A stretch of DNA of 64,000 nucleotides from Actinomycetota bacterium (GTDB taxonomy: Bacteria > Actinomycetota > CADDZG01 > JAHWKV01 > JAOPZY01): contig DASTWV010000009.1 of NCBI GenBank assembly GCA_035765775.1, positions 62,001 to 126,000 on the forward strand, in the 5' to 3' direction. Position numbers and translations under genes: made by a program. The notes under the pieces were generated by a model that had not been told where the DNA came from, made no database searches, and saw only the letters and a program-made list of their open reading frames with translations. Positions 1-64,000 of this stretch are shown piece after piece. Within the stretch, counting starts at the first letter, position 1. The number at the start of each line of letters is the position of its first letter.

Positions 1-562
1 CGATCGCCTTGCCCCGGTCCACGTCGTGGGTGGCCACGACCAGCGTGCGCCCCTCCCGGGCCAGCACGGCGGGCAGGGCGGCCGCCGACGCCTCATCGAG
101 GCCCGAGAACGGCTCGTCCACCAGGAGGACGTCGGGGTCGTGCAGCGTCGCCCGGGCGAGCGCTGCCCGCTGGGCCTCGCCCCGGGACAGGGTGCGGCCG
201 AGCGCCTCCGCCTTGTGCACCAGGCCCACGGCCGCCAGCGCGGCCTCGGCCTCCGCCGGGCTCCGGTCGAAGAGGCGGGCGGCCAGGACGAGGTTCTCGG
301 CCACCGTCAGGTAGGGGTAGAGGTAGTGCTCGTGGCCGAGGTAGCCCACCCGGCCCCGCACCGCCCGGGGCGGCTGGCCGTCGATGGCCACGTCCCCCGA
401 GGTCGGCCGCAGGAGCCCGGCGAGGACCTTCAGCAGCGTGGTCTTGCCCGAGCCGTTGTGGCCGAAGATGACCAGGGTCTCACCGGTGGCGATGTCCAGG
501 CTGATCCCGGAGAGCGCCCGGGTGGAGCCGTACAGCCGGGACACCTTCCGCAGGGTGATCAC
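1..562 (-). CDS. ccmA: Heme exporter ATP-binding protein CcmA (3' end outside window)
   Basis: This is the ATPase of the System I cytochrome c maturation ABC complex, which with CcmB and CcmC works on the inner face of the membrane to release heme-loaded CcmE. About 187 codons are present and the C-terminus runs off the left edge. Visible motifs are a Walker A GHNGSGKTT near residue 34, an ABC signature LSRGE (a variant of LSGGQ) and a Walker B VLLVDEP followed by the H-loop ATHD. I chose the GTG at 562 because it overlaps the stop of the upstream gene as GTGA, which implies translational coupling. The neighbouring ccmE, ccmF and ccmH genes separate it from other small ABC ATPases. ccmB and ccmC are expected just beyond position 1 (inference). 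Confidence 0.88.
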   Translation of the reverse strand, partial: MITLRKVSRLYGSTRALSGISLDIATGETLVIFGHNGSGKTTLLKVLAGLLRPTSGDVAIDGQPPRAVRGRVGYLGHEHYLYPYLTVAENLVLAARLFDRSPAEAEAALAAVGLVHKAEALGRTLSRGEAQRAALARATLHDPDVLLVDEPFSGLDEASAAALPAVLAREGRTLVVATHDVDRGKAI

Positions 563-1776
563 GTCTCTCCTGCGCCCTCGTCTACCTCTGCATCGAGGTT
601 TCCCTCCCCAATGCCGGCCGCGGTCAGCGCCCGAAGCTTCGTTTTCAACAGCTTCCGGCGGGAGGTGTAGGTGTCATCCTCCACCTCGCCCGCCTCATGG
701 GCTTCGTCGAGTGCGGCGATCTCCTCGACCAGATCGTCCCGGGAGGGCGCCTCCAGCCCCGGCTGCGCCGGCCGGGTGGCCTTGGCCCAGCGGAACAGGC
801 GGGGGAAGCCCAGGGCCGAGCCGATGGCCAGGACGAGCAGGAAGGCCAGGCTGATCCACAGCGTGAGGCTGTTGGAGCTGGCGTAGGTGATGCTGGCGCT
901 CAGCGCCGTCCCGGGCGCCAGCGCGCCACCCTGGTAATCGGTATAGGGCTTCTTCTGGATGGTGACGGTCTTCAGCTTGTGCAGCCCGGGCCCGGTGAGC
1001 GACAGCCCGGAGTCCAGAAGGATCTCCTCCCGGCCGGTCGGGTAGATGACCGGGCGCGAGAGCGGCCAGCCGCTGCGCGCCACGGTGACGTCGTAGAAGT
1101 AGGTGACGCTGGTGGTGCCCGGGTTGACCGGGTCCGAGGACATGGGCATCCCGTCGGCACCGGTGGAGAGCTGCCCGGTGATCCCCGGACCGGGGGCGAA
1201 CTGGGAGAAGCCGGTGGGGGCGGGAAGCTCGACGGTCTGGCGGAGCCCGGACCCGGCGGGGTCGGGGGCTCCGATGTAGGTGCGGTCCGAGCTGTTGCGC
1301 ACCGCCAGCACCTGGATGACGTTGAACGTGTCGCCCTTGGTGGTGAGCACGGTCAGCGTCTCGGAGGGCACCGAGAGCACGGTGGGGTCGGTGGTGGTCT
1401 CGTAGATGCTGAGCACGGTCGATGTCGGCGGGTGGGCCTCGGCAACGTAGGTCACGCCCAGGTAGTCGGCCGTGATGGCGAAGCGGTCCCCGGGCTTCGC
1501 CGGCAGGTTGCCGATCGACCAGGCCCCGCCCGGCCCCACCACAACCGTGCTGCTGGCGACCTCCGTGGTGGCGCCCGAGTCCAGCTCGTGGGCGGTCACG
1601 GTCAGGCCCGCCGGTACGGACCCGCCTGCCGTGGCGTTCTTCACGGTGCCCTGCAGCGGGGTGGCGGCCGGCGCCTGCGCCCGGGCAGCGGGCGCACCGC
1701 CTGCCACCAACAGGCACAAGAGGAGAGCGGCGAGGGCGGCCAGGCGCGCCTGAGTCCGCGAAGAAACCGAAGTCAT
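559..1776 (-). CDS. Exported protein with one C-terminal membrane anchor, in ccm cluster
   Basis: A 405-residue protein whose function I do not recognise. The ATG at 1776 starts a signal peptide (hydrophobic run LAALAALLLCLLVAGG, then AAPAARA-like cleavage region), followed by about 280 extracytoplasmic residues rich in Thr, Ser and Val that look like beta-sandwich domains of the carboxypeptidase-regulatory type. A membrane segment (LWISLAFLLVLAIGSALGF) lies near residue 315, and a charged helical cytoplasmic tail contains LDEAHEAGEVEDDTYTSRR. That tail resembles the short helical segment of the neighbouring CcmI-like protein. It overlaps ccmA by 4 bases, so it is probably co-translated with the maturation genes. 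It may be a periplasmic scaffold or apocytochrome-handling factor (inference). Upstream in-frame codons exist but lack the signal peptide position and a ribosome binding site. Confidence 0.75.
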   Translation of the reverse strand: MTSVSSRTQARLAALAALLLCLLVAGGAPAARAQAPAATPLQGTVKNATAGGSVPAGLTVTAHELDSGATTEVASSTVVVGPGGAWSIGNLPAKPGDRFAITADYLGVTYVAEAHPPTSTVLSIYETTTDPTVLSVPSETLTVLTTKGDTFNVIQVLAVRNSSDRTYIGAPDPAGSGLRQTVELPAPTGFSQFAPGPGITGQLSTGADGMPMSSDPVNPGTTSVTYFYDVTVARSGWPLSRPVIYPTGREEILLDSGLSLTGPGLHKLKTVTIQKKPYTDYQGGALAPGTALSASITYASSNSLTLWISLAFLLVLAIGSALGFPRLFRWAKATRPAQPGLEAPSRDDLVEEIAALDEAHEAGEVEDDTYTSRRKLLKTKLRALTAAGIGEGNLDAEVDEGAGET

Positions 1777-1792
1777 GCCGGCAGTATCGCCC

Positions 1793-2245
1793 TCAGGCCC
1801 CCGTCTGGGGGCGCAACCGGCTCCGGGCGGCCGCGATCTCGGCCTCCAGCCGGTCCTCCAGCGATGTGCCCGCCGGGGCGTCGCCCGACTCCAGGCCGGC
1901 CCCGGCCTCAGAGTCTGCTGCCAAGGCCCCACCCGCCCCCTCCGTCCCGGGCGCGCCCCGCTCCGCCGCCATGGCGTCCATCCGGGCGAGCACCCCGAGT
2001 GCCTCGGCCTCCTGCTGGCGGCGCAGGAACACGTAGTCGGCGTCGGAGACCTTGCCCACGGCCTGGTCGAACTCCAGGTCGAGGATCGAGCGGTACAGGG
2101 CGTGCTTGGTCTCCACCAACTCCCGCCAGCGGGCGTCCTCGGCGGCCCGGGCGTGGCGGGCCGGGTGGCGCAGCGGGCGCAGGACCCACGCCAGCGCCCC
2201 GCCCAGCAGGACGACGATCAGGCCCTCCTCCACCACCGGGCTCAC
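1793..2245 (-). CDS. Short CcmI-like cytochrome c biogenesis protein
   Basis: A 150-residue protein starting at a GTG that overlaps the ccmH stop (GTGA). It has one N-terminal membrane helix (EEGLIVVLLGGALAWVL) followed by a cytoplasmic, mostly helical segment with KHALYRSILDLEFDQAVGKV and DADYVFLRRQQEAE. This matches the N-terminal membrane-plus-helix part of CcmI/CycH proteins, which escort apocytochrome to the CcmF/CcmH ligation complex. The long TPR region of full CcmI is absent, so it is a truncated form of the family. Position between ccmH and the other ccm genes supports the role. The C-terminal 50 residues are low complexity (Gly, Ala, Glu). Assignment rests on topology and context and is moderate. 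Confidence 0.6.
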   Translation of the reverse strand: MSPVVEEGLIVVLLGGALAWVLRPLRHPARHARAAEDARWRELVETKHALYRSILDLEFDQAVGKVSDADYVFLRRQQEAEALGVLARMDAMAAERGAPGTEGAGGALAADSEAGAGLESGDAPAGTSLEDRLEAEIAAARSRLRPQTGA

Positions 2246-2763
2246 TCCGACGTCCCCTCGGCGAACCGGCGCAGGTCCTCGGTCAGGCGGGCGTGGTCCC
2301 CGGGCGTGATGGGGGGCAGGGCCGCCTCCGCCTGCTCGGGGGTGAGGCCGCCCGGCTTCCCGCCCCCGCGGGCCACCACGACGATCACCACCGCCAGCCC
2401 GGCCAGGACCACCAGGGCCGGGATCAGCCAGGCCACCGGGCTGCTGGGCGACCCCAGCACGGTCTTGGGGTAGGTCGCCAGCAGCCAGCGGTTGATCTGG
2501 CGGTTGGTCTCCCCGGCGGTCACCTTGGCGGCGATCGTCGCCCGCAGCTCGATCGCCTGGTTGCTGGGGCACGCCGCCAGGGTGAGGCCGGTGCAGAAGG
2601 GCGACATCGTGCGGTCGTAGACCTGTTGGGCGGTGGGGACCGCATTGGGGTCCGGTCCCCGGGCGGCGAAGATGCCGACCAGGGCGGCGATCACCACGAT
2701 CGCGGCGATGGCCGCCAGCACCCCGGCGCGCCGCCGGGTGCCCGCCGCCGGTTCCCGGCTCAC
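2242..2763 (-). CDS. ccmH: CcmH/NrfF-family cytochrome c biogenesis protein, variant Cys motif
   Basis: A 173-residue membrane protein. CcmH reduces or holds the CXXCH cysteines of apocytochrome c for heme attachment by CcmF. It has two membrane helices, near residues 13-34 and 108-130, with the thiol domain between them. The classical LRCxxC motif is replaced by SPFCTGLTLAACPS, with cysteines 8 apart, followed by the family pattern in which the chain is helical with LRATIAAKVTAGETNRQINRWL. I recall FC...CPS variants from other Gram-positive and Chloroflexi-type Ccm clusters. It ends 4 bases inside the CcmI-like gene and starts 10 bases after ccmF, so it is clearly operonic. The wide Cys spacing is the notable departure from the textbook family. 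Confidence 0.75.
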   Translation of the reverse strand: MSREPAAGTRRRAGVLAAIAAIVVIAALVGIFAARGPDPNAVPTAQQVYDRTMSPFCTGLTLAACPSNQAIELRATIAAKVTAGETNRQINRWLLATYPKTVLGSPSSPVAWLIPALVVLAGLAVVIVVVARGGGKPGGLTPEQAEAALPPITPGDHARLTEDLRRFAEGTSE

Positions 2764-2773
2764 GGGGCAGGCC

Positions 2774-4789
2774 TCAGGCCGGGACGGCGACCTGCCGCCG
2801 GCGCCGGGCCTCCGCCGCCACCTCGGACGGGCCGGGCTCCGGCGGGCCGGTGGGCGGCCGCCCGCTCAGGATGATGCCCATGCCCAGCGCCATCACCGCT
2901 CCGCCGATCCAGATCCACATCACGAGGGGATTGACCCACGCCCGGATGACCAGGGCGCCGGTGACCGGGTTGAGGTCGGTCAGGACCAGGTAGAGGTCCT
3001 CGGCCGGGGTGGAGCGCAGGGCCACGTTGGCCTGCGACTGCTGCTGGGCGGTGTAGAAGTTGTCCTGCGGGACCATCGTGGCGATGTGGTGGCCGCCCCG
3101 GGAGACGTCCATGACCGCCTCGGCGATCAGCTCGCCCGGCCTCGTGCCCGTCCGGGTCGACAGGTACTTCACGGTGTAGGCGCCCACCGTGAAGCTCTGG
3201 CCCCGGGACAGCGACCCCGACCACTCGGTCACGAACGACGCCCCGGCCAGGCCCAGGAAGATGAGGACCACGCCGAAGTGCACGATGTAGCCCCCGTAGC
3301 GCCGGCGGTTCCGGCCGATGGTGCGCCCGAGCGCCCGGGGGAACGCGAGACCCTCCGCCCGGGAGTGGGCCCGGGCCCCCTTGAGGAACTCGCCGCCGAT
3401 GGTCACCGCCACGAACGCCCCCAGCCCCACGGCGAACGCCGCCCCGGCCGAGCGCACGCCGCGCAGGTACAGGAGCACGATGACCGCCGCCCCGACGGCT
3501 CCGGGCACGGTGAACGAGCGCTTCACGCTCCCGGGCGAGGCCCGCCGCCAGGCGATCAACGGCCCGATGCCCATGAGCGCCAGGAGGGCGAGCGCCAGCG
3601 GGATGACCACCGCGTCGAAGAAGGGGGGGCCGACCGAGATCTGCTGCCCGGTCACCGCCCCGACCAGCACTGGGTAGAGCGTGCCCCACAGCACCGTGAA
3701 GGCGATGGCGGTGAACAGCAGGTTGTTGAACAGGAACATCGACTCCCGGGACACCGCGGCGTCCAGGTGGCGGTCGGAGCGCAGCTTGTCCATCCGCCAC
3801 CCCAGGAGGGCGAACGACCCGAGCGCCACCACGCCGAGGAAGGGGAGAAAGAACTTGCCCACCGGCGACTGCGAGAAGGTGTGCACCGACGCCACCAGGC
3901 CGGACCGGGTGAGGAAGGTGCCCAGCACCGCCAGGGTGTAGGTGGACAGCACGAGGGCGACGTTCCAGGTCTTCAGCATGCCGCGGCGCTCCTGGATCAT
4001 CACCGAGTGGAGGAAGGCCGTCCCGGTCAGCCAGGGGAGCAGCGAGGCGTTCTCGACCGGGTCCCATGCCCAGTAGCCGCCCCAGCCCAGCTCCATGTAG
4101 GCCCAGGCGGCGCCCAGGATGATGCCGACGGTCAGGAAGGTCCAGGCCAGCATCGTCCAGCGCCGGGTGGAGGTGAACCAGGCCGAGTCCAGCTGGCCGG
4201 AGACCAGGGCGGAGACCGCGAAGGCGAAGGGAACAGCGAACCCGGTCAGCCCGGCGTAGAGCATCACCGGGTGGATGTTCATGAAGGGCGACTGGAGCAG
4301 CGGGTTCAGGCCCTGCCCGTCGGCCGAGATGGGCGAGGCGGCGGCGAAGGGGTTGGAACCGAAGGACAGCACCACTCCGAAGAAGCACAGCGCCCCGCAC
4401 AGCACCGCGGTGGCCACGGGCACCAGCTCCGGCCGGCGGGGAGCCTGCACCGCCACCGCCGACGTGGCGTACACCGAGGTGAGCAACGTCCAGAACAGCA
4501 GGCTGCCTGCCATCCCTGCCCAGAGCGCCGAGACCGTGTAGGGGAATTTCAGGGTGCGGCTGGAGATGTCGGCGACGTAGGCGATGGAAAAGTCGTGGCG
4601 GGCGATGGCCATCACCAGCATGCCGGCCGCCACCAGGAACAACCCGCTGGTGACATACAGCGCCCGCCGGCCGGAGCTTGTGAGGCGCGGGTCGCCCCGC
4701 TGCCTGCCCACCAGCGACGCCACGATGCCCCAGGCCGAGGCGGCCACCGCGGCGTAGAGGACGAGGCGCCCCGCCAGCCCGGCTTCCAT
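2774..4789 (-). CDS. ccmF: Cytochrome c heme lyase subunit CcmF
   Basis: A 671-residue polytopic membrane protein, about the usual CcmF length, that transfers heme from CcmE to apocytochrome c on the outer side of the membrane. The heme-handling WWD motif is visible near residues 229-250 (AYMELGWGGYWAWDPVEN), with conserved histidines such as H173 in NIHPVMLY and the later TAFLHS. About 14-15 hydrophobic helices and a large extracytoplasmic loop near residues 510-610 fit CcmF. It is followed closely by ccmH and preceded by ccmE, the ligation module order. The start ATG at 4789 lies 16 bases after the ccmE stop. Confidence 0.93.
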   Translation of the reverse strand: MEAGLAGRLVLYAAVAASAWGIVASLVGRQRGDPRLTSSGRRALYVTSGLFLVAAGMLVMAIARHDFSIAYVADISSRTLKFPYTVSALWAGMAGSLLFWTLLTSVYATSAVAVQAPRRPELVPVATAVLCGALCFFGVVLSFGSNPFAAASPISADGQGLNPLLQSPFMNIHPVMLYAGLTGFAVPFAFAVSALVSGQLDSAWFTSTRRWTMLAWTFLTVGIILGAAWAYMELGWGGYWAWDPVENASLLPWLTGTAFLHSVMIQERRGMLKTWNVALVLSTYTLAVLGTFLTRSGLVASVHTFSQSPVGKFFLPFLGVVALGSFALLGWRMDKLRSDRHLDAAVSRESMFLFNNLLFTAIAFTVLWGTLYPVLVGAVTGQQISVGPPFFDAVVIPLALALLALMGIGPLIAWRRASPGSVKRSFTVPGAVGAAVIVLLYLRGVRSAGAAFAVGLGAFVAVTIGGEFLKGARAHSRAEGLAFPRALGRTIGRNRRRYGGYIVHFGVVLIFLGLAGASFVTEWSGSLSRGQSFTVGAYTVKYLSTRTGTRPGELIAEAVMDVSRGGHHIATMVPQDNFYTAQQQSQANVALRSTPAEDLYLVLTDLNPVTGALVIRAWVNPLVMWIWIGGAVMALGMGIILSGRPPTGPPEPGPSEVAAEARRRRQVAVPA

Positions 4790-4805
4790 GGTCTAGGTCG
4801 TCACC

Positions 4806-5222
4806 CTACGAGGTCCCCGAAGAGGTCCCGGAAGCGACCTTGGTGCTGAACTTGGAAGGGCACTTCGCCAGGACGTCCGAGGCGTTGAAGGTCCCCGCCG
4901 TGCTCCCTACCCCCATCGCCCCCTCGGCCACCACCGTCACCCCGGCGGCGAAGGTGTCGGGTAGGACGGCATCGGTCTTGACGGGCACCGAGACGTGGTT
5001 GTCGGTGATGCTGAAGGAGGTCTCGGCGCCGTTGTGCACGATCGACCCCTTGTCCACCACCCCGGCCACCCGGATGGTCTGGTTGGCCTTGTAGGAGCCG
5101 GCGAGGAGCTCGGCGGGCGTGCGGTAGTAGTCGGTGGCGCCGGACAGCGAGAAGCCGATCAGGCCCGCCACCGCAAGCACCACGACCGCGGCAGCAATAC
5201 CAAAGCGGACCCGGGGGCTCAT
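4806..5222 (-). CDS. ccmE: Cytochrome c maturation heme chaperone CcmE, Cys-type variant
   Basis: A 138-residue periplasmic heme chaperone with one N-terminal membrane anchor (residues about 8-28) and an OB-fold beta barrel (YYRTPAELL, IRVAGVVDKGSI, ITDNHVSVPVK, VVAEGAMG). Canonical CcmE binds heme covalently through His in an HxxxY motif. Here the aligned position holds C121 in AKCPSKF, that is Cys-x3-Phe. Cys-x3-Tyr CcmE proteins are known from archaea and Desulfovibrio, but the Phe at the second position is a further change. It is the promoter-proximal gene of the visible ccm cluster and diverges from a lipoprotein gene across 91 bases. A short polar tail follows the barrel. Confidence 0.88.
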   Translation of the reverse strand: MSPRVRFGIAAAVVVLAVAGLIGFSLSGATDYYRTPAELLAGSYKANQTIRVAGVVDKGSIVHNGAETSFSITDNHVSVPVKTDAVLPDTFAAGVTVVAEGAMGVGSTAGTFNASDVLAKCPSKFSTKVASGTSSGTS

Positions 5223-5313
5223 GACTCGACCATCTTAGTAAAGGGTGCCCACTGGAAAGGCTGTGGAACGCTGCCGGAAGGGTGGGCGCGTCTTCCTTGT
5301 AGGGTGACATCTC

Positions 5314-6342
5314 ATGCGGGGTGGTCGTGCGGGCTGGGCGGTCCTGGGGCTGGCGCTGCTCCTCGTGGTGCCCGCGTGCTCCTCAGGCACGCCCAAGGCG
5401 GCAAGCTCCACGGGGCCCGCGGCCTCGGCGCCCGCTCCCTCACCGTCGCCCTCCCCGTCGCCCATCCCCATCCCGAGCGGCCCCCCGGTGACCACCGGCC
5501 AGGCCGCCGGCAACAATTTCCTGCTCTTCCTCGGAGGCGACCTGAACAGCTACGCCGTCACCCGGATCGAGGGCCAGCTGTTCCCGGGCAGCGGCGCCCC
5601 GGCGTCGATCGTGCCCCAGGTGCCCTCCCAGGACCCGGGCGACGCCGTGTTCGCCCCCGCCCTCTCGCCCGACCACAAGCGGGTGGCCTACGTGGAGCTG
5701 CCGGCTGCCACGCTGGCGTCGGCGAGCAACGACGGCGGCGGCCCGCTGGTGGTACAGAACGTGGATGGCACCGGGGCCAAAATGGTGGCCACCGGCGACA
5801 ACCTGTCGCCCGCCTGGTCACCAGACGGCACCAAGCTCGCCTTCGTCCGGGGCGGCCAGCTGTACACGATGGGGGCGGACGGCTCCAACCAACAGTCGCT
5901 CGGGATCAACGGCACCGTCGACTTCCACGTCTCCTGGTCGCCCGACGGCACCCGGATCGCCTTCGGCGCCGGCAACCCGGCCCAGGTAGAAATCGTCACG
6001 TTGGCGGACAAGTCCGTGGCCCCGCTCGGCTCGGTCCCGCAGGCCGGCAACCCCACCTGGTCGCCCGACGGCTCCAAGCTGGTGTTCTTCGAGAGCGGGT
6101 CGAACGCCCTGTTCGTGGCCAGCGCCGACGGGTCGGGCGCCCAGCAGCTCACCACCTGTGCCGACCCGTGCACCCGGGACCTCGAGCCCTCCTGGTCCAA
6201 GGACGGCACCTACATCGCCTACACCCGGGCGACGAACACCAACGGGGTGCTCGACCAGCAGATCTGGGTGGTGCCGGCCGCCGGCGGCACCCCGCAGCAG
6301 GTGACCACCGGGCCGGAGGGCCACGCCTTCCCCAGCTGGTAG
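5314..6342 (+). CDS. TolB-like beta-propeller lipoprotein
   Basis: A 342-residue exported lipoprotein. The signal peptide ends at a lipobox (LLVVPAC) at residue 22, followed by a Pro/Ser-rich linker. The mature part carries repeated PD40/TolB-type blades: AWSPDGTKLAFV, SWSPDGTRIAFG, TWSPDGSKLVFF and SWSKDGTYIAYTR. Such propellers bind partners or envelope polymers and rarely act as enzymes. The best Gram-positive comparison is a cell-surface TolB-like scaffold, and no Tol-Pal partners lie nearby. It faces away from the ccm cluster and ends at a palindrome-rich convergent junction. Its specific ligand cannot be told from sequence. Confidence 0.85.
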   Translation: MRGGRAGWAVLGLALLLVVPACSSGTPKAASSTGPAASAPAPSPSPSPSPIPIPSGPPVTTGQAAGNNFLLFLGGDLNSYAVTRIEGQLFPGSGAPASIVPQVPSQDPGDAVFAPALSPDHKRVAYVELPAATLASASNDGGGPLVVQNVDGTGAKMVATGDNLSPAWSPDGTKLAFVRGGQLYTMGADGSNQQSLGINGTVDFHVSWSPDGTRIAFGAGNPAQVEIVTLADKSVAPLGSVPQAGNPTWSPDGSKLVFFESGSNALFVASADGSGAQQLTTCADPCTRDLEPSWSKDGTYIAYTRATNTNGVLDQQIWVVPAAGGTPQQVTTGPEGHAFPSW

Positions 6343-6444
6343 GGCCGCCGGCTGCCGGGCCGAGCGCGGCGTTCGATTCGCACGCGAAAAGCGGGCGAAG
6401 TGACCTGCGATGATGTGGGCGGCGCTCCGAGTCCGCTGAGGTCG

Positions 6445-6479
6445 GGGACATTCGTCCCGGGCAGTGGGATAAATGTCCC
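6445..6479. repeat. Palindromic GGGACATT element in convergent junction
   Basis: The 240-base gap between two convergent lipoprotein genes (6343-6582) holds no gene. It contains perfect 8-base arms GGGACATT (6445-6452) and AATGTCCC (6472-6479). The left arm is also part of a shorter hairpin, GGGAC-ATTC-GTCCC (6445-6458). The words CTGCGATGATGT recur at about 6408 and 6479, so a unit may be partly duplicated. GGGACATT-type repeats resemble terminal regions of IS21/IS481-type elements, so this may be a transposon remnant or a REP-like element. It could also act as a two-way transcription stop. Confidence 0.45.
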
Positions 6480-6582
6480 TGCGATGATGTCTTCGGCGGC
6501 CCCGGGTTGGCGTCTGACCCGCAAATGTCCTGGCCTTGTGCCCTGTTTGAGATCTGTCGACATCAGTCCGGGCCGCCCCGCC

Positions 6583-7059
6583 CTACGGCGTCGGCGAGGT
6601 GGGGATCTGCGGGATGGCCCCGCACGAGACGGTGGTCGAGTCCGTTCCCGAGCGCTGCACCACGATGACGTAGGGGGTCGAGGACAGCTCGTTGATGGTG
6701 GTCGTCGCCAGTGGGCTTGTCGTCGAGGAGCCCCGGATGACCGGGCTCAGCTGGAAGGCCACGGTCTGGTTGAAGGTCGTGCACGTCCCGGCGTGGATGC
6801 CGGCCGGCTCCTGCGTGGCCGCGGGGGCAGTCGGCAGGGCGATCTTCACCGTCAGCTCCAGCTGGGGCGACTCCAGGAGCTCGGCGGTCCCCGCCTGGCC
6901 GCCGTTGACCGCAGTCATGGTGACGTCGCTGGTCTGGCCGATCGCGTTGCCGCCCCCGATGGTGGGATTGTCGTTGGCGTTGGTGCACGCCGCCAAGGCG
7001 CCGGACAGGAGCACGGCGGCCAGCACCATGGCCCCCCGGCGTAGCCTCACGCTCGTCAC
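6583..7059 (-). CDS. Small secreted lipoprotein of unknown function
   Basis: A 158-residue lipoprotein. The GTG at 7059 gives a short basic N-terminus, hydrophobic core VLAAVLLSGALAA and the lipobox cysteine in ALAAC (residue 24). The mature region has two further cysteines (HAGTCTTF and TVSCGAI) that could form a disulfide. Beta-strand-like segments rich in Thr, Val and Pro suggest a compact immunoglobulin-like or MPT63-like fold, which is inference only. It sits between a convergent TolB-like lipoprotein and the divergently read menJ-nuo operon, and shares no operon. I recognise no family motif. Confidence 0.75.
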   Translation of the reverse strand: MTSVRLRRGAMVLAAVLLSGALAACTNANDNPTIGGGNAIGQTSDVTMTAVNGGQAGTAELLESPQLELTVKIALPTAPAATQEPAGIHAGTCTTFNQTVAFQLSPVIRGSSTTSPLATTTINELSSTPYVIVVQRSGTDSTTVSCGAIPQIPTSPTP

Positions 7060-7227
7060 GCCCGATACGCTACCGCTTGTACAGCCACCGGGGCGAGGGG
7101 GGAAACCTACGGGCCGCCCCGACCTCGTGCGCGGGCACACTAGGATGGAGAAGCGGCCTGGTGCCCCGGCTGGCAAGCACCAGACAGCACCGGAGCACGC
7201 AGGCACAGGCGACAGCGAGGAGGCGGC
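7060..7227 (+). promoter_or_regulatory. Promoter region of menJ-nuo operon
   Basis: These 168 bases separate a minus-strand lipoprotein from the first gene of the respiratory operon and must hold the promoters for both. A TAGGAT word at 7141-7146 could be a -10 box for the operon. No convincing -35 box with standard spacing is visible. The leader contains a purine-rich CGAGGAGGC ribosome binding site just before the GTG at 7228. Confidence 0.35.
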
Positions 7228-8631
7228 GTGTCCGAATACGACGTTGTGGTGGTCGGAGGCGGCCCAGGCGGGTCGTCGGCGGCCTACTTCCTGGCCCGGG
7301 CCGGTGCCAAGGTGGTGCAGCTCGAGAAGAAGGCGTTCCCCCGGGCCAAGACCTGCGGCGACGGGCTGACGCCCCGCTCGGTGGCGGTCATGCGGGAGAT
7401 GGGCCTGCACAGCGAGATCAAGACCTACCACAAGGCCGCCGGGATCCGGATCATCGCCACCAACAAGGAGCTGGAGCTCCCCTTCCCCAAGGCCTCCACC
7501 GCCCCGGACTACGCCCTGGTCCGGCCCCGCAAGGACTTCGATGCCACGCTCTCGGCTCGCGCCCAGGAGGCGGGGGCCGAGGTCCACACCCGCACCGAGG
7601 CCATCGCCCCGGTGATGGACGGCGACCGCCTCACCGGGGTGCGCTGGGTGCGCAAGGAGCCGGTGGAGGGCGGGGGCGTCGTCAAGGCGGACGAGGGGGT
7701 GTTCTCGGCCCCCTTCGTGGTGGTGGCCGACGGGGCCTCGTCCTCGTTCGGCCGGGCGCTGGGGATTGCCCGGCGGCCGGACACGCCGCTGGGCTTGGCG
7801 GTGCGCACTTACTACCAGTCCGATCGTCACGACGACGGCTACCTCGAGGCCTGGCTGGAGGTCCGCAAGGACGACAAGATGCTCCCGGGCTACGGGTGGC
7901 TCTTCCCAGTCGGCGACGGCACGCTCAACATCGGCGTCGGCCTTCTGTCCACCACCCGCCGGGAGCAGAAGATCAACCTCAACGAGCTGCAGCGGGCGTT
8001 CATCGACGGCCTGCCCAAGCACTACGGCGTCAGCCACGAGGGCCAGGTGGGCCCGTACAAGTCGGGCCGGCTGCCCCTGGGCTGGAACGTGCCAAAGCCG
8101 TATGGCAAGGGCTGGCTGGCCATCGGCGACGCCGCCGGGGTCATCAACCCGCTGACCGGCGAGGGCATCGCCTACGCGCTCGAGACCGGCAAGCTGGCGG
8201 CCGGGATGATCGCCGGGGCGCTCACGGACGGCACCAGCAACGAGCTGCCCGCCTACCGAGAGGCCATCCGGGACACCTACGGCGGCTACTACAAGCTGGG
8301 CCTGGACTTCCTCAAGCTGATCTCGCACCCGCGGACATTCGAGACGCTCACCAACATCGGCATGCGCTCCAAGGCCTGGATGACCTTCCTGGTGCAGGTG
8401 ATGGTCAACGTGGCCGAACCCCGGGGCGGCGGCCCGGGCGACCGGACCTTCCGGGCGGCGGTCAAGGTGTACGAAAAGCGTCTGGAGGATCTCCCCGACC
8501 CGGTGATCCCGCCCCCCAGCGCCCGCCGGGTCAGCGGCAACGGCGTGCAGACGGCCAACGGCGTGCAGACGGCCAACGGCGCCAATGGGGCAGGCACGGC
8601 GGCCAAGGAGCCCACGGAGGTCGGTTCGTGA
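7228..8631 (+). CDS. Geranylgeranyl reductase family FAD protein (MenJ-like)
   Basis: A 467-residue flavoprotein. It has a dinucleotide-binding GGGPGG at residues 10-15, the family signature [12 protein letters not shown], and a second FAD motif [15 protein letters not shown] near residue 300. This family saturates double bonds in isoprenoid chains; mycobacterial MenJ reduces the second isoprene unit of menaquinone. Lying directly ahead of nuoA and overlapping it (GTGA), it is likely to tailor the menaquinone used by this complex I (inference). The GTG start at 7228 has an AGGAGG-type ribosome binding site. The last 30 codons hold a tandem Asn-Gly-Val-Gln-Thr-Ala repeat that lies outside the enzyme fold. 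Confidence 0.85.
8539..8580 (+). repeat. Two-copy 18-bp tandem repeat at 3' end of menJ-like gene
   Basis: Two exact copies of an 18-base unit beginning AACGGCGTGCAG (8539-8556 and 8557-8574) and a partial third AACGGC. It encodes Asn-Gly-Val-Gln-Thr-Ala twice in the disordered tail of the flavoprotein. Being a multiple of three, copy-number change would not break the frame. Confidence 0.9.
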
Positions 8632-8990
8632 GCCTGGGCGCCTATACCCCGATCCTGCTGCTGACGCTGCTGCTCCTCGTCTTTGCCGCGGGCTCCTTCG
8701 TCGGCGCCACGATGCTGTCGCCCAACCGCCCGACGGTGGCCAAACTCTCGCCTTACGAGTGCGGCATCGAGCCGATCGGCATCGACGTCACCGAGCCGTT
8801 CCCGGTCAAGTTCTACGTGATCGCCATGCTGTTCATCGTCTTCGACGTGGAGTCGGTATTCCTCTTCCCGTGGGCCGTGGTCTTCCGGTCCCTCGGGCCG
8901 GGGGGCGTCGCCGAGATGGCGGCCTTCGTGGCCTTCCTGCTGGCGGCGTACGTCTACGTCTGGAAGCGGGGTGGCCTCGAATGGGAGTAG
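8628..8990 (+). CDS. nuoA: NADH-quinone oxidoreductase subunit A
   Basis: A 120-residue membrane subunit of respiratory complex I with three hydrophobic helices. Family motifs are [11 protein letters not shown] (conserved Cys on the loop), [18 protein letters not shown] and the C-terminal [14 protein letters not shown]. It forms part of the quinone-site lining at the junction of the peripheral and membrane arms. The GTG start at 8628 overlaps the preceding stop by 4 bases, and the gene itself overlaps nuoB by 10 bases. Confidence 0.95.
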
Positions 8991-9553
8991 ACGAGAAGAT
9001 CGATCCGCAGGGCCCGCCGGTCCCGCCCCCCGGGCTGCGCCTGGGTGGGGGGTCGCTCGGGCGGCGCGACGCCGAGCCGCACATGGGCCTCAGCATCGTC
9101 ACCGGGCTGCTGGACAAGGTGGTGGACCAGGCCCGGCGGGCAAGCCTGTGGCCGGCCACCTTCGGCCTGGCGTGCTGCGCCATCGAGATGATGGCCTCGG
9201 GTGCCAGCCGCTTCGACCTCGCCCGCTTCGGGATGGAGGTCTTCCGGGCCTCGCCCCGCCAGAGCGATCTCATGATTGTGGCCGGGCGGGTGTCACAGAA
9301 GATGGCTCCCGTGCTGCGCCAGATCTACGACCAGATGCCCGACCCGAAGTGGGTCATCTCGATGGGGGCGTGTGCCTCGTGCGGGGGCGTCTTCAACAAC
9401 TACGCCATCGTTCAAGGGGTGGACCAGGTCGTCCCGGTGGACATGTACGTGCCGGGATGTCCGCCCCGCCCGGAGATGCTGATGGATGGCATCCTCCGGT
9501 TGCACGACCAGATCGTTGCAGGGCGGTACCGGGAGCGACTCGAGCAAGCCTAA
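8981..9553 (+). CDS. nuoB: NADH-quinone oxidoreductase subunit B
   Basis: A 190-residue peripheral-arm subunit carrying the terminal [4Fe-4S] cluster N2 that passes electrons to quinone. The four expected ligands are visible: the tandem cysteines C65 and C66 ([11 protein letters not shown]), C131 in GACASCGG and C160 in VPGCPPRP, with the same spacing as E. coli NuoB. The N-terminal 34 residues before PHMGLS are Pro/Gly rich and could be extra if the internal ATG is used, but the ATG at 8981 keeps the operon's overlapping pattern. Confidence 0.96.
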
Positions 9554-9576
9554 GCGGCCAGTAGGCTTTGCCCCGC

Positions 9577-9596
9577 CCGGGTGGCCCCCCACCCGG
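9577..9596 (+). other. Intercistronic hairpin between nuoB and nuoC
   Basis: An 8-bp perfect stem (CCGGGTGG / CCACCCGG) with a CCCC loop lies in the 112-base gap after nuoB, the only sizeable gap between genes of the operon. It has no following U-run, so it is not a clear intrinsic terminator. It may act as an mRNA processing or stability element, or as an attenuator. Confidence 0.45.
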
Positions 9597-9665
9597 CCGA
9601 ACCGGTCCGGACGCAGTACCAGCTTCGCAGGGTGTGCACCTTAGGCGCGTAGGAGCGGCACGACG

Positions 9666-10163
9666 ATGAGCGATGTGGCAGCGGCGACAGTCGAGACCGT
9701 GATGGCCAAGTTCCCGGGAGAGGTCAACGCCCGGGCCGGTGGCCCCGGCGAGGCCGTGGTGACCGTGGAGCTGGCCGCCTGGCCGAAGGTGGCCCGCTGG
9801 CTGGCCACCGAGGGCCGCTTCACCTTCCTCTCCGACCTGTGCGGGGCCGACTGGCCGCACCGCCGCCCGCGCTTCGACGTGGTGGTCTCGCTCCTCGACA
9901 TGAGGGGCCCCCGTCGCCTGCGGGTCGTGGTCGGCGTGGAGGACGGCAGCCCGCCGACCCTCCCCAGCGTCACCGAGATCTGGCCGGCAGCAAACTTCTT
10001 CGAGCGGGAGGCCTTCGACATGTTCGGGATCGTGTTCAGCGGCCACCCGGACATGACCCGGATCCTCATGCCCGATGAGTGGGAGGGCCACCCGCTGCGC
10101 AAGGACTACTCCATCGGGAAGGTGCCCGTGGAGTACAAGAACCTCTCCCCCGGGCGGGGCTGA
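9666..10163 (+). CDS. nuoC: NADH-quinone oxidoreductase subunit C
   Basis: A 165-residue hydrophilic complex I subunit of the 30-kDa family that packs against NuoD. Family segments are FLSDLCGADWP, the signature FFEREAFDMFGIVFSGHPDMTR (split here as FFEREAFDMFGI and FSGHPDMTRILM) and EGHPLRKDY near the C-terminus. It is a separate gene rather than the NuoCD fusion of enterobacteria. It starts at the ATG at 9666 after the longest intercistronic gap of the operon, so it may have its own translation control. Confidence 0.95.
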   Translation: MSDVAAATVETVMAKFPGEVNARAGGPGEAVVTVELAAWPKVARWLATEGRFTFLSDLCGADWPHRRPRFDVVVSLLDMRGPRRLRVVVGVEDGSPPTLPSVTEIWPAANFFEREAFDMFGIVFSGHPDMTRILMPDEWEGHPLRKDYSIGKVPVEYKNLSPGRG

Positions 10164-10168
10164 TCACC

Positions 10169-11425
10169 ATGAGCAAGCGACCACGGGTGGGCTCCAGCCA
10201 GGAGCTGGCCGACGAGTTCGAGGCCCGCTCCGCCGGCGCCTACGTCGAGGAGTGGGACGACAGCGGCCAGATGGTCATCAACATGGGGCCGCAGCACCCC
10301 TCCACCCACGGCGTGCTGCGCCTGCAGCTCACCGTCGAGGGCGAGATCGTCCGGGACTGCAAGCCCATCATCGGCTACCTGCACACCGGCATGGAGAAGG
10401 AGTGCGAGGACTCCACCTGGCGCCAGGCGGTGACCATCGTCACCCGGATGGATTACCTGGCCCCGTTCCACAACGAGCTGACCTATGCCCTGGCGGTGGA
10501 GAAGCTCCTGGGCATCGACATCCCGCCCCGGGGCCAGGCGATCCGCATCCTCATGACCGAGCTGAACCGCATCAGCTCGCACATCGTGTGGCTGGCCACC
10601 CAGGGGATGGACATGGGGGCGGTCTCGGTGATGCTCTACGGCTTCCGGGAGCGGGAGCTGCTGCTGGACTTCTTCGAGATGGTCACCGGGCTGCGGATGA
10701 ACCACAACTACATCTGCCCGGGCGGCGTCTGGCAGGACCTGCCCGACGGGTGGCGGGCGCCGGTGGAGGACTTCGTGTCGATCTTCCCCGGCCGCCTGAA
10801 GGAGTACGAGGGCCTGCTCACCAAGAACCCCATCTGGCGCCAGCGCACCCGGGGCGTCGCGGTGATCTCCAAGGAGCAGGCGCTGGCGCTGGGGGCCAGC
10901 GGGCCCGTCCTGCGGGCCACCGGCATCCCCTTTGACCTGCGCAAGGCGTTCCCCTACTCGGGCATCGAGCAGTACAGCTTCGAGGTCCCCACCGCCACCG
11001 AGGGCGATGTCTTCTCCCGCTACGAGGTGCGCCTGGAGGAGATGCGCCAGTCCCTCGGCATCGTCAAGCAGGTGCTGGCCACCATCCCGGACGGCGACTA
11101 CAAGAACATGGACGCCAAGATCACGCCGCCGCCCCGCTCCGAGCTCACCCGCTCGATGGAGGCCGTGATCCACCACTTCAAGCTGGTGACCCAGGGCTAC
11201 CCGGTGCCGGCAGGCGACGTGTACTCGGCGATCGAGTCGCCCCGGGGCGAGCTGGGCTGCTACGCCATCTCCAACGGGGAGACGATGCCGTACCGGGTCC
11301 ACGTGCGGGACCCCTCCTTCGCCAACCTGCAGAGCCTGCCGCCGATGATGAAGGACACCCTGGTGGCCGACACCATCGCCGCGATCGCCTCGGTGGACCC
11401 CGTGATGGGCGGCGTCGACCGGTGA
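10169..11425 (+). CDS. nuoD: NADH-quinone oxidoreductase subunit D
   Basis: A 418-residue 49-kDa-type subunit that forms the quinone-reaction chamber with NuoB. The family start NMGPQHPSTHGVLRL is visible near residue 36, with the quinone-site histidine in that motif, followed by GYLHTGMEKECED, MDYLAPFHNE, and a C-terminal GELGCYAISNGETMPYR and LVADTIAAIASVDPVMGGVDR-like end (conserved SVDPVMGGVDR). I chose the ATG at 10169, five bases after nuoC, rather than the upstream in-frame codon within nuoC. Confidence 0.96.
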   Translation: MSKRPRVGSSQELADEFEARSAGAYVEEWDDSGQMVINMGPQHPSTHGVLRLQLTVEGEIVRDCKPIIGYLHTGMEKECEDSTWRQAVTIVTRMDYLAPFHNELTYALAVEKLLGIDIPPRGQAIRILMTELNRISSHIVWLATQGMDMGAVSVMLYGFRERELLLDFFEMVTGLRMNHNYICPGGVWQDLPDGWRAPVEDFVSIFPGRLKEYEGLLTKNPIWRQRTRGVAVISKEQALALGASGPVLRATGIPFDLRKAFPYSGIEQYSFEVPTATEGDVFSRYEVRLEEMRQSLGIVKQVLATIPDGDYKNMDAKITPPPRSELTRSMEAVIHHFKLVTQGYPVPAGDVYSAIESPRGELGCYAISNGETMPYRVHVRDPSFANLQSLPPMMKDTLVADTIAAIASVDPVMGGVDR

Positions 11426-11919
11426 CCGGACCCCTTCCCGGGCCTGCCGTGCAGGAGATCCTCGGCCGCTACCCGGCGGCCCACCAGCGCTCGGCCGTGA
11501 TGCCGCTGCTGCGCCTGGCGCAGGAGCGTGAGGGCCACGTCACCCAGGAGGCGATGCACGAGATCGCCGGCATCCTGGGCCTCACCCCGGCTGAGGTGCT
11601 GGCCGTGGCGACCTTCTACTCCATCTTCCACCTGAAGCCGAAGGGGCGCCACGTGATCAGCGTCTGCCACAACCTGTCGTGCAGTTTGATGGGGGCGGAG
11701 GAGATCCTCGAGCACCTGGAGGAGGCGCTCGGCGTGGGGCCGGACAGCGAGACCACGCCGGATGGCGCCTTCACCCTGGAGCATGCCGAATGCCTGGCGG
11801 CGTGTGACATCGCCCCGTGCGTGCAGGTGGACTACGACCGCATGCTCGGCCCGGTGACCCCCCGGGATGTCGATGCACTGCTGGCCGAACTGCGGACCGG
11901 GGCCGGGGGAGCCGCATGA
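11422..11919 (+). CDS. nuoE: NADH-quinone oxidoreductase subunit E
   Basis: A 165-residue thioredoxin-like subunit of the NADH-oxidising tip. It carries the [2Fe-2S] cluster N1a with ligands C82 and C87 (VCHNLSC) and C124 and C128 (CLAAC), the normal family spacing. The preceding VATFYSIFHLKPKG segment is also typical. The GTG start at 11422 overlaps the nuoD stop. It forms the dehydrogenase module with the following nuoF and with nuoG. Confidence 0.95.
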   Translation: MTGPLPGPAVQEILGRYPAAHQRSAVMPLLRLAQEREGHVTQEAMHEIAGILGLTPAEVLAVATFYSIFHLKPKGRHVISVCHNLSCSLMGAEEILEHLEEALGVGPDSETTPDGAFTLEHAECLAACDIAPCVQVDYDRMLGPVTPRDVDALLAELRTGAGGAA

Positions 11920-13262
11920 CCGACCGCATGATCGATCCGGTGGTGACCAAGCGGTGGAAGGCCCACCCCGAGGACTCGTTCACCATCGAACGGGCAGTGG
12001 CCGATGGGGCCTACGAGACCCTGCGGCTTGCCCTGTCTACCGAAACCCCGCAGAGCCTGGTGGACAAGGTGAAGGCGTCGGGGCTCCGGGGCCGGGGCGG
12101 GGCCGGCTTCCCGACCGGCACCAAGTGGTCCTTCCTGGCGAAGGACGTCTACCCGCGCTACCTGGTGGTCAACGACGACGAGGCCGAGCCGGGGACCTTC
12201 AAGGACCGGGAGATCACCGAGCGCGATCCCCACGGGCTGCTGGAGGGCGCCCTGATCTCGGCCTACGCCACTCAGGCCTCCCGGGTCTACATCTACTGCC
12301 GGGGCGAGTTCAGCCTCGGCTACCGGCGCCTGCAGCAGGCGATCGAGGACGCCCGGGCACGCGGGTTCATCGGGGAGCACATCTTCGGCTCGGACTTCTC
12401 GTGCCAGGTCGAGGTGCACCGGGGGGCGGGGGCCTACATCTGCGGCGAGGAGACGTCCCTGCTCGACTCGCTCGAGGGCTACCGGGGCCAGCCCCGCCTG
12501 CGCCCGCCCTTCCCAGCGGTCAAGGGACTCTACGGCGCCCCGACGGTGGTGAACAACGTCGAGACTATGGCCACGGTGCCGCACATCGTCCGCCACGGGG
12601 TGGACTGGTTCCGCTCGATGGGCACCGAGCAGTCGCCGGGCATGAAGATGTTCTCGGTGTCCGGCCACGTCGCCCGCCCGGGCAACTACGAGGTGGCCCT
12701 CGGGCTCACCTTGGGCGAGCTCATCGACGTGGCCGGGGGCATGGCGGCCGGGAGCACCTTCAAGGCGGCGATCCCGGGCGGCTCCAGCGCCCCCTGGGTG
12801 ACCGATCTCAACATCCAGATGTCCTTCGAAGCGCTGGCCGCCGCCGGGACCATGCTGGGCTCGGGCGCCGTGGTGGTCTTCGACCAGACCACGTGTGCGG
12901 TCCGCATGGCCACGATCAACACCCGCTTCTTCAACATCGAGAGCTGCGGCAAGTGCACCCCCTGCCGGGAGGGCACGTGGTGGATGCGCAAGGTGCTGGA
13001 GCGCCTGGAGGGGGGCGAGGGCCGGCAGGAGGATGCCGACCTGCTGTTCCAGCTGTGCGAGGACATGCTGCCCGAAGCCGGGGCCCCCGCCAGCGGGCGG
13101 TCGTTCTGCGCCCTGGGCGACTCGGCGGCGTGGTCGCTGCGCTCGATCCTGAAGCTGTTCCCGGAGGAATTCCAGGCGCACGTGGACGAGGGCGCCTGCC
13201 CCCTGCCCCAGCGCCGGCTCTTCCCGGCGCACGCCTCGGCCGGTCACGGGAGCGCGGCATGA
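11916..13262 (+). CDS. nuoF: NADH-quinone oxidoreductase subunit F
   Basis: A 448-residue subunit that binds NADH and FMN and carries the [4Fe-4S] cluster N3. Visible are the FMN/NADH glycine-rich loop GLRGRGGAGFPTGTKW near residue 57, the segment YLVVNDDEAEPGTFKD, GAGAYICGEETSLLDSLEG, and the cluster ligands in ESCGKCTPCREGTWW with a later Cys in RSFCALGDSA. The ATG at 11916 overlaps the nuoE stop by 4 bases. Length and order are standard. Confidence 0.96.
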   Translation: MTDRMIDPVVTKRWKAHPEDSFTIERAVADGAYETLRLALSTETPQSLVDKVKASGLRGRGGAGFPTGTKWSFLAKDVYPRYLVVNDDEAEPGTFKDREITERDPHGLLEGALISAYATQASRVYIYCRGEFSLGYRRLQQAIEDARARGFIGEHIFGSDFSCQVEVHRGAGAYICGEETSLLDSLEGYRGQPRLRPPFPAVKGLYGAPTVVNNVETMATVPHIVRHGVDWFRSMGTEQSPGMKMFSVSGHVARPGNYEVALGLTLGELIDVAGGMAAGSTFKAAIPGGSSAPWVTDLNIQMSFEALAAAGTMLGSGAVVVFDQTTCAVRMATINTRFFNIESCGKCTPCREGTWWMRKVLERLEGGEGRQEDADLLFQLCEDMLPEAGAPASGRSFCALGDSAAWSLRSILKLFPEEFQAHVDEGACPLPQRRLFPAHASAGHGSAA

Positions 13263-13777
13263 GCAGCGTGCGCCGGCTGGCGGCCGGGACCGCCTTCCTC
13301 ACCTGGATCTTCTGCTACTCGCTCCTGCACGACGCCGAGCAGTTCTACTCCCACAAGCAGGTGACCAAGGGGCTGCCCGGCTGGCTGGTGGTGGTGCTGG
13401 GCCTGTCGCTGTTCATCACCATCGCCACGGCGGTCAGTGCCCTGATCAAGCTGCCGCTGTGGCCCTGGCTGGCGATGGCGGGCGGGCTGATCGTCGTCGG
13501 CGCCACCCTGGCGACGCACTGGGCCGCCCTGCACAGCGCCGCCACCGCCCTGCGGGCGGCCGGATCGCCGCATCCGGCGGAGGGATTCGGCGCGGCGGTG
13601 AGGGAGTCACTCAAAGCAGGGGTGCTGCCGGTGTTCTTCTCCACGGCGGCGCCCGTGGTCCTGGTCGCCACCGGCCTCATGGGCTGGCGCTGGGGCCCCC
13701 GCCACCTCTTCGCCGTCGAACCCGGAACCGGGCCCGGAACCGGGCCTGGAACCGAGCCGGGAGCTGCCGGTGCCTGA
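13259..13777 (+). CDS. Unassigned four-helix membrane protein inserted between nuoF and nuoG
   Basis: A 172-residue membrane protein not part of the normal 14 Nuo subunits. It overlaps nuoF (ATGA) and nuoG (8 bases), so it is translated with the dehydrogenase module. I see four likely helices: TAFLTWIFCYSLLHD, a second at LVVVLGLSLFITIATAVSA, a third at LAMAGGLIVVGATLAT, and a fourth near residues 126-148 (FFSTAAPVVLVATGLM). Between helices lies a His/Ser loop (THWAALHSAATALR). The C-terminus is a Gly-Thr-Gly-Pro repeat. I know no family for it. It could be an assembly factor or a lineage-specific accessory subunit (inference). Confidence 0.8.
   Translation: MSSVRRLAAGTAFLTWIFCYSLLHDAEQFYSHKQVTKGLPGWLVVVLGLSLFITIATAVSALIKLPLWPWLAMAGGLIVVGATLATHWAALHSAATALRAAGSPHPAEGFGAAVRESLKAGVLPVFFSTAAPVVLVATGLMGWRWGPRHLFAVEPGTGPGTGPGTEPGAAGA
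13721..13756 (+). repeat. Three-copy 12-bp tandem repeat in membrane gene tail
   Basis: Two exact copies of CCCGGAACCGGG (13721-13732 and 13733-13744) and one imperfect copy (13745-13756). They encode Gly-Thr-Gly-Pro repeats at the C-terminus of the extra nuo-operon membrane protein. The repeat immediately precedes the nuoG start. Confidence 0.88.
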
Positions 13778-16463
13778 TCCCGTGACCATCACCCTCAACG
13801 GCACCGAGGTGGTTGCCGATCCGGGCCGCATGCTCATCGACGTCGCCGAGGGCCTCGGCATCTTCGTCCCCCGGTTCTGTTACCACCCGGGGATGGCCTC
13901 GGTGGCCGCCTGCCGCATGTGCCTGGTGGAGGTCGAGGGCCAGCGCAAGCTGCTCCCGGCCTGCGCCACCCCGGTCACCAACGGCATGGTGGTGCATACG
14001 GACTCCAAGCCGGCGGTCGAGGCGCAGAAGTCGGTCCTGGAACTGCTGCTCATCAACCACCCGCTGGACTGCCCGATCTGCGACCGGGGCGGCGAGTGCC
14101 CGCTGCAGGACCAGGCCCTCGGCTTCGGCCCCGGGGTCAGCCGCTACCGGGAGCCCAAGCGCCATTTCAAGAAGGCCCTGCCGCTCTCCGACCTCGTCAC
14201 CCTCGACCGGGAGCGCTGCGTGCTGTGCTGGCGCTGCGTGCGCTTCTGCCGGGAGGTGTCGGGCGACAAGGAGATCGAGCTCATGGACCGGGGGTCGGTC
14301 TCGCAGATCAACCGGGGGGCGGCCGAGCCGTTCGACTCCTACTTCTCGGGCAACACCATCCAGATCTGCCCGGTGGGGGCGCTGACCGCCACCCCGTACC
14401 GCTTCGTGTCCCGGCCCTGGGACCTGCTGGCCACGCCCACCGTGTGCTCGTTCTGCGCCGTGGGCTGCCCGTTGTCGATCGAGCGCCGGGGCAACGAGGT
14501 GCTGCGCGCCCAGGCCCTCCCCAACGAGGCGGTCAACCGGTACTGGAACTGCGACAAGGGCAGGTACGGGCACCGCTACGCCTCGCACCAGGACCGCCTG
14601 ACCAGCCCGTTGCTGCGCCAGAGCGTCACCGCGCCGGACGGCACCACGCAGGACACCTTCGAGCCGGTCACCTGGTCGGACGCGCTCGACGCGGTCACCG
14701 AGGCGCTCGCCCAGACCGAGGCGGTCTTCGGGCCCGGCTCGGTGGGGTTCATCGGCGGCTCGCACGCCACCAACGAGGACCTCTACGCCGCCTCGGTGCT
14801 GTTCCGGGACGCCGTGGGCACCGCCAACCTGGACTTCCGCACCTTCGACGCCGCCTTCGAGTACGGCAACTTCGGCCCGGGCGGCATCGTCGGTTCCACC
14901 GCCAAGATCGAGGACCTGGACCACGCCTCGGCGGTGCTCTGGTTCGGCCCCGACCCCAAGGAGGAGCTGCCCGTGCTCTTCCTGCGCCTGCGCCAGGCGG
15001 CGATGGCGGGGGCCAAAATCTTCGTGGCACATCCCCGGCGGATCAGCCTGTGCGCCTTCGGCACCCACCTTGCCTACACCCCGGGCAAGGAGGCGGAGCT
15101 GCTGGCGGCGCTGCAGGGCGACGAGGCCGGCTGCGGGGTGCCCGCCGAGACCCTCGCCACTGCCCGGAGCGCGCTGGCGGGGGAGGGGGTGGTGCTGTGC
15201 GCCGGGCAGCAGTTCCCCGGCCGGCGCTGCCCCGAGGCCACCGAGCGCCTGGGACTGTGGGCCGCGGCGGTACACCGGGAGGGGCGCGGAGGGCTGTTGC
15301 TGTGCGTGCCCAACGCCAACTCGCAGGGGGCGCTCGACCTCGGGGTCTACCCGGGTCTGGCCCGCGGGCAGGTGCGCGCAGGGTCGGGGCTGGGCACCAT
15401 CGACATCCTGCGGGCCACCGCCGAGGGCCGCATCAAGTTCCTGTGGGTGATGGGCGCCGACCTCACCCGGGACGTGCCCGACGCCGCCCTGGTGGACCGG
15501 GCCCTCCGGTCGGGGGCCTACATCGTGGTCTCCGAGCTGTTCCCCACCGCCACCGCCCTGGCCGCCGATGTCGTCCTCGCCGCCGCCTCGATGGCGGAGA
15601 AGGAGGGGACGATGACCAACCTCGAGCGCCGCATCCAGAAGGTCAACCCGGTGGTCGGCTCCCCCGGGGGTGCCCGGGCGGACTGGAACATCTTCCTGGA
15701 GGTCGCCACCCGCCTGGGGCACCACCCTCCCGAGACCGCGGAGCCGGAGCGCGAGGCCCGACACGGGAGCTGGTTCACCGCCAAGGGGGTCTCCGAGGAG
15801 ATCGCCCGCACGGTCCCCACCCACGCCGGCCTGGACTGGGATGTCCTGGGCGACCCGTGGGCCCCAGTATCCGGTCCCGCCGACATGCCGCCCGAACTCT
15901 GGCACGCCGCCGGCGAGAGCGGGCCACTGCCCCGCAACCAGCTGGCCCCCAGCCAGGAGGCCGCCCTCCCGGGGCGGGAGCCGATCCTGCCCGGCCGGCG
16001 CATGACCACCTCCTGGCCGCTGGCCTGGGAGCTGCGGGCCGTGGACGCCACCAAGCACCAGGGCTGGGTCTGGCCGGCGGTCGCCGGCGAGGCCGGGGTC
16101 GCCCCGGCACAGCCGGCCATCGTCGGCTCGCTGCCGGCGGCGCCACCTGCCGGGAGCCTCATGCTGCTGGCAGGCCGGGCGATCTATGACGGCGGGGCGA
16201 TGGTCACCCGCGCCCCGGACCTCACCTCGGTCACACCGCCGGCCTTCGTCGAGCTGCACCCCGACGAGGCCGCCGCCCGGGGCCTGGCCGAGGGCCGGGT
16301 GGTCACGGTGCGCTCGGCCCGCGGCTCGCTGTCCGCCCCGCTGCGCTGCTCGGCCGACACGCCCCAGGGCGCCGTCTTCGTGCCCTATGACCAGCCCGGC
16401 TTCTCGGCCAACACGCTGATGGATGCCGGTGAGGCCGCCACCTATGTCGAGGTGGGCGCATGA
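13770..16463 (+). CDS. nuoG: NADH-quinone oxidoreductase subunit G
   Basis: An 897-residue iron-sulfur subunit, long but within the family range. The N-terminus is a [2Fe-2S] ferredoxin (VPRFCYHPGM, ACRMCLVEVEG), then the N4/N5 region HPLDCPICDRGGECPLQDQ and ERCVLCWRCVRFCREV, then a CSFCAVGCPLSIERRGNE motif with a later NRYWNCDKG Cys that fits the extra N7 cluster found in some bacteria. The rest is the molybdopterin-oxidoreductase-like domain without an expected cofactor role. The GTG at 13770 starts within the upstream membrane gene. A C-terminal aspartate-decarboxylase-like domain ends with FVPYDQPGFSANTL. Confidence 0.95.
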   Translation: MPDPVTITLNGTEVVADPGRMLIDVAEGLGIFVPRFCYHPGMASVAACRMCLVEVEGQRKLLPACATPVTNGMVVHTDSKPAVEAQKSVLELLLINHPLDCPICDRGGECPLQDQALGFGPGVSRYREPKRHFKKALPLSDLVTLDRERCVLCWRCVRFCREVSGDKEIELMDRGSVSQINRGAAEPFDSYFSGNTIQICPVGALTATPYRFVSRPWDLLATPTVCSFCAVGCPLSIERRGNEVLRAQALPNEAVNRYWNCDKGRYGHRYASHQDRLTSPLLRQSVTAPDGTTQDTFEPVTWSDALDAVTEALAQTEAVFGPGSVGFIGGSHATNEDLYAASVLFRDAVGTANLDFRTFDAAFEYGNFGPGGIVGSTAKIEDLDHASAVLWFGPDPKEELPVLFLRLRQAAMAGAKIFVAHPRRISLCAFGTHLAYTPGKEAELLAALQGDEAGCGVPAETLATARSALAGEGVVLCAGQQFPGRRCPEATERLGLWAAAVHREGRGGLLLCVPNANSQGALDLGVYPGLARGQVRAGSGLGTIDILRATAEGRIKFLWVMGADLTRDVPDAALVDRALRSGAYIVVSELFPTATALAADVVLAAASMAEKEGTMTNLERRIQKVNPVVGSPGGARADWNIFLEVATRLGHHPPETAEPEREARHGSWFTAKGVSEEIARTVPTHAGLDWDVLGDPWAPVSGPADMPPELWHAAGESGPLPRNQLAPSQEAALPGREPILPGRRMTTSWPLAWELRAVDATKHQGWVWPAVAGEAGVAPAQPAIVGSLPAAPPAGSLMLLAGRAIYDGGAMVTRAPDLTSVTPPAFVELHPDEAAARGLAEGRVVTVRSARGSLSAPLRCSADTPQGAVFVPYDQPGFSANTLMDAGEAATYVEVGA

Positions 16464-17530
16464 CTGTGACCGCACTGATCAGCCTGCTGATCGTCATCGT
16501 GAAGATCGTCATCGTCTTCATGGTGCTCAGTGTGTTGGTGGTGTTCATCGTGTGGTTCGAGCGCAAGGTGGTCGCCCACATGCAGAGCCGGATCGGCCCG
16601 AACCGCTGGGGACCCTACGGCCTGCTCACCAGCCTGGCCGACGGTGTGAAGCTCTTCTTCAAGGAGGGCATCGTGCCCACCACTGCCGACCGGGTCACCT
16701 TCCTGCTGGCGCCCGGGGTCTCGGTGATCGCCGCCTTCCTGGCCTTCGCCCCCATCCCCTTCGGCACCCAGGTGGTGATCTTCCACCGGCACGTCAGCTT
16801 CCAGATCACCGACCTCAACGTCGGGCTGCTGTGGGTGCTGGCGATGGGGTCGCTGGCGGTGTACGGCGTGGTCCTGGCCGGCTGGTCCAGTGGCTCCAAG
16901 TACCCGCTGCTGGGCGGCATCCGCTCCAGCGCCCAGATGATCTCCTACGAGATCGCCCTGTCGCTCTCCCTGGTGCCGGTGGTGATGTCGGCGGGCTCGC
17001 TGTCGCTGCGCTCGATCGTGGCCAAGCAGGGCGGCACCATCGGCCACATCAACTGGTTGGGGCCGCTGGGCAACGTGGGCAAGGCGGTGCCCCACTGGTA
17101 CGTCTTCTACCACCTGCCCGCCTTCCTGATCTTCCTGCTGGCGGGCGTCGCCGAGACCAACCGGCCGCCGTTCGACCTCGCCGAGGCCGACTCCGAGCTG
17201 GTGGGCGGCTACCACACCGAGTACTCCGGCATTAAATTCGCCATGTTCTTCCTGGCTGAGTACCTGCACGTCGTGACCATCTCGGCCGTGGCGGTCCTGC
17301 TGTTCTTCGGCGGGTGGAACGGGGTGCACTTCTCGTTCCTGGGATGGCTGTGGCCGCTGGCGTGGTTCGTGGCTAAGACCTTCTTCTTCGTGTTCTTGTT
17401 CGTGTGGCTGCGGGCGACCCTCCCCCGGCTGCGCTACGACCGCCTGATGGAGGTGGGCTGGAAGGTGCTCATCCCGGCAGCGCTCGCCTGGCTGGTCATC
17501 TCGGGCGCCGCCATGGCAGGAGGTGTCTGA
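16460..17530 (+). CDS. nuoH: NADH-quinone oxidoreductase subunit H
   Basis: A 356-residue membrane subunit with about eight helices that connects quinone chemistry to the proton-pumping arm. Family motifs are [48 protein letters not shown] and [18 protein letters not shown] followed by [19 protein letters not shown]. The ATG at 16460 overlaps nuoG (ATGA). Confidence 0.97.
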
Positions 17531-18150
17531 TGCCGGACAAGCCCGAGAAGCGCCAGAGCGTCCTGACGGCCACCGCGGCCGTGGCCCAGGGTCTGTGGAT
17601 CACGCTGCGCCACCTGGGCCGCAAGCCCATCACCATCCAGTACCCCGAGCAGCACCGGGAGCCGTTCCCCCGCTTCAAGGGGCGCCACGTGCTGGACCGC
17701 CACCCCGACGGCCTGGAGAAGTGCATCGGCTGCGAGCTGTGCGCCGGTGCCTGCCCGGCGGACGCCATCCTGGTGATCGGGGCGGAGAACACCCCGGAGG
17801 AGCGCTACTCGCCCGGGGAGCGCTACGCCCGGGTCTACGAGATCAACTACCTGCGCTGCATCTTCTGCGGGCTGTGTGTCGAGGCGTGCCCCACCGAGGC
17901 CCTGGTGATGTCGCACGCCTACGACCTGTCCGCCGATGCCCGGGACAAGTTCATCTTCACCAAGGAGATGCTGCTGGCCGACGCCCCGCTGCAGCGCCGC
18001 CCGTCGCAGGAGGACCTGGCGGCGGGCGAGGAGGTGGGTGACTTCCGCATCCTGAAGGAGGGCCTCGCCCGGGCCCGGGCACTCAGCGCAGCCGAAGGCG
18101 CAGCGCCGGGCAACACCGGCGGCGATGCCGGGGGTGGTTCGCCGGCGTGA
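17530..18150 (+). CDS. nuoI: NADH-quinone oxidoreductase subunit I
   Basis: A 206-residue ferredoxin-like subunit carrying clusters N6a and N6b. Two eight-cysteine [4Fe-4S] motifs are visible: [12 protein letters not shown] and [12 protein letters not shown], joined by YEINYLR. The ATG at 17530 shares one base with the nuoH stop (TGATG). The tail after residue 165 is Ala/Gly rich and likely disordered. Confidence 0.96.
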
Positions 18151-18683
18151 ACGCCCAGATCGTCGTCTTCATCATCGCGGCCATCGTGGCCATCGGGGCC
18201 GGGATGGCCCTGGTCCTCAGCAAGAACGCGGTGCACGCCGCCCTCTTCCTGGTGGCGGTCCAGCTCGCCCTGGCCATCTTCTTCCTGCTGGAAGGCGCCT
18301 TCTTGGTCTCGGTGCTGCAGATCATCGTGTATGCCGGGGCCATCATGGTGCTCTTCATCTTCGTGGTCATGCTGCTGGGCGTCGACCAGGAGGAGGTCCT
18401 GGTGGAGCCGCTCAGCTACCAGCGCCCCTTCGCCGTCGGGCTGGGCCTCCTGCTGGCCGCCGAGGGCACCTACCTGGCCCTCACCCAGCACATCCACGTG
18501 AGCACCACCTCGGTGGCCGCCGGGGCCACCGGCCTGTCCCGCCCGGTCCCGGGCGAGGGCAACGTGGCGGCGGTGGCCCGCTACCTCTTCACCAGCTGGG
18601 CGCTGCCCTTCGAGGCCACCTCGGTCCTGCTCGTGGTGTCGGTGGTGGGCGTCATGGTGCTGGCCCGGAGGCGCACGGTATGA
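18147..18683 (+). CDS. nuoJ: NADH-quinone oxidoreductase subunit J
   Basis: A 178-residue membrane subunit with five hydrophobic helices. The pi-bulge helix segment [20 protein letters not shown] (third helix) is diagnostic for the family, and the N-terminal [19 protein letters not shown] is also typical. The GTG at 18147 overlaps the nuoI stop. Confidence 0.94.
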
Positions 18684-18693
18684 AGGTGAGCCG

Positions 18694-18999
18694 ATGAAGG
18701 TCCCGGGTGCCGCCTATCTCATCATCTCCGCCCTCCTCTTCACCATCGGCGTGGTGGGCGTGCTGGTACGGCGCAACGTCCTGGTGATGTTCATGTGCAT
18801 CGAGCTCATGCTCAACGCCGTCAACCTCAGCTTCGTGACCTTCGGCCGCATGCTGAAGGGCCTGGACGGCCAGGTGGCGGTCTTCTTCGTGCTCGTCGTG
18901 GCGGCCGCCGAGGTCGTGGTGGGCCTGGCGATCATCGTGGCGATCTTCCGCCGCCGGGCCTCGGCCGACGCCGACCAGATCAGCCTGCTCAAGTGGTGA
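18694..18999 (+). CDS. nuoK: NADH-quinone oxidoreductase subunit K
   Basis: A 101-residue subunit with three helices. It has the conserved membrane glutamate in [17 protein letters not shown] and the second Glu in [19 protein letters not shown], both needed for proton translocation in the family. It starts 10 bases after nuoJ with a GGTGAG-like ribosome binding site. Confidence 0.95.
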
Positions 19000-19006
19000 C
19001 CCTCCC

Positions 19007-20911
19007 ATGAGCCAGGCCGTGTGGATCCCGGCCCTGCCCCTCGCGGGCGCGGCCATCCTGTTGGTGTTCGGCAAGCGCCTGGCCAAGTTGGCCGGCATCC
19101 TGGCGACCCTGCTGGTCGCCTCATCCTTCGTCGTCGCCATCACGGTGGCGGCGGACCTCGCCAAGCGGGCGGCCGAGAACCGGGTGGTCGTCCAGAACAG
19201 CTTCTCGTGGGTGGTGGCCGCCGGACTGAGGGTCTCGGTGGCCTTCCGCATCGACCAGCTCACCGTAGTGATGCTGCTGGTGGTGACCGGCGTGGGCAGC
19301 CTCATCCACCTGTACGCCATCGGGTACATGGCCCACGACCCGCGCAAGGGCCGGTTCTTCGCCTACCTCAACCTGTTCGCCTTCTCGATGCTGATCCTGG
19401 TGATGGCCGACAACTTCCTCCTGATGTTCGCCGGATGGGAGCTGGTGGGCCTGTGCTCCTACCTCTTGGTCTCGTTCTGGCACGAGCGGCCCTCGGCCGC
19501 CGCCGCCGGCAAGAAGGCGTTCATCACCACCCGCATCGGCGACCTGGGGTTCATCATCGGCCTGTTCGCCATCTTCAAAGTCTTCGGCAGCCTGAACTTC
19601 GCCCAGGTCTTCTCGGCGGCCGCCGCCCACGGGGCGCCGCAGTACTGGACCACGGCCATCCCTCTGCTGCTGTTCTGTGGGGCGGTGGGCAAGAGCGCGC
19701 AGATCCCGCTCTACGTCTGGCTCCCCGACGCCATGGAGGGCCCCACGCCGGTGTCCGCCCTGATCCATGCCGCCACCATGGTCACCGCCGGGGTCTACCT
19801 GGTGGCCCGGGCGCACGTGCTGTTCGAGGCATCACACGCCGCCGGGGTGATCGTGACCGGCATCGGCATCGCCACCGCGCTCTTCGCCGCCACCATGGCC
19901 ATCACCGAGGACGACATCAAGCGGGTCCTGGCCTACTCCACCATCTCGCAGCTGGGCTACATGTTCGCCGGGGTCGGGATCGGCGCGCTCTACCACTCGG
20001 CGGTGGCCTACGAGTCCGGCATCTTCCATCTGGTCACGCACGCCTTCTTCAAGGCCCTGCTGTTCCTCGCGGCGGGCTCGGTGATGCACGGGATGCACGA
20101 CCGCACCGACATGAAGCAGATGGGCGGGCTGCTGAAGAAGATGCCCGTGACTGCCGTCACCTTCATGATCGGCGGCCTGGCACTGGCCGGCATCCCGCCC
20201 TTCGCCGGCTTCTGGTCCAAGGACGCCATCCTGGGCCAGGCCTGGGTGCACGGGGACTACGTGGTCTGGGCGGTGGGCATCCTGGCCGCCATCTGCACCG
20301 CCTTCTACGTCGGCCGGCAGATCTTCATGACCTTCCTCGGCCGCTCCCGGGTGCCCAAGGAGATCCATCCCCACGAGGCTCCCTCGACCATGACGATCCC
20401 GCTCATGGCCCTCGCCGTGCTGGCCACCGTGGGCGGGGCGCTCGGGCTCAGCGAGGGCGGGTTCCTCTACAAGTGGCTGGACCCGGTCTTCACCGAGCCC
20501 GGTGCCAAGGCAGTCCCCTCGCCCACCGTGCTGCTGGCCGGGGGGGCGGTCGCCCTGGCGGTCATCGGCCTGGCGGCGGCGTTCCGCTACTACCTGCAGG
20601 ACGGCTACCTCGAGCGCCGCCAGCGGGCGACGGCGCACCTGGGGTGGCTGCGCACCCTGCTGAAGCGCAAGTACTACGTGGACGAGATCTACGGCGGGGT
20701 GTTCGTCCGCCCGGCTCTCGGTCTCGCCACCTTCGCCGCCGAGTTCGACCGGGTGGTCATCGACGGGGCGGTGATGGGCACCGCCCACCTCATCGGCCTG
20801 GTGGCCTCCTACGGCCGGCGCATCCAGACCGGGTTCGTCCGGCGCTACGTGATGACGATGCTGGGCGGCGCCGTCGTGGTGGTGGCCATCCTGTTGCGGG
20901 TGCGAGGGTGA
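19007..20911 (+). CDS. nuoL: NADH-quinone oxidoreductase subunit L
   Basis: A 634-residue antiporter-like proton-pumping subunit at the distal end of the membrane arm. Characteristic segments include LMFAGWELVGLCSYLLVSFW with the channel Glu, PLYVWLPDAMEGPTPVSALI, HAATMVTAGVYLVAR, the broken-helix lysines in EDDIKRVLAYSTISQLGYM, and THAFFKALLFLAAGSVMHG. The C-terminal horizontal helix region with RKYYVDEIYGGVFV-like sequence is present. It is a full-length family member. Confidence 0.96.
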   Translation: MSQAVWIPALPLAGAAILLVFGKRLAKLAGILATLLVASSFVVAITVAADLAKRAAENRVVVQNSFSWVVAAGLRVSVAFRIDQLTVVMLLVVTGVGSLIHLYAIGYMAHDPRKGRFFAYLNLFAFSMLILVMADNFLLMFAGWELVGLCSYLLVSFWHERPSAAAAGKKAFITTRIGDLGFIIGLFAIFKVFGSLNFAQVFSAAAAHGAPQYWTTAIPLLLFCGAVGKSAQIPLYVWLPDAMEGPTPVSALIHAATMVTAGVYLVARAHVLFEASHAAGVIVTGIGIATALFAATMAITEDDIKRVLAYSTISQLGYMFAGVGIGALYHSAVAYESGIFHLVTHAFFKALLFLAAGSVMHGMHDRTDMKQMGGLLKKMPVTAVTFMIGGLALAGIPPFAGFWSKDAILGQAWVHGDYVVWAVGILAAICTAFYVGRQIFMTFLGRSRVPKEIHPHEAPSTMTIPLMALAVLATVGGALGLSEGGFLYKWLDPVFTEPGAKAVPSPTVLLAGGAVALAVIGLAAAFRYYLQDGYLERRQRATAHLGWLRTLLKRKYYVDEIYGGVFVRPALGLATFAAEFDRVVIDGAVMGTAHLIGLVASYGRRIQTGFVRRYVMTMLGGAVVVVAILLRVRG

Positions 20912-20936
20912 TGCGGGTGATGCGGGTGATGCCCTT
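20910..20936 (+). repeat. 9-bp tandem repeat in nuoL-nuoM spacer
   Basis: The word GATGCGGGT occurs twice in a row with a partial third copy, directly after the nuoL stop. It creates three ATG triplets out of frame with nuoM, whose ATG is at 20937. This may tune ribosome re-initiation or be neutral slippage. Confidence 0.8.
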
Positions 20937-22489
<1,553 letters not shown>

Positions 22490-22493
<4 letters not shown>

Positions 22494-23965
22494 TCGCGTC
22501 GGTTGCCCACCTGCCGATTCCCGGGGCCACCTTCCGGGCGGTCGGGCCCGAGATCATCCTGGCGGGCGGCGCCATGGTCACCCTGGTGGTGGGGGCGTCG
22601 TTCACGAAGAAGCGCCCCGGCGCCCTGGCGGGCATGAGCCTGATCCTCCTGGCGGCTGCCGGCGTGGTGGCGCTGCTGGGGATCGGCCATACCCAGGGGG
22701 CCTACGACAACCGGATCGCCCTCGACGGCTTCGCCGTCTTCTTCAAGGTGCTCCTGGTGGCGGTGGCGGCGGTGGGCATCGCCGCCTCGTACGGCTACCT
22801 GAAGGACGAGAACGGGCCGCAGCCCGAGTTCTATGCCCTCCTGCTGTTCGCCACCGCGGGCATGATGCTCATGGCCTCGGCGGGCGACCTCATCGTGGTC
22901 TTCGTCGCCCTGGAGACGTTCTCCTTGGCGTTCTACGTGCTGGCGGCGTTCCGGCGGAACCGGCGGGACTCCCAGGAGGCGTCGTTCAAGTACTTCCTCA
23001 CCGGGTCGTTCTCCTCGGCCTTCTTGCTGTACGGCATCGCGCTCACCTACGGGGCACTGGGCACCACCCGCCTGATCGGGCTGGGTGCCCTCCACAGCTT
23101 GCCGCACAAGGGGTTGCTCCCCGCCGGCCTCGCCCTGGTGATCGTGGGCCTGGCCTTCAAGGTGGCGGCGGTGCCGTTCCACATGTGGACCCCGGACGCC
23201 TACGACGGTGCCCCGGCGCCCATCTCCGGCTTCCTGGCGGCGGGGTCGAAGATCGCCGGCTATGCCGTGCTGCTGCGCCTGTTGACCAGTGCCTTCCCCC
23301 TGATGCAGGCCCAGTGGCGCCCGGCGGTGGTCACGCTGGCCGTGGTGACCATGGCCGTCGGCAGCATCCTCGCCGTGGTCCAGACCAACGTGAAGCGCAT
23401 GCTGGCCTACTCCTCGATCGCCCACTCCGGCTTCCTGCTGATCGGCGTCGCCGCCGCCAGCCCCCGGGGTGTGTCCAGCTCGCTGTTCTACCTGGTGGCG
23501 TACGCCTTCACCGTGCTGGGGTCGTTCGCCGTGGTGTACGCCATCGGCGGCACCGGCGAGCAGCACATCCGCCTGGACGACTACCGGGGCCTCGCCCACC
23601 GGCGGCCGTGGATGGCGGTGGCGCTGACGGTGATGCTGCTGTCGCTGGCCGGCATCCCACCGACGCTCGGCTTCTGGGCCAAGTTCGAGGTCTTCGGGGC
23701 CGGCATCTCGGCGGGCCTGACGCCGGCGGTGGTGGTCGGCGTGCTGTCCAGCGCCATTGCGGCGTTCTTCTACCTCCGGCTGGTGAGCATGATGTTCCTC
23801 GAGGACGCCCCGGGCGAGGAGGGCGGCTGGGCGCCGGCCCCGGCGTCGGGCTCGCTGTCGGCCCTGGGCCTGTCCGTCGGCGTGGCGTCGCTGGCGGTGA
23901 TCGTGGTGGGCCTGGCGCCTCAGTGGCTGCTGAACCTGGCCGGCAAGGCGACGTTCCTGCACTGA
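22490..23965 (+). CDS. nuoN: NADH-quinone oxidoreductase subunit N
   Basis: A 491-residue third antiporter-like subunit. Typical motifs are LIVVFVALETFSLAFYVLAA with the conserved Glu, EASFKYFLTGSFSSAFLLYG, AAVPFHMWTPDAYDGAPAPI, QTNVKRMLAYSSIAHSGFLL and LSLAGIPPTLGFWAKFEVF. The GTG at 22490 overlaps nuoM. It is the last gene of the operon; only 43 bases separate it from a convergent gene, and no strong terminator hairpin is visible there. Confidence 0.96.
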
Positions 23966-24008
23966 TTGCCCTGGCCCTTACTTCTGCCAGGAGCGTTCTG
24001 GGGAGCCC

Positions 24009-24755
24009 CTACTCGGGCCAGCCGTCTTCCCGCAGCTTGGCTCGCAGCGGCGTCTCGACGCAGGCGGGGTTGCGGTCGATGTAGATCTTCGCCTGCTCCT
24101 GGAGGCTCTTCGGCAGCTCGGCCAGGTACCGGTAGGCGTTGTCGACGCTGAACGGGCGCCCGGTGTGGTCCTGGAAGTTGGACGGTAGCTCGGCCCAGAT
24201 GACGCAGTCCACGCCGATCTCCTTGGCCCACTCCTTCACAGGCTCGGCCATGGCCATGTGGAGGCGGGCCCGGTGGCGGTTCTCCTTCACGTCCACGAAG
24301 CCGATCCGCTTGGGGTTCGAGCTGCCCTCGCGGCGCATGAGGTCCACGATGGCGGCGTCCAGGTCGTTGCGCCGGCTGCGCGCCCACAGGGTGGGCACCG
24401 GGACGCCGTGCTCGGGGTCGATGACCGGGATCAGCCGGCAGTCCACCGCCACCCGGGAGAACTCGACCGGCACTTCGGGGCCGCCCTCGGAGAACGCCGA
24501 TTCGGGATGCTCCTCGTCCTCGCAGACCAGCGGGAGGTTGCCCGGGTCCCAGGCCAGGGCGCCCCAGGACATCACGACAATGGATTTCGGCAGCTTGAAG
24601 TAGTCGTCGCCCACGTCCGGACCGTGGAGGTCGGCGAAGCGCTCGGCTTTCGGGTCGGCCTCCATGTCGGGGCCGAAGAAATTCTGGTCGGTGAGCCGGC
24701 TGGGGAACGGCCGCAGGGCCTGCTTCTTGCGCTCAATCTCGTCGTCGTCGTCCAT
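24009..24755 (-). CDS. Conserved hypothetical protein (SWGALAWDPG type)
   Basis: A 248-residue soluble protein with a very acidic start (MDDDDE). I cannot name a family with certainty. The segment VVMSWGALAWDPGNLPL, then PVEFSRVAVDCRLIPVI, VPTLWARSRRNDLDAAI, IWAELPSNFQDHTG and YRYLAELPKSL recall a conserved group of uncharacterised proteins from proteobacteria and actinobacteria whose N-terminus reads SWGSLIWDPG. There is one Cys in CVIWAEL and a late conserved-looking RNPACVETPLRAKLRE. No signal peptide or helix for the membrane. It is convergent with the nuo operon and preceded by a perfect 16-bp palindrome. Confidence 0.7.
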   Translation of the reverse strand: MDDDDEIERKKQALRPFPSRLTDQNFFGPDMEADPKAERFADLHGPDVGDDYFKLPKSIVVMSWGALAWDPGNLPLVCEDEEHPESAFSEGGPEVPVEFSRVAVDCRLIPVIDPEHGVPVPTLWARSRRNDLDAAIVDLMRREGSSNPKRIGFVDVKENRHRARLHMAMAEPVKEWAKEIGVDCVIWAELPSNFQDHTGRPFSVDNAYRYLAELPKSLQEQAKIYIDRNPACVETPLRAKLREDGWPE

Positions 24756-24786
24756 GCTTCGAGCCTATCACTGGCCCCCGGGGATG

Positions 24787-24802
24787 CCTCCCGATCGGGA
24801 GG
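24787..24802 (-). promoter_or_regulatory. Perfect 16-bp palindrome upstream of hypothetical gene
   Basis: CCTCCCGATCGGGAGG reads the same on both strands and lies 32 bases upstream of the start at 24755. A TAGGCT word on the minus strand (24762-24767) could be a -10 box, which would place the -35 region at the edge of the palindrome. It may be an operator for a dimeric repressor. It could also fold as an RNA hairpin. Confidence 0.4.
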
Positions 24803-24874
24803 GCGACCCGGCCTAAACTCCCGCACTGCTCCTGCCGATAGTCCACCGGCACCAAGAAGCGGCCGACGCCAACG

Positions 24875-25864
24875 TCAAGGCCGGGTAGTCCCCTCCTCGG
24901 GGAGGTCGTGGCTCCGGTGGTGACCCTGGCGGAGCGGTAGGACCCGCGTCGGCGTGACCACCGTGTCCCGGTACTCGCCCCTCGGCAGGTGGGCACCCGG
25001 CCACACGATGCACCGCTCCAGGTGCGAGCCGGCGGCGACCGTCGCCCGCCGGCCGACGACGCTGTGGCGCAGGTCGACGTCGTCGGCAGTCGCGCCTTCG
25101 CCCACGTAGGCCATCACGTCCCAGCGCTCGCACGCCTCACCCACCGCCGAGGCGGCGAGCTTCGGGTCCCGCATGCCGGCCAGGACATCGAGGTTGGCCT
25201 GCAGGTGGTCCAGCGGGGCGGCAATGTCCAGCCAGTAGCCGTCCCATTCCACGGCCGCCAGTCCCTGGTGGGCGGTGACCAGGGGAGTCATCACCGTCTC
25301 GTAGAGGCCGGACGGCCCGGCGGGGATCGTGTCCAGGACCGAGGGCTCGAACACCGCCAGGCCGCCGTAGCGGTGCCCGGAACGGACCTGCTCCCGGCGG
25401 TCGACGAGGTCGATGACCCAGCTCTCCTCCAGGACGAAGTCGGCGGCATCCTCCACCGGGATTGCCAGGAGGGTGGCGGGCGACCGGGCGGAGCGGTGGG
25501 CTTCAACCAGGCGCTCGACCGGGAAGTCGGTGGCGACATCGGCATTGGCCACGAGGAAGGCGGCGGTGAGCTCGTTTCTCAGTGCCCGCAGGGCTCCAGC
25601 CGTGCCCAGCGGCTCGCTGCCCTCGTCGGAGACCGAGATCGTCATCGCCCGCCGGGAGCTCTCCCGCCCGACGGCCTCCCGCACCAAGTCGGCCCCCTCG
25701 CCGTGGGTGTTGACCCAGGCATGGTCGACGCCCGCCTGCTCCAGGGCGGCGAGCAGCCAGACGAGCTGGGGGGCGTCCAGGGTGGGGAGCAGGGCCTTCG
25801 GCCGCTCGGGGGTGAGCGGGGCCATCCGGGAACCCAGGCCCGCGGCCAGGACAACAGCCAGCAT
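24875..25864 (-). CDS. NDP-sugar nucleotidyltransferase
   Basis: A 329-residue enzyme of the nucleotidyltransferase superfamily that joins a sugar-1-phosphate to an NTP. The N-terminal signature LAAGLGSRMAPLTPERPKAL (residues 6-25) supplies the pyrophosphorylase loop, followed by ANADVATDFP with the metal-binding Asp and GGLAVFEPSVLDTIP. The C-terminal 80 residues contain left-handed beta-helix-like steps (VDLRHSVVGRRATVAAGSHL). The best matches by memory are mannose-1-phosphate guanylyltransferase or MurNAc-1-phosphate uridylyltransferase types; substrate cannot be decided. It stands alone, upstream of the hypothetical gene. Confidence 0.82.
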   Translation of the reverse strand: MLAVVLAAGLGSRMAPLTPERPKALLPTLDAPQLVWLLAALEQAGVDHAWVNTHGEGADLVREAVGRESSRRAMTISVSDEGSEPLGTAGALRALRNELTAAFLVANADVATDFPVERLVEAHRSARSPATLLAIPVEDAADFVLEESWVIDLVDRREQVRSGHRYGGLAVFEPSVLDTIPAGPSGLYETVMTPLVTAHQGLAAVEWDGYWLDIAAPLDHLQANLDVLAGMRDPKLAASAVGEACERWDVMAYVGEGATADDVDLRHSVVGRRATVAAGSHLERCIVWPGAHLPRGEYRDTVVTPTRVLPLRQGHHRSHDLPEEGTTRP

Positions 25865-25923
25865 CGGGCGATCTTACAAAGGTGTTGTCCCGCCGGTCAC
25901 CCTGAGGCTGTGGCGCCGCTGCC

Positions 25924-26412
25924 CTACCGGTAGTTGGTGAACTGCAGCGGGATCCCGAAGTCCCCCTCCTTGAGGGCCTTGATCACCGCCTGGAGGTCAT
26001 CCCGGGACTTGCCGGTGACCCGGAGCTGCTCACCTTGGACCTGCGACTGGACCCGGACCGGGAGGCCCTTGATGAACTTGTTGAGCTCCCGGGCCTTCTC
26101 CTCGCTGATGCCCTGCACCAGCGTGATCTTCTGGCGGTAGGTGCTCCCGGCCGCGGGCTCGATCTTGCCCTCCTGCAGCGCCTTGAGCGAGACGTTTCGG
26201 CGCACCATCTTGTCCTTCAGCACGTCGAGTGCGGCCTCCACCCGGCCCTCGGAGTTGGCCCGGATCTCGATGACCGGGTCGGTGTGGTCCACCTCGGTGC
26301 CGGTGTTCTTGAAATCGAAGCGGGTGGCGATCTCGCGCCGGGTCTGGTCGAGGGCGTTGCGCACCTCCTGCGCGTCGACCTCGCTCACGACGTCAAACGA
26401 TGCCTGGGCCAT
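25924..26412 (-). CDS. YajQ family cyclic-di-GMP/nucleotide-binding protein
   Basis: A 162-residue YajQ/UPF0234 protein, the normal size. It has the family start ASFDVVSEVDAQEVRNALDQ, then REIATRFDFKNTGTEV, VRRNVSLKALQEGKIEPA, and LPVRVQSQVQGEQLRVTGKS plus the ending KEGDFGIPLQFTNYR. YajQ members bind cyclic di-GMP in Xanthomonas and act with transcription factors; in other bacteria the role is unsettled. It reads toward the nucleotidyltransferase and stands back to back with the tRNA gene. Confidence 0.93.
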   Translation of the reverse strand: MAQASFDVVSEVDAQEVRNALDQTRREIATRFDFKNTGTEVDHTDPVIEIRANSEGRVEAALDVLKDKMVRRNVSLKALQEGKIEPAAGSTYRQKITLVQGISEEKARELNKFIKGLPVRVQSQVQGEQLRVTGKSRDDLQAVIKALKEGDFGIPLQFTNYR

Positions 26413-26480
26413 GGGCCGTATCCTAGTGGGAGGCCGAGTGGGGGTCGGGCGCGTGCTGGTGCGTTACCCTGCTGGCCGAC

Positions 26481-26562
26481 GGTGGGATACCCAAGTGGCC
26501 AAAGGGAGCGGTCTGTAAAATCGTTGGCTCAGCCTTCCAAGGTTCGAATCCTTGTCCCACCA
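26481..26562 (+). tRNA. tRNA-Tyr (GTA)
   Basis: An 82-base class II tRNA. The acceptor stem GGTGGGA pairs with TCCCACC (26555-26561), and A at 26562 is the discriminator. The anticodon loop CTGTAAA contains GTA, which reads Tyr codons. The long variable arm and the T arm CAAGG-TTCGAAT-CCTTG fit bacterial tRNA-Tyr. The next bases are CCG, so CCA is not encoded and must be added enzymatically. Confidence 0.95.
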
Positions 26563-26610
26563 CCGAGTTGCACCCAAGGCCGCTAGAGGTCCGTTGTCCC
26601 TGGTGGCTGA

Positions 26611-26660
26611 TCTTTTGTGCATGACTGAACAGCATATACGTGTTCAGATCGACAAAAAAG
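26611..26660. repeat. Dispersed palindromic element, copy 1
   Basis: The core is a 7-bp perfect inverted repeat, CTGAACA (26625-26631) and TGTTCAG (26641-26647), with a 9-base spacer, followed by ATCGACAAAAAAG. A clearly related copy lies at 57950-57996 with the same core length and the same flanking ATCGACA-like word. Both copies are in gaps between convergent transcripts, here between tRNA-Tyr and the ankyrin gene. It may be a REP-like element or a two-way terminator. Confidence 0.6.
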
Positions 26661-26679
26661 GTTGGCGGGCCTCGATCCT

Positions 26680-27285
26680 TTAGCCCTCCCGGCTGAGCAA
26701 CGCCCGGATCTCGGCCAGCTGCGCCCGGGCCGCCGGGGATCCCGAGCCGCCCCGGCCGGTGGTCCTGGTGGCGAGGTCCCCGGGCGTCGAGCCATGCTTG
26801 TTGCGCAGCGAGGTGTCGGCCCCGCCCTCGAGCAGAGCGGCGACTGCCGCGGCGCACCTCGTACGCACCGCCCGGTGCAGGGGGGAGGCCCCACCCTTGT
26901 CCTGGGCATCGGGGTCGGCGCCTGCGGCGAGCAGCCGCTCGACGGTGGCCCGTTGTGCTTCATGGTCCCAGAGCGCCGACCCCGGCTGGCCGTCGGCGGC
27001 GTAGTGCAGGGGCTGCGCCCCGCGCCGGTTGCGGGCCCCCACCTCCGCACCGCACGCCACCAGGTCCGAAACCATCGTGACCCGGTACCCGGCGGCGGCA
27101 ATGTGGAGCCCGGTGTCGCCCCGGTAGAGCTGGTGGCGGATGGCCTCGAGGAACGCCTCGCTGGTGGACGAAGCCATGGCCAGCTCCGGAGTCTCGACAA
27201 GGAGGGCCGAAACGGCTGCGTGATCCCCGGTAACGATCGCCGCGATCATGTGGTCATACTTGGGTGTGGATCGCCGGTTAGCCAT
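26680..27285 (-). CDS. Ankyrin-repeat protein
   Basis: A 201-residue soluble protein made largely of ankyrin repeats, which bind other proteins. Recognisable repeat cores are GDTGLHIAAAGYRV with LVACGAEVGARNR, AQPLHYAADG, VERLLAAGADPDAQDKGG and ASPLHRAVRTRCAAAV with LLEGGADTSLRNKHGSTP, so four to five units from residue about 20 to 180. The start ATG at 27285 gives MANRRST; longer upstream frames overlap a divergent gene and are rejected. No enzyme domain is attached. The partner is unknown. Its start overlaps that of the divergent lipoprotein gene, suggesting tight or mutually exclusive expression. Confidence 0.85.
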   Translation of the reverse strand: MANRRSTPKYDHMIAAIVTGDHAAVSALLVETPELAMASSTSEAFLEAIRHQLYRGDTGLHIAAAGYRVTMVSDLVACGAEVGARNRRGAQPLHYAADGQPGSALWDHEAQRATVERLLAAGADPDAQDKGGASPLHRAVRTRCAAAVAALLEGGADTSLRNKHGSTPGDLATRTTGRGGSGSPAARAQLAEIRALLSREG

Positions 27286-28063
27286 TGTTCTCCTGTTGGT
27301 AGCCCTGGGGGTTACGTGCTGCGGCCGGGTCCGCCATCCGGCAGCAGCGTTGCCGTCCCCCAGTCTGCCAAGTCCACCGCCGACAGCGACCGCTCTGCCC
27401 GTGGCCTCGCCCCCCGACGTCGCTCCGCCGACGCCGACCAGCACGACCGACCTGCTGCAACTGCCGACCGCGCGTCTGGAGCGCACTTTGCCACCGGGAG
27501 CTGGGTGCGGTGCACTGGCCGACGCCGGCTGGACCGCGCAATGCGGCCAGATCGAGACTGCCGGCGGCCCGGTGGTCTGGGTGATCGAGGCCGTGCCGGC
27601 TGCCGAGCCGGTCAGCTGCACGAACTGCACGCCGAAGCGGGTCTATGTTTTTGTCCCCTCCGGGGCCGAGCAATGGGATCTGGCGCTGGTGGCTTCCGAC
27701 GACATCGGCCACGCCTTCGTCTATGTCACGGCCACAGCCGTGGCTCTGCCCTCGGGGGGCTCGGACCTCGTCGTCGCGGCCCGCCGGACCGGGTCGGGGG
27801 CTGCCCTCGATGTGGATGTGGTGAGCGGCCGGTCGATCGTCGCCCACCCCGACACCGTGTACGACAGTGGATACGCCCAGCTGAGTCCGGGGCGCATCGA
27901 CCTCTTCGGCCGCCTGGAGTCGCCCGGCGTGGCCCACGCTGGGTGGACCTACCGGGAGCATGACGTCCTGGACTACGCCGGAGGGCATTGGACCCTCCAG
28001 ACCACCACGAGCCCCACGCCGCTGCCCTCGCCCACTGGGCCCTTGTCCTTCTATCCCTACTAG
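27266..28063 (+). CDS. Secreted lipoprotein-like hypothetical protein
   Basis: About 265 residues. From the GTG at 27266 it gives VDRRLAIVLLLVALGVTCCG, a signal peptide with a lipobox-like Cys (LGVTC). A Pro/Ser/Thr-rich linker follows (residues about 25-75), then a globular part with several Cys (AGCGALADAGW, AQCGQI, SCTNCTPKRVYVFVPSG) that could be disulfide-bonded or bind metal. The ATG at 27248 is an alternative start. I recognise no family. Its 5' end overlaps the divergent ankyrin gene by about 20 bases. The end, PSPTGPLSFYPY, is followed 25 bases later by a convergent gene. Confidence 0.65.
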   Translation: MDRRLAIVLLLVALGVTCCGRVRHPAAALPSPSLPSPPPTATALPVASPPDVAPPTPTSTTDLLQLPTARLERTLPPGAGCGALADAGWTAQCGQIETAGGPVVWVIEAVPAAEPVSCTNCTPKRVYVFVPSGAEQWDLALVASDDIGHAFVYVTATAVALPSGGSDLVVAARRTGSGAALDVDVVSGRSIVAHPDTVYDSGYAQLSPGRIDLFGRLESPGVAHAGWTYREHDVLDYAGGHWTLQTTTSPTPLPSPTGPLSFYPY

Positions 28064-28088
28064 CTGGGCAGGCGGCGGGGACCTCAGT

Positions 28089-28904
28089 TCACGACGCCTC
28101 GGCCCGCCGCCCGAAGTAGTGCTGCAGCGCCGCCTTCAGCTCTTCCGGCGAGAGCCCGCTCAGGGCGGCTGCCACCTCGGGATCCTCGATGGTGGTGGTC
28201 TGGTCGCCGATGCGTACCTCCACCGCCTTCGGGGGCGGCGGGGCGTCTGACGTTGCTCCCACCGGGATGGTGGTCAGCTGCTCGTCGACGGCGCCCGCCG
28301 TCACGCCCAGAGCGGCAAGGATCTTGGCTCCCTGGCTCTCGGCGTCGCCCAGGATCCCGGCAATGACCTGGCCAGTGGAGGTCAGCCCGCCGGCCGCCAG
28401 CTGGCGGGCGCGGGCCAGCGCCTCGGTCAGTGCCGGGGTCCACGGCATCGGGGGAGCGCCCGCCCGGCCGGTGCTCGGAAGGAGCTCCACCAGGTGGGTA
28501 CGCACGTCGGCGATGTCCAGCTTCAGGACCCTCACGGCGGCAGCGGGGTCCGACTCGGCCTCCCGCAGCACCCCGAGCAGGAGGTGCTCGGTCCCGATGT
28601 AGTTGTGCCCCAGGCCGAGCGCCTCCCGGAGCGAGAACTCCAGCACCTTCTTCGCACCCTTGGCGAAGGGGATGTGGCCCTCGGGCGCCGGGGTCGTCCC
28701 GGTGCCAAGACGCTGCTCCACCTGGCGCCGGACGGCGGGCCGGTCGACCCCCAGCGAGTCGAGCACCTGGGCGGCCAGCCCATCGGTCTGCAGCAGGGCC
28801 AGCAGCAGGTGCTCAGGCCCGATGTAGCTGTGGCGCAGGCGGCGGGCGTCCTCCTGGGCCAGGGCGACGGCGCGGCGGCCGCGGTCCGTGAACCGTTCGA
28901 ACAT
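28089..28904 (-). CDS. Clp N-terminal-domain protein without ATPase domains
   Basis: A 271-residue protein that consists of Clp-N repeats only. The first pair is typical of ClpC/ClpB N-domains: MFERFTDRGRRAVALAQEDA with YIGPEHLLLALLQ and then KVLEFSLREALGLGHNYIG with TEHLLLGVLREAE. A third, diverged copy lies near residues 160-230 (PALTEALARARQLA, TGQVIAGILGDAE). No Walker motif follows, so it is not an unfoldase. Such proteins (ClpC-N or ClpS2-like companions) may act as adaptors or shields for the Clp protease (inference). The ATG at 28904 has a GGAGG site (CCTCC at 28912-28916). It is divergent from a MerR-like gene. Confidence 0.87.
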   Translation of the reverse strand: MFERFTDRGRRAVALAQEDARRLRHSYIGPEHLLLALLQTDGLAAQVLDSLGVDRPAVRRQVEQRLGTGTTPAPEGHIPFAKGAKKVLEFSLREALGLGHNYIGTEHLLLGVLREAESDPAAAVRVLKLDIADVRTHLVELLPSTGRAGAPPMPWTPALTEALARARQLAAGGLTSTGQVIAGILGDAESQGAKILAALGVTAGAVDEQLTTIPVGATSDAPPPPKAVEVRIGDQTTTIEDPEVAAALSGLSPEELKAALQHYFGRRAEAS

Positions 28905-28938
28905 ACGTGAACCTCCTCGTGATGTACTGGTCTTGAGA

Positions 28939-28967
28939 ATAAAACCCCTGTCAATACACTGTTTTAT
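28939..28967. promoter_or_regulatory. Inverted repeat operator between clpN-like and MerR-like genes
   Basis: ATAAAAC (28939-28945) and GTTTTAT (28961-28967) form a perfect 7-bp inverted repeat with a 15-base spacer, in the 81-base divergent region. A TATGAT word (28965-28970) fits a plus-strand -10 box, and TTGACA on the minus strand (28950-28955) fits a -35 box for the Clp-N gene. This spacing suits a MerR-class dimer, so the adjacent regulator is the natural candidate (inference). Confidence 0.5.
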
Positions 28968-28985
28968 GATAGAGTGAGCTGCACC

Positions 28986-29330
28986 GTGAGCGATCAGCCC
29001 CCCGTCGACTGGGACCGCGTCCTGGCCCAGCTCTCCGGCCAACCGCAGGAGGATGGCTGGGTCACGCTGCGGGAGGCGTCGGCGGCCTCGGGCGTGGCCC
29101 TCTCCACGCTGCGCTCCTGGTACCGCTCGGGCCGGATCCCCTCCCGCATGGTGGCCAGCCCCCACGGTCCGCAGCGGCTCGTGCCCCTCGAGGCGGTGGT
29201 CACCCGGGGCCTGGAGTCCCCCCGGGTGCGGCGGCAGTTGGAGCGCTCCCGCTCGCTGGAGGTCGAGGTGGACGAGCTCCGGCGCCGGGTCGAAGCTCTC
29301 GAACGCCGCTTGGGCCTGGCCGGGCCCTAG
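28986..29330 (+). CDS. MerR-like helix-turn-helix DNA-binding protein
   Basis: About 114 residues. A winged-helix region reads WVTLREASAASGVALSTLRSW with YRSGRIPSRMVASPHG, followed by LVPLEAVVTRGLE, the pattern of MerR/excisionase-type DNA readers. The C-terminal 35 residues (SLEVEVDELRRRVEALERR) form a clear coiled coil for dimerisation. There is no ligand-binding domain and no metal-binding Cys. The GTG at 28986 is preferred to the one at 28974, which would sit almost on the -10 box. It probably regulates itself and the divergent Clp-N gene through the inverted repeat, similar in logic to HspR control of chaperone genes (inference). Confidence 0.72.
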   Translation: MSDQPPVDWDRVLAQLSGQPQEDGWVTLREASAASGVALSTLRSWYRSGRIPSRMVASPHGPQRLVPLEAVVTRGLESPRVRRQLERSRSLEVEVDELRRRVEALERRLGLAGP

Positions 29331-29375
29331 GCGGGCCGTGGTTCGACCGCAAGGGCTGGCGGGCCCGAAGGACCC

Positions 29376-29663
29376 TCAGTCGACCAGGTGGAAACCCACC
29401 CGGTACACCGGGGTGTCGTCGTCGATGGGCCCGGCGTGGGCCGCCCGCCGGCGCAGCGCCTCCCGGTCGGCCTCGCCGCAGGCCGCGACGTCACCCGCGG
29501 GCAGCGCGCCGAATGGCAGCAGCTCGATCGAGTCCACCTCCACGACGCCCGGCCCGACCCGGTACCGGCCGCCAACCCGAACCTGGGGTCGCTTCCAGAG
29601 CCGGACGGACATTGTGATGTCGCCGGACAGCACGCCGCCCCGCAGATCCCGGGCGAATTGCAT
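29376..29663 (-). CDS. Small ASCH/PUA-like domain protein
   Basis: About 95 residues from the ATG at 29663 (MQFARDLRGGVLSGDITM). The segment SVRLWKRPQVRVGGRYRV, then VEVDSIELLPFGALPAGD and VYRVGFHLVD, looks like an ASCH/PUA-type beta barrel, a fold that binds RNA or modified nucleotides. A longer reading from 29732 adds 23 basic residues but would leave only 17 bases for two divergent promoters, so I prefer the shorter start. It is convergent with the MerR-like gene. Family assignment is by pattern only. Confidence 0.6.
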   Translation of the reverse strand: MQFARDLRGGVLSGDITMSVRLWKRPQVRVGGRYRVGPGVVEVDSIELLPFGALPAGDVAACGEADREALRRRAAHAGPIDDDTPVYRVGFHLVD

Positions 29664-29758
29664 CAGGCAGCGAGCGTACGCCCGCCGGAGAGCAGGCGGC
29701 GAAACACGCCGCAAGCGAAGAGGACGTTTCATCCCAAATGCAATAGCATGTGTCTAAT

Positions 29759-30853
29759 ATGGGTTCATTGGCTGAGCCGTGGCAGGAGTCGGTTCGTGGC
29801 GGGTTGGTGAACCCAGCGATCCTCAACCTCAGCGGCCTCGACCAGATCAGGGCCTGGGAGCGGGGCCTTGTCCCCCGCCCGCCGATCGCCCGGCTGACCG
29901 GCCTGCGCATGGAGGGGGCGGCGGAAGGATCGTCCTCGTGGTCGATGCCCGCCTCGGCATGGATGGTCACCCCCCAGGGGGCAATCGCCATCGGGATGCT
30001 GGCCGTGCTGGCCGACCCGGCGCTCGGGTGCGCCGTCCAGACCATCCTGCCGCCCGGCACCCCGTACACGACCGCCGAGCTCTCGCTCACCATGGTGCGC
30101 CCGGTCCCCGGCAGCGGTGACCTGCTGCACGCCCACGGGCGGGTGGTCCACCCCGGCCGCCGGATGGCGCTTTCGGCGGTGTCGATCGAGGACCGCGCCG
30201 GGCGCCTCGTCGCCCACGGCACCTCCCGCTGCATGATCCTGCCCCGGCTGTACCACCTCCCGCCAGCGGATTCCCTGGAGCAGGAGCCGCCCGGCCCGGG
30301 GGACGACGACGCCGACGACCCGTGGCGCAGGCCGGACGTCCAGGGCGCATCGCTGGCCCAGGAACTCTGGGATGCCGAGACCGGGCTGGAGATCATGTGC
30401 CGGCTCCTGACCGGCGAGCTGCCCCGCCCACCCCTCTGCATGCTGACGGGGCTGCGGGTGACCAACGTGGGTTATGGGTCGTGCGAGTTCACCCTCCCGG
30501 CCACCGGATGGCTGGCTTCGCCCACCGGGCTGGTGGAGGGCGGGATGATCGCCATGCTGGCCGACGCCGCCCTGCAGAGCGCCATCGCCACCACCGCACC
30601 GCCCGGGTGCGCGGTGGCCTCGGTGGACCTCAAGGTCAACTTCCTGCGGCCCTGCCCCACCGACGGCCGGTTGCTCCTGGGCAAGGGATCGGTGGTGCAC
30701 CAGGGAAAATCGTTGGTGATCGCCAACGGCGAGGTGCTGAACGCCGATGGCAAGCGGGTGGCCATCGGCACCGGGTCCGCCCTGCTCCTGCCCGGCACGC
30801 CTGCCACCCTGGACCCCGAGGGCGACTACCTCAGACCAGCCTCCGCTCCGTAG
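29759..30853 (+). CDS. Tandem hotdog-fold thioesterase-like protein
   Basis: A 364-residue protein with two PaaI/acyl-CoA thioesterase-type hotdog domains. Domain 1 (residues about 25-165) has PPIARLTGLRMEGAAEGS and AIGMLAVLADPALGCAVQ; domain 2 (about 205-350) has RPPLCMLTGLRVTNVGYGS, EGGMIAMLADAALQSAI and ASVDLKVNFLRPCP. In domain 2 the GGMIAMLAD stretch matches the active helix with its conserved Asp; domain 1 has IGMLAVLAD. They hydrolyse acyl-CoA esters (family knowledge), substrate unknown. The start is uncertain: GTG at 29750 and GTG at 29807 are alternatives, and a TAATAT -10-like word overlaps the proposed start. It overlaps the convergent regulator gene by 23 bases. Confidence 0.78.
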   Translation: MGSLAEPWQESVRGGLVNPAILNLSGLDQIRAWERGLVPRPPIARLTGLRMEGAAEGSSSWSMPASAWMVTPQGAIAIGMLAVLADPALGCAVQTILPPGTPYTTAELSLTMVRPVPGSGDLLHAHGRVVHPGRRMALSAVSIEDRAGRLVAHGTSRCMILPRLYHLPPADSLEQEPPGPGDDDADDPWRRPDVQGASLAQELWDAETGLEIMCRLLTGELPRPPLCMLTGLRVTNVGYGSCEFTLPATGWLASPTGLVEGGMIAMLADAALQSAIATTAPPGCAVASVDLKVNFLRPCPTDGRLLLGKGSVVHQGKSLVIANGEVLNADGKRVAIGTGSALLLPGTPATLDPEGDYLRPASAP

Positions 30854-31496
30854 CCCAGCGGGTCAGCTGGTGGCGGCTGGACAGCTGCAGCTTGCGCAGC
30901 ACTGAGGAGACGTGGGTCTCCACCGTCTTGATCGAGATCGACAGGTGCTTGGCCACCTGCTTGTAGGCGTAGCCCCGGGCGATCAGCCGCAGGACCTCCC
31001 GCTCCCGGGGGGTCAGCTGCTCCAGCTCGCTGTCGGCATCGTGGATAACGGCGCCCTCGGGGCCGTGGCCGGCGAAGGCATCGAGGACGAAGCCGGCCAG
31101 CCGGGGGGAGAACACCGCGTCGCCGTCGTAGATCCGGTGGATGGCCACCCGCAGGTCGGCGGGCGAGATGGACTTGGTCACGTAGCCCCGGGCGCCGGCG
31201 CGGATGACGGCGATGACGTCCTCGGGAGCGTCGGACACCGAGAGGGCCAGGAAGCGGGTCTCGGGCGCCGTGGGGAGCACCCCCTCGATGACCGCCCGGC
31301 CCCCGCCCCCCGGGAGGTGGACGTCGAGGAGGACAACGTCGGGCCGGCTGGCGAGGATGCCCGCCACCGCCGCCGGGGCGTCGCCCGCAGTCCCCGCCAG
31401 GGCGAACTCCAGCGGGGGAGAGGCCAACTCGGTCTGGACGCCGGACAGGAACAGCCGGTGATCGTCCACCACGAAAACCTTGATGGGCGTGGCCAT
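30831..31496 (-). CDS. NarL/LuxR-family response regulator
   Basis: A 221-residue two-component regulator. The receiver domain has VFVVDDHRLFLSGV with the acidic pair, the phosphoacceptor in VVLLDVHLPGGGG, and the conserved Lys in GYVTKSI. The C-terminal LuxR-type helix-turn-helix reads LTPREREVLRLIARGYAYKQ and IKTVETHVSSVLRKL. It overlaps its partner kinase gene (ATGA), so the two form an operon. The PspC domain in the kinase and the PspC/LiaF-like gene opposite suggest it controls an envelope-stress response (inference). Confidence 0.93.
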   Translation of the reverse strand: MATPIKVFVVDDHRLFLSGVQTELASPPLEFALAGTAGDAPAAVAGILASRPDVVLLDVHLPGGGGRAVIEGVLPTAPETRFLALSVSDAPEDVIAVIRAGARGYVTKSISPADLRVAIHRIYDGDAVFSPRLAGFVLDAFAGHGPEGAVIHDADSELEQLTPREREVLRLIARGYAYKQVAKHLSISIKTVETHVSSVLRKLQLSSRHQLTRWATERRLV

Positions 31497-32776
31497 CAAC
31501 GTGCCCCCGCGCCTTGCCGGGGCAGCACCAGCTGCACTTCGGTGCCGCCCCCCGGCTCTGTGGTGATGCATGCCGAGCCCCCGACCCGCTGCATCCGCCC
31601 CCGGATCGACTGGGCGATGCCCTGCCGGTCTGTGCCCACCGATTCAGGATCGAACCCGGACCCCTGATCGCGCACGTAGGCGGTGACCTCGCGGTCCTCC
31701 ACCTCGAGGTAGATCGAGATCGAGGGTGCCCCGGAGTGCTTGGCGGCGTTGACTGCCGCCTCCCGGGCGGCTTCCAGCACGGCCTGGAGCCGGTCGTCCA
31801 TGGGGGTGTCGCCCACGGTGACCACCTCGACGGGCACCTTGAACTGCAGCTCGACCGCCGCCGCCGCCCGTTCCAGCTCGCCGGACAGCGTGGAGGCGTC
31901 CGGGCCGGACCCGTTCAGGGCGAGCGACGGCCGCCCGCTCAGCCAGGCCCGGAGTTCCCGCTCCTGGTTGCGGGCCAGGGCGACCATCTCCCGGGGTTGG
32001 TCGGTGCGCTGGATGAGGGCCAGGGTCTGGAGCACCGAGTCGTGCAGGTGGGCAGCTAACTCGGCCCGCTCCTCGGAGCGGATCCGCTCCCGGCGTTCGG
32101 TGTTGAGGGCGGTGGCCATCCGCCACCCCCACGGTGCGGCGACGAGGCCGACGCCGACCGCGGTCAGGGCCACCGCCAGCACGGCGTTGGAATGCACCGA
32201 GAGGGCGTCGGTGCCGGTGAGGAAGACGGCGACGCCGGCGGCAAGCAGGCCCGCCGCTGCCAGGATGCGGATGCGGCCCCGCCATGTGCCTTTCAGGGCG
32301 TCGATCGCCGTCTCGGGCACGGCCTGGGCGGCGCTCGCCCACCGAGCCCGGTCGGAATCGTTGCCCCGGAACCAGATCAGGGCGACGGCCAGGACCACGA
32401 GGCCAACCGACCAGGCCAGGGCCGTGCCCACCCAGATTCCGGCGGCGTGCAGCAGGATCACGACGCCGGCGATCACCAGGCCCACCCCGACCGCCCGCTG
32501 CCCGCCGGCGTCCAGGTGCTCCACCGGCACCTCGGCGGTGGGCAGGCTCATCCAGCCCACGATGTACACCAGGACGCCGACCCCCCCGCACAGGCTGAGC
32601 AGCACGAAGCCGGCCCGGACGAGGGTGGGGTCCACCCGCAACTGCTCGGCGAGGCCGCCGGCCACCCCGGCGACGATCCGCCGGGTGGGGCTGCGGCGCA
32701 GGCCGAACGACGCCCAGCTGGGCATCGGGCGTGGCCGGGCCGGGGATGGGGCGAACGGGCGGTCGGCGTGAGGCAT
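31496..32776 (-). CDS. Sensor histidine kinase with N-terminal PspC domain
   Basis: A 426-residue membrane kinase. Residues about 25-80 are a PspC domain (SPTRRIVAGVAGGLAEQLRV then YIVGWMSLP), followed by four or so more helices to about residue 205. The dimerisation motif ELAAHLHDSVLQTLALIQR carries the phosphoacceptor His of the HisKA_3 type, and the ATPase domain has EAAREAAVNAAKHS, VRDQGSGFDP and the glycine loop near EPGGGTEVQL. The ATG at 32776 is chosen over the GTG at 32821. It pairs with the overlapping NarL-type regulator. The stimulus is probably membrane damage (inference). Confidence 0.92.
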   Translation of the reverse strand: MPHADRPFAPSPARPRPMPSWASFGLRRSPTRRIVAGVAGGLAEQLRVDPTLVRAGFVLLSLCGGVGVLVYIVGWMSLPTAEVPVEHLDAGGQRAVGVGLVIAGVVILLHAAGIWVGTALAWSVGLVVLAVALIWFRGNDSDRARWASAAQAVPETAIDALKGTWRGRIRILAAAGLLAAGVAVFLTGTDALSVHSNAVLAVALTAVGVGLVAAPWGWRMATALNTERRERIRSEERAELAAHLHDSVLQTLALIQRTDQPREMVALARNQERELRAWLSGRPSLALNGSGPDASTLSGELERAAAAVELQFKVPVEVVTVGDTPMDDRLQAVLEAAREAAVNAAKHSGAPSISIYLEVEDREVTAYVRDQGSGFDPESVGTDRQGIAQSIRGRMQRVGGSACITTEPGGGTEVQLVLPRQGAGAR

Positions 32777-33037
32777 GGGCGCTCGATCCCTGCGTCGTGT
32801 GGGGCCCTCATGTTCGCGCACCGCACCCCCGATCCGGCATCGGGTCCTTCCCTGAGATCAGGCCCGCAGGGGGCTCCGGGTCAGGGTTTCCCGGGGGCAA
32901 TCGGGGGTGAATCCCGATGGTGGCCCCGCCCGGCGAGGCCGAGGATTGCACCAGGACCTGGGAACCCGCCCAGACGACCGGCCGGGGCCGACCCGAGGGT
33001 CACCCGGCAACGCAGCATCGAGGGAGGGAGGGACCCG

Positions 33038-34444
33038 ATGGATGCACCGCAACAGTTCTCCCAGCAGCCCCCGCCGGGCGGCGGCCGGCCACCGCTGGTG
33101 CGCAGCCGAACCGACCGCAAGCTTGCCGGGGTCGCCGGCGGGCTTGCCACCCACTTCGGCGTCGAGCCGCTCTGGATCCGCCTCGCCTTCGTCGCCTTGG
33201 TGATCCCCGGTGGCTTCGGCATCCTGCTGTACGTGGTGCTGTGGGCCTGCCTGCCGGACGAGTCCGGCCAGCGCCCGATGGCCGAGGGTCTGCTGGAGCG
33301 ACTGAAGCGAGCCCCGTCCTGGGTTCCGGTGGTGCTGGTGGTGGGGGCGGTGCTCTTCTTTTTCGGCACCCCCTGGTGGGGCGCTCACCCCGTCACCATC
33401 TTCTGGGCGCTGGCACTCATCGCCGCCGGCGTCTGGCTCTACCACAACGACGCCTCCCGATCCGTCCTCGCACCCCGCGCGGCGACCGCCACAGGACCAC
33501 TCCCGCCCTCCCCGGCGAGTGCCCCGGCTTCGCCGCCGGTCACCCCGGTCACCCCGTCCGCCCCGGTCAGCCCGGTCTACGCCGCTGCCTATCCGCCGCA
33601 ATACGCCCCGGGCGCGGTCGCACCGACGGTCCCCTACTGGGCGCCGCCACGGTCCTACGCCCCGGCGGCGGCACCGCTCCCCGCCCCCAAGCGGGAGCCG
33701 TCGCCCCTTGGCCGCATCACGATCGCGGTGGCGCTGGTGGCCCTCGGCGTCATGGGCGCCTTCCAGCGTCTCGGCGCCTGGCACCCTCCGCTCCGGGACT
33801 ATCCCGGCCTTGCGCTCCTCGTGGTGGGTGCCGGCTTGCTCGTCGGCATGCTCTGGGGCCGGGCCCGGCTCCTGATTCTGGTGGGCCTGCTCATCGTCCC
33901 GTTCGGCCTGGTGGCCAACCTGACCGACATGGTGGCGCACGACCGGGCGGGCAACTACATCTACACCCCGTTCACCCCCACCAACGTGCGGGCGGAGTAC
34001 CACCTGGGAGCCGGCCATCTGCGGGTGGATCTGACCCGGTTCGCCTGGACCCCGGGCATGACGGTCCGGACCCGGGCCGTCATGGGCGCCGGCAACCTGG
34101 AAGTTGTGGTCCCGGACGGTGTCCGGGTGCGCTTCTCCGGCCACGTGGGCGGCGGCGTCATCCAGTTCCTCGGCCGCCAGGAAGCCGGGCTGGACACCGA
34201 CTACTCCTCCCAGGCCGGTCCGGCCGGCGGCCCGCTCCTCATCCTGAAGGCGAACGAGTCGTTCGGGAGGATCCTGGTCGAGCGTCCCTCGGTTGCTGCC
34301 AAGGAGTCTCCGGTCCCGGTTCCGAAGGTGCCGAGCCCAGCGGTGCCCGCCCCGCCAGGCCCAGCTGCCCAGCCAGCCCCGGCTGCCCCGGCGGTTCCGG
34401 CTGCCCCGGCGGTTCCGGCTGCGGCCGTGGCTCCAGCTGCGTAA
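33038..34444 (+). CDS. PspC-domain membrane protein with LiaF-like C-terminal domain
   Basis: A 468-residue protein. A PspC domain lies at residues about 20-80 (RSRTDRKLAGVAGGLATHFG, ILLYVVLWACLPDES), then a membrane pair, a Pro/Ala-rich linker of 80 residues, further helices near residues 230-300, and a beta-rich C-terminal segment (VRAEYHLGAGHLRVDLTRF, VRTRAVMGAGNLEVVVPDG) that matches the cell-wall-stress LiaF/DUF2154 type. The last 50 residues are Pro-Ala-Val repeats. It faces the PspC kinase gene across 261 bases and is probably its regulated target or antagonist. The start has a GGGAGGGAGGG site (33031 region). Confidence 0.88.
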   Translation: MDAPQQFSQQPPPGGGRPPLVRSRTDRKLAGVAGGLATHFGVEPLWIRLAFVALVIPGGFGILLYVVLWACLPDESGQRPMAEGLLERLKRAPSWVPVVLVVGAVLFFFGTPWWGAHPVTIFWALALIAAGVWLYHNDASRSVLAPRAATATGPLPPSPASAPASPPVTPVTPSAPVSPVYAAAYPPQYAPGAVAPTVPYWAPPRSYAPAAAPLPAPKREPSPLGRITIAVALVALGVMGAFQRLGAWHPPLRDYPGLALLVVGAGLLVGMLWGRARLLILVGLLIVPFGLVANLTDMVAHDRAGNYIYTPFTPTNVRAEYHLGAGHLRVDLTRFAWTPGMTVRTRAVMGAGNLEVVVPDGVRVRFSGHVGGGVIQFLGRQEAGLDTDYSSQAGPAGGPLLILKANESFGRILVERPSVAAKESPVPVPKVPSPAVPAPPGPAAQPAPAAPAVPAAPAVPAAAVAPAA

Positions 34445-34494
34445 GGAGGCGGTAGGCGACAGCCTGTAGACCCGACACAGAGGGAGGCACGACC

Positions 34495-34752
34495 ATGAAG
34501 CGGCACCCGTTCGATCTGTTCTCCGGCTTTTTCGGCGCCCTGTTCGCTGTGCTGGGCATCCTGCTGCTCTCCGGGCCGCACGGCTTGCAACCCGGCCACC
34601 TTGCGGTGGTGGGGCCGGCGGTCGTGATTGCCGCCGGCGTCGCCCTGCTGGCCTCCGTGGTGCGGGGTTTCCGGTCCCGGCCCGGGACGCCCGACGCCTA
34701 TGCCGAGGAGCCCGCTGACCCGCTGGTGGAGGAGGTCCCGCCGGAGTCCTAG
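34495..34752 (+). CDS. Small two-helix membrane protein
   Basis: An 85-residue protein with two hydrophobic helices: FFGALFAVLGILLLSG and LAVVGPAVVIAAGVALLASVV, then a short acidic tail. I recognise no family. A GGGAGG ribosome binding site precedes the ATG. It follows the PspC/LiaF-like gene by 50 bases on the same strand and may belong to the same envelope-stress unit. Confidence 0.75.
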   Translation: MKRHPFDLFSGFFGALFAVLGILLLSGPHGLQPGHLAVVGPAVVIAAGVALLASVVRGFRSRPGTPDAYAEEPADPLVEEVPPES

Positions 34753-34809
34753 GAATTCACCGCCAGTTCACACCGCGACCACAGTCGCAGCCGGTACTCT
34801 TGATAGCCC

Positions 34810-35178
34810 ATGCGCCTGATGCGTCGCGGTTCTGCCGCCAACAACGGCCACGAAGGCCCCCAGTGGACCCGCGGCCTCGGCGTCGAGGCCCCGGGCTGCA
34901 CCAGCATCGGCGGCTTGCAGCCCCGCCATCCGGCCCGGGTGGTCGGCGTGGTGGGCAGCATCAAGGTGTTGCCCCGCCCGGACATCACCCGGCTGGAAAT
35001 CACCATCTCCGACGGCACCGGAGAGATCAGCGGCGTCTGGTTCGGCCACCACAAGATCGGCGGTCTCGACCTGGGTGAACGGGTGGTCTTCGAGGGCATG
35101 GTGGGCAGCCCGGGCCAGGGCAAGCTGGAGATCCTGCACCCGACCTACCAGCTCCTGGGCAGCTCCGACCGCAACTGA
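34810..35178 (+). CDS. OB-fold nucleic-acid-binding-like protein
   Basis: A 122-residue protein with an OB-fold tRNA-anticodon-type domain: ARVVGVVGSIKVLPRPDIT, ITISDGTGEISGVWFGHHK and ERVVFEGMVGSPGQGKLEI. It resembles the mycobacterial OB-fold protein that also sits beside the ceoB/ceoC TrkA genes (from memory), so the synteny is conserved. The exact ligand is unknown. A TACTCT -10-like word ends 10 bases before the ATG, which would give a very short leader. Confidence 0.75.
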   Translation: MRLMRRGSAANNGHEGPQWTRGLGVEAPGCTSIGGLQPRHPARVVGVVGSIKVLPRPDITRLEITISDGTGEISGVWFGHHKIGGLDLGERVVFEGMVGSPGQGKLEILHPTYQLLGSSDRN

Positions 35179-35224
35179 CGCCCGGTTCCCTCGGCCGCCG
35201 GAAGCCCCCGGGGATGTCCGATTT

Positions 35225-35968
35225 CTACGAGCGAGCCCTACTGCCGGGAGTGCCCGCCACCCAGGGCTCGGCTCGCAGGCCGGGCGCGGCGTCCGCTTCG
35301 GGTGGGCGCTCCCCGGAGAGGAGTTCCTCGATGGCCGCCTCGGCCTCGGTGACCGCCAGTGCCAGGACCTCGTCGCCGGCGATGAGCGGGGTCTCGTCCC
35401 GGGGCACGATGACGTGCTGATTGCGCACGACCGCCACCACGGCGCAGTCCTGGGGAAGCCCCAGCTCGCCGATCAATCGGCCGGCGGCGAAGGAGCGCTC
35501 GCTCAGGGTGACCTCCACCAGCGAGACCTTGCCCTTTTCGAGGGTCAGGAGGCGCACCAGGTCGCCCACCGACACCGCCTCCTCCACCAGCGCGGTCAGC
35601 AGGTGCGGCGGGCTGACGGCGGCGTCAACGCCCCAGGACTCGTTGAACAGCCAGTGGTTCTTCGGGTGGTTCACCCGGGCCAGCACCCGGGGGATGGCGT
35701 ACTCCTGCTTGGCCAGCAGCGAGATCACGAGGTTGTCCTCGTCGTCGCCGGTGGCCGCCACCATGACATCGCAGGTGTCCAGGCCGATGCCCTTCAACTC
35801 GAACGGCTCGCAGGCGTCGGCATGGACCCAGGTGCAGGGGATGGATCCGGAGAGGCGGGTGATGATGTCCTTGTTCTGCTCCACGATGAGGACCTCGTGG
35901 CCGCGCTGCACCAGGTCGGCGGCCACGTACTGGCCAACCTTGCCCGCACCTGCGACTGCCACCTTCAT
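35225..35968 (-). CDS. TrkA-family potassium uptake regulator (second)
   Basis: A 247-residue RCK protein. The N-terminal Rossmann domain has VAVAGAGKVGQYVAADL and the acidic NAD end VLIVEQN, with MVAATGDDEDNLVISLLAK. A C-terminal RCK_C domain follows (SFAAGRLIGELGLPQD, DETPLIAGDEVLALAV). Such proteins bind nucleotide and gate a K+ transporter at the membrane. It lies four bases after the other TrkA gene. No TrkH/TrkG channel gene is present in the window; the nearby transporter is a KimA-like permease. A tail of 25 residues (AAPGLRAEPWVAG) is disordered. Confidence 0.92.
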   Translation of the reverse strand: MKVAVAGAGKVGQYVAADLVQRGHEVLIVEQNKDIITRLSGSIPCTWVHADACEPFELKGIGLDTCDVMVAATGDDEDNLVISLLAKQEYAIPRVLARVNHPKNHWLFNESWGVDAAVSPPHLLTALVEEAVSVGDLVRLLTLEKGKVSLVEVTLSERSFAAGRLIGELGLPQDCAVVAVVRNQHVIVPRDETPLIAGDEVLALAVTEAEAAIEELLSGERPPEADAAPGLRAEPWVAGTPGSRARS

Positions 35969-35972
35969 GCCG

Positions 35973-36647
35973 TCACCGTACCGCCGCCACCGTCTTGCCC
36001 CGGCTGGCGAGGTTTGCCCCGACGTTGCCGAGCTCGCTGCGGACCACGATCAGGTTGAGGAAGTCACCCTCCTGGATGATGGTGTGCGGTTCCGGCACCT
36101 GCGTCTTGCCGAAGCGGGTGAGGGCGGTGACGATGATCTTGCCCGCCACGTTCAGCTCCTGGACCCGGGCGCCGGCGGCCGACTCCGGCACCTCGGTGCC
36201 GATGGCCACGACGTCGCCCGATCCGATGGTGCCCAGGATGGCCTGCGGGGCGGGGATCACCCGGGCCATCACCTGGTCGGTCGTCCACGCCACGGTGGCG
36301 ACCGTGGGGATCCCGAGGCGCTCGTAGATCTGGGCCCGCCGGGGGTCGTAGATCCGGGCCGCCACGGTCTTGCAGCCGTAGTGCTCCTTGGCGATCCGGG
36401 CGCAGACGATGTTGGAGTTGTCGCCGTTGGTGACGGCGATGAACACGTCCGCCTGCCGGATGCCGGCGGCCTCCAGGATGTCGCGGTCGAAGCCCGGCCC
36501 GACGAAGGTCTTGCCCTGGAAGCCGGGGTGGAGGTGCTCGAAGGCAGACGCCTTCTTGTCGATGACGGACACGGTGAACTCGCGCTCACACAAGGTGTCC
36601 GCCAGTTCCGCACCAACCCGCCCACAGCCTACGATCACCGCATGCAC
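35973..36647 (-). CDS. TrkA-family potassium uptake regulator (first)
   Basis: A 224-residue RCK protein, paralogous to the next gene. Motifs are AVIVGCGRVGAELADTL, VSVIDKKASAFEHL, FIAVTNGDNSNIVCARIAK and an RCK_C domain (ARVQELNVAGKIIVTALTRF). I chose the GTG at 36647; a longer start at 36689 would add MRFWGAAPDVYRES and is possible. The pair corresponds to CeoB/CeoC of mycobacteria (order from memory). It is transcribed divergently from the KimA-like permease. Confidence 0.9.
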   Translation of the reverse strand: MHAVIVGCGRVGAELADTLCEREFTVSVIDKKASAFEHLHPGFQGKTFVGPGFDRDILEAAGIRQADVFIAVTNGDNSNIVCARIAKEHYGCKTVAARIYDPRRAQIYERLGIPTVATVAWTTDQVMARVIPAPQAILGTIGSGDVVAIGTEVPESAAGARVQELNVAGKIIVTALTRFGKTQVPEPHTIIQEGDFLNLIVVRSELGNVGANLASRGKTVAAVR

Positions 36648-36784
36648 GCTCTCACGATACACGTCCGGTGCCGCGCCCCAAAACCTCACTAGTAGCTGGT
36701 GCTTCTTTCTTTATGTTTTATTAACGCCGGTATGGATGTGCCGGTTGGGGGGCCGCCCTAGGCTGAAGGTGAGAGGAGGCCACC
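36648..36784. promoter_or_regulatory. Divergent promoter region of TrkA pair and KimA-like permease
   Basis: A 137-base region that must hold promoters in both directions. It contains the only long AT-rich tract nearby (CTTTCTTTATGTTTTATTAA, 36703-36722). A GAGAGGAGG ribosome binding site precedes the GTG at 36785. I compared it with the ydaO cyclic-di-AMP riboswitch that precedes Bacillus kimA and did not see a convincing match. Confidence 0.45.
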
Positions 36785-39208
36785 GTGTCGGACAACGATG
36801 TCCTGCCGCCCCCCGGAGTCGACGAGGCCCAGCACCGGCGCAACTCGCTCCGCCCCGAGGTCCCCACCCGGTTCCGCCGGCTGAAGGCCGTCGTGGTGGG
36901 CCGGCCGCTGTCCACCGAGCGGCTGGTGCACGAGCGCCTGGGCAAGCCGACCGCCCTGGCGGTGTTCGCCAGCGACAACCTCTCCTCCTCGGCGTACGCC
37001 ACCGAGGAGATCCTCAATGTCCTGGTCAAGGCCGCCGCCGTCGGCATCTTCGCCATGGTGGTGCCCATCACGCTGGCGCTGCTCGGCGTCCTGGGGATCC
37101 TGCTGTTCTCCTACCGCCAGACCATCAAGGCGTATCCGGGCGGCGGCGGCGCCTACCTCGTCACCCGGGACAACTTCGGTCTGCTGCCCGCCCAGGTGGC
37201 GGGCGTCGCCCTCATGACCGATTACGTCCTCACGGTCTCGGTGTCGGTCGCCGCCGGCACCGCCGCGCTCACCTCGGCCTTCGGGGCGCTGTTCCCCTAC
37301 CGGGTGATCATCTCCCTGTTCTTCATCCTCATCCTCACGATGGGCAACCTCCGGGGCCTCAAGGAGGCCGGGCGGATGTTCGCCCTGCCCACCTACTTCT
37401 TCATCACGATGATGGGCGTGATGTTTGCGGTCGGGGGCTACCGCTGGGCCGCCGGGGCGCTGCACCCGGTGCCGACGTTCCCCCATTCGGAGATCGCCGC
37501 CGTCGGGTTCTTCGTTGTCCTGCATGCGTTCTCGTCCGGCGGGGCGGCGGTCACCGGCGTCGAGGCGATCTCCAACGGGGTCCCCGCCTTCAAGCCGCCC
37601 GAGTGGCGCAACGCCCGGACGACGCTCATGTGGATGGGGAGCCTGCTCGGGGCGATGTTCCTCGGCCTGTCGATCCTGGACGCCAAGCTCAAGGTCATCC
37701 CCGACCCCACCGGCGCCAAGACCGTGCTGGCGCAGGTGGGCCAGGGCGTGTTCGGCCACTCGGGGTTCGGGACGGTGGCGTACTACGGCCTGCAGGCGGC
37801 CACCATGCTGATCTTGGTGCTGGCGGCCAACACCAGCTACGCCGACTTCCCCCGCCTGGCCAGCTTCATCGCCATCGACCGCTACCTGCCCCGCCAGCTG
37901 GCCCGCTACGGCGACCGGCTGGTGTTCTCCAACGGCATCGTCGTCCTGGCGGCGCTCGCCTCGTCGCTGGTCATCATCTTCAAGGCGAGCGTCACCGGGC
38001 TGATCCCGCTGTACGCCATCGGAGTGTTCACCTCGTTCACGTTCTCGCAGTCGGGTATGGCCCGGCACCACCGCCGGGAGCGGGAGCCCGGGTGGAAGCG
38101 CGGCCTGCTGATCAACGGCTTCGGGGCGGTGGTCTCGGGGCTGATGACCGTCATCATCGCCGCCACCAAGTTCACCCAGGGGGCCTGGGTGATCCTCGTG
38201 ATCGTCCCGGTGGCGGTCGCCGGCCTGGTCACCATCCACCGCCACTACCAGGAGGCCGCCGTGCTGCTGCGGCGCCCGGACCGCACGGTGCCCAAGGACT
38301 TCCCCCGCCAGCGGGTGATCATCCCCGACATCGGCGATGCCCAGAGCCTGCGGGCCACCCTCGCCTATGCCCAGCGGGTGTGGCCCACCGAGATCCGGGT
38401 GGTCCGCCTGGCCCGGCCGGGCGAGGACACCACCGAGTTCCTCCGGGCCCGGCCGCTGGCCGGCGAGGTCCGGGAGGCCGCCCTCATCCGGGACGGCTCG
38501 AAGGCGGCCGCCCTGCGGGGCTACCTGCGGTCGGTGCGCCGGGAGGTCGGGCCGGGCGAGGTGCTGAACGTCATCATCCCCGAGACGGTCGAGGGCATGG
38601 GGCTGCGCTACATCCTGCGCCAGCGCCGTATTCAGCGGCTGAAGTCCACCCTGCTGGCCGAACCCGACGTCGTCCTCACCAACCTGCCCACCCGGCAGGG
38701 CTACGAGCACCTGGAGCCCGGCGAGCGGGCCGCCCGGGGCCAGCACGCCACCCAGCCCTGGCGCCATGTGGCCGTGGTGCTGGTGGCGGGCGTCCACAAC
38801 GCCAGCCTGTCGGGGCTGCGCTACGCCCGGTCCCTGGGGGCCGACGAGCTGCACTGCCTGCACGTCGAGACGACGGCCAAGGAGACCGAGGCCGTGCTGG
38901 CGGAATGGCACGCCATGGTGGGCAGCCCGTCCCTGGAGGTGCTGCCGTCGCCCTACCGGGAGATCGTGCGGCCGATCCACGAGCGGGTGCGCCGCATGCT
39001 CGACGCCGACCCCCACACCTACGTGACGATCGTGATCCCGGAGTTCGTGGTGCGCAAGACCTGGCACAACGCCCTGCACAACCACACCGCGCTGCTGCTG
39101 AAGCGGGCGTTCCTGTTCGAGCCGTCGGTGGTCGTCTCGGCCGTGCCCTACCGCTTGGACAAAATCGAGGAGGCGCCGGCCTCTGCGGGCGCGACGTCGG
39201 CGCATTAG
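36785..39208 (+). CDS. KimA-like APC-superfamily permease with long cytoplasmic tail
   Basis: An 807-residue transporter. The membrane part (residues about 50-490) has about 12 helices and motifs that resemble the KimA potassium transporter: VFASDNLSSSAYATEEIL, IKAYPGGGGAYLVTRDNFG, AFSSGGAAVTGVEAISNG and AANTSYADFPRLASFIAIDR. The C-terminal 310 residues are soluble and fold-like that of nucleotide-binding universal-stress domains (VIIPDIGDAQSLRATLAYAQ, HVAVVLVAGVHNASLSG). KimA carries K+ with protons. Position opposite two TrkA regulators supports K+ as the substrate, though amino-acid transport is not excluded. The GTG start has a GAGGAGG site. Confidence 0.8.
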   Translation: MSDNDVLPPPGVDEAQHRRNSLRPEVPTRFRRLKAVVVGRPLSTERLVHERLGKPTALAVFASDNLSSSAYATEEILNVLVKAAAVGIFAMVVPITLALLGVLGILLFSYRQTIKAYPGGGGAYLVTRDNFGLLPAQVAGVALMTDYVLTVSVSVAAGTAALTSAFGALFPYRVIISLFFILILTMGNLRGLKEAGRMFALPTYFFITMMGVMFAVGGYRWAAGALHPVPTFPHSEIAAVGFFVVLHAFSSGGAAVTGVEAISNGVPAFKPPEWRNARTTLMWMGSLLGAMFLGLSILDAKLKVIPDPTGAKTVLAQVGQGVFGHSGFGTVAYYGLQAATMLILVLAANTSYADFPRLASFIAIDRYLPRQLARYGDRLVFSNGIVVLAALASSLVIIFKASVTGLIPLYAIGVFTSFTFSQSGMARHHRREREPGWKRGLLINGFGAVVSGLMTVIIAATKFTQGAWVILVIVPVAVAGLVTIHRHYQEAAVLLRRPDRTVPKDFPRQRVIIPDIGDAQSLRATLAYAQRVWPTEIRVVRLARPGEDTTEFLRARPLAGEVREAALIRDGSKAAALRGYLRSVRREVGPGEVLNVIIPETVEGMGLRYILRQRRIQRLKSTLLAEPDVVLTNLPTRQGYEHLEPGERAARGQHATQPWRHVAVVLVAGVHNASLSGLRYARSLGADELHCLHVETTAKETEAVLAEWHAMVGSPSLEVLPSPYREIVRPIHERVRRMLDADPHTYVTIVIPEFVVRKTWHNALHNHTALLLKRAFLFEPSVVVSAVPYRLDKIEEAPASAGATSAH

Positions 39209-39307
39209 GAAAGCGGCACGAAGAAATCTTCCTGCATTTTCGGCCCGGCTGGTATCAAAACCGTCTCCTCGAGCGTCTTACCAGACAGGGTCGATGAGGA
39301 GGCAGGC

Positions 39308-40054
39308 ATGCAGGGCACGACATTCGCACGGGTGCAGTTCACCAACGGACGCGGGGAGCGGCTCTCCGGCGTCCTGGCGACCCCCGCCGGGGGTGCCCAA
39401 GCCTGCGCCCTGCTCCCGCCCGCCCTCGGGCACCAGCCCGTGCAGGGCTCACTGCTCTCCGACCCGCTCACCCGCCGCGGGGTGGCGGCGCTCCAGTTCA
39501 ACTCGGCGCCCCACCCGAGCCGGGAAGGCACCCAGGCCGACACCGACGAGACCGGCCTCACCCTGACCTCGGCCGCCGCCGACGTCCTGGCGGGCATCGA
39601 CGCCGCCGGCGACCTGGGCTGGGACCCTGACCGGGTGGTCGTGGTTGCTCAGGGCCTGGCCGCCCGGGCGGCGATCCGGGCCCTCGCGCTTCCGATCCCG
39701 GTGGCGGGCCTCGTCCTCGTGCAGCCCCTGGTGGACGTCCGGCCCTCCGCCGACGGCCCCTTCGCCCTCGACGCCCTCGACGCCCTCTGGCTGGGCGTGC
39801 ACGCCACCCGCAAGGAGCTCGGCGGCGTGCTGGCGCCGGTCGCCGCCATCGCAGCCCGGCGGGATCCCATGGTGGATGCCGCCGACGTCAGTGCCGCACT
39901 CACCGGCTGGTCGCCGTGGCCCCGCGGCCTGCAGATGGTCGATTCCCTGGAGGATCTCGTCAACCAGCCCGCGGCCCTCGCCGAGGTGCTCGGCCTGGTG
40001 GCCGGGGCGGTCGAGGAGGCCTTGGGGCTGCCCTCCGGCCAGCGGGTAGCCTAG
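39308..40054 (+). CDS. Alpha/beta hydrolase-fold protein lacking the nucleophile serine
   Basis: A 248-residue protein with a dienelactone-hydrolase-like layout: beta strand and loop QACALLPPALGHQPVQG, TRRGVAALQFNSAPHP, and the nucleophile elbow region VVVVAQGLAARAAIRAL. In active enzymes that elbow reads GxSxG; here the serine position is Gln or Gly (AQGLA), so the catalytic Ser is absent. The acid/His part is also hard to place. It is perhaps a non-catalytic binding protein. It starts at an ATG with a GAGGAGG site, 99 bases after the permease, and ends convergent with a glutamine-synthetase-like gene. Confidence 0.7.
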   Translation: MQGTTFARVQFTNGRGERLSGVLATPAGGAQACALLPPALGHQPVQGSLLSDPLTRRGVAALQFNSAPHPSREGTQADTDETGLTLTSAAADVLAGIDAAGDLGWDPDRVVVVAQGLAARAAIRALALPIPVAGLVLVQPLVDVRPSADGPFALDALDALWLGVHATRKELGGVLAPVAAIAARRDPMVDAADVSAALTGWSPWPRGLQMVDSLEDLVNQPAALAEVLGLVAGAVEEALGLPSGQRVA

Positions 40055-40071
40055 GCCCCGGCCAAAGCCCC

Positions 40072-41349
40072 TCAGGCCTCGTCGAGGTACCGGTCCAGCT
40101 CCCAGCCCGTGATCTGCGTCTCGTAGGCCACCACCTCGGCCCGGCGGCCGTCCACCAGCAGTGACAGCAGCTGGTCCTGGAAGGTGTCCACCAGGATGTC
40201 GTCGGCCAGCAGGGCGTCCAGGGCGCCGTCCAGGGTGCGGGGGAGGGACTCGAAGCGCACCGAGTCGCTGCCCGCCGGGCCGGCCGGGTCAAAGCCCTCC
40301 AGGTCCTCCTCCATGGGTGGGGGCAGTTCCAGCTGCTTCTCCAGGCCGTGCGCCCCCGCCGCCAAGAGCCCGGCGACCAGGAGGTAGGGGTTGGCCAGTG
40401 GGTCCGACGCCCGGAACTCGATCGAGGCCTCCGGAGCCCGGTAGGTGCTCAGGCGGATCAGCGCCCCCCGGTTGACGTGCGCCCAGACCACGGCGCTGGG
40501 CGCCTCGGCCCCCGACGCCAGCCGCTTGTACGAGTTGACCGTCGGTGCCGCCAGGGCGCACAGCCCCCGGGCGTGGTACAGCTGCCCGGCCACGAACGCC
40601 TGGCCGTCCTCGTCCAGCGTCCCGTCGGCGTTGAACAACCTCCCGGTCACCCGCTGCTGCAGGTGCATGCCCGACCCGGCCTCGCCCGCCACCGGCCGGG
40701 GCATGAACGTGGCCCGCATCCCGGCCCCGGCGGCCACCGCCCGGATCACCCGCCGGGCGAGCACGATGGAGTCGGCCAGGTCCACCGGTCCGTGCGGGGC
40801 CAGGTCCAGCTCGTACTGCCCGGGGCCGGCCTCCTGGTGGCAGCCCTCCACCAGCACGCCGAAGTCAGCGAGGCGGTCGGCCGCCTCCCGGACGAGGCCC
40901 ATGCCGATGCTCTCGGCGTCGTTGAAGTACCCCGCCTGGTCGATGGGCTGCGTGCCGTCCCCCGAGAAGATGTAGAACTCGATCTCGGCCCCGGCGGTGT
41001 AGCCCTCGGCCAGTTCCTCGAGGTCGCCCACCACCCGCTGCAGGGCGGTGCGGGGGTCGCCCAGCCACGGCCGCCCGTCGCTGGTGACCACGTTGCAGAA
41101 CGCCCGGGCAACGTGGGCGTCCACCCGGCACAGCGTGGTGGCGTCCGGGCGCAGGCGCATGTCCTTCTCGGCCAGCCGGGCCCTGCCCTCGAGGGCCGAG
41201 CCGTCGAAGGGGTACCCGCTGGCCACGGCCTCGGGGAACAGCCGGGCGGGGATCTGGAGGGAGTGGCCGCTGCCGAAGACATCGACAAACGTGAGGCGCA
41301 CCCAGGACAGGCCGTCGGGCAGCTGGATGGCCGCGGCGCCCTCGTTCAT
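40072..41349 (-). CDS. Glutamine-synthetase-like protein (GlnA paralogue)
   Basis: A 425-residue type I GS-fold enzyme. It has AEIEFYIF and GAEIEF metal-site acid, GSGMHLQQRV in the place of canonical GSGMHVHQ, APTVNSYKRLASGAEAPS, VNRGALIRLSTYR and ASDPLANPYLLVAG. Compared with the canonical glnA gene at 45.2-46.6 kb, the adenylylation Tyr segment is missing and the ammonium/glutamate-site context differs. Related paralogues in Streptomyces act as gamma-glutamyl-polyamine or ethanolamine ligases, so another amine is a likely substrate (inference). It begins 3 bases after the PP2C stop, so the two are an operon. Confidence 0.85.
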   Translation of the reverse strand: MNEGAAAIQLPDGLSWVRLTFVDVFGSGHSLQIPARLFPEAVASGYPFDGSALEGRARLAEKDMRLRPDATTLCRVDAHVARAFCNVVTSDGRPWLGDPRTALQRVVGDLEELAEGYTAGAEIEFYIFSGDGTQPIDQAGYFNDAESIGMGLVREAADRLADFGVLVEGCHQEAGPGQYELDLAPHGPVDLADSIVLARRVIRAVAAGAGMRATFMPRPVAGEAGSGMHLQQRVTGRLFNADGTLDEDGQAFVAGQLYHARGLCALAAPTVNSYKRLASGAEAPSAVVWAHVNRGALIRLSTYRAPEASIEFRASDPLANPYLLVAGLLAAGAHGLEKQLELPPPMEEDLEGFDPAGPAGSDSVRFESLPRTLDGALDALLADDILVDTFQDQLLSLLVDGRRAEVVAYETQITGWELDRYLDEA

Positions 41350-41352
41350 GGC

Positions 41353-42258
41353 TCAGCCTCCTCTCGAGAACCGGCGGAAGAGGCGGCGCCCCCCGCTGGT
41401 CGGACCGTGGGCCACGAGGCGGATCACCGCCACCGTGACGTTGTCGGGCGCATCGCGTTTCAAGGCTAGCTCAATCAGTCGGGCGGCAGCAGTCGGGCAG
41501 TCGGGTGCCTCCTCGTCCTCCGAACCCGACACGATCTCGGCGATCTCGCCCCGGGCGACCGAGTCCCACAGCCCGTCGGAGCACAGCACGAAGCTGTCCC
41601 CGGGCTCGGCGGGCTCCCGGACGAGGTCGATCTGCAGCATGGGCTCGGTGCCCAGCGACCGGGTGAGCATCGACCGGGCCGGGTGGCGGGCCGCCTGCTC
41701 GGCGGTGATGAGCCGCATGCGCAGCATCTCGCCGACCCGGGAGTGGTCGGCGGTGAGCTGGGAGGCCTGACCCTCCCGGATCAGGTAGGCCCGGGAGTCC
41801 CCGGCGTGGGCGATCACCGCCTCCTTGCCCGCCAGCACCAGGGCGGTGAGGGTGCTGCCCATCCCCCGGCGCCCGGCGTCATGGCTGGCGTCGAAGACCG
41901 CGACGTTGGCGGCCCGCACCGCCGAGCGCAGCCGCTGGTGGGCCGCCCCCGACCCGACCGAGTCGCCCGCCCAGGAGCCGACCACGGTCTCCACCGCCAG
42001 CCGGCTGGCGACCTCCCCGGCGGCGTGGCCCCCCATCCCGTCGGCCACCACGAACAGCGGCTCGGCCCTCTCGGGCGTGCACGCCCCGGCATAGTCCTCG
42101 TTGTTGTCCCGGCCGGTGCCGATGTCGCAGATATAGGCCCACTCGACGGTGTCCGAGGCCCCCTCGGAGGCCATTCGGCCGGGCGCCTCCGAGGGGGATT
42201 GCGGGTCGGGTGCCACGGGCACGGGCTGCTCGTCTGCGGGGCACATGGTGCTGCTCAT
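41353..42258 (-). CDS. PP2C-type serine/threonine protein phosphatase
   Basis: A 301-residue soluble PPM phosphatase. The metal-site motifs are all present: DIGTGRDNNEDYAG, VVADGMGGHAAGEVA, GMGSTLTALV, IAHAGDSRAYLI, LTADHSRVGEML, LCSDGLWDSVARG and DAPDNVTVAVIRL. It dephosphorylates Ser/Thr-phosphorylated proteins with Mn2+/Mg2+ (family knowledge). About 38 residues of Pro-rich linker precede the domain; there is no transmembrane segment. It is translated with the GS-like gene, which hints that it may control nitrogen enzymes (inference). Confidence 0.93.
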   Translation of the reverse strand: MSSTMCPADEQPVPVAPDPQSPSEAPGRMASEGASDTVEWAYICDIGTGRDNNEDYAGACTPERAEPLFVVADGMGGHAAGEVASRLAVETVVGSWAGDSVGSGAAHQRLRSAVRAANVAVFDASHDAGRRGMGSTLTALVLAGKEAVIAHAGDSRAYLIREGQASQLTADHSRVGEMLRMRLITAEQAARHPARSMLTRSLGTEPMLQIDLVREPAEPGDSFVLCSDGLWDSVARGEIAEIVSGSEDEEAPDCPTAAARLIELALKRDAPDNVTVAVIRLVAHGPTSGGRRLFRRFSRGG

Positions 42259-42268
42259 TGTGACTTAC

Positions 42269-42310
42269 CGGCTTCCCCGGGCCGGAGCGGGAGCCGACCC
42301 GGGGAAGCCG
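42269..42310 (-). terminator. Strong hairpin after amino-acid permease gene
   Basis: A 13-bp perfect stem (42269-42281 with 42298-42310, arms CGGCTTCCCCGGG and CCCGGGGAAGCCG) and a 16-base loop lies between the permease stop and the PP2C start. A U-run is absent, so it may be an attenuator or mRNA-end stabiliser rather than a full intrinsic terminator. Confidence 0.55.
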
Positions 42311-42320
42311 CTACCAGCGG

Positions 42321-43898
42321 TCAGGCTTCCAGCGGGACCTGCTCCTCGGCGGCCAAGCGGGGCCCCTTGTGGTCGTGGAACACCTTCACCCCCCGCATCC
42401 TCGGGTTGAGGGCCACCCAGACTATGCCCGCCACGCACCAGGCGGCCACCACGCCGAGGGCCTTGGTGGTGTCGGTGGCCGTGGTGCCCCCGGCTTTGAG
42501 GGCGAGGTACACCACCCCGCACAGCTCGGCGAAGTTCATCAGCAGGCCGAGACCGGGGACAAAGAAGTGCTTGATGAACGCCTTGTCGTGCCGGCTGGCG
42601 AAGGCCACGATGCAGATGAAACAGCTCATGCCGTACACCAGGAACGTGCCGATGTTGGACGCCAGGGTGATCTGGGTCAGGTTGTCGACGTTGTGCACGC
42701 CGTAGATGCCCAGCACGGCGGAGAGGCCGGTGAGGATCCAGATGCCGCCGTGCGGGGTGGCGTACTTGCCGTGCAGGAGGCCCAGGATGCCGGGCATCTC
42801 CTTGTCCCTGCCCATCACGTAGGTGATGCGCACGCCGGTGTTCAGGCAGGCCAGTGTGGTGCCGATGAGGGCGAACAGCACGGTGGCGGCCATGATCAGC
42901 GCCAGCGTCTCGCCGGTGTGGCCCAGCATCTTGTTGCCGATGTTGGTGATCATGTCGCCGATCGGGGCCCCGCTGCCCGCGGCCGAGGGAAACCCGCCGG
43001 CAACCGCGCTGGCTCCGCTGCCCGACGCCGGGTTGGTGACGGTGGAGAAGGCGAAGTTGGAGGCGAAGTACTCGAACAGGTAGCAGATGCCGCCCTGGAT
43101 CAGCAGGCTGAGCAGGATGCCCCGCCGGATGTCCTTCTCCGGGCGCAGCGCCTCGGCGCCCAGGGCGGTCACCGACTCGAAGCCCACCAGCAGCAAGATG
43201 GCGATGGTGGACTGGTAGATGACGTAGAGCAACTTCCGTGGGAAGACGATGTGGATGGCGCTGGGCTGCATGTAGGTGCCCAGGTGCGGGTGGCTCAGCC
43301 GGAAGATGATGGCCACGATGCTGAACGCCACCAGCGTGGTGATCTGGATGACATTGACTGCGATGGCGGCGTTGGTGGAGCCGCTGACCCCCCGGTAGGC
43401 GATGTAGCCGCACAGCAGGGCGAACAGCAGGCAGACGACGGCCAGGACCCCGTAGCTCAGCGTGTTGTGGGTGATCGTGGTGTAGATGTAGCTCACCAGG
43501 ATCCCGCCGAAGGCCACCATGATCCCGGGATAGATCCAGTAGTACAGATGCGAGATCCACCCGACGGTGAGCTTCATGAACCGGGCCATCTTGCGGTGCT
43601 GTTCCTTCTCCTTGTCCAGGAGGGCGGCCTCGGCGAAGTAGTAGCTGGACCCGGCCCCGGCGTCGGGGTAGATGCGGGCCAGCTCGCTGTAGCTGAAGGC
43701 CGTGAGGAAGGCGAGGATCAGGGCGAAGAACAAGCCGGTCCACATCTCGGTGCCGGTGTAGCCGCTGCCTGACTTGAGCGCCGACTGGGCCTCGAACGTG
43801 GTCCACAGGAACGCCCCCGGGGCGATCAGGGCCATGGCGTTCACGGTGATGCCGGTGAGCGTCAGGCTTCGCTTCATCTCCACTTCTTCAGCTGCCAT
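42321..43898 (-). CDS. APC-family amino-acid permease
   Basis: A 525-residue transporter with about 12 helices. The first helix reads LTLTGITVNAMALIAPGAFL, typical of amino-acid/polyamine/organocation permeases, then YSELARIYPDAGAGSSYYFA and GFESVTALGAEALRPEKDI near the unwound substrate helix. The C-terminus is short and hydrophilic. Substrate is unknown; glutamate or GABA-type amino acids would fit the surrounding GS genes (inference). The ATG at 43898 is chosen over longer upstream frames. It is preceded, about 135 bases upstream, by an array of GTAAC-like half-sites. Confidence 0.88.
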   Translation of the reverse strand: MAAEEVEMKRSLTLTGITVNAMALIAPGAFLWTTFEAQSALKSGSGYTGTEMWTGLFFALILAFLTAFSYSELARIYPDAGAGSSYYFAEAALLDKEKEQHRKMARFMKLTVGWISHLYYWIYPGIMVAFGGILVSYIYTTITHNTLSYGVLAVVCLLFALLCGYIAYRGVSGSTNAAIAVNVIQITTLVAFSIVAIIFRLSHPHLGTYMQPSAIHIVFPRKLLYVIYQSTIAILLLVGFESVTALGAEALRPEKDIRRGILLSLLIQGGICYLFEYFASNFAFSTVTNPASGSGASAVAGGFPSAAGSGAPIGDMITNIGNKMLGHTGETLALIMAATVLFALIGTTLACLNTGVRITYVMGRDKEMPGILGLLHGKYATPHGGIWILTGLSAVLGIYGVHNVDNLTQITLASNIGTFLVYGMSCFICIVAFASRHDKAFIKHFFVPGLGLLMNFAELCGVVYLALKAGGTTATDTTKALGVVAAWCVAGIVWVALNPRMRGVKVFHDHKGPRLAAEEQVPLEA

Positions 43899-44031
43899 CC
43901 CGCATCCCTTCTTCCAGGTGGTGCGGTTCGGATCCCCCCGGACGCACCAGGCCTCCACGGACTGGATGGGCCGCTCTCCCACGACCCGCCCCGAAGATAG
44001 GGGGCCAGGATTTCGCCGGTGTATCCCCCAG

Positions 44032-44068
44032 GTAACGTTTTTGTTACGGGCCTTAACGGGTTCGTTAT
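44032..44068 (-). promoter_or_regulatory. 11-bp-phased GTAAC-type array upstream of permease (GlnR-like site)
   Basis: The sequence holds GTAAC (44032-44036), GTTAC (44043-44047), TAACG (44054-44058) and CGTTA (44063-44067), each about 11 bases from the next. GlnR, the actinobacterial nitrogen regulator, binds GTnAC-n6-GAAAC arrays with the same 5-n6-5 phasing. The position, 134-170 bases upstream of an amino-acid permease and near glnA, suits that role. It overlaps the 3' end of the next gene. Confidence 0.45.
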
Positions 44069-45021
44069 GCCGCGCCGCCCGGTGTGCACCCACCGGCGCC
44101 TCCCCTGTAGCCGCGCCGCTCCAACCCCAGCTCGATCAGGTCCCCGACCGCCTCGGGATCGGTGCGGAGCCGGTAGGGCGTCACGGGCAGCAGGTCCCAG
44201 CCTTCGGCTATGGCTGCCGCAGTGCGCTCATGGTCGGAGGCCCACTGGCTCATCTGCGAGTGGTGGCGGTAGCTGTTGACCTCGACGCCGAAGCCGACCT
44301 CCGGGCAGGCGGCGTCCACGTAGATCACCCGGCCGTCGCGCAGATCGATGCGGTACTCCTGCACCCAGCCGGACCAACCCCGTGCCTGGATGAGCTTCCA
44401 GAGCACCCGCTGGGGACGGCTGTCGGCGAAGCGCGCCTGGCCCGCCCGCTCGGCGAGCAGCTGACCCATCACCGCCGCCCGGCGCCGCCCCTGGGCGCCG
44501 AGGGCCCGGTAGCGCTGCACCACGTAGGGCAGGGGCATAAGCCGCCGGGCGAGGGCGTAGTCCAGAGCGTCGGCGGCCTCTTCGGGCGGCAGCACGCGGG
44601 AGATGTCGATGAGCGTCCGGGTAACTGACGTGCAGGGGATTCCCAGCCAGTGGTCCTGGTCGGACCACGCAACCTCGCCGATGCGATGCAGCGTTACGCC
44701 CTTCGGGCTTCTCTGATGCCGTTGGGCCCCCAACTCGACGGCGTCGGTGCTCACCGGGAGACCCAGCAGCCGGGCGGCGGTGACGCCGTAGGCAAGCGAG
44801 CCGGGCACCGCCAGCGTGGCCGCTTTCAGCGACTGCTCCCACGAGGCCGGCATCCCCGCCAGCCGGTAGACGCCGTGGTGCATCCGTTGCCACTGACCGG
44901 TGCGGATCCGCCGGTCGCACGCGTCCGGTGAGTAGCCGTGCGCGATGCACTGGCTCCTGGTGACGAGTCCGTACTGGCGCGTGGCCAGGGCGTCCACCCG
45001 GATGCGGTCCGAGACGTCCAT
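44065..45021 (-). CDS. AbiEi-type antitoxin-domain / DUF559-like fusion protein
   Basis: A 318-residue protein. The N-terminal 50 residues form an AbiEi_4 winged helix (QYGLVTRSQCIAHGYS then DRRIRTGQWQRMHHGVYRL), common in type IV antitoxins, and the C-terminal third resembles DUF559/Vsr-like endonuclease folds (QEYRIDLRDGRVIYVDAACP, VGFGVEVNSYRHHSQMSQW with a D/E-rich strand and a His pair). This fused arrangement is frequent in actinobacteria and its function is unproven. No AbiEii toxin lies next to it. The ATG at 45021 is used; a TTG start 30 bases upstream would add MSYPPACIAG. Confidence 0.78.
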   Translation of the reverse strand: MDVSDRIRVDALATRQYGLVTRSQCIAHGYSPDACDRRIRTGQWQRMHHGVYRLAGMPASWEQSLKAATLAVPGSLAYGVTAARLLGLPVSTDAVELGAQRHQRSPKGVTLHRIGEVAWSDQDHWLGIPCTSVTRTLIDISRVLPPEEAADALDYALARRLMPLPYVVQRYRALGAQGRRRAAVMGQLLAERAGQARFADSRPQRVLWKLIQARGWSGWVQEYRIDLRDGRVIYVDAACPEVGFGVEVNSYRHHSQMSQWASDHERTAAAIAEGWDLLPVTPYRLRTDPEAVGDLIELGLERRGYRGGAGGCTPGGAA

Positions 45022-45076
45022 GCCCGCAATACAAGCAGGAGGGTATGACAATGAACGCTTAGACGCCTAAGTAAGC

Positions 45077-45107
45077 CACAAAAGCCGTGCCCACCACGGC
45101 TTTTGTG
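45077..45107. terminator. Bidirectional hairpin terminator with A/T flanks
   Basis: A perfect 13-bp stem (CACAAAAGCCGTG / CACGGCTTTTGTG) with a 5-base CCCAC loop. The outer part of the stem is AAAA on the left and TTTT on the right, the pattern of an intrinsic terminator that works on either strand. It lies between glnA and the downstream AbiEi-type gene. Confidence 0.8.
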
Positions 45108-45144
45108 CCCCACCTCCGCCCGAGGTCAAAACCGGCCCACAAGA

Positions 45145-45171
45145 AAGGGCGCCCCGGCCAGGGGCGCCCTT
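45145..45171 (-). terminator. glnA: glnA intrinsic terminator
   Basis: A perfect 11-bp GC-rich stem (AAGGGCGCCCC / GGGGCGCCCTT) with a GGCCA loop starts 22 bases after the glnA stop. On the minus strand the stem is followed by TTTCTTGT. With the hairpin at 45077-45107 it makes a double stop after glnA. Confidence 0.85.
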
Positions 45172-45193
45172 CCCAAAACGGACAGAAGCGGAA

Positions 45194-46609
45194 TTAGCAG
45201 TCGTAGTACAGCATGAACTCCCACGGGTGCGGCCGCAGGCGGATCGGGTCGACCTCCTTGGAGCGCTTGTACTCGATCCAGGTCTCGATGACGTCGTTGC
45301 TGAAGACGCCGCCCTCGGTCAGGAACTGGTGGTCGCCCTCCAGGGCGTCCAGCACGGCGTCGAGCGAGGCCGGCACGTGGTTCAGCGTGGCGTGCTCCTC
45401 GGGCTCGAGGTCGTAGATGTCCTTGTCGATGGGATCCGGCGGCTCGATCTTGTTCAGGACCCCGTCGAGGCCCGCCTGCAGCATGGCCGAGAACGCCTGG
45501 TAGGGGTTGGCTGACGGGTCCGGGCAGCGGAACTCCACCCGCTTGGCCTTCGGGTTGGAGGAGTACATCGGGATCCGGCAGGCGGCCGAGCGGTTGCGCT
45601 GCGAGTACACCAGGTTGATGGGTGCCTCGTAGCCCGGCACCAGCCGGCGGTACGAGTTGGTGGTGGGGGCGCAGAACGCCAGCAGGGCGGGGGCGTGGGC
45701 CAGGAGGCCGCCCACGTAATGCCGCCCGGTGTCGCTCAGGCCGCCGTACCCGGCCGGGTCGGCGAACAGCGGGGCGCCGTCCTTCCACAGCGAGGAGTGC
45801 ACGTGCATGCCGGAGCCGTTGTCGGCGAAGATCGGCTTGGGCATGAAGGTGGCGGTCTTGCCGTGCTTCCAGGCGGTGTTCTTGACCACGTACTTGTAGT
45901 TCATCACCTTGTCCGCCATGGCCAGCAGCGGGCTGAAGCGCATGTCGATCTCGGCCTGGCCGGCGGTGCCCACCTCGTGGTGCTGCACCTCGACGTCGAT
46001 GCCCATGGCGATCATGGTGAGGATCATCTCCGAGCGCAGGTCCTGGTACTGGTCGATGGGCGGGACCGGGAAGTAGCCCTCCTTGTAGCGGGGCCGGTTG
46101 CCCCGGGCGCCCGGGTCGCCCGAGCCCCAGATGCCCTCGGTGGAGTCCACCGCGTAGTAGCCCTCGTGACTGTTCTGGTCGAAGCGGGCCTCGTCGAAGA
46201 TGTAGAACTCCAGCTCCGGCCCCCAGAACGAGCTGTCCGCCACGCCCGTGGCGATCAGGCGGGACTCGGCTTTTTTGGCGATGTAGCGCGGGTCTCGCGA
46301 GTAGCTCTCCCGGGTGATCGGGTCCTCGATGAAGCAGTTGATGTTCATCGTCACCACGTCGCGGAAGGGGTCCAGCACCGCGGTGGCCGGGTCCGGGATC
46401 AGCAGCATGTCGGACTCGTTGATCGCCTGGAAGCCGCGGATCGACGACCCGTCGAAGCCAAACCCGTCCTTGAACCCGTCCTCGTCCAGTTGGCTCACCG
46501 GGACCGAGAAGTGCTGCATGAGTCCGGGGAGATCGCAGAACCGCAGGTCCACGATCTGGACGCCCTTTTCCTTCGCGAGCGCGAGGACTTCTTGTGGCGT
46601 GTCTGGCAT
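45194..46609 (-). CDS. glnA: Glutamine synthetase, type I
   Basis: A 471-residue GSI that makes glutamine from glutamate, ammonium and ATP, the entry point of nitrogen assimilation. Motifs are [76 protein letters not shown] and the adenylylation-type Tyr in [11 protein letters not shown], so GSI-beta with expected covalent control. The ATG at 46609 follows a near-perfect AAGGAGGTGG site. It is monocistronic with a double terminator. A small TTGCC-GATCA-GGCAA repeat lies in its leader. Confidence 0.97.
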
Positions 46610-46682
46610 GTCCACCTCCTTGGGTGCTGCTGGCCGGTAGTGCCGGAGGCGCGGAGGCTTCCGGAGTGGGCCAAAGATTACG

Positions 46683-46697
46683 TTGCCTGATCGGCAA
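46683..46697 (-). promoter_or_regulatory. Inverted repeat upstream of glnA
   Basis: TTGCCTGATCGGCAA is a 5-bp inverted repeat (TTGCC / GGCAA) with a 5-base centre, 75-90 bases upstream of the glnA ATG. On the minus strand GAAAC adjoins it, a word found in GlnR boxes. Farther up, GTTAC (46824-46828) and GTAAC (46845-46849) face each other 21 bases apart. These may be nitrogen-control sites. Confidence 0.35.
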
Positions 46698-46786
46698 GTT
46701 TCAATGCCCAACGAACCGCAGCATCGCGCGCGGCCCGCAACGGGGTGTGCACCGGCCCCCGCGGACCTACGTGGCCCCCGGGCGCG

Positions 46787-46812
46787 CCAGCGGGGCCCTC
46801 AGGCCCCGCTGG
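46787..46812 (-). terminator. Hairpin terminator of the large membrane protein gene
   Basis: A perfect 11-bp stem (CCAGCGGGGCC / GGCCCCGCTGG) with a CTCA loop lies 30-55 bases after the stop at 46842 on the minus strand. There is no U-run after it. It separates the membrane protein transcript from glnA. Confidence 0.65.
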
Positions 46813-46841
46813 GTTGCAGCGCTGTTACGTCGGGTTGCGGA

Positions 46842-48770
46842 TCAGTAACGCCGTACCCCGCTGAGTCCGCCCGGGTTCCAGGTGGGCACCGGGGCGGGTG
46901 CCGGCCGCCAGGTGCCATTGCCGTGGCCGTTGCCGTTGGTGGCCGGCTGCGGGCTCTGGTAGGGCTTCATGAAGCTGTTCCACCCGCTCCCGCCGCCGGT
47001 CATCTGCTCGCCGGTCTCGACGTCGGTGTCCGAGTCGTAGGCGGCAGCGGCGATCAGGGCGATCAGCAGGCCGGTGGACAGGACCAGCCCGGCGTAGCCC
47101 AGCTGCTTGGGCCATGCCGGACCTTCGTGTGCTTCCCGGAGCAGCAGGGCGGTGTTGCGCACCATCTTGGCCACCCGGACCGGCTCTGCCGGGATCTCGG
47201 GAGCGTGGATCAGCGGGTCGATCGGCATGTATACCGGGGCCGCCATGTTGATGCTCCCCTTGACCAGGATCACCAGGGACTTCCACTTGCCCACCACCGG
47301 GACGGGCGCCGACTCGGTGTAGTTGCCCGGCGAGGTCTCCTTCAGGACGACCCGCTTGGTGCCGCCGCCCTGCCAGGAGGAGATGCCGAAGAACAGGGCG
47401 TTGTCGGCGGCGTTGGCCGGCTGCAGCTGGACGGCGACGTGCACGGTGCTGCCGTTGCCGATGGGCGTGCTCTTGATGGTGGCCGTCACTGGCGTCACGT
47501 TGCGGGGCAGCGGGATGGCCAGGACGGCGATCAGGACTGCGCCGGCGGCGCCCAGGGCGACCAGCGGCATCTTGGCGGTGTCCCGCCGGAACAGCCGACC
47601 GGCTCCCGAGCCGATGATGGCGCCCGCCACTGCGGCGAGGGGGGCCAGCTCGAGGGTCATCGGGAGGAGCTGGGGCGCCGAGCCGAACCAGCCCGAGGCC
47701 TGGATCCAGATGCCCTCGCCCACCAGGCCGACGGTGCCGATGAGGATGCCCGCCACGGCACCGAACTTCAGGCGGTTCTTGGTGCCGACGGCGAAGGCGG
47801 CCAGCTCGACCATCAGGGCCGACGGGAGGTAGAGCGGGAAGTGGGCGAACTCGTGGTGCAGGCCCGCCACCAGGTAGCTCAAATAGAGCCGGATGACGAG
47901 GTAGGCGACGACCGCCTTGATGGCGCCCCAGCGGCCGAGGGCCAGGCGGGAGAACGTCAGGGCGATGCCGGCGCCGGCCATGATCAGGATCGGGAGGTAG
48001 ACCGGGTTGAACTGCGGCACCCGGAAGTCGAACTCGCCTTGGTAGGTGGTGACTGCGGTCAGCACGGCGCCGGCGGCGACGACCATCCAGAAGCGACCGA
48101 AGGCGTTGGGCTTGGAGTAAGGGAGGGCCTCAGCCAGGATCACCATGACGGCGAACACGCCGAGGGCACCGCCGGTGACCAGCTGCAGGTGGGTGGGGCT
48201 CCACAGCGTGACGTCCAGGCCGTAGGCCTTGTGCCACAGGGCGTCCAGCGGGAAGGCGGCCACCGCGAGGGTGCCCATGACGCCGAAGAGGAGGCCGCCC
48301 CAGGGAACCCGCAGCGCCCCGAAGCGCAGCTTGACCGGGGCTTCCTGCAGCGAGGCGAAGGTGATCGAGACGGCGGAGGCGAACATCAGGCCGCCCAGGC
48401 CGGCGAGGATGGTCACGTGTGCCGGGGTGAACAGGGTGCCCACGTCACGGCCGAAGTCAACGTGCCAGGCGACGTCCCAGTACAGGCCCATCGCAGCGGA
48501 GAGAAGGGCCATCAGCCCGGTGAGGGCGCCGGCCATTGCCCAACCTTGGAAGCCAGTCAGGCGCTCGAGACTGTCGGCGATGGAGCCGAAGAAGTACTTG
48601 AAGGGGTTCTTCTCCTCGCTGCGCCCGTAGAAGGCCAGCAGGCCGACGCACGCCAGGTAGAAGGCGATGGGGATCAGAACCACCAGCCAATAGGAGCTTG
48701 GCCAGTACTCTTGCCTCGGGACCTGCTGTGAAATCGGGTTGTTCACCGCTTGTGCCACCAATCGGATCAT
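46842..48770 (-). CDS. Large unassigned membrane protein with duplicated WH...H motif
   Basis: A 642-residue protein with about 12 helices in residues 25-440, then an extracytoplasmic beta domain (about 440-545) that resembles YtkA/CopC-type domains, one more helix near 575-595, and a Gly/Asn/Pro tail. Two copies of D-x2-WH-x(13-14)-[ST]-P-x-H occur: W102-H103 to H118 (YWDVAWHVDFGRD, FTPAHVTIL) and W179-H180 to H194 (DALWHKAYGLD, SPTHLQLV). Paired His at these depths could bind copper or heme (inference). I recall related unnamed membrane proteins with WH...PPH motifs. The ATG at 48770 has an AGGAGGAG site and a plausible promoter. Confidence 0.85.
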   Translation of the reverse strand: MIRLVAQAVNNPISQQVPRQEYWPSSYWLVVLIPIAFYLACVGLLAFYGRSEEKNPFKYFFGSIADSLERLTGFQGWAMAGALTGLMALLSAAMGLYWDVAWHVDFGRDVGTLFTPAHVTILAGLGGLMFASAVSITFASLQEAPVKLRFGALRVPWGGLLFGVMGTLAVAAFPLDALWHKAYGLDVTLWSPTHLQLVTGGALGVFAVMVILAEALPYSKPNAFGRFWMVVAAGAVLTAVTTYQGEFDFRVPQFNPVYLPILIMAGAGIALTFSRLALGRWGAIKAVVAYLVIRLYLSYLVAGLHHEFAHFPLYLPSALMVELAAFAVGTKNRLKFGAVAGILIGTVGLVGEGIWIQASGWFGSAPQLLPMTLELAPLAAVAGAIIGSGAGRLFRRDTAKMPLVALGAAGAVLIAVLAIPLPRNVTPVTATIKSTPIGNGSTVHVAVQLQPANAADNALFFGISSWQGGGTKRVVLKETSPGNYTESAPVPVVGKWKSLVILVKGSINMAAPVYMPIDPLIHAPEIPAEPVRVAKMVRNTALLLREAHEGPAWPKQLGYAGLVLSTGLLIALIAAAAYDSDTDVETGEQMTGGGSGWNSFMKPYQSPQPATNGNGHGNGTWRPAPAPVPTWNPGGLSGVRRY

Positions 48771-48815
48771 GGGCTCCTCCTCTCGCTCCCAGTCCCCTCC
48801 CGCGGGGACGTCGGC

Positions 48816-48845
48816 ATATTAGCATGTATCACCGTTCGATGTCAC
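48816..48845 (-). promoter_or_regulatory. Sigma-70-type promoter of the membrane protein gene
   Basis: On the minus strand GTGACA (48845-48840) and TAATAT (48821-48816) are separated by 18 bases; TGC directly precedes the -10, giving an extended form. Transcription would begin near 48809, leaving a 39-base leader with the ribosome binding site. Confidence 0.5.
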
Positions 48846-49005
48846 ATACATCCTTCGAAAGGACTAGCCCGGGGATCCGAACACCGCAACCCACCCAATC
48901 GTGCGGACCATACGCGTGCTTTGCGAGGCGCCGGACGGGGGCGAATGGCTGTGCCCGGGTTCCTCTGCCATTGTGGACCCGATCGGTGAGCGGTGGAGGA
49001 CGGAC

Positions 49006-49449
49006 GTGGACGAGGTAGAGCAGGAGACAGGGGGCGCCCGGCTGCGGGTCATCCACGCGGCGGACCGGGTGCCGGACGCCGCCAGCGGCGCCATGCGCCG
49101 GGAGGCGGCGATCTCCCACAGCCTGGTGGGGGCCGGCCGCCTCTGGATGGGCTACGTGGAGCTGGCCCCCGGGGCGGTGTCGGCCGTCCACCACCACGGC
49201 GAGTCCGAGAGCGCCATCTACGTGATCTCGGGGTCGGCCCGGTTCTGGTCGGGCGACGCCCTGGAGGGTGCCTACGACGCCCGGGCGGGCGACTTCGTCT
49301 GGGTGCCGCCCCACCACGTCCACGTCGAGGCCAACCGGAGCACCATCGACCCGGTGTGCATGGTGGTCGCCCGCTCCACCCAGGAGGCCATCGTGGTGAA
49401 CCTGGCTACCCCGGACGGCTGGCTGCCGGAGTTCGGGACGCTCTTTTAG
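49006..49449 (+). CDS. Cupin-domain protein
   Basis: A 147-residue protein with a single cupin barrel. Metal-ligand motifs are VHHHGESESAIYVISGSARFW (motif 1, core HHHGESES with Glu) and WVPPHHVHVEAN (motif 2). Such proteins bind a divalent metal and act as isomerases, dioxygenases or sensors; the substrate is unknown. The GTG at 49006 is preferred because GGAGG lies 6 bases upstream; a longer frame from 48901 has no ribosome binding site. It overlaps the convergent binding-protein gene by 4 bases. Confidence 0.83.
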   Translation: MDEVEQETGGARLRVIHAADRVPDAASGAMRREAAISHSLVGAGRLWMGYVELAPGAVSAVHHHGESESAIYVISGSARFWSGDALEGAYDARAGDFVWVPPHHVHVEANRSTIDPVCMVVARSTQEAIVVNLATPDGWLPEFGTLF

Positions 49450-51131
49450 GACTTGGCGAAGCCAATCGCCTGGTAGTCCGGGTTGGCGAAGCCAAAGGCC
49501 CCGAAGTTGGCCAGGCTGGATTTCTGCACCACGATCTGGGGCTGCTCGTACAGCGGCAGGGAGTGCACCTCGCCCCAGATCATGATGTCGATCCGGTTGC
49601 CCAGCGTGATGGCCCGGGTGGGGTCCAGCTCGGCGAGAGCCTGGGCGATGAGCTGGTCCAGGGCGGGCGAGCCGACCCGGGCGTAGTTCTGCCCGATGGC
49701 CTCGGCCCCGTTGCTGCCCCGGAGCGGGTTCTGGTAGACGGACTGGCTGGACACGATGGGACTGGTCGATCCCTGCTGCGAGTACAGCGTCAGGTCGAAG
49801 TCCCCCGCCGCGACATAGGACGGGAAAAACGTCTGGGCCGGGACGCCCTGTACCTGCACCTTGATGCCCACGCCCTCGAGATCCTTCTTGATAAGACCCG
49901 CCTCCTGCGCGGCGGCGGCGTTGTCCGACGGGATCACCATCCGCAGTTGCATGGCCTGGCCGTTCTTGGTGCGCACGCCCTTGACCAGTTTGAAGCCGGC
50001 CTGGTCCAGCAGGGTCCCGGCTCTCCTGGCGTCGGACGTCCCGAACATGCCGGCGTTGTCCTGGTAGCCCCGCTCATCGGCCATGAAGATGTGGTTGTTC
50101 AGGGTGGCGTCGGGCACCCCGAGCGGGCCGAGGATCGCCTTGGCCAGGGCCTGCCGGTCGATCGCCAGCCCCACCGCCTGGCGGACCTTGATGTCCTGCA
50201 GGTTGGGGCTCTCAGCGTTGAGGGTGAGCACCCGGAACTGCGGGCCGCCCGCCGTCCGGATGGTGGTGCCCTTGATGTCCCGGGCAGAGGTGAGCGGGCC
50301 CTTGAGCGCCGGGAGCTGGACGAAGTCGATCGTCCCCCTACGCAGGGCGGCCAGCTCCTTGGATGCATCGGTGCCCACCGAGTGGTAGACGATCGAGTTC
50401 AGCACCGGCTTGGTGCCCCACCAGGCCGGGTTGCGCACGACGGTGGCGGTCTGGACGCTGTGGTCGATGCCCTGCATCACGAAGGGGCCGGCCGAGGTCA
50501 CCGTCCCGGTCACCCAGCCGGCGTTGAACGTGGCCGATGTGGCGTTCAGGGCCGCCGGGTACAGGGGCGTGAACAACCCCTGCCAGGCGCTGAACGGGCT
50601 GGTGAAGCTCACCAGGACCTCCCCGGCACCCGTGCCCTGGGTGACCGAGGAGATGTCCTCGTAGCCCGCCGTCGAGGCAGCATTGAAGGTGGGGTCCTTG
50701 CCGTTCAGGGCTTTCCACTGGGCGATGAAGTCGGCGGCGGTGATGGGCGTGCCGTCCGACCACTTCGCCTGGGGGTTGATCTCGTAGGTGACGACCTGCG
50801 GGGAGGACGAGGTGACGGAAGCCTTGGTGAGGTAGTCGGTGTCCAGCACCGGCTGGCCGAGGGCGTTGTAGTTGAACAGCGTCGGCATCACCGCATAGAT
50901 GAGTGAGGCCTCGTCGCCCAGCGAGCCCACGTTGCTGTTGAAGTTGTAGTTGTCGGGCAGCTGCGACAGCGGCCAGTTCAGGGTGCCGCCGCTGGCGAGC
51001 TGGCCCGCGGGCATCGGGTTGATGTCGTTCGCCCCGACCTTGAACTGCGAGGTTTTCTGGCAGGCGGTGGCCACGAGCAGGAGGGCCGGCAGGCACGCCA
51101 CCCAGACGCGCCGGGATCGGGAAAAGATCAC
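49446..51131 (-). CDS. Oligopeptide-type ABC transporter substrate-binding lipoprotein
   Basis: A 561-residue lipoprotein of the SBP_bac_5 (DppA/OppA) family. The signal peptide ends at LLLVATAC (residue 24). Family features are GGTLNWPLSQLPDNYN, WSDGTPITAADFIAQWKAL, AGPFVMQGIDH, VRQAVGLAIDRQALAKAIL and LYEQPQIVVQ near the end. It would capture peptides or other small solutes outside the membrane. No permease or ATPase gene of the system is near, so it is an orphan that must use a distant transporter. It is convergent with the cupin gene. Confidence 0.92.
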   Translation of the reverse strand: MIFSRSRRVWVACLPALLLVATACQKTSQFKVGANDINPMPAGQLASGGTLNWPLSQLPDNYNFNSNVGSLGDEASLIYAVMPTLFNYNALGQPVLDTDYLTKASVTSSSPQVVTYEINPQAKWSDGTPITAADFIAQWKALNGKDPTFNAASTAGYEDISSVTQGTGAGEVLVSFTSPFSAWQGLFTPLYPAALNATSATFNAGWVTGTVTSAGPFVMQGIDHSVQTATVVRNPAWWGTKPVLNSIVYHSVGTDASKELAALRRGTIDFVQLPALKGPLTSARDIKGTTIRTAGGPQFRVLTLNAESPNLQDIKVRQAVGLAIDRQALAKAILGPLGVPDATLNNHIFMADERGYQDNAGMFGTSDARRAGTLLDQAGFKLVKGVRTKNGQAMQLRMVIPSDNAAAAQEAGLIKKDLEGVGIKVQVQGVPAQTFFPSYVAAGDFDLTLYSQQGSTSPIVSSQSVYQNPLRGSNGAEAIGQNYARVGSPALDQLIAQALAELDPTRAITLGNRIDIMIWGEVHSLPLYEQPQIVVQKSSLANFGAFGFANPDYQAIGFAKS

Positions 51132-51171
51132 GGACGGGGATCCTACCGGTGTACGCCGGTCAGCAAGCCGG

Positions 51172-51573
51172 TCAGTCCGACACCGGGGCCCGGCGCGGGG
51201 AAAGCCGGGGCGCCACGAAGCCGCTGGCCAGCCCGGCGACGACCCCCAGCCCGCCCAACACCATCAGCTTCGGCTTGTGCTTGCGGGCGCCGGTCACCAT
51301 CAGGGTGTCGCCCGCCGCCCGGATGGCGTGGCCCCCCTGGGGCATCGCCAGGATGGCCTTCCCGGCGGCCGTCGAACGCAGGCGGGAGAGGTCGCGCTGG
51401 AGGACCAGCAGCGACGCCGCCATCGGGACCAGATAGTGCACGGCGAGGCCGGTGATCGTGCGGCCCCGCCAGAGCAGCCAGAGCGAGAGGGCGCCCGCCC
51501 CGGCGTCCACCACCAGCTTGGCGGGGTGGGCCTGGTGCAGCGCCAGGGCGTCGGGGTCCTCGAGGCCTTTCAT
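51172..51573 (-). CDS. Small hypothetical membrane protein
   Basis: A 133-residue protein with two or three weak hydrophobic stretches (VVDAGAGALSLWLLWRG, GLAVHYLVPMAASLLVLQ and LMVLGGLGVVAGLASGFVAP). The N-terminus has LHQAHPAKLVVDAGAG. The family is not recognised. It stands upstream of the binding-protein gene and diverges from a DUF5995 gene; 111 bases between them hold the promoters. Confidence 0.65.
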   Translation of the reverse strand: MKGLEDPDALALHQAHPAKLVVDAGAGALSLWLLWRGRTITGLAVHYLVPMAASLLVLQRDLSRLRSTAAGKAILAMPQGGHAIRAAGDTLMVTGARKHKPKLMVLGGLGVVAGLASGFVAPRLSPRRAPVSD

Positions 51574-51684
51574 ACGCCGATAAGCCTATGACGGCGGGCT
51601 GCGGAGCGCCGCCGGCTGCGCGAGGCTTGTGGCTTGATGTCCCGGTCGGGGGAGGTCGGGGCTCTAGGGGGAGGGGGGTAGCTC

Positions 51685-52419
51685 ATGGCTCTTTCGGCGT
51701 CGCCGTACGGGAAGGGTCCGGTAAAGACGATCGACGAAGTGCTGGATCGGCAGCACGAGATCGAGGACTTTATCAAGAATCAGAACAAGCCGGACGGGAT
51801 CGGTACCTTCAATTCGCTCTACATAACCATCACCGAGCAGGTGAGGGACGGCTGCGAGGCCAGCACGTACAAGGACAACGACTTCATGCGTGCCCTCGAC
51901 GTGGCCTTCGCCAACCGGTACTTCGCCGCCCTGCGGCGCAACGAACACGACCCTGGCTCCGCTCCCGCTCCCTGGAAGGTGTTCCTCGAGCACCGCGCCA
52001 CCGAAGGTATCCAGGCGCTCCAGTTCGCCGCCGCCGGGGTCAACGCCCACATCAATTTCGATCTCGCGCCGGCGGTATTCGCAACCTGGCGGGAGGTTGG
52101 GCCGGGAACGGGCCCCGAAGAGCACCTCACCTACCAGGCAATCGATGCGGTTTTCGCCGCCGAGATGGAATCGCTGCGCCAGAAGTTCGAAGAGAAGTGG
52201 GAACGTGAGGTTGACGGGGGGCCGATCGCGAAGTTTCTCGACCTGCTGGGCGACGTCATGGTGGACGGGGCCCGTGACCTCGCTTGGCACCACGCCATGA
52301 CCCTGTGGAAGTGGCGCCGGGTCCCCCTTCACTACCACCTGACCATGGATTGGCTCTCCGTGACTGCCTTCGCCGCGGGCGAACTACTCCTGCTGCCCCT
52401 TCCCTCACTGCCTAACTGA
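51685..52419 (+). CDS. DUF5995-family protein
   Basis: A 244-residue soluble helical protein. The pattern GIGTFNSLYITITEQVRDG, FMRALDVAFANRYFAALR, APWKVFLEHRATEGIQALQ and FAAAGVNAHINFDLAPAVF matches DUF5995, whose role is unknown. The conserved Asn-His pair in NAHINFDL could be a metal or substrate site. A hydrophobic stretch near the end (AAGELLLLPLPSLP) may anchor it or pack inside. No operon partner is visible; the next gene is 186 bases on. Confidence 0.8.
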   Translation: MALSASPYGKGPVKTIDEVLDRQHEIEDFIKNQNKPDGIGTFNSLYITITEQVRDGCEASTYKDNDFMRALDVAFANRYFAALRRNEHDPGSAPAPWKVFLEHRATEGIQALQFAAAGVNAHINFDLAPAVFATWREVGPGTGPEEHLTYQAIDAVFAAEMESLRQKFEEKWEREVDGGPIAKFLDLLGDVMVDGARDLAWHHAMTLWKWRRVPLHYHLTMDWLSVTAFAAGELLLLPLPSLPN

Positions 52420-52605
52420 CCTTCACGAAACCCCCCTTGTTGTCGATAGACGAGGGTGGGCACATACAATGACCTCCGGCTCCGGCGAGCGGAGGGACTC
52501 GGCGCGAGCGGTGTTCACGCGGATCCACAGTGGACGCACAAGTGACCATCAAGCCCGGTCCACGCTGCTCCGGCACGCTGCCCGAAGACCAACCTGGAGG
52601 TTCGT
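52420..52605 (+). promoter_or_regulatory. Leader of the ligase-ComA gene cluster
   Basis: This 186-base gap holds the likely promoter for the acyl-ligase cluster. A TACAAT word (52465-52470) is a good -10 candidate; a matching -35 is unclear (TTGTCG lies 19 bases upstream). The CTGGAGG ribosome binding site precedes the GTG at 52606. Confidence 0.4.
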
Positions 52606-54180
52606 GTGCGCAGTGAGGTTGCCCGGCTTCTCCAGGAGGCCGCCCAGGACCGGGGTGATCGCCCGGCGGTCATCGAAGGGCGCACGGGCGCCACACTGAG
52701 CTGGTCCGCTCTCGGGCAGGCGGCGGAGGCCTGGGCACACCGCCTCGAGGCAGCCGCCCTGCCGCCCGGCACCGCGGTCGGGCTCCTGGCCGAACACCCA
52801 CTCGCCTTCATCCCCGCCTACCTCGGCCTGCTGGCCGCCGGTGCCGTGGTGCTGCCTCTGGACCCCTCCGCCCCCTCGGCGGGGGGCCAGTCCGAGGCCG
52901 CCTCTGCCCTCGCCGAGTTCCAGGTGGCTGTGCTGGTGACCGACACCGAGACCGGCCACGGCGCCGCCTCGGTGGCCGGCATCCCGGCATGGCAGTCCGC
53001 CTGGGGCGCCGCTGCGGCCGCCTTGGGGGACGCCTCCGCCGGGCCCTTGCCCCCGCGCAGCGCCCGCCCGGCCGTCTGGGTGGAGCCGGCGTCGGTGGTG
53101 CTGCGCACATCGGGGACCACCGGGCGCCCCAAGGGGGTGCCGCTGCACGAGGCCCAGCTGCTCCATGGCGCCCGGGCGGTGGCCGGCCACCACGGCTTCC
53201 AGCCCGGCGAGCGGGTCTACAGCTCCCTGCCGCTCTTCCACATCAACGCCCAGGTGACCGGCCTGATGGCAGCGGTGGTGTCCGGCACCACGCTGGTGGT
53301 GGACGGCCGCTTCCACCGCCAGGAGTTCTGGGATGTCCTCGACTCCTGGGAGGTCGGTGTGCTCAACGCCGTCCCGGCCATCCTCGCCCTGCTGGCCGAC
53401 GGCTCCCCGCCGCCCGAGGCGGTCACCCGCCGGATCCGGTTCGCCCGCTCCGCCTCTGCCCCGCTGCCCCTGGCCACGCTCACCGCCTTCGAGGCCCTGA
53501 CCGGCATCGGCGTCCTGGAGACCTACGGCATGACCGAGGCCGCCGGCCAGATCTGCGCCAACCCGCTGTGCGCCGCCGAACGCCGCCCGGGCACGGTCGG
53601 CCGGGGGGTGGGAATCGAGGTTCGGGTGGCCGACGACGTCGGGGCCGGCGCCGCCCCAGAGGTCCCCGGTGGGGTGCAGATCCGCGGCCCCAGCGTGACG
53701 CCCGCCTATGCCATCCCGGATCCCGCCGGGGGTATGGCCAGCCGGCGGCCGGCGGTCGACCGGGAGGGCTGGCTCACCACCGGGGACGTCGGTTCCCTGG
53801 ATGCCGGCGGTTTCCTCACCCTGCTCGGCCGCACCGACGGCGTCATCAACCGGGGCGGCGAGAAGCTCTACCCCCGGGAGGTGGAGGAGGTGCTCCGCCG
53901 CCACGCCGGTGTGGCGGAGGTCGCCGTCGTGGGCGAGCCGGATCCCGTCCTGGGTGAACGGCCGGTGGCCTTCGTCGTCCCCCGGGTGCCCGGGGGCAGC
54001 GACCAGCGCCTGCACGACGAGCTGGTGGCCCTGTGCGCCGGGGCGCTCGGGCGCCACAAGCGCCCCGCCCGCATCCAGGTCACCGAGCGGCTCCCCGCCA
54101 CCCCCACCGGCAAGGTGCGCCGGGACCAGCTCAAAGCCATGGTGGTGGCGGCGGCGGCCGGCGAAGGGACGCTGCCGTGA
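52606..54180 (+). CDS. AMP-binding acyl-CoA synthetase / ligase
   Basis: A 524-residue ANL-family enzyme that adenylates a carboxylic acid and usually forms a CoA thioester. The P-loop LRTSGTTGRPKGVPL is at about residue 166, followed by ETYGMTEAAGQICANP, GWLTTGDVGSLDAGGFL, LGRTDGVINRGGEKLYP and the C-terminal lysine motif PATPTGKVRRDQL. It starts the cluster with acyltransferase-3, ComA and VOC genes and overlaps the acyltransferase start (GTGA). The acid used cannot be told. The N-terminal 160 residues are the usual ANL fold. Confidence 0.92.
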   Translation: MRSEVARLLQEAAQDRGDRPAVIEGRTGATLSWSALGQAAEAWAHRLEAAALPPGTAVGLLAEHPLAFIPAYLGLLAAGAVVLPLDPSAPSAGGQSEAASALAEFQVAVLVTDTETGHGAASVAGIPAWQSAWGAAAAALGDASAGPLPPRSARPAVWVEPASVVLRTSGTTGRPKGVPLHEAQLLHGARAVAGHHGFQPGERVYSSLPLFHINAQVTGLMAAVVSGTTLVVDGRFHRQEFWDVLDSWEVGVLNAVPAILALLADGSPPPEAVTRRIRFARSASAPLPLATLTAFEALTGIGVLETYGMTEAAGQICANPLCAAERRPGTVGRGVGIEVRVADDVGAGAAPEVPGGVQIRGPSVTPAYAIPDPAGGMASRRPAVDREGWLTTGDVGSLDAGGFLTLLGRTDGVINRGGEKLYPREVEEVLRRHAGVAEVAVVGEPDPVLGERPVAFVVPRVPGGSDQRLHDELVALCAGALGRHKRPARIQVTERLPATPTGKVRRDQLKAMVVAAAAGEGTLP

Positions 54181-55430
54181 GCAGCACCATCACCACCCAG
54201 CCGGTCAACGAGCCCGACCCGAGGTCCCGGCCCACCCCGACCGCCCCTGCCAGCCGCACCAGGTCCGGCAGCGCTGCCCCCCGCCACCTCGATGCCGTCG
54301 ACTTTGTCCGCATGTACATGGTGGCTGGGGTCATCGCCATCCATCTCGTGGGCTACACCACCAATCCCACCGACATCCTCGCCGGCGGGGTGGGCGCCAT
54401 CCTGCACCTCAACCGGGAGGTGTTCTTCGTCCTCACCGCCTTCGTCCTCACCTATGGCTACGGCTCGCGGACGGGCTGGTCGGTGTGGAAGTTCTGGAAG
54501 AAGCGCTACCTGCTCATCGGGGTGCCCTACCTGGTGTGGACCGGGATCTACTTCCTCGCCGACGGCAGCGAGCACAAGCCGTGGGTCCAGGTGCTCCACC
54601 GCCTGACCACCGACCTCGCCCAGGGGCTCGCCCGGTACCACCTCTACTTCCTGCTGGTCACCATGCAGATCTACCTGCTCTTCCCGGCCATGCTGTGGCT
54701 GCTGCGCAAGACGAAGGGCCATCACGGCGTCCTTGTGGCGGTCGCCCTGGCCTACCAGTTGGCGTACACGGTCCTGTTCCACTACCGCATGCACCACCCG
54801 GCGGTCATCAACGTGCTTTTTGCCCATGCCGATCCCCTGATCACCAGCTACCCGCTCTACATGATCGGGGGCGGGGTGGCGGCCTTGCATCTCGACGAGC
54901 TGCGCACCTTTGTGCGCACCCGGCCCCGGGCTGTGGGGGCCCTGGTGTCTGCCGGGTTCGGCGTGGCGGTCATCGCCTTCCTCGTGGACGTGTACTGGGT
55001 GGGGCAGAACGCCGCCCAGGCAGGCGAGGTCTTCCAGCCCAGTGTCATCTTCAGCTCGGCCGCCGCCGTCCTCGGGCTCTACACCCTCGGGCTGCGATGG
55101 GCGGACAAGGGAGAGGAGCGCCGCTGGCGCCGGTCGGCGGCCATCGCTGCGGACACGTCGTTCGCGGTCTACCTCGTCCACCCCTTGCTCATCCAGTGGC
55201 TGATCGCCCTGGCAGCCCCGGTGGTGACCCTGGGGGTCGACAACAAGATCCCCAGCGCCGCGGTCCTGCCGGTCGACCTGTTCGTGGTGGTCCCGCTGCT
55301 GTTTATCCTCAGTGCCAGCGCCATGCGGCTGGTCCGCTACACGCCCCTCAGCCTGCCGGTCACCGGGCGGCCCCGGCGGGAACGGGCGTCGGCTGCGGTG
55401 GCCAAGGCACCGGCGGGTGCGGCCGCATGA
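54177..55430 (+). CDS. Acyltransferase-3 family membrane protein
   Basis: A 417-residue OafA/YrhL-type membrane acyltransferase with about ten helices. The segment LDAVDFVRMYMVAGVIAIH (first helix, with R and H typical of the family) is followed by NREVFFVLTAFVLTYGYGS, KKRYLLIGVPYLVWTGIYF and YHLYFLLVTMQIYLLFPA. Such enzymes transfer an acyl group to sugars, glycans or small molecules at the membrane face. Start GTG overlaps the ligase stop, so both are translated together. A 45-residue Ser/Pro N-terminal extension is probably cytosolic. The acyl acceptor is unknown. Confidence 0.88.
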   Translation: MSSTITTQPVNEPDPRSRPTPTAPASRTRSGSAAPRHLDAVDFVRMYMVAGVIAIHLVGYTTNPTDILAGGVGAILHLNREVFFVLTAFVLTYGYGSRTGWSVWKFWKKRYLLIGVPYLVWTGIYFLADGSEHKPWVQVLHRLTTDLAQGLARYHLYFLLVTMQIYLLFPAMLWLLRKTKGHHGVLVAVALAYQLAYTVLFHYRMHHPAVINVLFAHADPLITSYPLYMIGGGVAALHLDELRTFVRTRPRAVGALVSAGFGVAVIAFLVDVYWVGQNAAQAGEVFQPSVIFSSAAAVLGLYTLGLRWADKGEERRWRRSAAIAADTSFAVYLVHPLLIQWLIALAAPVVTLGVDNKIPSAAVLPVDLFVVVPLLFILSASAMRLVRYTPLSLPVTGRPRRERASAAVAKAPAGAAA

Positions 55431-55482
55431 ATCGCCGCCGCCAGCACCCGTGTGTTAGGAAAGACGATTCACGGAGGTGCCG

Positions 55483-56247
55483 ATGATCCCCACAAGCCTG
55501 CGTCTGCCCGACCGTCCCGGCAAGCCCCGCCGCATCGGTCTCACCATGGTGATCGACAATGGGGCGCCGGTCGGGATGCTGCGCGACTACCTGGACAGCG
55601 CCGGCGAGCTGATCGACTTCGTCAAACTGGGGTGGGGCACGTCGCTGGTCAGCCGGAAGCTGCCCGAGAAACTCGCGGCGCTGGCCGCGGCGGGCATCCC
55701 GTGGTTTTTCGGCGGGACGCTCTTCGAAAAGTTCCTCTCCCAGGGCGGCTTCGACGACTTCCGGGCCTTCTGCATCGAGCAGGGCGCCCGCTACGTCGAG
55801 GTGTCCAACGGCACCCTCGACCTGCCCAACGGCGAGAAGGCCCGCTACGTGGACAAGCTGGCTGCCGACTTCGTGGTGATCTCCGAGGTGGGCTTCAAGG
55901 ACGCCGCCCGCTCCGAGGCGATGGAGCTGGAGGACTGGGTCCGGGAGATCAACCGGGACATCGACGCCGGTGCCACCCTCGTGGTCACCGAGGCCCGGGA
56001 GAGCGGGCGCAGCGGCATCTGCCGTTCGGACGGCATGCTGCGCCGCGAGCTGATCGAGGGGATCCTGGACTCCGGGATCGAGCCGCAGTCGCTCCTCTTC
56101 GAGGCGCCTACCAAGGACCTGCAGACCTGGTTCATCAGCCGCCTGGGGCCGAACGTCAACCTGGGCAACATCGCCCTGGGCGACATCATCGCCCTGGAGA
56201 CCCTCCGCCTGGGGCTCCGCTCCGACACTCTGCTGGCCTGGGACTGA
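55483..56247 (+). CDS. Phosphosulfolactate synthase-like protein (ComA family)
   Basis: A 254-residue TIM-barrel enzyme of the ComA family, which adds sulfite to phosphoenolpyruvate giving (2R)-phosphosulfolactate. Family stretches are GLTMVIDNGAPVGMLRDYL, IDFVKLGWGTSLVSRK, FFGGTLFEKFLSQGGFDDF, YVEVSNGTLDLPNGEKARY, VVISEVGFKDAARSEAM and LLFEAPTKDLQTWFISR with NVNLGNIALGDIIALE. The ATG at 55483 has GGAGG 5 bases upstream. In methanogens it feeds coenzyme M, in Bacillus spores sulfolactate. ComB and ComC genes are not seen here. It follows the acyltransferase by 52 bases and precedes the VOC gene by 1 base. Confidence 0.85.
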   Translation: MIPTSLRLPDRPGKPRRIGLTMVIDNGAPVGMLRDYLDSAGELIDFVKLGWGTSLVSRKLPEKLAALAAAGIPWFFGGTLFEKFLSQGGFDDFRAFCIEQGARYVEVSNGTLDLPNGEKARYVDKLAADFVVISEVGFKDAARSEAMELEDWVREINRDIDAGATLVVTEARESGRSGICRSDGMLRRELIEGILDSGIEPQSLLFEAPTKDLQTWFISRLGPNVNLGNIALGDIIALETLRLGLRSDTLLAWD

Positions 56248-56248
56248 C

Positions 56249-56647
56249 ATGCGGACCAGCGACGACTGCTTCCACCTGGCCATCCCGGCCAAGGACTTGG
56301 ACGAGGCCCACGATTTCTACGTCAAGGGCCTGGGCTGCAAGCTAGCCCGGCGCTACGGTGACCGCATCACCCTCGACTTCTTCGGGGACCAGGTGGTCTG
56401 CCACCTGTCGGACCGCATCGAGGAGGACCCGCAGATGTACCCCCGCCACTTCGGGGTGACGTTCCGTCACAAGGACGGTTTCGACGCCCTGGTACGCCTG
56501 GCGACCGTCCGGGGGCTGCCCTTCTTCGCCGAGCCGGCCCGGCGCTTCGAAGGGATGGTCGAGGAACACTGGACGGTCGTGCTCCGGGACCCCTCCAATA
56601 ACCTGATCGAGTTCAAGCACTACGTCGACCCAAGAATGATGTACTAA
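56249..56647 (+). CDS. VOC (glyoxalase/dioxygenase-fold) family protein
   Basis: A 132-residue vicinal-oxygen-chelate protein with the two beta-alpha-beta3 repeats: CFHLAIPAKDLDEAHDFYVKG and HFGVTFRHKDGFDALVRL, ending LRDPSNNLIEFKHY. Metal-ligand candidates are His in FHLAI, His in RHFGV and Glu in NLIEFK. VOC members do isomerase, lyase or dioxygenase chemistry, or only bind. Its start lies two bases after the ComA stop, so the pair is likely functionally linked. The substrate may be a sulfonate or lactate-type metabolite (inference). Confidence 0.87.
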   Translation: MRTSDDCFHLAIPAKDLDEAHDFYVKGLGCKLARRYGDRITLDFFGDQVVCHLSDRIEEDPQMYPRHFGVTFRHKDGFDALVRLATVRGLPFFAEPARRFEGMVEEHWTVVLRDPSNNLIEFKHYVDPRMMY

Positions 56648-56675
56648 GCATGAATGTACTGAGGGTGATGTACGG

Positions 56676-57875
56676 ATGAAGCCCATCCCTCGGGAAGGAT
56701 CCCGGGTGCCGTCCCCGGGCCCGCCGCTCCGGCTCACCCCGCAGGCGTACGCCGTCCGCCCCCGGAGGCGCTATGCCCGCTGGTACCTGTACGCCCCGGT
56801 GGCCCTCGGCCTCATCCTGGCCCTCGCCGTAGTGGAGATGGTGCTCTCCTCGGCGGGGGGGCCTGACGCCTCTTTCGCCGAGAAAGCCCAGACCGCCACC
56901 CGGACCCACGCCTCCACGTCGCACGGCACGTCGGCGCACCCGTCCTCAGGGCGCCCCGCCCACGGGCGGTCGGTCTCGCTCCCCAAGCAGCCCTCGCCCC
57001 AGCCGCCGGCGCCGCCCCCAGCTCCCCCGGCACCCTCCCCGTCGCCGAGCCCCACCGTGGCCCCGTTGGCCTCGGTGACCAACACGGTCTCCGTGGGCAG
57101 CACCCAGCGCAACTACGTCGAGTTCTTCTCGCAGGCCTTGAACGCCAAGGTGCCGGCGCTGGTGGTGCTCATGGGCGGCAACGCCAGCGTGGCCCAGGAG
57201 GAGAGCCGGGACGGCCTGTTCCCCTACGTGTACGCCCAGCAGGCGGTGCTGGTCTACCCGCTGGACTACCGGGAGTCGTGGAACGCGGGCGCATGCTGCG
57301 GGGCGGCGGAGGCGCAGGGGGTCGATGACCTGGGCTTCATCCAGCAGGTCGTCCACTCGCTGCAGGGGCAGCCCAACATCGGGCCCATCTACCTCATCGG
57401 CTACAGCAACGGCGGCAAGATGGCCTACGACGTGGCCTGCAAGGACCCCGGCCTCGTCAGCAGCTTCGCCGTGATCGCCGCCGTCCCCGTCGTCGGCTGC
57501 CCCAACGGCGCCCCGATCTCCCTGCTGGACATCGACGGCACCAGGGACCCGCTCACCGCCTTCGACGAGTCCAGCCCCCAGCACAGTGCGAACGGGTTCC
57601 GGGAGGCCTCGACCACCGCCGAGGTCCACGCCTGGGCTAAACGCAACGGGTGCACCGGCCAGCCCGGGTCCACCACCATCGGCACGGTGGTCCTCACCAC
57701 CTGGGCCACCTGCGCCAACGGCACCGCCGTGGAGCTGGCCGGGTACCAGGGCGGGATGCACGAGTGGCCCGGGCCCGTGGGGGCGTCGCCCTCGGCGGCA
57801 TCACTGATGTGGAATTTCTTCACCCAGCCGCACGCCGGCCCGTCCGCCGCCCCGGGGAGCCCGGGCCTGGCGTAG
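56676..57875 (+). CDS. Membrane-anchored PHB-depolymerase/esterase-like hydrolase
   Basis: A 399-residue protein. An N-terminal anchor (WYLYAPVALGLILALAVVEM, residues about 31-50) is followed by a Ser/Pro linker of about 90 residues and an esterase domain of the LpqC/PHB-depolymerase type. The nucleophile elbow reads IYLIGYSNGGKMAYDVAC, the oxyanion-region segment DYRESWNAGACCGAA is typical, and DIDGTRDPLT and GGMHEWP supply Asp and His. It therefore looks catalytically complete and faces outside. It follows the VOC gene by 28 bases and may belong to the cluster. Three ATGTAC words sit in that gap. Confidence 0.85.
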   Translation: MKPIPREGSRVPSPGPPLRLTPQAYAVRPRRRYARWYLYAPVALGLILALAVVEMVLSSAGGPDASFAEKAQTATRTHASTSHGTSAHPSSGRPAHGRSVSLPKQPSPQPPAPPPAPPAPSPSPSPTVAPLASVTNTVSVGSTQRNYVEFFSQALNAKVPALVVLMGGNASVAQEESRDGLFPYVYAQQAVLVYPLDYRESWNAGACCGAAEAQGVDDLGFIQQVVHSLQGQPNIGPIYLIGYSNGGKMAYDVACKDPGLVSSFAVIAAVPVVGCPNGAPISLLDIDGTRDPLTAFDESSPQHSANGFREASTTAEVHAWAKRNGCTGQPGSTTIGTVVLTTWATCANGTAVELAGYQGGMHEWPGPVGASPSAASLMWNFFTQPHAGPSAAPGSPGLA

Positions 57876-57949
57876 CCGTCGCCTGCCGCCGGGCTGGCCA
57901 GGGGGCCGGACGCGCCTGGGCGGACCTGGGCGGACCTGGGCGCCGGACA

Positions 57950-57996
57950 TTTCTGCACATCTGAACAGGATAATCCTGCTCAGAGCGACACAAAGA
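57950..57996. repeat. Dispersed palindromic element, copy 2
   Basis: CTGA-a-CAGGAT-a-ATCCTG-c-TCAG (57962-57984) is a near-perfect 23-base palindrome followed by AGCGACACAAAGA. It has the same CTGAACAG start, core length and flanking CGACA word as the element at 26611-26660. It again lies in a gap between convergent genes. Just upstream the word GGGCGGACCT is repeated (57920-57940). Confidence 0.6.
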
Positions 57997-58007
57997 GACG
58001 TCTAATT

Positions 58008-58715
58008 CTAATGGATGGGCAGGTCCACCCCGCCGGGCACCAGGCCCGCCACGACCTGCGCCGTCAGTTCGTCCAGGCACCCGATGGTCACCGCCGCGCC
58101 CGCGAGCGCGTCGGGGGCCGGTGGGTACTCCGGGCGGGGCACGGCGACCACCCGGCAGCCGGCGGCGGCGGCCGAGCGCAACCCGTTGGTCGAATCCTCG
58201 ATGGCCACCGCCCCGGCCGGGTCCACACCCAGGCGCTCGGCGGCCAGCAGGTAGACGTCAGGCGCCGGTTTCCCCCGGGCGACCTCGTCGCTGGAGGTCA
58301 CGGCGCGGAACTCGCTCGCCAGGCCGGAGAGCTCCAGCACGCGCACGATCACCGGCAGGGGCGACGAGCTGGCCACCGCCAGCAGCCCGAACGCCGCCCG
58401 CATGCGGCGCACCGCGTCCCCGGCTCCGGCCAGCAGGGGGAGGTGGCCGGCGAAGGCCTCGATGATGCGGGCGCTGACGTCCCGGGCGATGGCCTCGGGG
58501 GCATCGGGCACGCCCCGCTCAGCGTGGAGGAACGCTGACCACTCCCGCGTGCTCATGCCCATCATCGCCTCCTGGGTGCCGGGCGGCCAGCGCCCGCCCC
58601 GCTCCCGGGCATAGGTCTCCCGGACGCGCTCCCAGACCGGTTCAGAGTCGATGAGCACGCCGTCCATGTCGAAAATGACAGCAAGGGGGAGGGCCGCATG
58701 GCCATTGGGGCGCAC
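58008..58715 (-). CDS. HAD-superfamily phosphatase (beta-phosphoglucomutase-like)
   Basis: A 235-residue soluble hydrolase. HAD motifs are present: VIFDMDGVLIDSEPVWE (motif I with both Asp), VASSSPLPVI (motif II Ser), GKPAPDVYLLAAERLG (motif III Lys) and IEDSTNGLRSAAAAG (motif IV). A four-helix cap lies between residues 30 and 90, as in phosphoglycolate phosphatase or beta-phosphoglucomutase relatives; the substrate is unassigned. The GTG at 58715 starts it; longer frames run into the divergent gene's region. It faces the Grx-TrxR fusion across a 123-base gap. Confidence 0.88.
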   Translation of the reverse strand: MRPNGHAALPLAVIFDMDGVLIDSEPVWERVRETYARERGGRWPPGTQEAMMGMSTREWSAFLHAERGVPDAPEAIARDVSARIIEAFAGHLPLLAGAGDAVRRMRAAFGLLAVASSSPLPVIVRVLELSGLASEFRAVTSSDEVARGKPAPDVYLLAAERLGVDPAGAVAIEDSTNGLRSAAAAGCRVVAVPRPEYPPAPDALAGAAVTIGCLDELTAQVVAGLVPGGVDLPIH

Positions 58716-58768
58716 GGCCCGGCAGGCTAGCGGGCCCGCCGCCGGCCCGGGCCTGCCCACCCCCGGAA

Positions 58769-58789
58769 AATCCGCGGAATGGACGGATT
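58769..58789. promoter_or_regulatory. AATCCG-n9-CGGATT inverted repeat in divergent region
   Basis: Perfect 6-bp arms AATCCG (58769-58774) and CGGATT (58784-58789) with a 9-base centre, 21 bases in all, lie in the gap between the HAD phosphatase and Grx-TrxR genes. A TGTAAA word follows at 58794-58799. It is a candidate operator for either promoter. Confidence 0.35.
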
Positions 58790-58838
58790 CTGGTGTAAAA
58801 GTCTTCGCCAGGAAGCGGCTGGCACGGGAGGTGGAGAG

Positions 58839-60050
58839 ATGGCTGAGATCACGATCTATGGCGCCGCCTGGTGCCCCGAGTGCCGCCGCACCAAGCGACT
58901 GCTGGGCGAGGTGCGGGTGGATTTCGACTGGGTTGACCTGGACGTCGACCCGTCGGCCGAGGGCTACGTCCGGCGCCATGACTCGGGCAAGCTCACCCTC
59001 CCGCTGGTGGTGCTGGAGGGGGGCAAGGCCCTCGTGGCGCCCTCGGGGGCCGAGTTGCTGGAGGCTCTGGGGGTCGAACAGCCCCGCGACCGGCGGTTCT
59101 TCGACGTCATCGTCATCGGGGCCGGCCCCGCCGGGTTGACCGCCGCGCTGGGGGCGGTTCGGGAGGGCATGCACTGCCTGGTGATCGAGCAGGGCGAGCC
59201 GGGCGGGCAGGCCTCCGCCACCCCGCGTGTCCACGGGATCCCGGGCTTCGCCGAGGGTGCCTCCGGGGCCGAGGTCAAGGAGGGCCTGCTGGGCCAGGCC
59301 CGGCGCTACGGGATCCGGATCCTCGCCGGCCAGGGGCTGAAGGAACTCTCGCGCATCGACGGCTACCTCCTGGCGGTCACCGGTGACGGCGAGGAGTTCG
59401 TGTCCCGCTCGGCGGTCATCGCCACCGGGGTCAGCTACGCCGAGCTGGGCTTCCCGGGCGAGGACCAGCTGCGGGGGGCCGGGCTCCACTCGTGCGCCAG
59501 CTGCGAGGGCCCCTTCTACCGCAAGGCGGAGGAGCTGCTGGTGGTGGGCGGCGGCGACCTCGCCGGTGAGGAGGCCCTCTTCCTGACCCAGTTCGCCGGC
59601 AAGGTGCGGGTGCTGGCCGAGTCCGCCGAGTTCAAGACCTCCCCCGTGATGCTGGAGCGGCTGCGCCGCAACCCGAAGATCGAGCTGTACCCCTCGACCG
59701 AGGTCGCCGAGCTCAGTATCGGCTCCGATGGCAAGCTCACCGCCGCCGTGGTCCGGGACCGCACCACGGGCTACACGTTCTCGTTTAACCCCACGGCGGT
59801 GTTCGCCTACCCGGCGATGACCCCCAACACCGACGCCCTGGTGGGGGCGGTGGACCTGGACCCGGTGGGATTCGTCATGACCGACGGCATGCTGGAGACC
59901 TCGATGCCGGGTGTGTTCGCCGCCGGCGACGTCCGGGCGGGCAGCACCAAGCAGCTCGGCTCAGCCATCGGCGAGGGCATGACCGCCGTGGTCATGGTGC
60001 GCTACTTCCTCGAGCAGCTGGGCGACCTCGCCCCGCGCGCCCCGGCCTGA
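58839..60050 (+). CDS. Glutaredoxin-thioredoxin reductase fusion protein
   Basis: A 403-residue flavoprotein. Residues 1-80 are a glutaredoxin/NrdH-type domain with the dithiol site AAWCPECRRTK (C12, C15). Then a thioredoxin-reductase body: FAD site VIVIGAGPAGLTAALG near residue 93, redox-active HSCASCEGPFYRK near residues 219-222 (usual family form CATCDG), NADPH site VVGGGDLAGEEALF near 237, and FAAGDVRAGSTKQLGSAIG at the end. It would pass NADPH electrons through FAD to the fused glutaredoxin. The ATG at 58839 has GGAGG upstream. It is likely an antioxidant or peroxidase donor. Confidence 0.92.
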   Translation: MAEITIYGAAWCPECRRTKRLLGEVRVDFDWVDLDVDPSAEGYVRRHDSGKLTLPLVVLEGGKALVAPSGAELLEALGVEQPRDRRFFDVIVIGAGPAGLTAALGAVREGMHCLVIEQGEPGGQASATPRVHGIPGFAEGASGAEVKEGLLGQARRYGIRILAGQGLKELSRIDGYLLAVTGDGEEFVSRSAVIATGVSYAELGFPGEDQLRGAGLHSCASCEGPFYRKAEELLVVGGGDLAGEEALFLTQFAGKVRVLAESAEFKTSPVMLERLRRNPKIELYPSTEVAELSIGSDGKLTAAVVRDRTTGYTFSFNPTAVFAYPAMTPNTDALVGAVDLDPVGFVMTDGMLETSMPGVFAAGDVRAGSTKQLGSAIGEGMTAVVMVRYFLEQLGDLAPRAPA

Positions 60051-60083
60051 CCGCGCGCGGACGACGAGGTCGGGGCGGCAGGG

Positions 60084-60112
60084 GGCCGGTGGCCCGCCCC
60101 GCGGGCCCGGCC
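60084..60112. terminator. GC-rich hairpin after Grx-TrxR gene
   Basis: GGCCGG (60084-60089) pairs with CCGGCC (60107-60112) and the inner GCCCGC pairs with GCGGGC (loop CCC), giving about 12 pairs with a 2-base bulge. It lies between the convergent fusion gene and the tiny membrane peptide gene and may terminate both. There is no U-run. Confidence 0.5.
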
Positions 60113-60127
60113 GCAAGCCCGGGAAGG

Positions 60128-60202
60128 CTACGAGTTGAAGAGAAAGATCAGGAAGAACACCATTACGATCAGCAGGAACAACGCGGGCAGTACAAGGGTC
60201 AC
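60128..60202 (-). CDS. Tiny single-helix membrane peptide (24 residues)
   Basis: A 24-residue peptide reading MTLVLPALFLLIVMVFFLIF then LFNS. It is almost wholly one membrane helix. The GTG at 60202 has an ideal ribosome binding site GGGAGGAGG (CCTCCTCCC on plus, 60209-60217) 6 bases upstream, a stronger signal than most genes here have. The TAG stop is at 60128. No family is recognised. Comparable small helix proteins serve as subunits or regulators of transporters and proteases. A second tiny membrane protein and a CPBP protease are encoded next door in the opposite direction. Short length means chance is not excluded, but the ribosome site argues for real expression. Confidence 0.6.
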   Translation of the reverse strand: MTLVLPALFLLIVMVFFLIFLFNS

Positions 60203-60455
60203 GTGTAGCCTCCTCCCGTTCGGTTCAACCGCTCTTCCCCGGTCGTGCCCGGGATTCTCGCGCTTAGCGCCGCCCTCAGGTCGGACGTCGCTCGGACCAA
60301 GGGGTTCGGCAGCGCCGCGTAGCCCGAAATGACCACGCGCAATTCCCCCCGGACGGACCATGGTCTGCGTCCGCCATGTGGCCGACATTGGTGTACGGGG
60401 ATGCGTATCCCCAAAGAGATTCCTTGCAGATTCCTTGGAGATCAGGGAGGCCGCC

Positions 60456-60587
60456 ATGGACGAAGGGGATGTGCAGGTCCGGGCAGAGGAGTGGGAGAAC
60501 CCCGCCGACGGCGTGGGGGCATTCGGCGTTGTGTGCGCCGTCACCGCGCTGATGCTGGTCCTGGCGATGCTCCACCTGCTGGCGTAG
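60456..60587 (+). CDS. Small membrane protein (43 residues)
   Basis: A 43-residue protein from the ATG at 60456 (SD AGGGAGG 5 bases upstream), reading MDEGDVQVRAEEWENPADGV then a hydrophobic helix AFGVVCAVTALMLVLAMLHL. The acidic head and single helix suggest a tail-anchored or membrane-facing small protein. A longer reading from 60360 lacks a good ribosome site. It is 65 bases ahead of the CPBP protease gene, on the same strand. Confidence 0.65.
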   Translation: MDEGDVQVRAEEWENPADGVGAFGVVCAVTALMLVLAMLHLLA

Positions 60588-60652
60588 GGCCTCCTGAGCG
60601 GTTCCGCACGCCCGCCGGCTGGCTTGATCATGATGGGGATCATGATGGTGCT

Positions 60653-61600
60653 ATGGCACGCGTGACGCCGGGCGACCCGGTCTACTCCCCGCCCCCTCCG
60701 CCGGTGTGGCCCCCTGCGGGCGCTCCTGCGGGGCCGCCGCCGGGCTGGTACCCGGACCCGTCCGGCGTGCACCAGCTCCGTTACTGGACCGGGTACGGCT
60801 GGACGCCGGGAGTGTCCGACAACGGCTGGGTCACCGAGGACTGGCGGCAGCCCGGTCCCGCCGCCGCCGGGCAGAACACCCCGCCTGCGCTCCCGGGCCC
60901 CGACACCCGCATCCACCTGCCCAAGAAGGTCTTTGGCTTCGCCCTCATCGGGATCGTGCTCGCCCTGGCGCTGGCCGTGATCGGGGCCACGATCGCATCC
61001 GTCATCGCCCCGCACAACACCCTCCTGGCCCTGCTGCTCAGCCAGGCCGGCCTGTGGGCGGGCCTGCTGTGGCCGGTCCGGCTGGCGAGTGCCCGGTACG
61101 GCTCGGGCAACATCTGGAAGGACTTCGGCGTGCGCGCCGAGACGATGGACGTCGGCCGCGGCCTCGGCTTCTCCATCGTCGGGCGGGTGGCCGGGGTCCT
61201 GGTGCTGCTCCCGGTCGTCGCCCTGAACAAGAGATTCTCCGGGACCGAGCTGCAGCCCCTGAAGGACGCCCGGCACCACCCGGCGGTGCTCGTCGCCCTG
61301 GTCCTGATCTCCCTGGTGGGCGCACCGTTCGTCGAGGAGCTGTTCTTCCGGGGCCTGCTCCAGCGGGCATCGCTGCCCCTGGTGGGCGCCACCGGCGCGA
61401 TCGTGCTCCAGGCGCTGGTGTTCGCCTCGCTGCACATGCGGCCCTCCTACGGGCTGGGCAACGTGGCGGTGTTCCTGGGCATCGCCGTCTTCGGGCTGGT
61501 GCAGGGGTGGATGGCCGACCACTACCGGCGCCTCGGGCCTGGCATGTGGTCCCACGGGTTCTTCAACCTGGCGGCGGTCCTGGCCACCACGGTCCGGTAA
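60653..61600 (+). CDS. CPBP intramembrane protease with N-terminal DUF2510 domain
   Basis: A 315-residue membrane protein. The N-terminus is Pro-rich with a DUF2510 motif (PGWYPDPSGVHQLRYWTGYG), an actinobacterial cytosolic module. Six to eight helices follow, with the CPBP/CAAX-protease signature FVEELFFRGLLQR (EExxxR), FASLHMRPS and SHGFFNLAAVL (FxxxH/HxxxN type). Members cleave prenylated or membrane peptides or provide bacteriocin immunity; some are non-catalytic. The ATG at 60653 sits just after a GATCATGATGG repeat. Neighbouring tiny membrane peptides are plausible substrates or regulators (inference). Confidence 0.88.
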   Translation: MARVTPGDPVYSPPPPPVWPPAGAPAGPPPGWYPDPSGVHQLRYWTGYGWTPGVSDNGWVTEDWRQPGPAAAGQNTPPALPGPDTRIHLPKKVFGFALIGIVLALALAVIGATIASVIAPHNTLLALLLSQAGLWAGLLWPVRLASARYGSGNIWKDFGVRAETMDVGRGLGFSIVGRVAGVLVLLPVVALNKRFSGTELQPLKDARHHPAVLVALVLISLVGAPFVEELFFRGLLQRASLPLVGATGAIVLQALVFASLHMRPSYGLGNVAVFLGIAVFGLVQGWMADHYRRLGPGMWSHGFFNLAAVLATTVR

Positions 61601-61630
61601 GCCCCCACCCAGCCTGGAACTCGGTCGGGA

Positions 61631-62281
61631 CTAGTTTTTCACCAGCTTGAAGGCGTGGTTCCAGCCGCCCGTGCGCATGCCGTAGACGACCCACAGGATG
61701 CACAGCGGCTCCAGGAGCCGGGCGCCCTCGATGCCCCCGATGTCGGTGATGTGGTCCCGCCAGCCGAAGGCCTCCAGGATGCCGGTGACCTCAGCCTTGG
61801 CGGGGTCGTCGTTGCCGCAGATGAACATGTCCGGCGCCCCTTCGGCGAAGCTGGGGTCGACCATGTAGGGCGCTCCGATGATGTTCAGCGCCTTGACCAC
61901 CCGGGCGCCCGGCAGCCAGCGCTGCACCTGCTCGCCGCCCGAGTCGGTATGCCCGAGGGCCAGGCCCGGCGGTGCCCCGTGGGAGAAGTCCAGCGGGTTG
62001 GTGACGTCGATGAGCACCTTGCCGGCCAGCCGCTCGGCTCCCGCCAACTGGAGCGCCTGCTCGGTCCCGGTCCAGGAGGTGGCCAGCACCGCCAGCTCGG
62101 CGAAGGCGGCGGTGTCGGCGAACGTCCCCACCGAGGCGCCCGCTCCGGCCGACTCCCTCCACGCAGTGACCTTCTCGCCCGCGGGGTCGCGGGTGCCCAT
62201 CATGACCTGGTGACCCCGGGCGGCGAATCCGGTCCCGAGCGTTTGCCCCACCACTCCCGACCCCAGCACGCCGATCTGCAT
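61631..62281 (-). CDS. F420-dependent NADP oxidoreductase-like Rossmann protein
   Basis: A 216-residue Rossmann-fold enzyme of the NADP_oxidored_F420 (Fno-like) family. The NADP loop reads IGVLGSGVVGQTLGTGFAAR with GTRDPA after it (Arg for the phosphate), then VLIDVTNPLDFS, VVKALNIIG and DPAKAEVTGILEAFGW. Archaeal Fno moves hydride between NADP and F420; many bacterial relatives act only on NADPH and other substrates, so the F420 role is not proven here. It is convergent with the CPBP gene (30-base gap). Upstream 124 bases face the DksA-like gene. Confidence 0.82.
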   Translation of the reverse strand: MQIGVLGSGVVGQTLGTGFAARGHQVMMGTRDPAGEKVTAWRESAGAGASVGTFADTAAFAELAVLATSWTGTEQALQLAGAERLAGKVLIDVTNPLDFSHGAPPGLALGHTDSGGEQVQRWLPGARVVKALNIIGAPYMVDPSFAEGAPDMFICGNDDPAKAEVTGILEAFGWRDHITDIGGIEGARLLEPLCILWVVYGMRTGGWNHAFKLVKN

Positions 62282-62405
62282 CGTGAGGCTCCCTTCTCGA
62301 TCTCAGCGACATATGCGTGACTCCGGGGGCCTACCCGAACTAAGGTGCACCCCCACGGAGCAGGGTCAAGCATTCCACCAAATTTGGACAACACTGGAGG
62401 GGCGG

Positions 62406-62741
62406 ATGGATGACGAGCGGGCAGCGGCCTTGCTCAAGGCGGAGCGGGAGCGGGTGACGGAGTTGCTGGAGCAGCGGACGGCCATCCGGGAGGCGGAGAA
62501 GCAGGCGGCGGGAGAGACCGGGGATTGGATCGACCGGGCGGTCCCGTTGACATCCGAGGAGATCAACGACGCACTCGCCAACTCGCTCCGGGCACGGCTG
62601 GACGCTGTGGGCCGCGCCGAGAAGCGCCTGGCCGGCGGCACCTATGGGCGGTCGGTACGCAGCGGCCAGCCGATCCCCGATGAGCGTCTGGAGGCGGACC
62701 CGACCGCCGAGCTGACGGTGGAGGAGGCCCGCCGGCGGTGA
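62406..62741 (+). CDS. DksA/TraR-like protein without zinc cysteines
   Basis: A 111-residue protein with the DksA layout: an N-terminal coiled coil (ALLKAERERVTELLEQRTAI) followed by ALANSLRARLDAVGRAEKRL and a C-terminal globular part GGTYGRSVRSGQPIPDERL. In DksA/TraR the last part is a Cys4 zinc finger (GxYGxCxxCG, CxxC); here every Cys is replaced (RSVRSG, no later CxxC). Cys-less or reduced members exist, such as DksA2. It might bind RNA polymerase's secondary channel without zinc. The ATG at 62406 has GGAGGGGCGG upstream. It overlaps the GNAT gene. Confidence 0.83.
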   Translation: MDDERAAALLKAERERVTELLEQRTAIREAEKQAAGETGDWIDRAVPLTSEEINDALANSLRARLDAVGRAEKRLAGGTYGRSVRSGQPIPDERLEADPTAELTVEEARRR

Positions 62742-63247
62742 GCCTCGCGGTCCGGCCCGCGGTCCCGCCCGACTGCCCGCGCCTGGTGGGCCTGGTGCGG
62801 GAGCTGGCCACCTACGAGCAGGCCGCCGACCGGGTCCTGCTGACCGAGGAGTCCCTGGCGGCAACGCTGTTCGCCCCGGACCCCAAGGTGTTCGTCCATG
62901 TGGCCGAGCTGGACGGCGACGTCGTGGGCATGGCCCTGTGGTTCCTCACCTTCTCCACCTGGCGCGCCTGCCACGGCATCTGGCTCGAGGACCTGATCGT
63001 CACCACGCCCGCTCGGGGCAGGGGCGCCGGCCGGGCACTGCTCGCCCACCTGGCGGGTGTCGCCGAAGCGGCGGGCTACGCCCGGGTGGAGTGGTCGGTG
63101 CTGGACTGGAACGACCCGGCGATCGGCTTCTACCGCCACCTGGGGGCCGAGCCGATGGACGAGTGGACCAACTACCGGCTGTCGGGGGCGGCGCTGGCGG
63201 CGCTGGCCGCCGAGGCCGGACCCCTTCAGGAGCCCGTTGCGGGGTAG
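62738..63247 (+). CDS. GNAT-family N-acetyltransferase
   Basis: A 169-residue acetyltransferase. The acetyl-CoA loop is visible in LIVTTPARGRGAGRALLAH (Arg-x-x-Gly-x-Gly-like), with an SSAT-like profile (VAELDGDVVGMALWFLTFST, WLEDLIV, WNDPAIGFYRHLGA). It transfers acetyl from CoA to an amine; polyamines such as spermidine are possible. The GTG at 62738 overlaps the DksA-like stop, so they are an operon. Its end overlaps the convergent DUF899 gene by 22 bases. Confidence 0.9.
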   Translation: MSLAVRPAVPPDCPRLVGLVRELATYEQAADRVLLTEESLAATLFAPDPKVFVHVAELDGDVVGMALWFLTFSTWRACHGIWLEDLIVTTPARGRGAGRALLAHLAGVAEAAGYARVEWSVLDWNDPAIGFYRHLGAEPMDEWTNYRLSGAALAALAAEAGPLQEPVAG

Positions 63248-63921
63248 GAGAGCTCGGCGTACCAGTCGCCCCGGCCCTGCGGGGTGAGGTCCAGCAGGTG
63301 CCAGGTGGGGGTGAGCTGGTCGATGCCCCGTTCCCAGAGGTCTTCGGAACGCTGCGGCTTGCCGGTGTAGGTGTGGCGCACCGCCCCGTCGGCGTCCTGG
63401 ACGAACACCGACACCGTCGAGCCCTGGTTGCCCTCGGCGTCCTCGCTGCCCAGGTCGAACTTGAAGGCGCTGTCGGCGGCACTCAGGAGGCGGAGGTGGT
63501 CCCAGCCCCGGTCCCGGGCGTGGGCACGCAGGGCCGGCAGGTCGGCGGCGGCCACCACCACGAGGTCGGCGTTCTGGGCGATGTGGTGCGCCACGCCGTT
63601 GAAACCGTCGATCCACATGGTGCACATCGGGCACGGGGTGGCCTGGGCCTTCCCGTACATGAGGTGGTACACGATGAGTGGCCGTCCGGGGGCGGTGAAC
63701 AGCTCGCTCAGGCGCACCCGGCGCACCGGCGCATCGCTGGCCGCCAGGTCGGCCGGGCCCTCCAGGAAGGTGTAGTCCTCCACCACCGGGCCGCGGGGCA
63801 GTGCCCGGCGCTGGGCGGCGACCCGTTCCCGGGCAGCGATCAGTTCGACCTCGGCCAGGCGGAGCTCCTCACGCCGGGCGAGGTACTCCTCGGTCTCTCC
63901 TGCCAGCCGGGTGTAGCGCAC
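63226..63921 (-). CDS. DUF899-family thioredoxin-like protein
   Basis: A 231-residue protein of the DUF899 family. Signature pieces are LIVYHLMYGKAQATPCPMC with TMWIDGFNGVAHHIAQNAD, then WDHLRLLSAADSAF. The CPMC pair is at the thioredoxin-like active position, so a redox role is likely. The first 40 residues form a charged helix (EEYLARREELRLAEVEL). The GTG at 63921 has an AAAGGAGG site. A good promoter with an overlapping palindrome lies just upstream. Function is not established. Confidence 0.9.
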   Translation of the reverse strand: MRYTRLAGETEEYLARREELRLAEVELIAARERVAAQRRALPRGPVVEDYTFLEGPADLAASDAPVRRVRLSELFTAPGRPLIVYHLMYGKAQATPCPMCTMWIDGFNGVAHHIAQNADLVVVAAADLPALRAHARDRGWDHLRLLSAADSAFKFDLGSEDAEGNQGSTVSVFVQDADGAVRHTYTGKPQRSEDLWERGIDQLTPTWHLLDLTPQGRGDWYAELSYPATGS

Positions 63922-63948
63922 GGGAACCTCCTTTGGGTTGGTGACCCC

Positions 63949-63987
63949 AGGGTAGGAGGGTCGCGTCGAAAAGTCAACCGTTCGGTT
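63949..63987 (-). promoter_or_regulatory. Sigma-70 promoter and inverted repeat of the DUF899 gene
   Basis: On the minus strand TTGACT (63977-63972) and TACCCT (63954-63949) are spaced 17 bases. An AACCG-TT-CGGTT inverted repeat (63976-63987) overlaps the -35 box, in the style of a TetR-family operator. The regulator gene may lie beyond the right edge of the window. Confidence 0.55.
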
Positions 63988-64000
63988 CAGTATTGCATTT

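Follow-up and report, generated by a model that had tools for sequence, protein, structure and literature searches.

A ComA-linked gene cassette conserved across bacterial phyla, with a possible role in sulfonated surface modification

A ComA-type phosphosulfolactate synthase lies in the window (the whole 64,000-nucleotide stretch of Actinomycetota DNA analyzed here) among genes for an acyl-CoA ligase, a membrane acyltransferase, a small metalloprotein and an esterase, and the locus raises the question whether these genes serve one pathway and what that pathway would make. The five genes are consecutive and all on the forward strand (Table 1). Their positions and families had been proposed in a first-pass annotation of the sequence and proved correct; Pfam agreed for the first four. 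The genes are joined by one 4-base overlap or short gaps. The GTGA at 54177-54180 contains the ANL stop and the AT3 GTG start, ComA starts at ATG 55483, 52 bases past AT3 and preceded by GGAGG, the VOC gene starts 1 base past the ComA stop, and the esterase starts 28 bases past VOC. The coordinates thus reproduced the spacing noted in that annotation (a ligase/AT3 overlap, then 52 and 1 bases). From the spacing, the conserved order and the gene fusions we infer that the five genes are probably co-transcribed; the promoter-like site at 52443-52470 is a single weak consensus match. Two neighboring loci were also recorded. On the minus strand, 49446-51573 encodes a solute-binding protein of the peptide/nickel type together with a 133-aa protein; only in the sister genus are these two also found next to the cassette. 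At 58779-60050, Pfam recognizes a glutaredoxin domain joined to a thioredoxin-reductase-like flavoprotein.

Table 1. Genes of the cassette in the window.
Feature	Position	Strand	Match or basis
ANL-superfamily acyl-CoA ligase, 524 aa	52606..54180	+	Pfam AMP-binding 7.9e-57, AMP-binding_C 4.4e-22
AT3 membrane acyltransferase, 417 aa, R45-X10-H56	54177..55430	+	PF01757 Acyl_transf_3 1e-25
ComA-type phosphosulfolactate synthase	55483..56247	+	PF02679 3.4e-81
VOC metalloprotein, 132 aa	56249..56647	+	PF00903 Glyoxalase/VOC 3e-12
Membrane-anchored extracytoplasmic alpha/beta-hydrolase esterase	56676..57875	+	NF050058 match below cut-off; predicted structure

The same five-gene order had been suggested as something to look for in relatives, and it was found, together with the two upstream neighbors, in the closest relative available, which belongs to another genus of the family. 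The VOC protein was then used as the query against about 85,000 species genomes, and 80 VOC loci were examined. Its identity to the window copy was about 62-80% across phyla. ComA lay at most 6.5 kb from VOC in 61 of the 80 loci. AT3 was present in 31 of these 61, and all 31 AT3-bearing loci also carried the ANL gene (30 in the tally plus L058 from separate locus inspection). Carriers belonged to the Actinomycetota, Bacillota, Acidobacteriota and Pseudomonadota, with one Melainabacteria bin; some of the non-Actinomycetota placements are single bins and possibly misbinned, and the isolates among the carriers include Alicyclobacillus, Trebonia, Nocardia and Pseudonocardia. The genes occurred in at least five arrangements: ANL-AT3-ComA-VOC in Nocardia, Pseudonocardia and Actinomycetospora, AT3-ANL-ComA-VOC in Alicyclobacillus, Acidimicrobiaceae and an Acidobacteriota bin, ComA-VOC-ANL-AT3 in Trebonia and a Proteobacteria bin, ComA-VOC-AT3-ANL in L073, and with genes on opposite strands in A. 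fastidiosus and Frankia. Two further kinds of gene recur with the set, one for a phosphatase (ComB or a histidine phosphatase) and one for a secreted hydrolase.

In an even sample of genomes of the phylum, VOC was found in 5 of 397 genomes and ComA in 37. All five VOC genomes (three of them from one genus, three genera and two families in total) had ComA directly upstream of VOC and carried ANL and AT3. Every one of 19 VOC genomes from the wider search had ComA, including Sulfobacillus-type genomes in which ComA and VOC are apart. Several Alicyclobacillus loci had ComA-VOC with neither AT3 nor ANL within 10 kb; in the Alicyclobacillus acidocaldarius group (L061-L067, L083) the ComA-VOC pair is on its own, with genes that by eye resemble hopanoid-synthesis genes a few kb away.

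Some loci carry the genes as fusions. ANL and ComA were joined in single open frames in L075, L091 and L092, and the 954-aa frame of L089 contained ANL, ComA and VOC, which makes four loci with fused ANL-ComA. AT3 and ANL shared single frames in L104 and L112, and AT3 was fused to the esterase in a 724-aa frame of L106, the esterase part of which matched no Pfam family. Elsewhere in the fused frames Pfam detected the joined domains. Taken together, the fusions connect all five cassette genes. That the genes recur across phyla, are reordered and are fused to one another supports a single pathway, as the first-pass annotation had suggested.

The ComA of the window scored 272.7 bits against PF02679 (gathering cut-off 25.2) and 222.8 bits against the archaeal equivalog TIGR03849, below its cut-off of 280. 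The core ComA motifs are conserved. Its match to the methanogen enzyme was weaker (about 1e-46) than that to Bacillus subtilis YitD (1u83; 4.9e-77). The VOC-linked ComAs grouped together in an 84-sequence tree (4 label changes compared with 21 in shuffles), with YitD in their midst. Both YitD and archaeal ComA condense PEP with sulfite. The tie between the pathway and ComA-type sulfonate formation, proposed from the start, is well supported by the conservation across phyla, the fusions and the ComB/histidine phosphatase slot. A PAPS-reductase-family protein is present as a possible sulfite source.

A second ComA of the same genome (G000:C55:32710-33420; L002, L028), 62% identical to the cassette ComA, adjoins genes for a solute-binding protein and an ABC transporter and has no ANL, AT3 or VOC beside it. 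That the cassette ComA is a stray paralogue was rejected: ANL and AT3 were absent around the second ComA and at all 15 of the 15 non-VOC ComA loci, where apparent 'ANL' labels are the ComA parts of fused query ORFs. On contig G011:C133, ComA is split into two frames twice, at 13438-14162 and 34053-34777, as an inverted copy, which is likely an assembly artefact or a decayed gene. In a Methyloprofundus bin (L077:1117-12326), ComA lies inside a nonulosonate-type cluster beside flagellin, in the order PIG-L, CMP transferase, ComA, ATP-grasp, ComB, VOC, UDP-GlcNAc 2-epimerase (NeuC-like), NeuB, nucleotidyltransferase, MptE-like and flagellin. This ComA is divergent, with the longest end branch in the tree. 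Its gene neighborhood suggests that the sulfonate module may also feed surface-glycan synthesis, with a sulfonated flagellin sugar as a possible product.

No match to ComB (PF04029) or ComC (PF02615) was found in the whole assembly, which is 95.8% complete. This agrees with the first reading of the locus, which had seen neither gene, and methanogen-type coenzyme M synthesis was rejected on these grounds. Among the ComA-VOC loci, ComB adjoined the pair in six and a histidine phosphatase was close by in 18, so that one or the other was present in 24 of 61, and we infer that the histidine phosphatase substitutes for ComB. No phosphatase was found within the operon of the window. Five histidine phosphatase matches occur in this genome away from the operon; the best of them (L116), also distant, shares 51% identity with the L098 histidine phosphatase encoded upstream of ANL. 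Another candidate phosphatase is a HAD protein on the minus strand at 58011-58793.

The nearest solved structures to the ANL ligase were the oxalate-CoA ligases 5ie0, 6qjz and 8aff (207, 201 and 184 bits, compared with 144-152 for malonyl-CoA synthetase, MenE and FadD13). Its best NCBIfam match was FadD7 (NF004511), at 288 bits and below the equivalog cut-off of 650. The RSxSAPL and PLFH motifs, including R281 and S284, are retained in the cassette ligases; the RSxS motif is common to ANL and the oxalyl-CoA synthetases and is not shared by malonyl-CoA synthetase or MenE. Residues H212, S284 and R281 of the window ANL align with oxalyl-CoA synthetase, and G314 occupies the position of H319, which together with H214 and S289 makes up the essential residues of AAE3. 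With one of these three replaced, the window ANL lacks the full oxalyl-CoA synthetase set. These features point to a small anionic acid as the probable substrate, not to sulfolactate specifically, and the fusion of ANL to ComA suggests that the ligase acts on the ComA product.

In the VOC protein, 50 of 132 columns were invariant among 24 sequences from several phyla. They include H9, H67 and E121, a putative His/His/Glu triad at the metal positions, as in metal-dependent VOC proteins. The only close structure is 3rri from Alicyclobacillus acidocaldarius, with 69% identity. The next characterized folds are FosA, FosB and FosX (TM about 0.70 at no more than about 20% identity), fosfomycin-modifying metalloenzymes that bind a C3 phosphonate, and this fold may give a hint to the VOC substrate. 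As VOC was also found with ComA and ComB at loci without ANL or AT3, it probably acts near (phospho)sulfolactate. At seven Sulfobacillus-type loci (L036, L039, L041, L042, L043, L048, L051), genes for a D-2-hydroxyacid dehydrogenase, an MFS transporter and/or DUF2891 adjoin VOC. These loci have no AT3, and ComA lies elsewhere in the genomes that were checked; their gene content may reflect sulfolactate or sulfopyruvate metabolism.

AT3 proteins take acyl groups from CoA in the cytoplasm and export them (PMC9833829, PMC9558356), and in some cases the group is small and anionic, for example succinyl, and ends up on a glycan (PMC9558356); ExoH and MdoC/OpgC are AT3 succinyltransferases of this kind (PMC9833829, PMC9558356). 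The R-X10-H motif of TMH1 was invariant in 24 cassette AT3s. The RXXR of TMH3 is described as highly conserved in the family, not absolute, and it is not kept in the window: R110 is present and the second Arg is replaced. In L075, L076 and L092 a CMAS-type methyltransferase gene lies upstream of AT3, in L075 and L092 together with DUF1365, hinting at a possible lipid connection. An MFS transporter adjoins AT3/ANL in Alicyclobacillus.

AT3-SGNH enzymes need their hydrolase domain for the final acyl transfer (PMC9833829, PMC9558356). The window has no fused extracytoplasmic SGNH domain and instead has a separate alpha/beta-hydrolase gene. This esterase matched no Pfam family and scored 73.5 bits against NF050058 (extracellular type-1 short-chain PHA depolymerase), below the cut-off of 150. 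A basic N-terminus, one TM-like segment near 34-52, a Pro-rich linker and six Cys confirmed its earlier description as outward-facing, and Ser244-Asp291-His362 form a putative triad. The best structural matches of the predicted model (mean pLDDT 89.6) were acetyl xylan esterase, feruloyl esterase and PHB depolymerase; the fold match to 8daj had a TMq of 0.68. The window-type esterase occupies the hydrolase slot in 15 ComA loci and GDSL hydrolases occupy it in others. That secreted hydrolases of unrelated kinds fill this slot again and again points to a constant extracellular function, which may be transfer or removal.

In the reading that we prefer, the five genes would form one operon that places a sulfonated acyl group on an extramembrane molecule via sulfolactyl-CoA and AT3. 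ComA would convert PEP and sulfite to (R)-phosphosulfolactate, from which a phosphatase acting in trans, encoded elsewhere here and adjacent in many relatives, would release sulfolactate. The putative substrate of the VOC metalloenzyme would be (phospho)sulfolactate or a compound derived closely from it. ANL would activate the sulfolactate carboxylate to sulfolactyl-AMP/CoA, AT3 would accept the cytoplasmic acyl-CoA and pass its acyl part to the outside, where the anchored esterase would either finish the transfer, like the SGNH domain in OatA-type enzymes, or strip the group. The likely end product would be an envelope glycan or lipid bearing a strong-acid sulfonate that is charged even at low pH. 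Gene content, order, conservation, fusions and motifs were observed; the reactions are proposed from the families, and the ANL substrate, the acceptor and the low-pH role are likewise proposals. The small anionic acyl group is proposed by analogy with the oxalyl-CoA-type RSxS ligases and the succinyl-moving AT3 relatives. We hold this reading tentatively, at a little under an even chance. Against it stand the phosphatase missing from the operon and the ComB missing from the assembly, the incomplete RXXR of AT3, the replacement of AAE3 H319 by G314, a VOC step without an explanation, the Sulfobacillus-type VOC beside a 2-hydroxyacid dehydrogenase at loci without AT3, the CMAS/DUF1365 genes of three loci, which suit a lipid product, and the Alicyclobacillus ComA-VOC pairs that lack AT3 and ANL.

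The first-pass annotation had suggested an acylated sulfolactate-type product. Spelled out, this would mean that ANL would activate a fatty acid, AT3 would esterify the 2-hydroxyl of sulfolactate to give a secreted acyl-sulfolactate amphiphile or sulfonolipid, and the esterase would recycle it. Its sulfonate pathway was supported, whereas the transfer of a fatty acyl group onto sulfolactate was not established. The gene set and the fusions are also compatible with a fatty acyl group, FadD7 is the best NCBIfam match of ANL (far as it falls below the cut-off), and the lipid-modification genes beside AT3 in three loci and the MFS transporter in Alicyclobacillus would fit such a product. However, the pocket motif of ANL resembles that of oxalyl-CoA ligases, the ANL-ComA fusion fits a ligase working on the ComA product, and AT3s typically acylate extracytoplasmic glycans (PMC9558356). 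Because of the RSxS ligase, the fusions and the AT3s that export small anionic acyl groups, we consider the fatty-acyl direction a serious competitor but less likely than the preferred reading, and on the whole rather unlikely. We regard as unlikely, too, that VOC turns (phospho)sulfolactate into another C3 sulfonate (an isomer, a sulfoacetate-like or an unsaturated acid) which ANL and AT3 then transfer. Of the partners of ComA, VOC is the most conserved and the most regularly present, also where ANL and AT3 are missing, and its putative H-H-E metal site and FosA-like fold would suit a small C3 anion; on the other side, any such VOC reaction is conjectural, and ANL-ComA fusions without a fused VOC exist.

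It is very improbable that ComA uses a nucleophile other than sulfite, so that the envelope would receive a phospho- or other lactate-type acyl group and no sulfonate. The TIGR03849 score (222.8 against 280) and the absence of ComB from the genome would allow it, but the core motifs are kept, YitD falls within the clade, and ComB, an enzyme named for phosphosulfolactate, lies beside ComA-VOC in six loci. Chance adjacency of unrelated metabolic genes had nothing in its favor except the lack of a described pathway; it was refuted because the genes recur, variously ordered, in several phyla and because fusions join all five, and its probability is negligible.

Among known systems, the cassette ComA resembles YitD and methanogen ComA in family and motifs, with YitD in the same clade and ComB alongside in some relatives. 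Unlike in methanogens, ComB and ComC are absent from the genome, and ComA is tied to VOC, ANL and AT3 instead of comB-comC-comDE. With the AT3-SGNH systems OatA and OafB the cassette shares an AT3 with R-X10-H and an extracytoplasmic hydrolase partner, whereas the hydrolase is a separate alpha/beta-hydrolase gene and the cassette has its own genes for acyl-donor synthesis and activation. The oxalyl-CoA synthetases AAE3 and Pcs60 are the nearest solved structures to ANL and share the PLFH and RSxS motifs; they differ in that Gly/Ser replaces H319 and the genomic context is not oxalate degradation. The VOC homologue 3rri is known from structural genomics without an assigned function, and at such low identity to FosA, FosB and FosX, Fos activity is not implied. 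Capnine-type sulfonolipid synthesis is alike in idea only, as a bacterial sulfonated envelope product. The capnine route starts from cysteate with an aminoacyl synthase-type enzyme, and the cassette has no such step. A search of open-licence PMC papers for sulfolactyl groups, acyl sulfolactates and acidophile sulfonolipids returned nothing relevant. As far as that literature shows, the cassette is undescribed, in agreement with the earlier remark that no such operon was known, and it is a real cross-phylum pathway.

Many carriers come from acid habitats according to their record titles (Alicyclobacillus, Sulfobacillus, Acidiferrimicrobium, peat and mine bins). A sulfonate retains its charge at low pH, and a surface role in acid is therefore plausible. 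A ComA homologue of C. glutamicum, which may belong to another subfamily, was up 3.2-fold at pH 6 (PMC2627906).

Outside spore-formers and alkene degraders, bacterial ComA genes are mostly annotated as coenzyme M genes while the rest of that route is absent. The cassette offers a concrete anabolic destination for the product of such ComAs, and it gives a context to a highly conserved VOC family for which structural genomics had been the only source. That sulfolactylation is a new cross-phylum envelope modification, leading from PEP and sulfite through a sulfonated acyl donor and AT3 to a surface polymer, is possible but doubtful. If true, it would give the surface a charge that persists untitrated at low pH, and it would rank among the main anabolic roles of bacterial ComA. 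The cassette predicts a sulfonate-bearing surface group, and several of its carriers are cultured.
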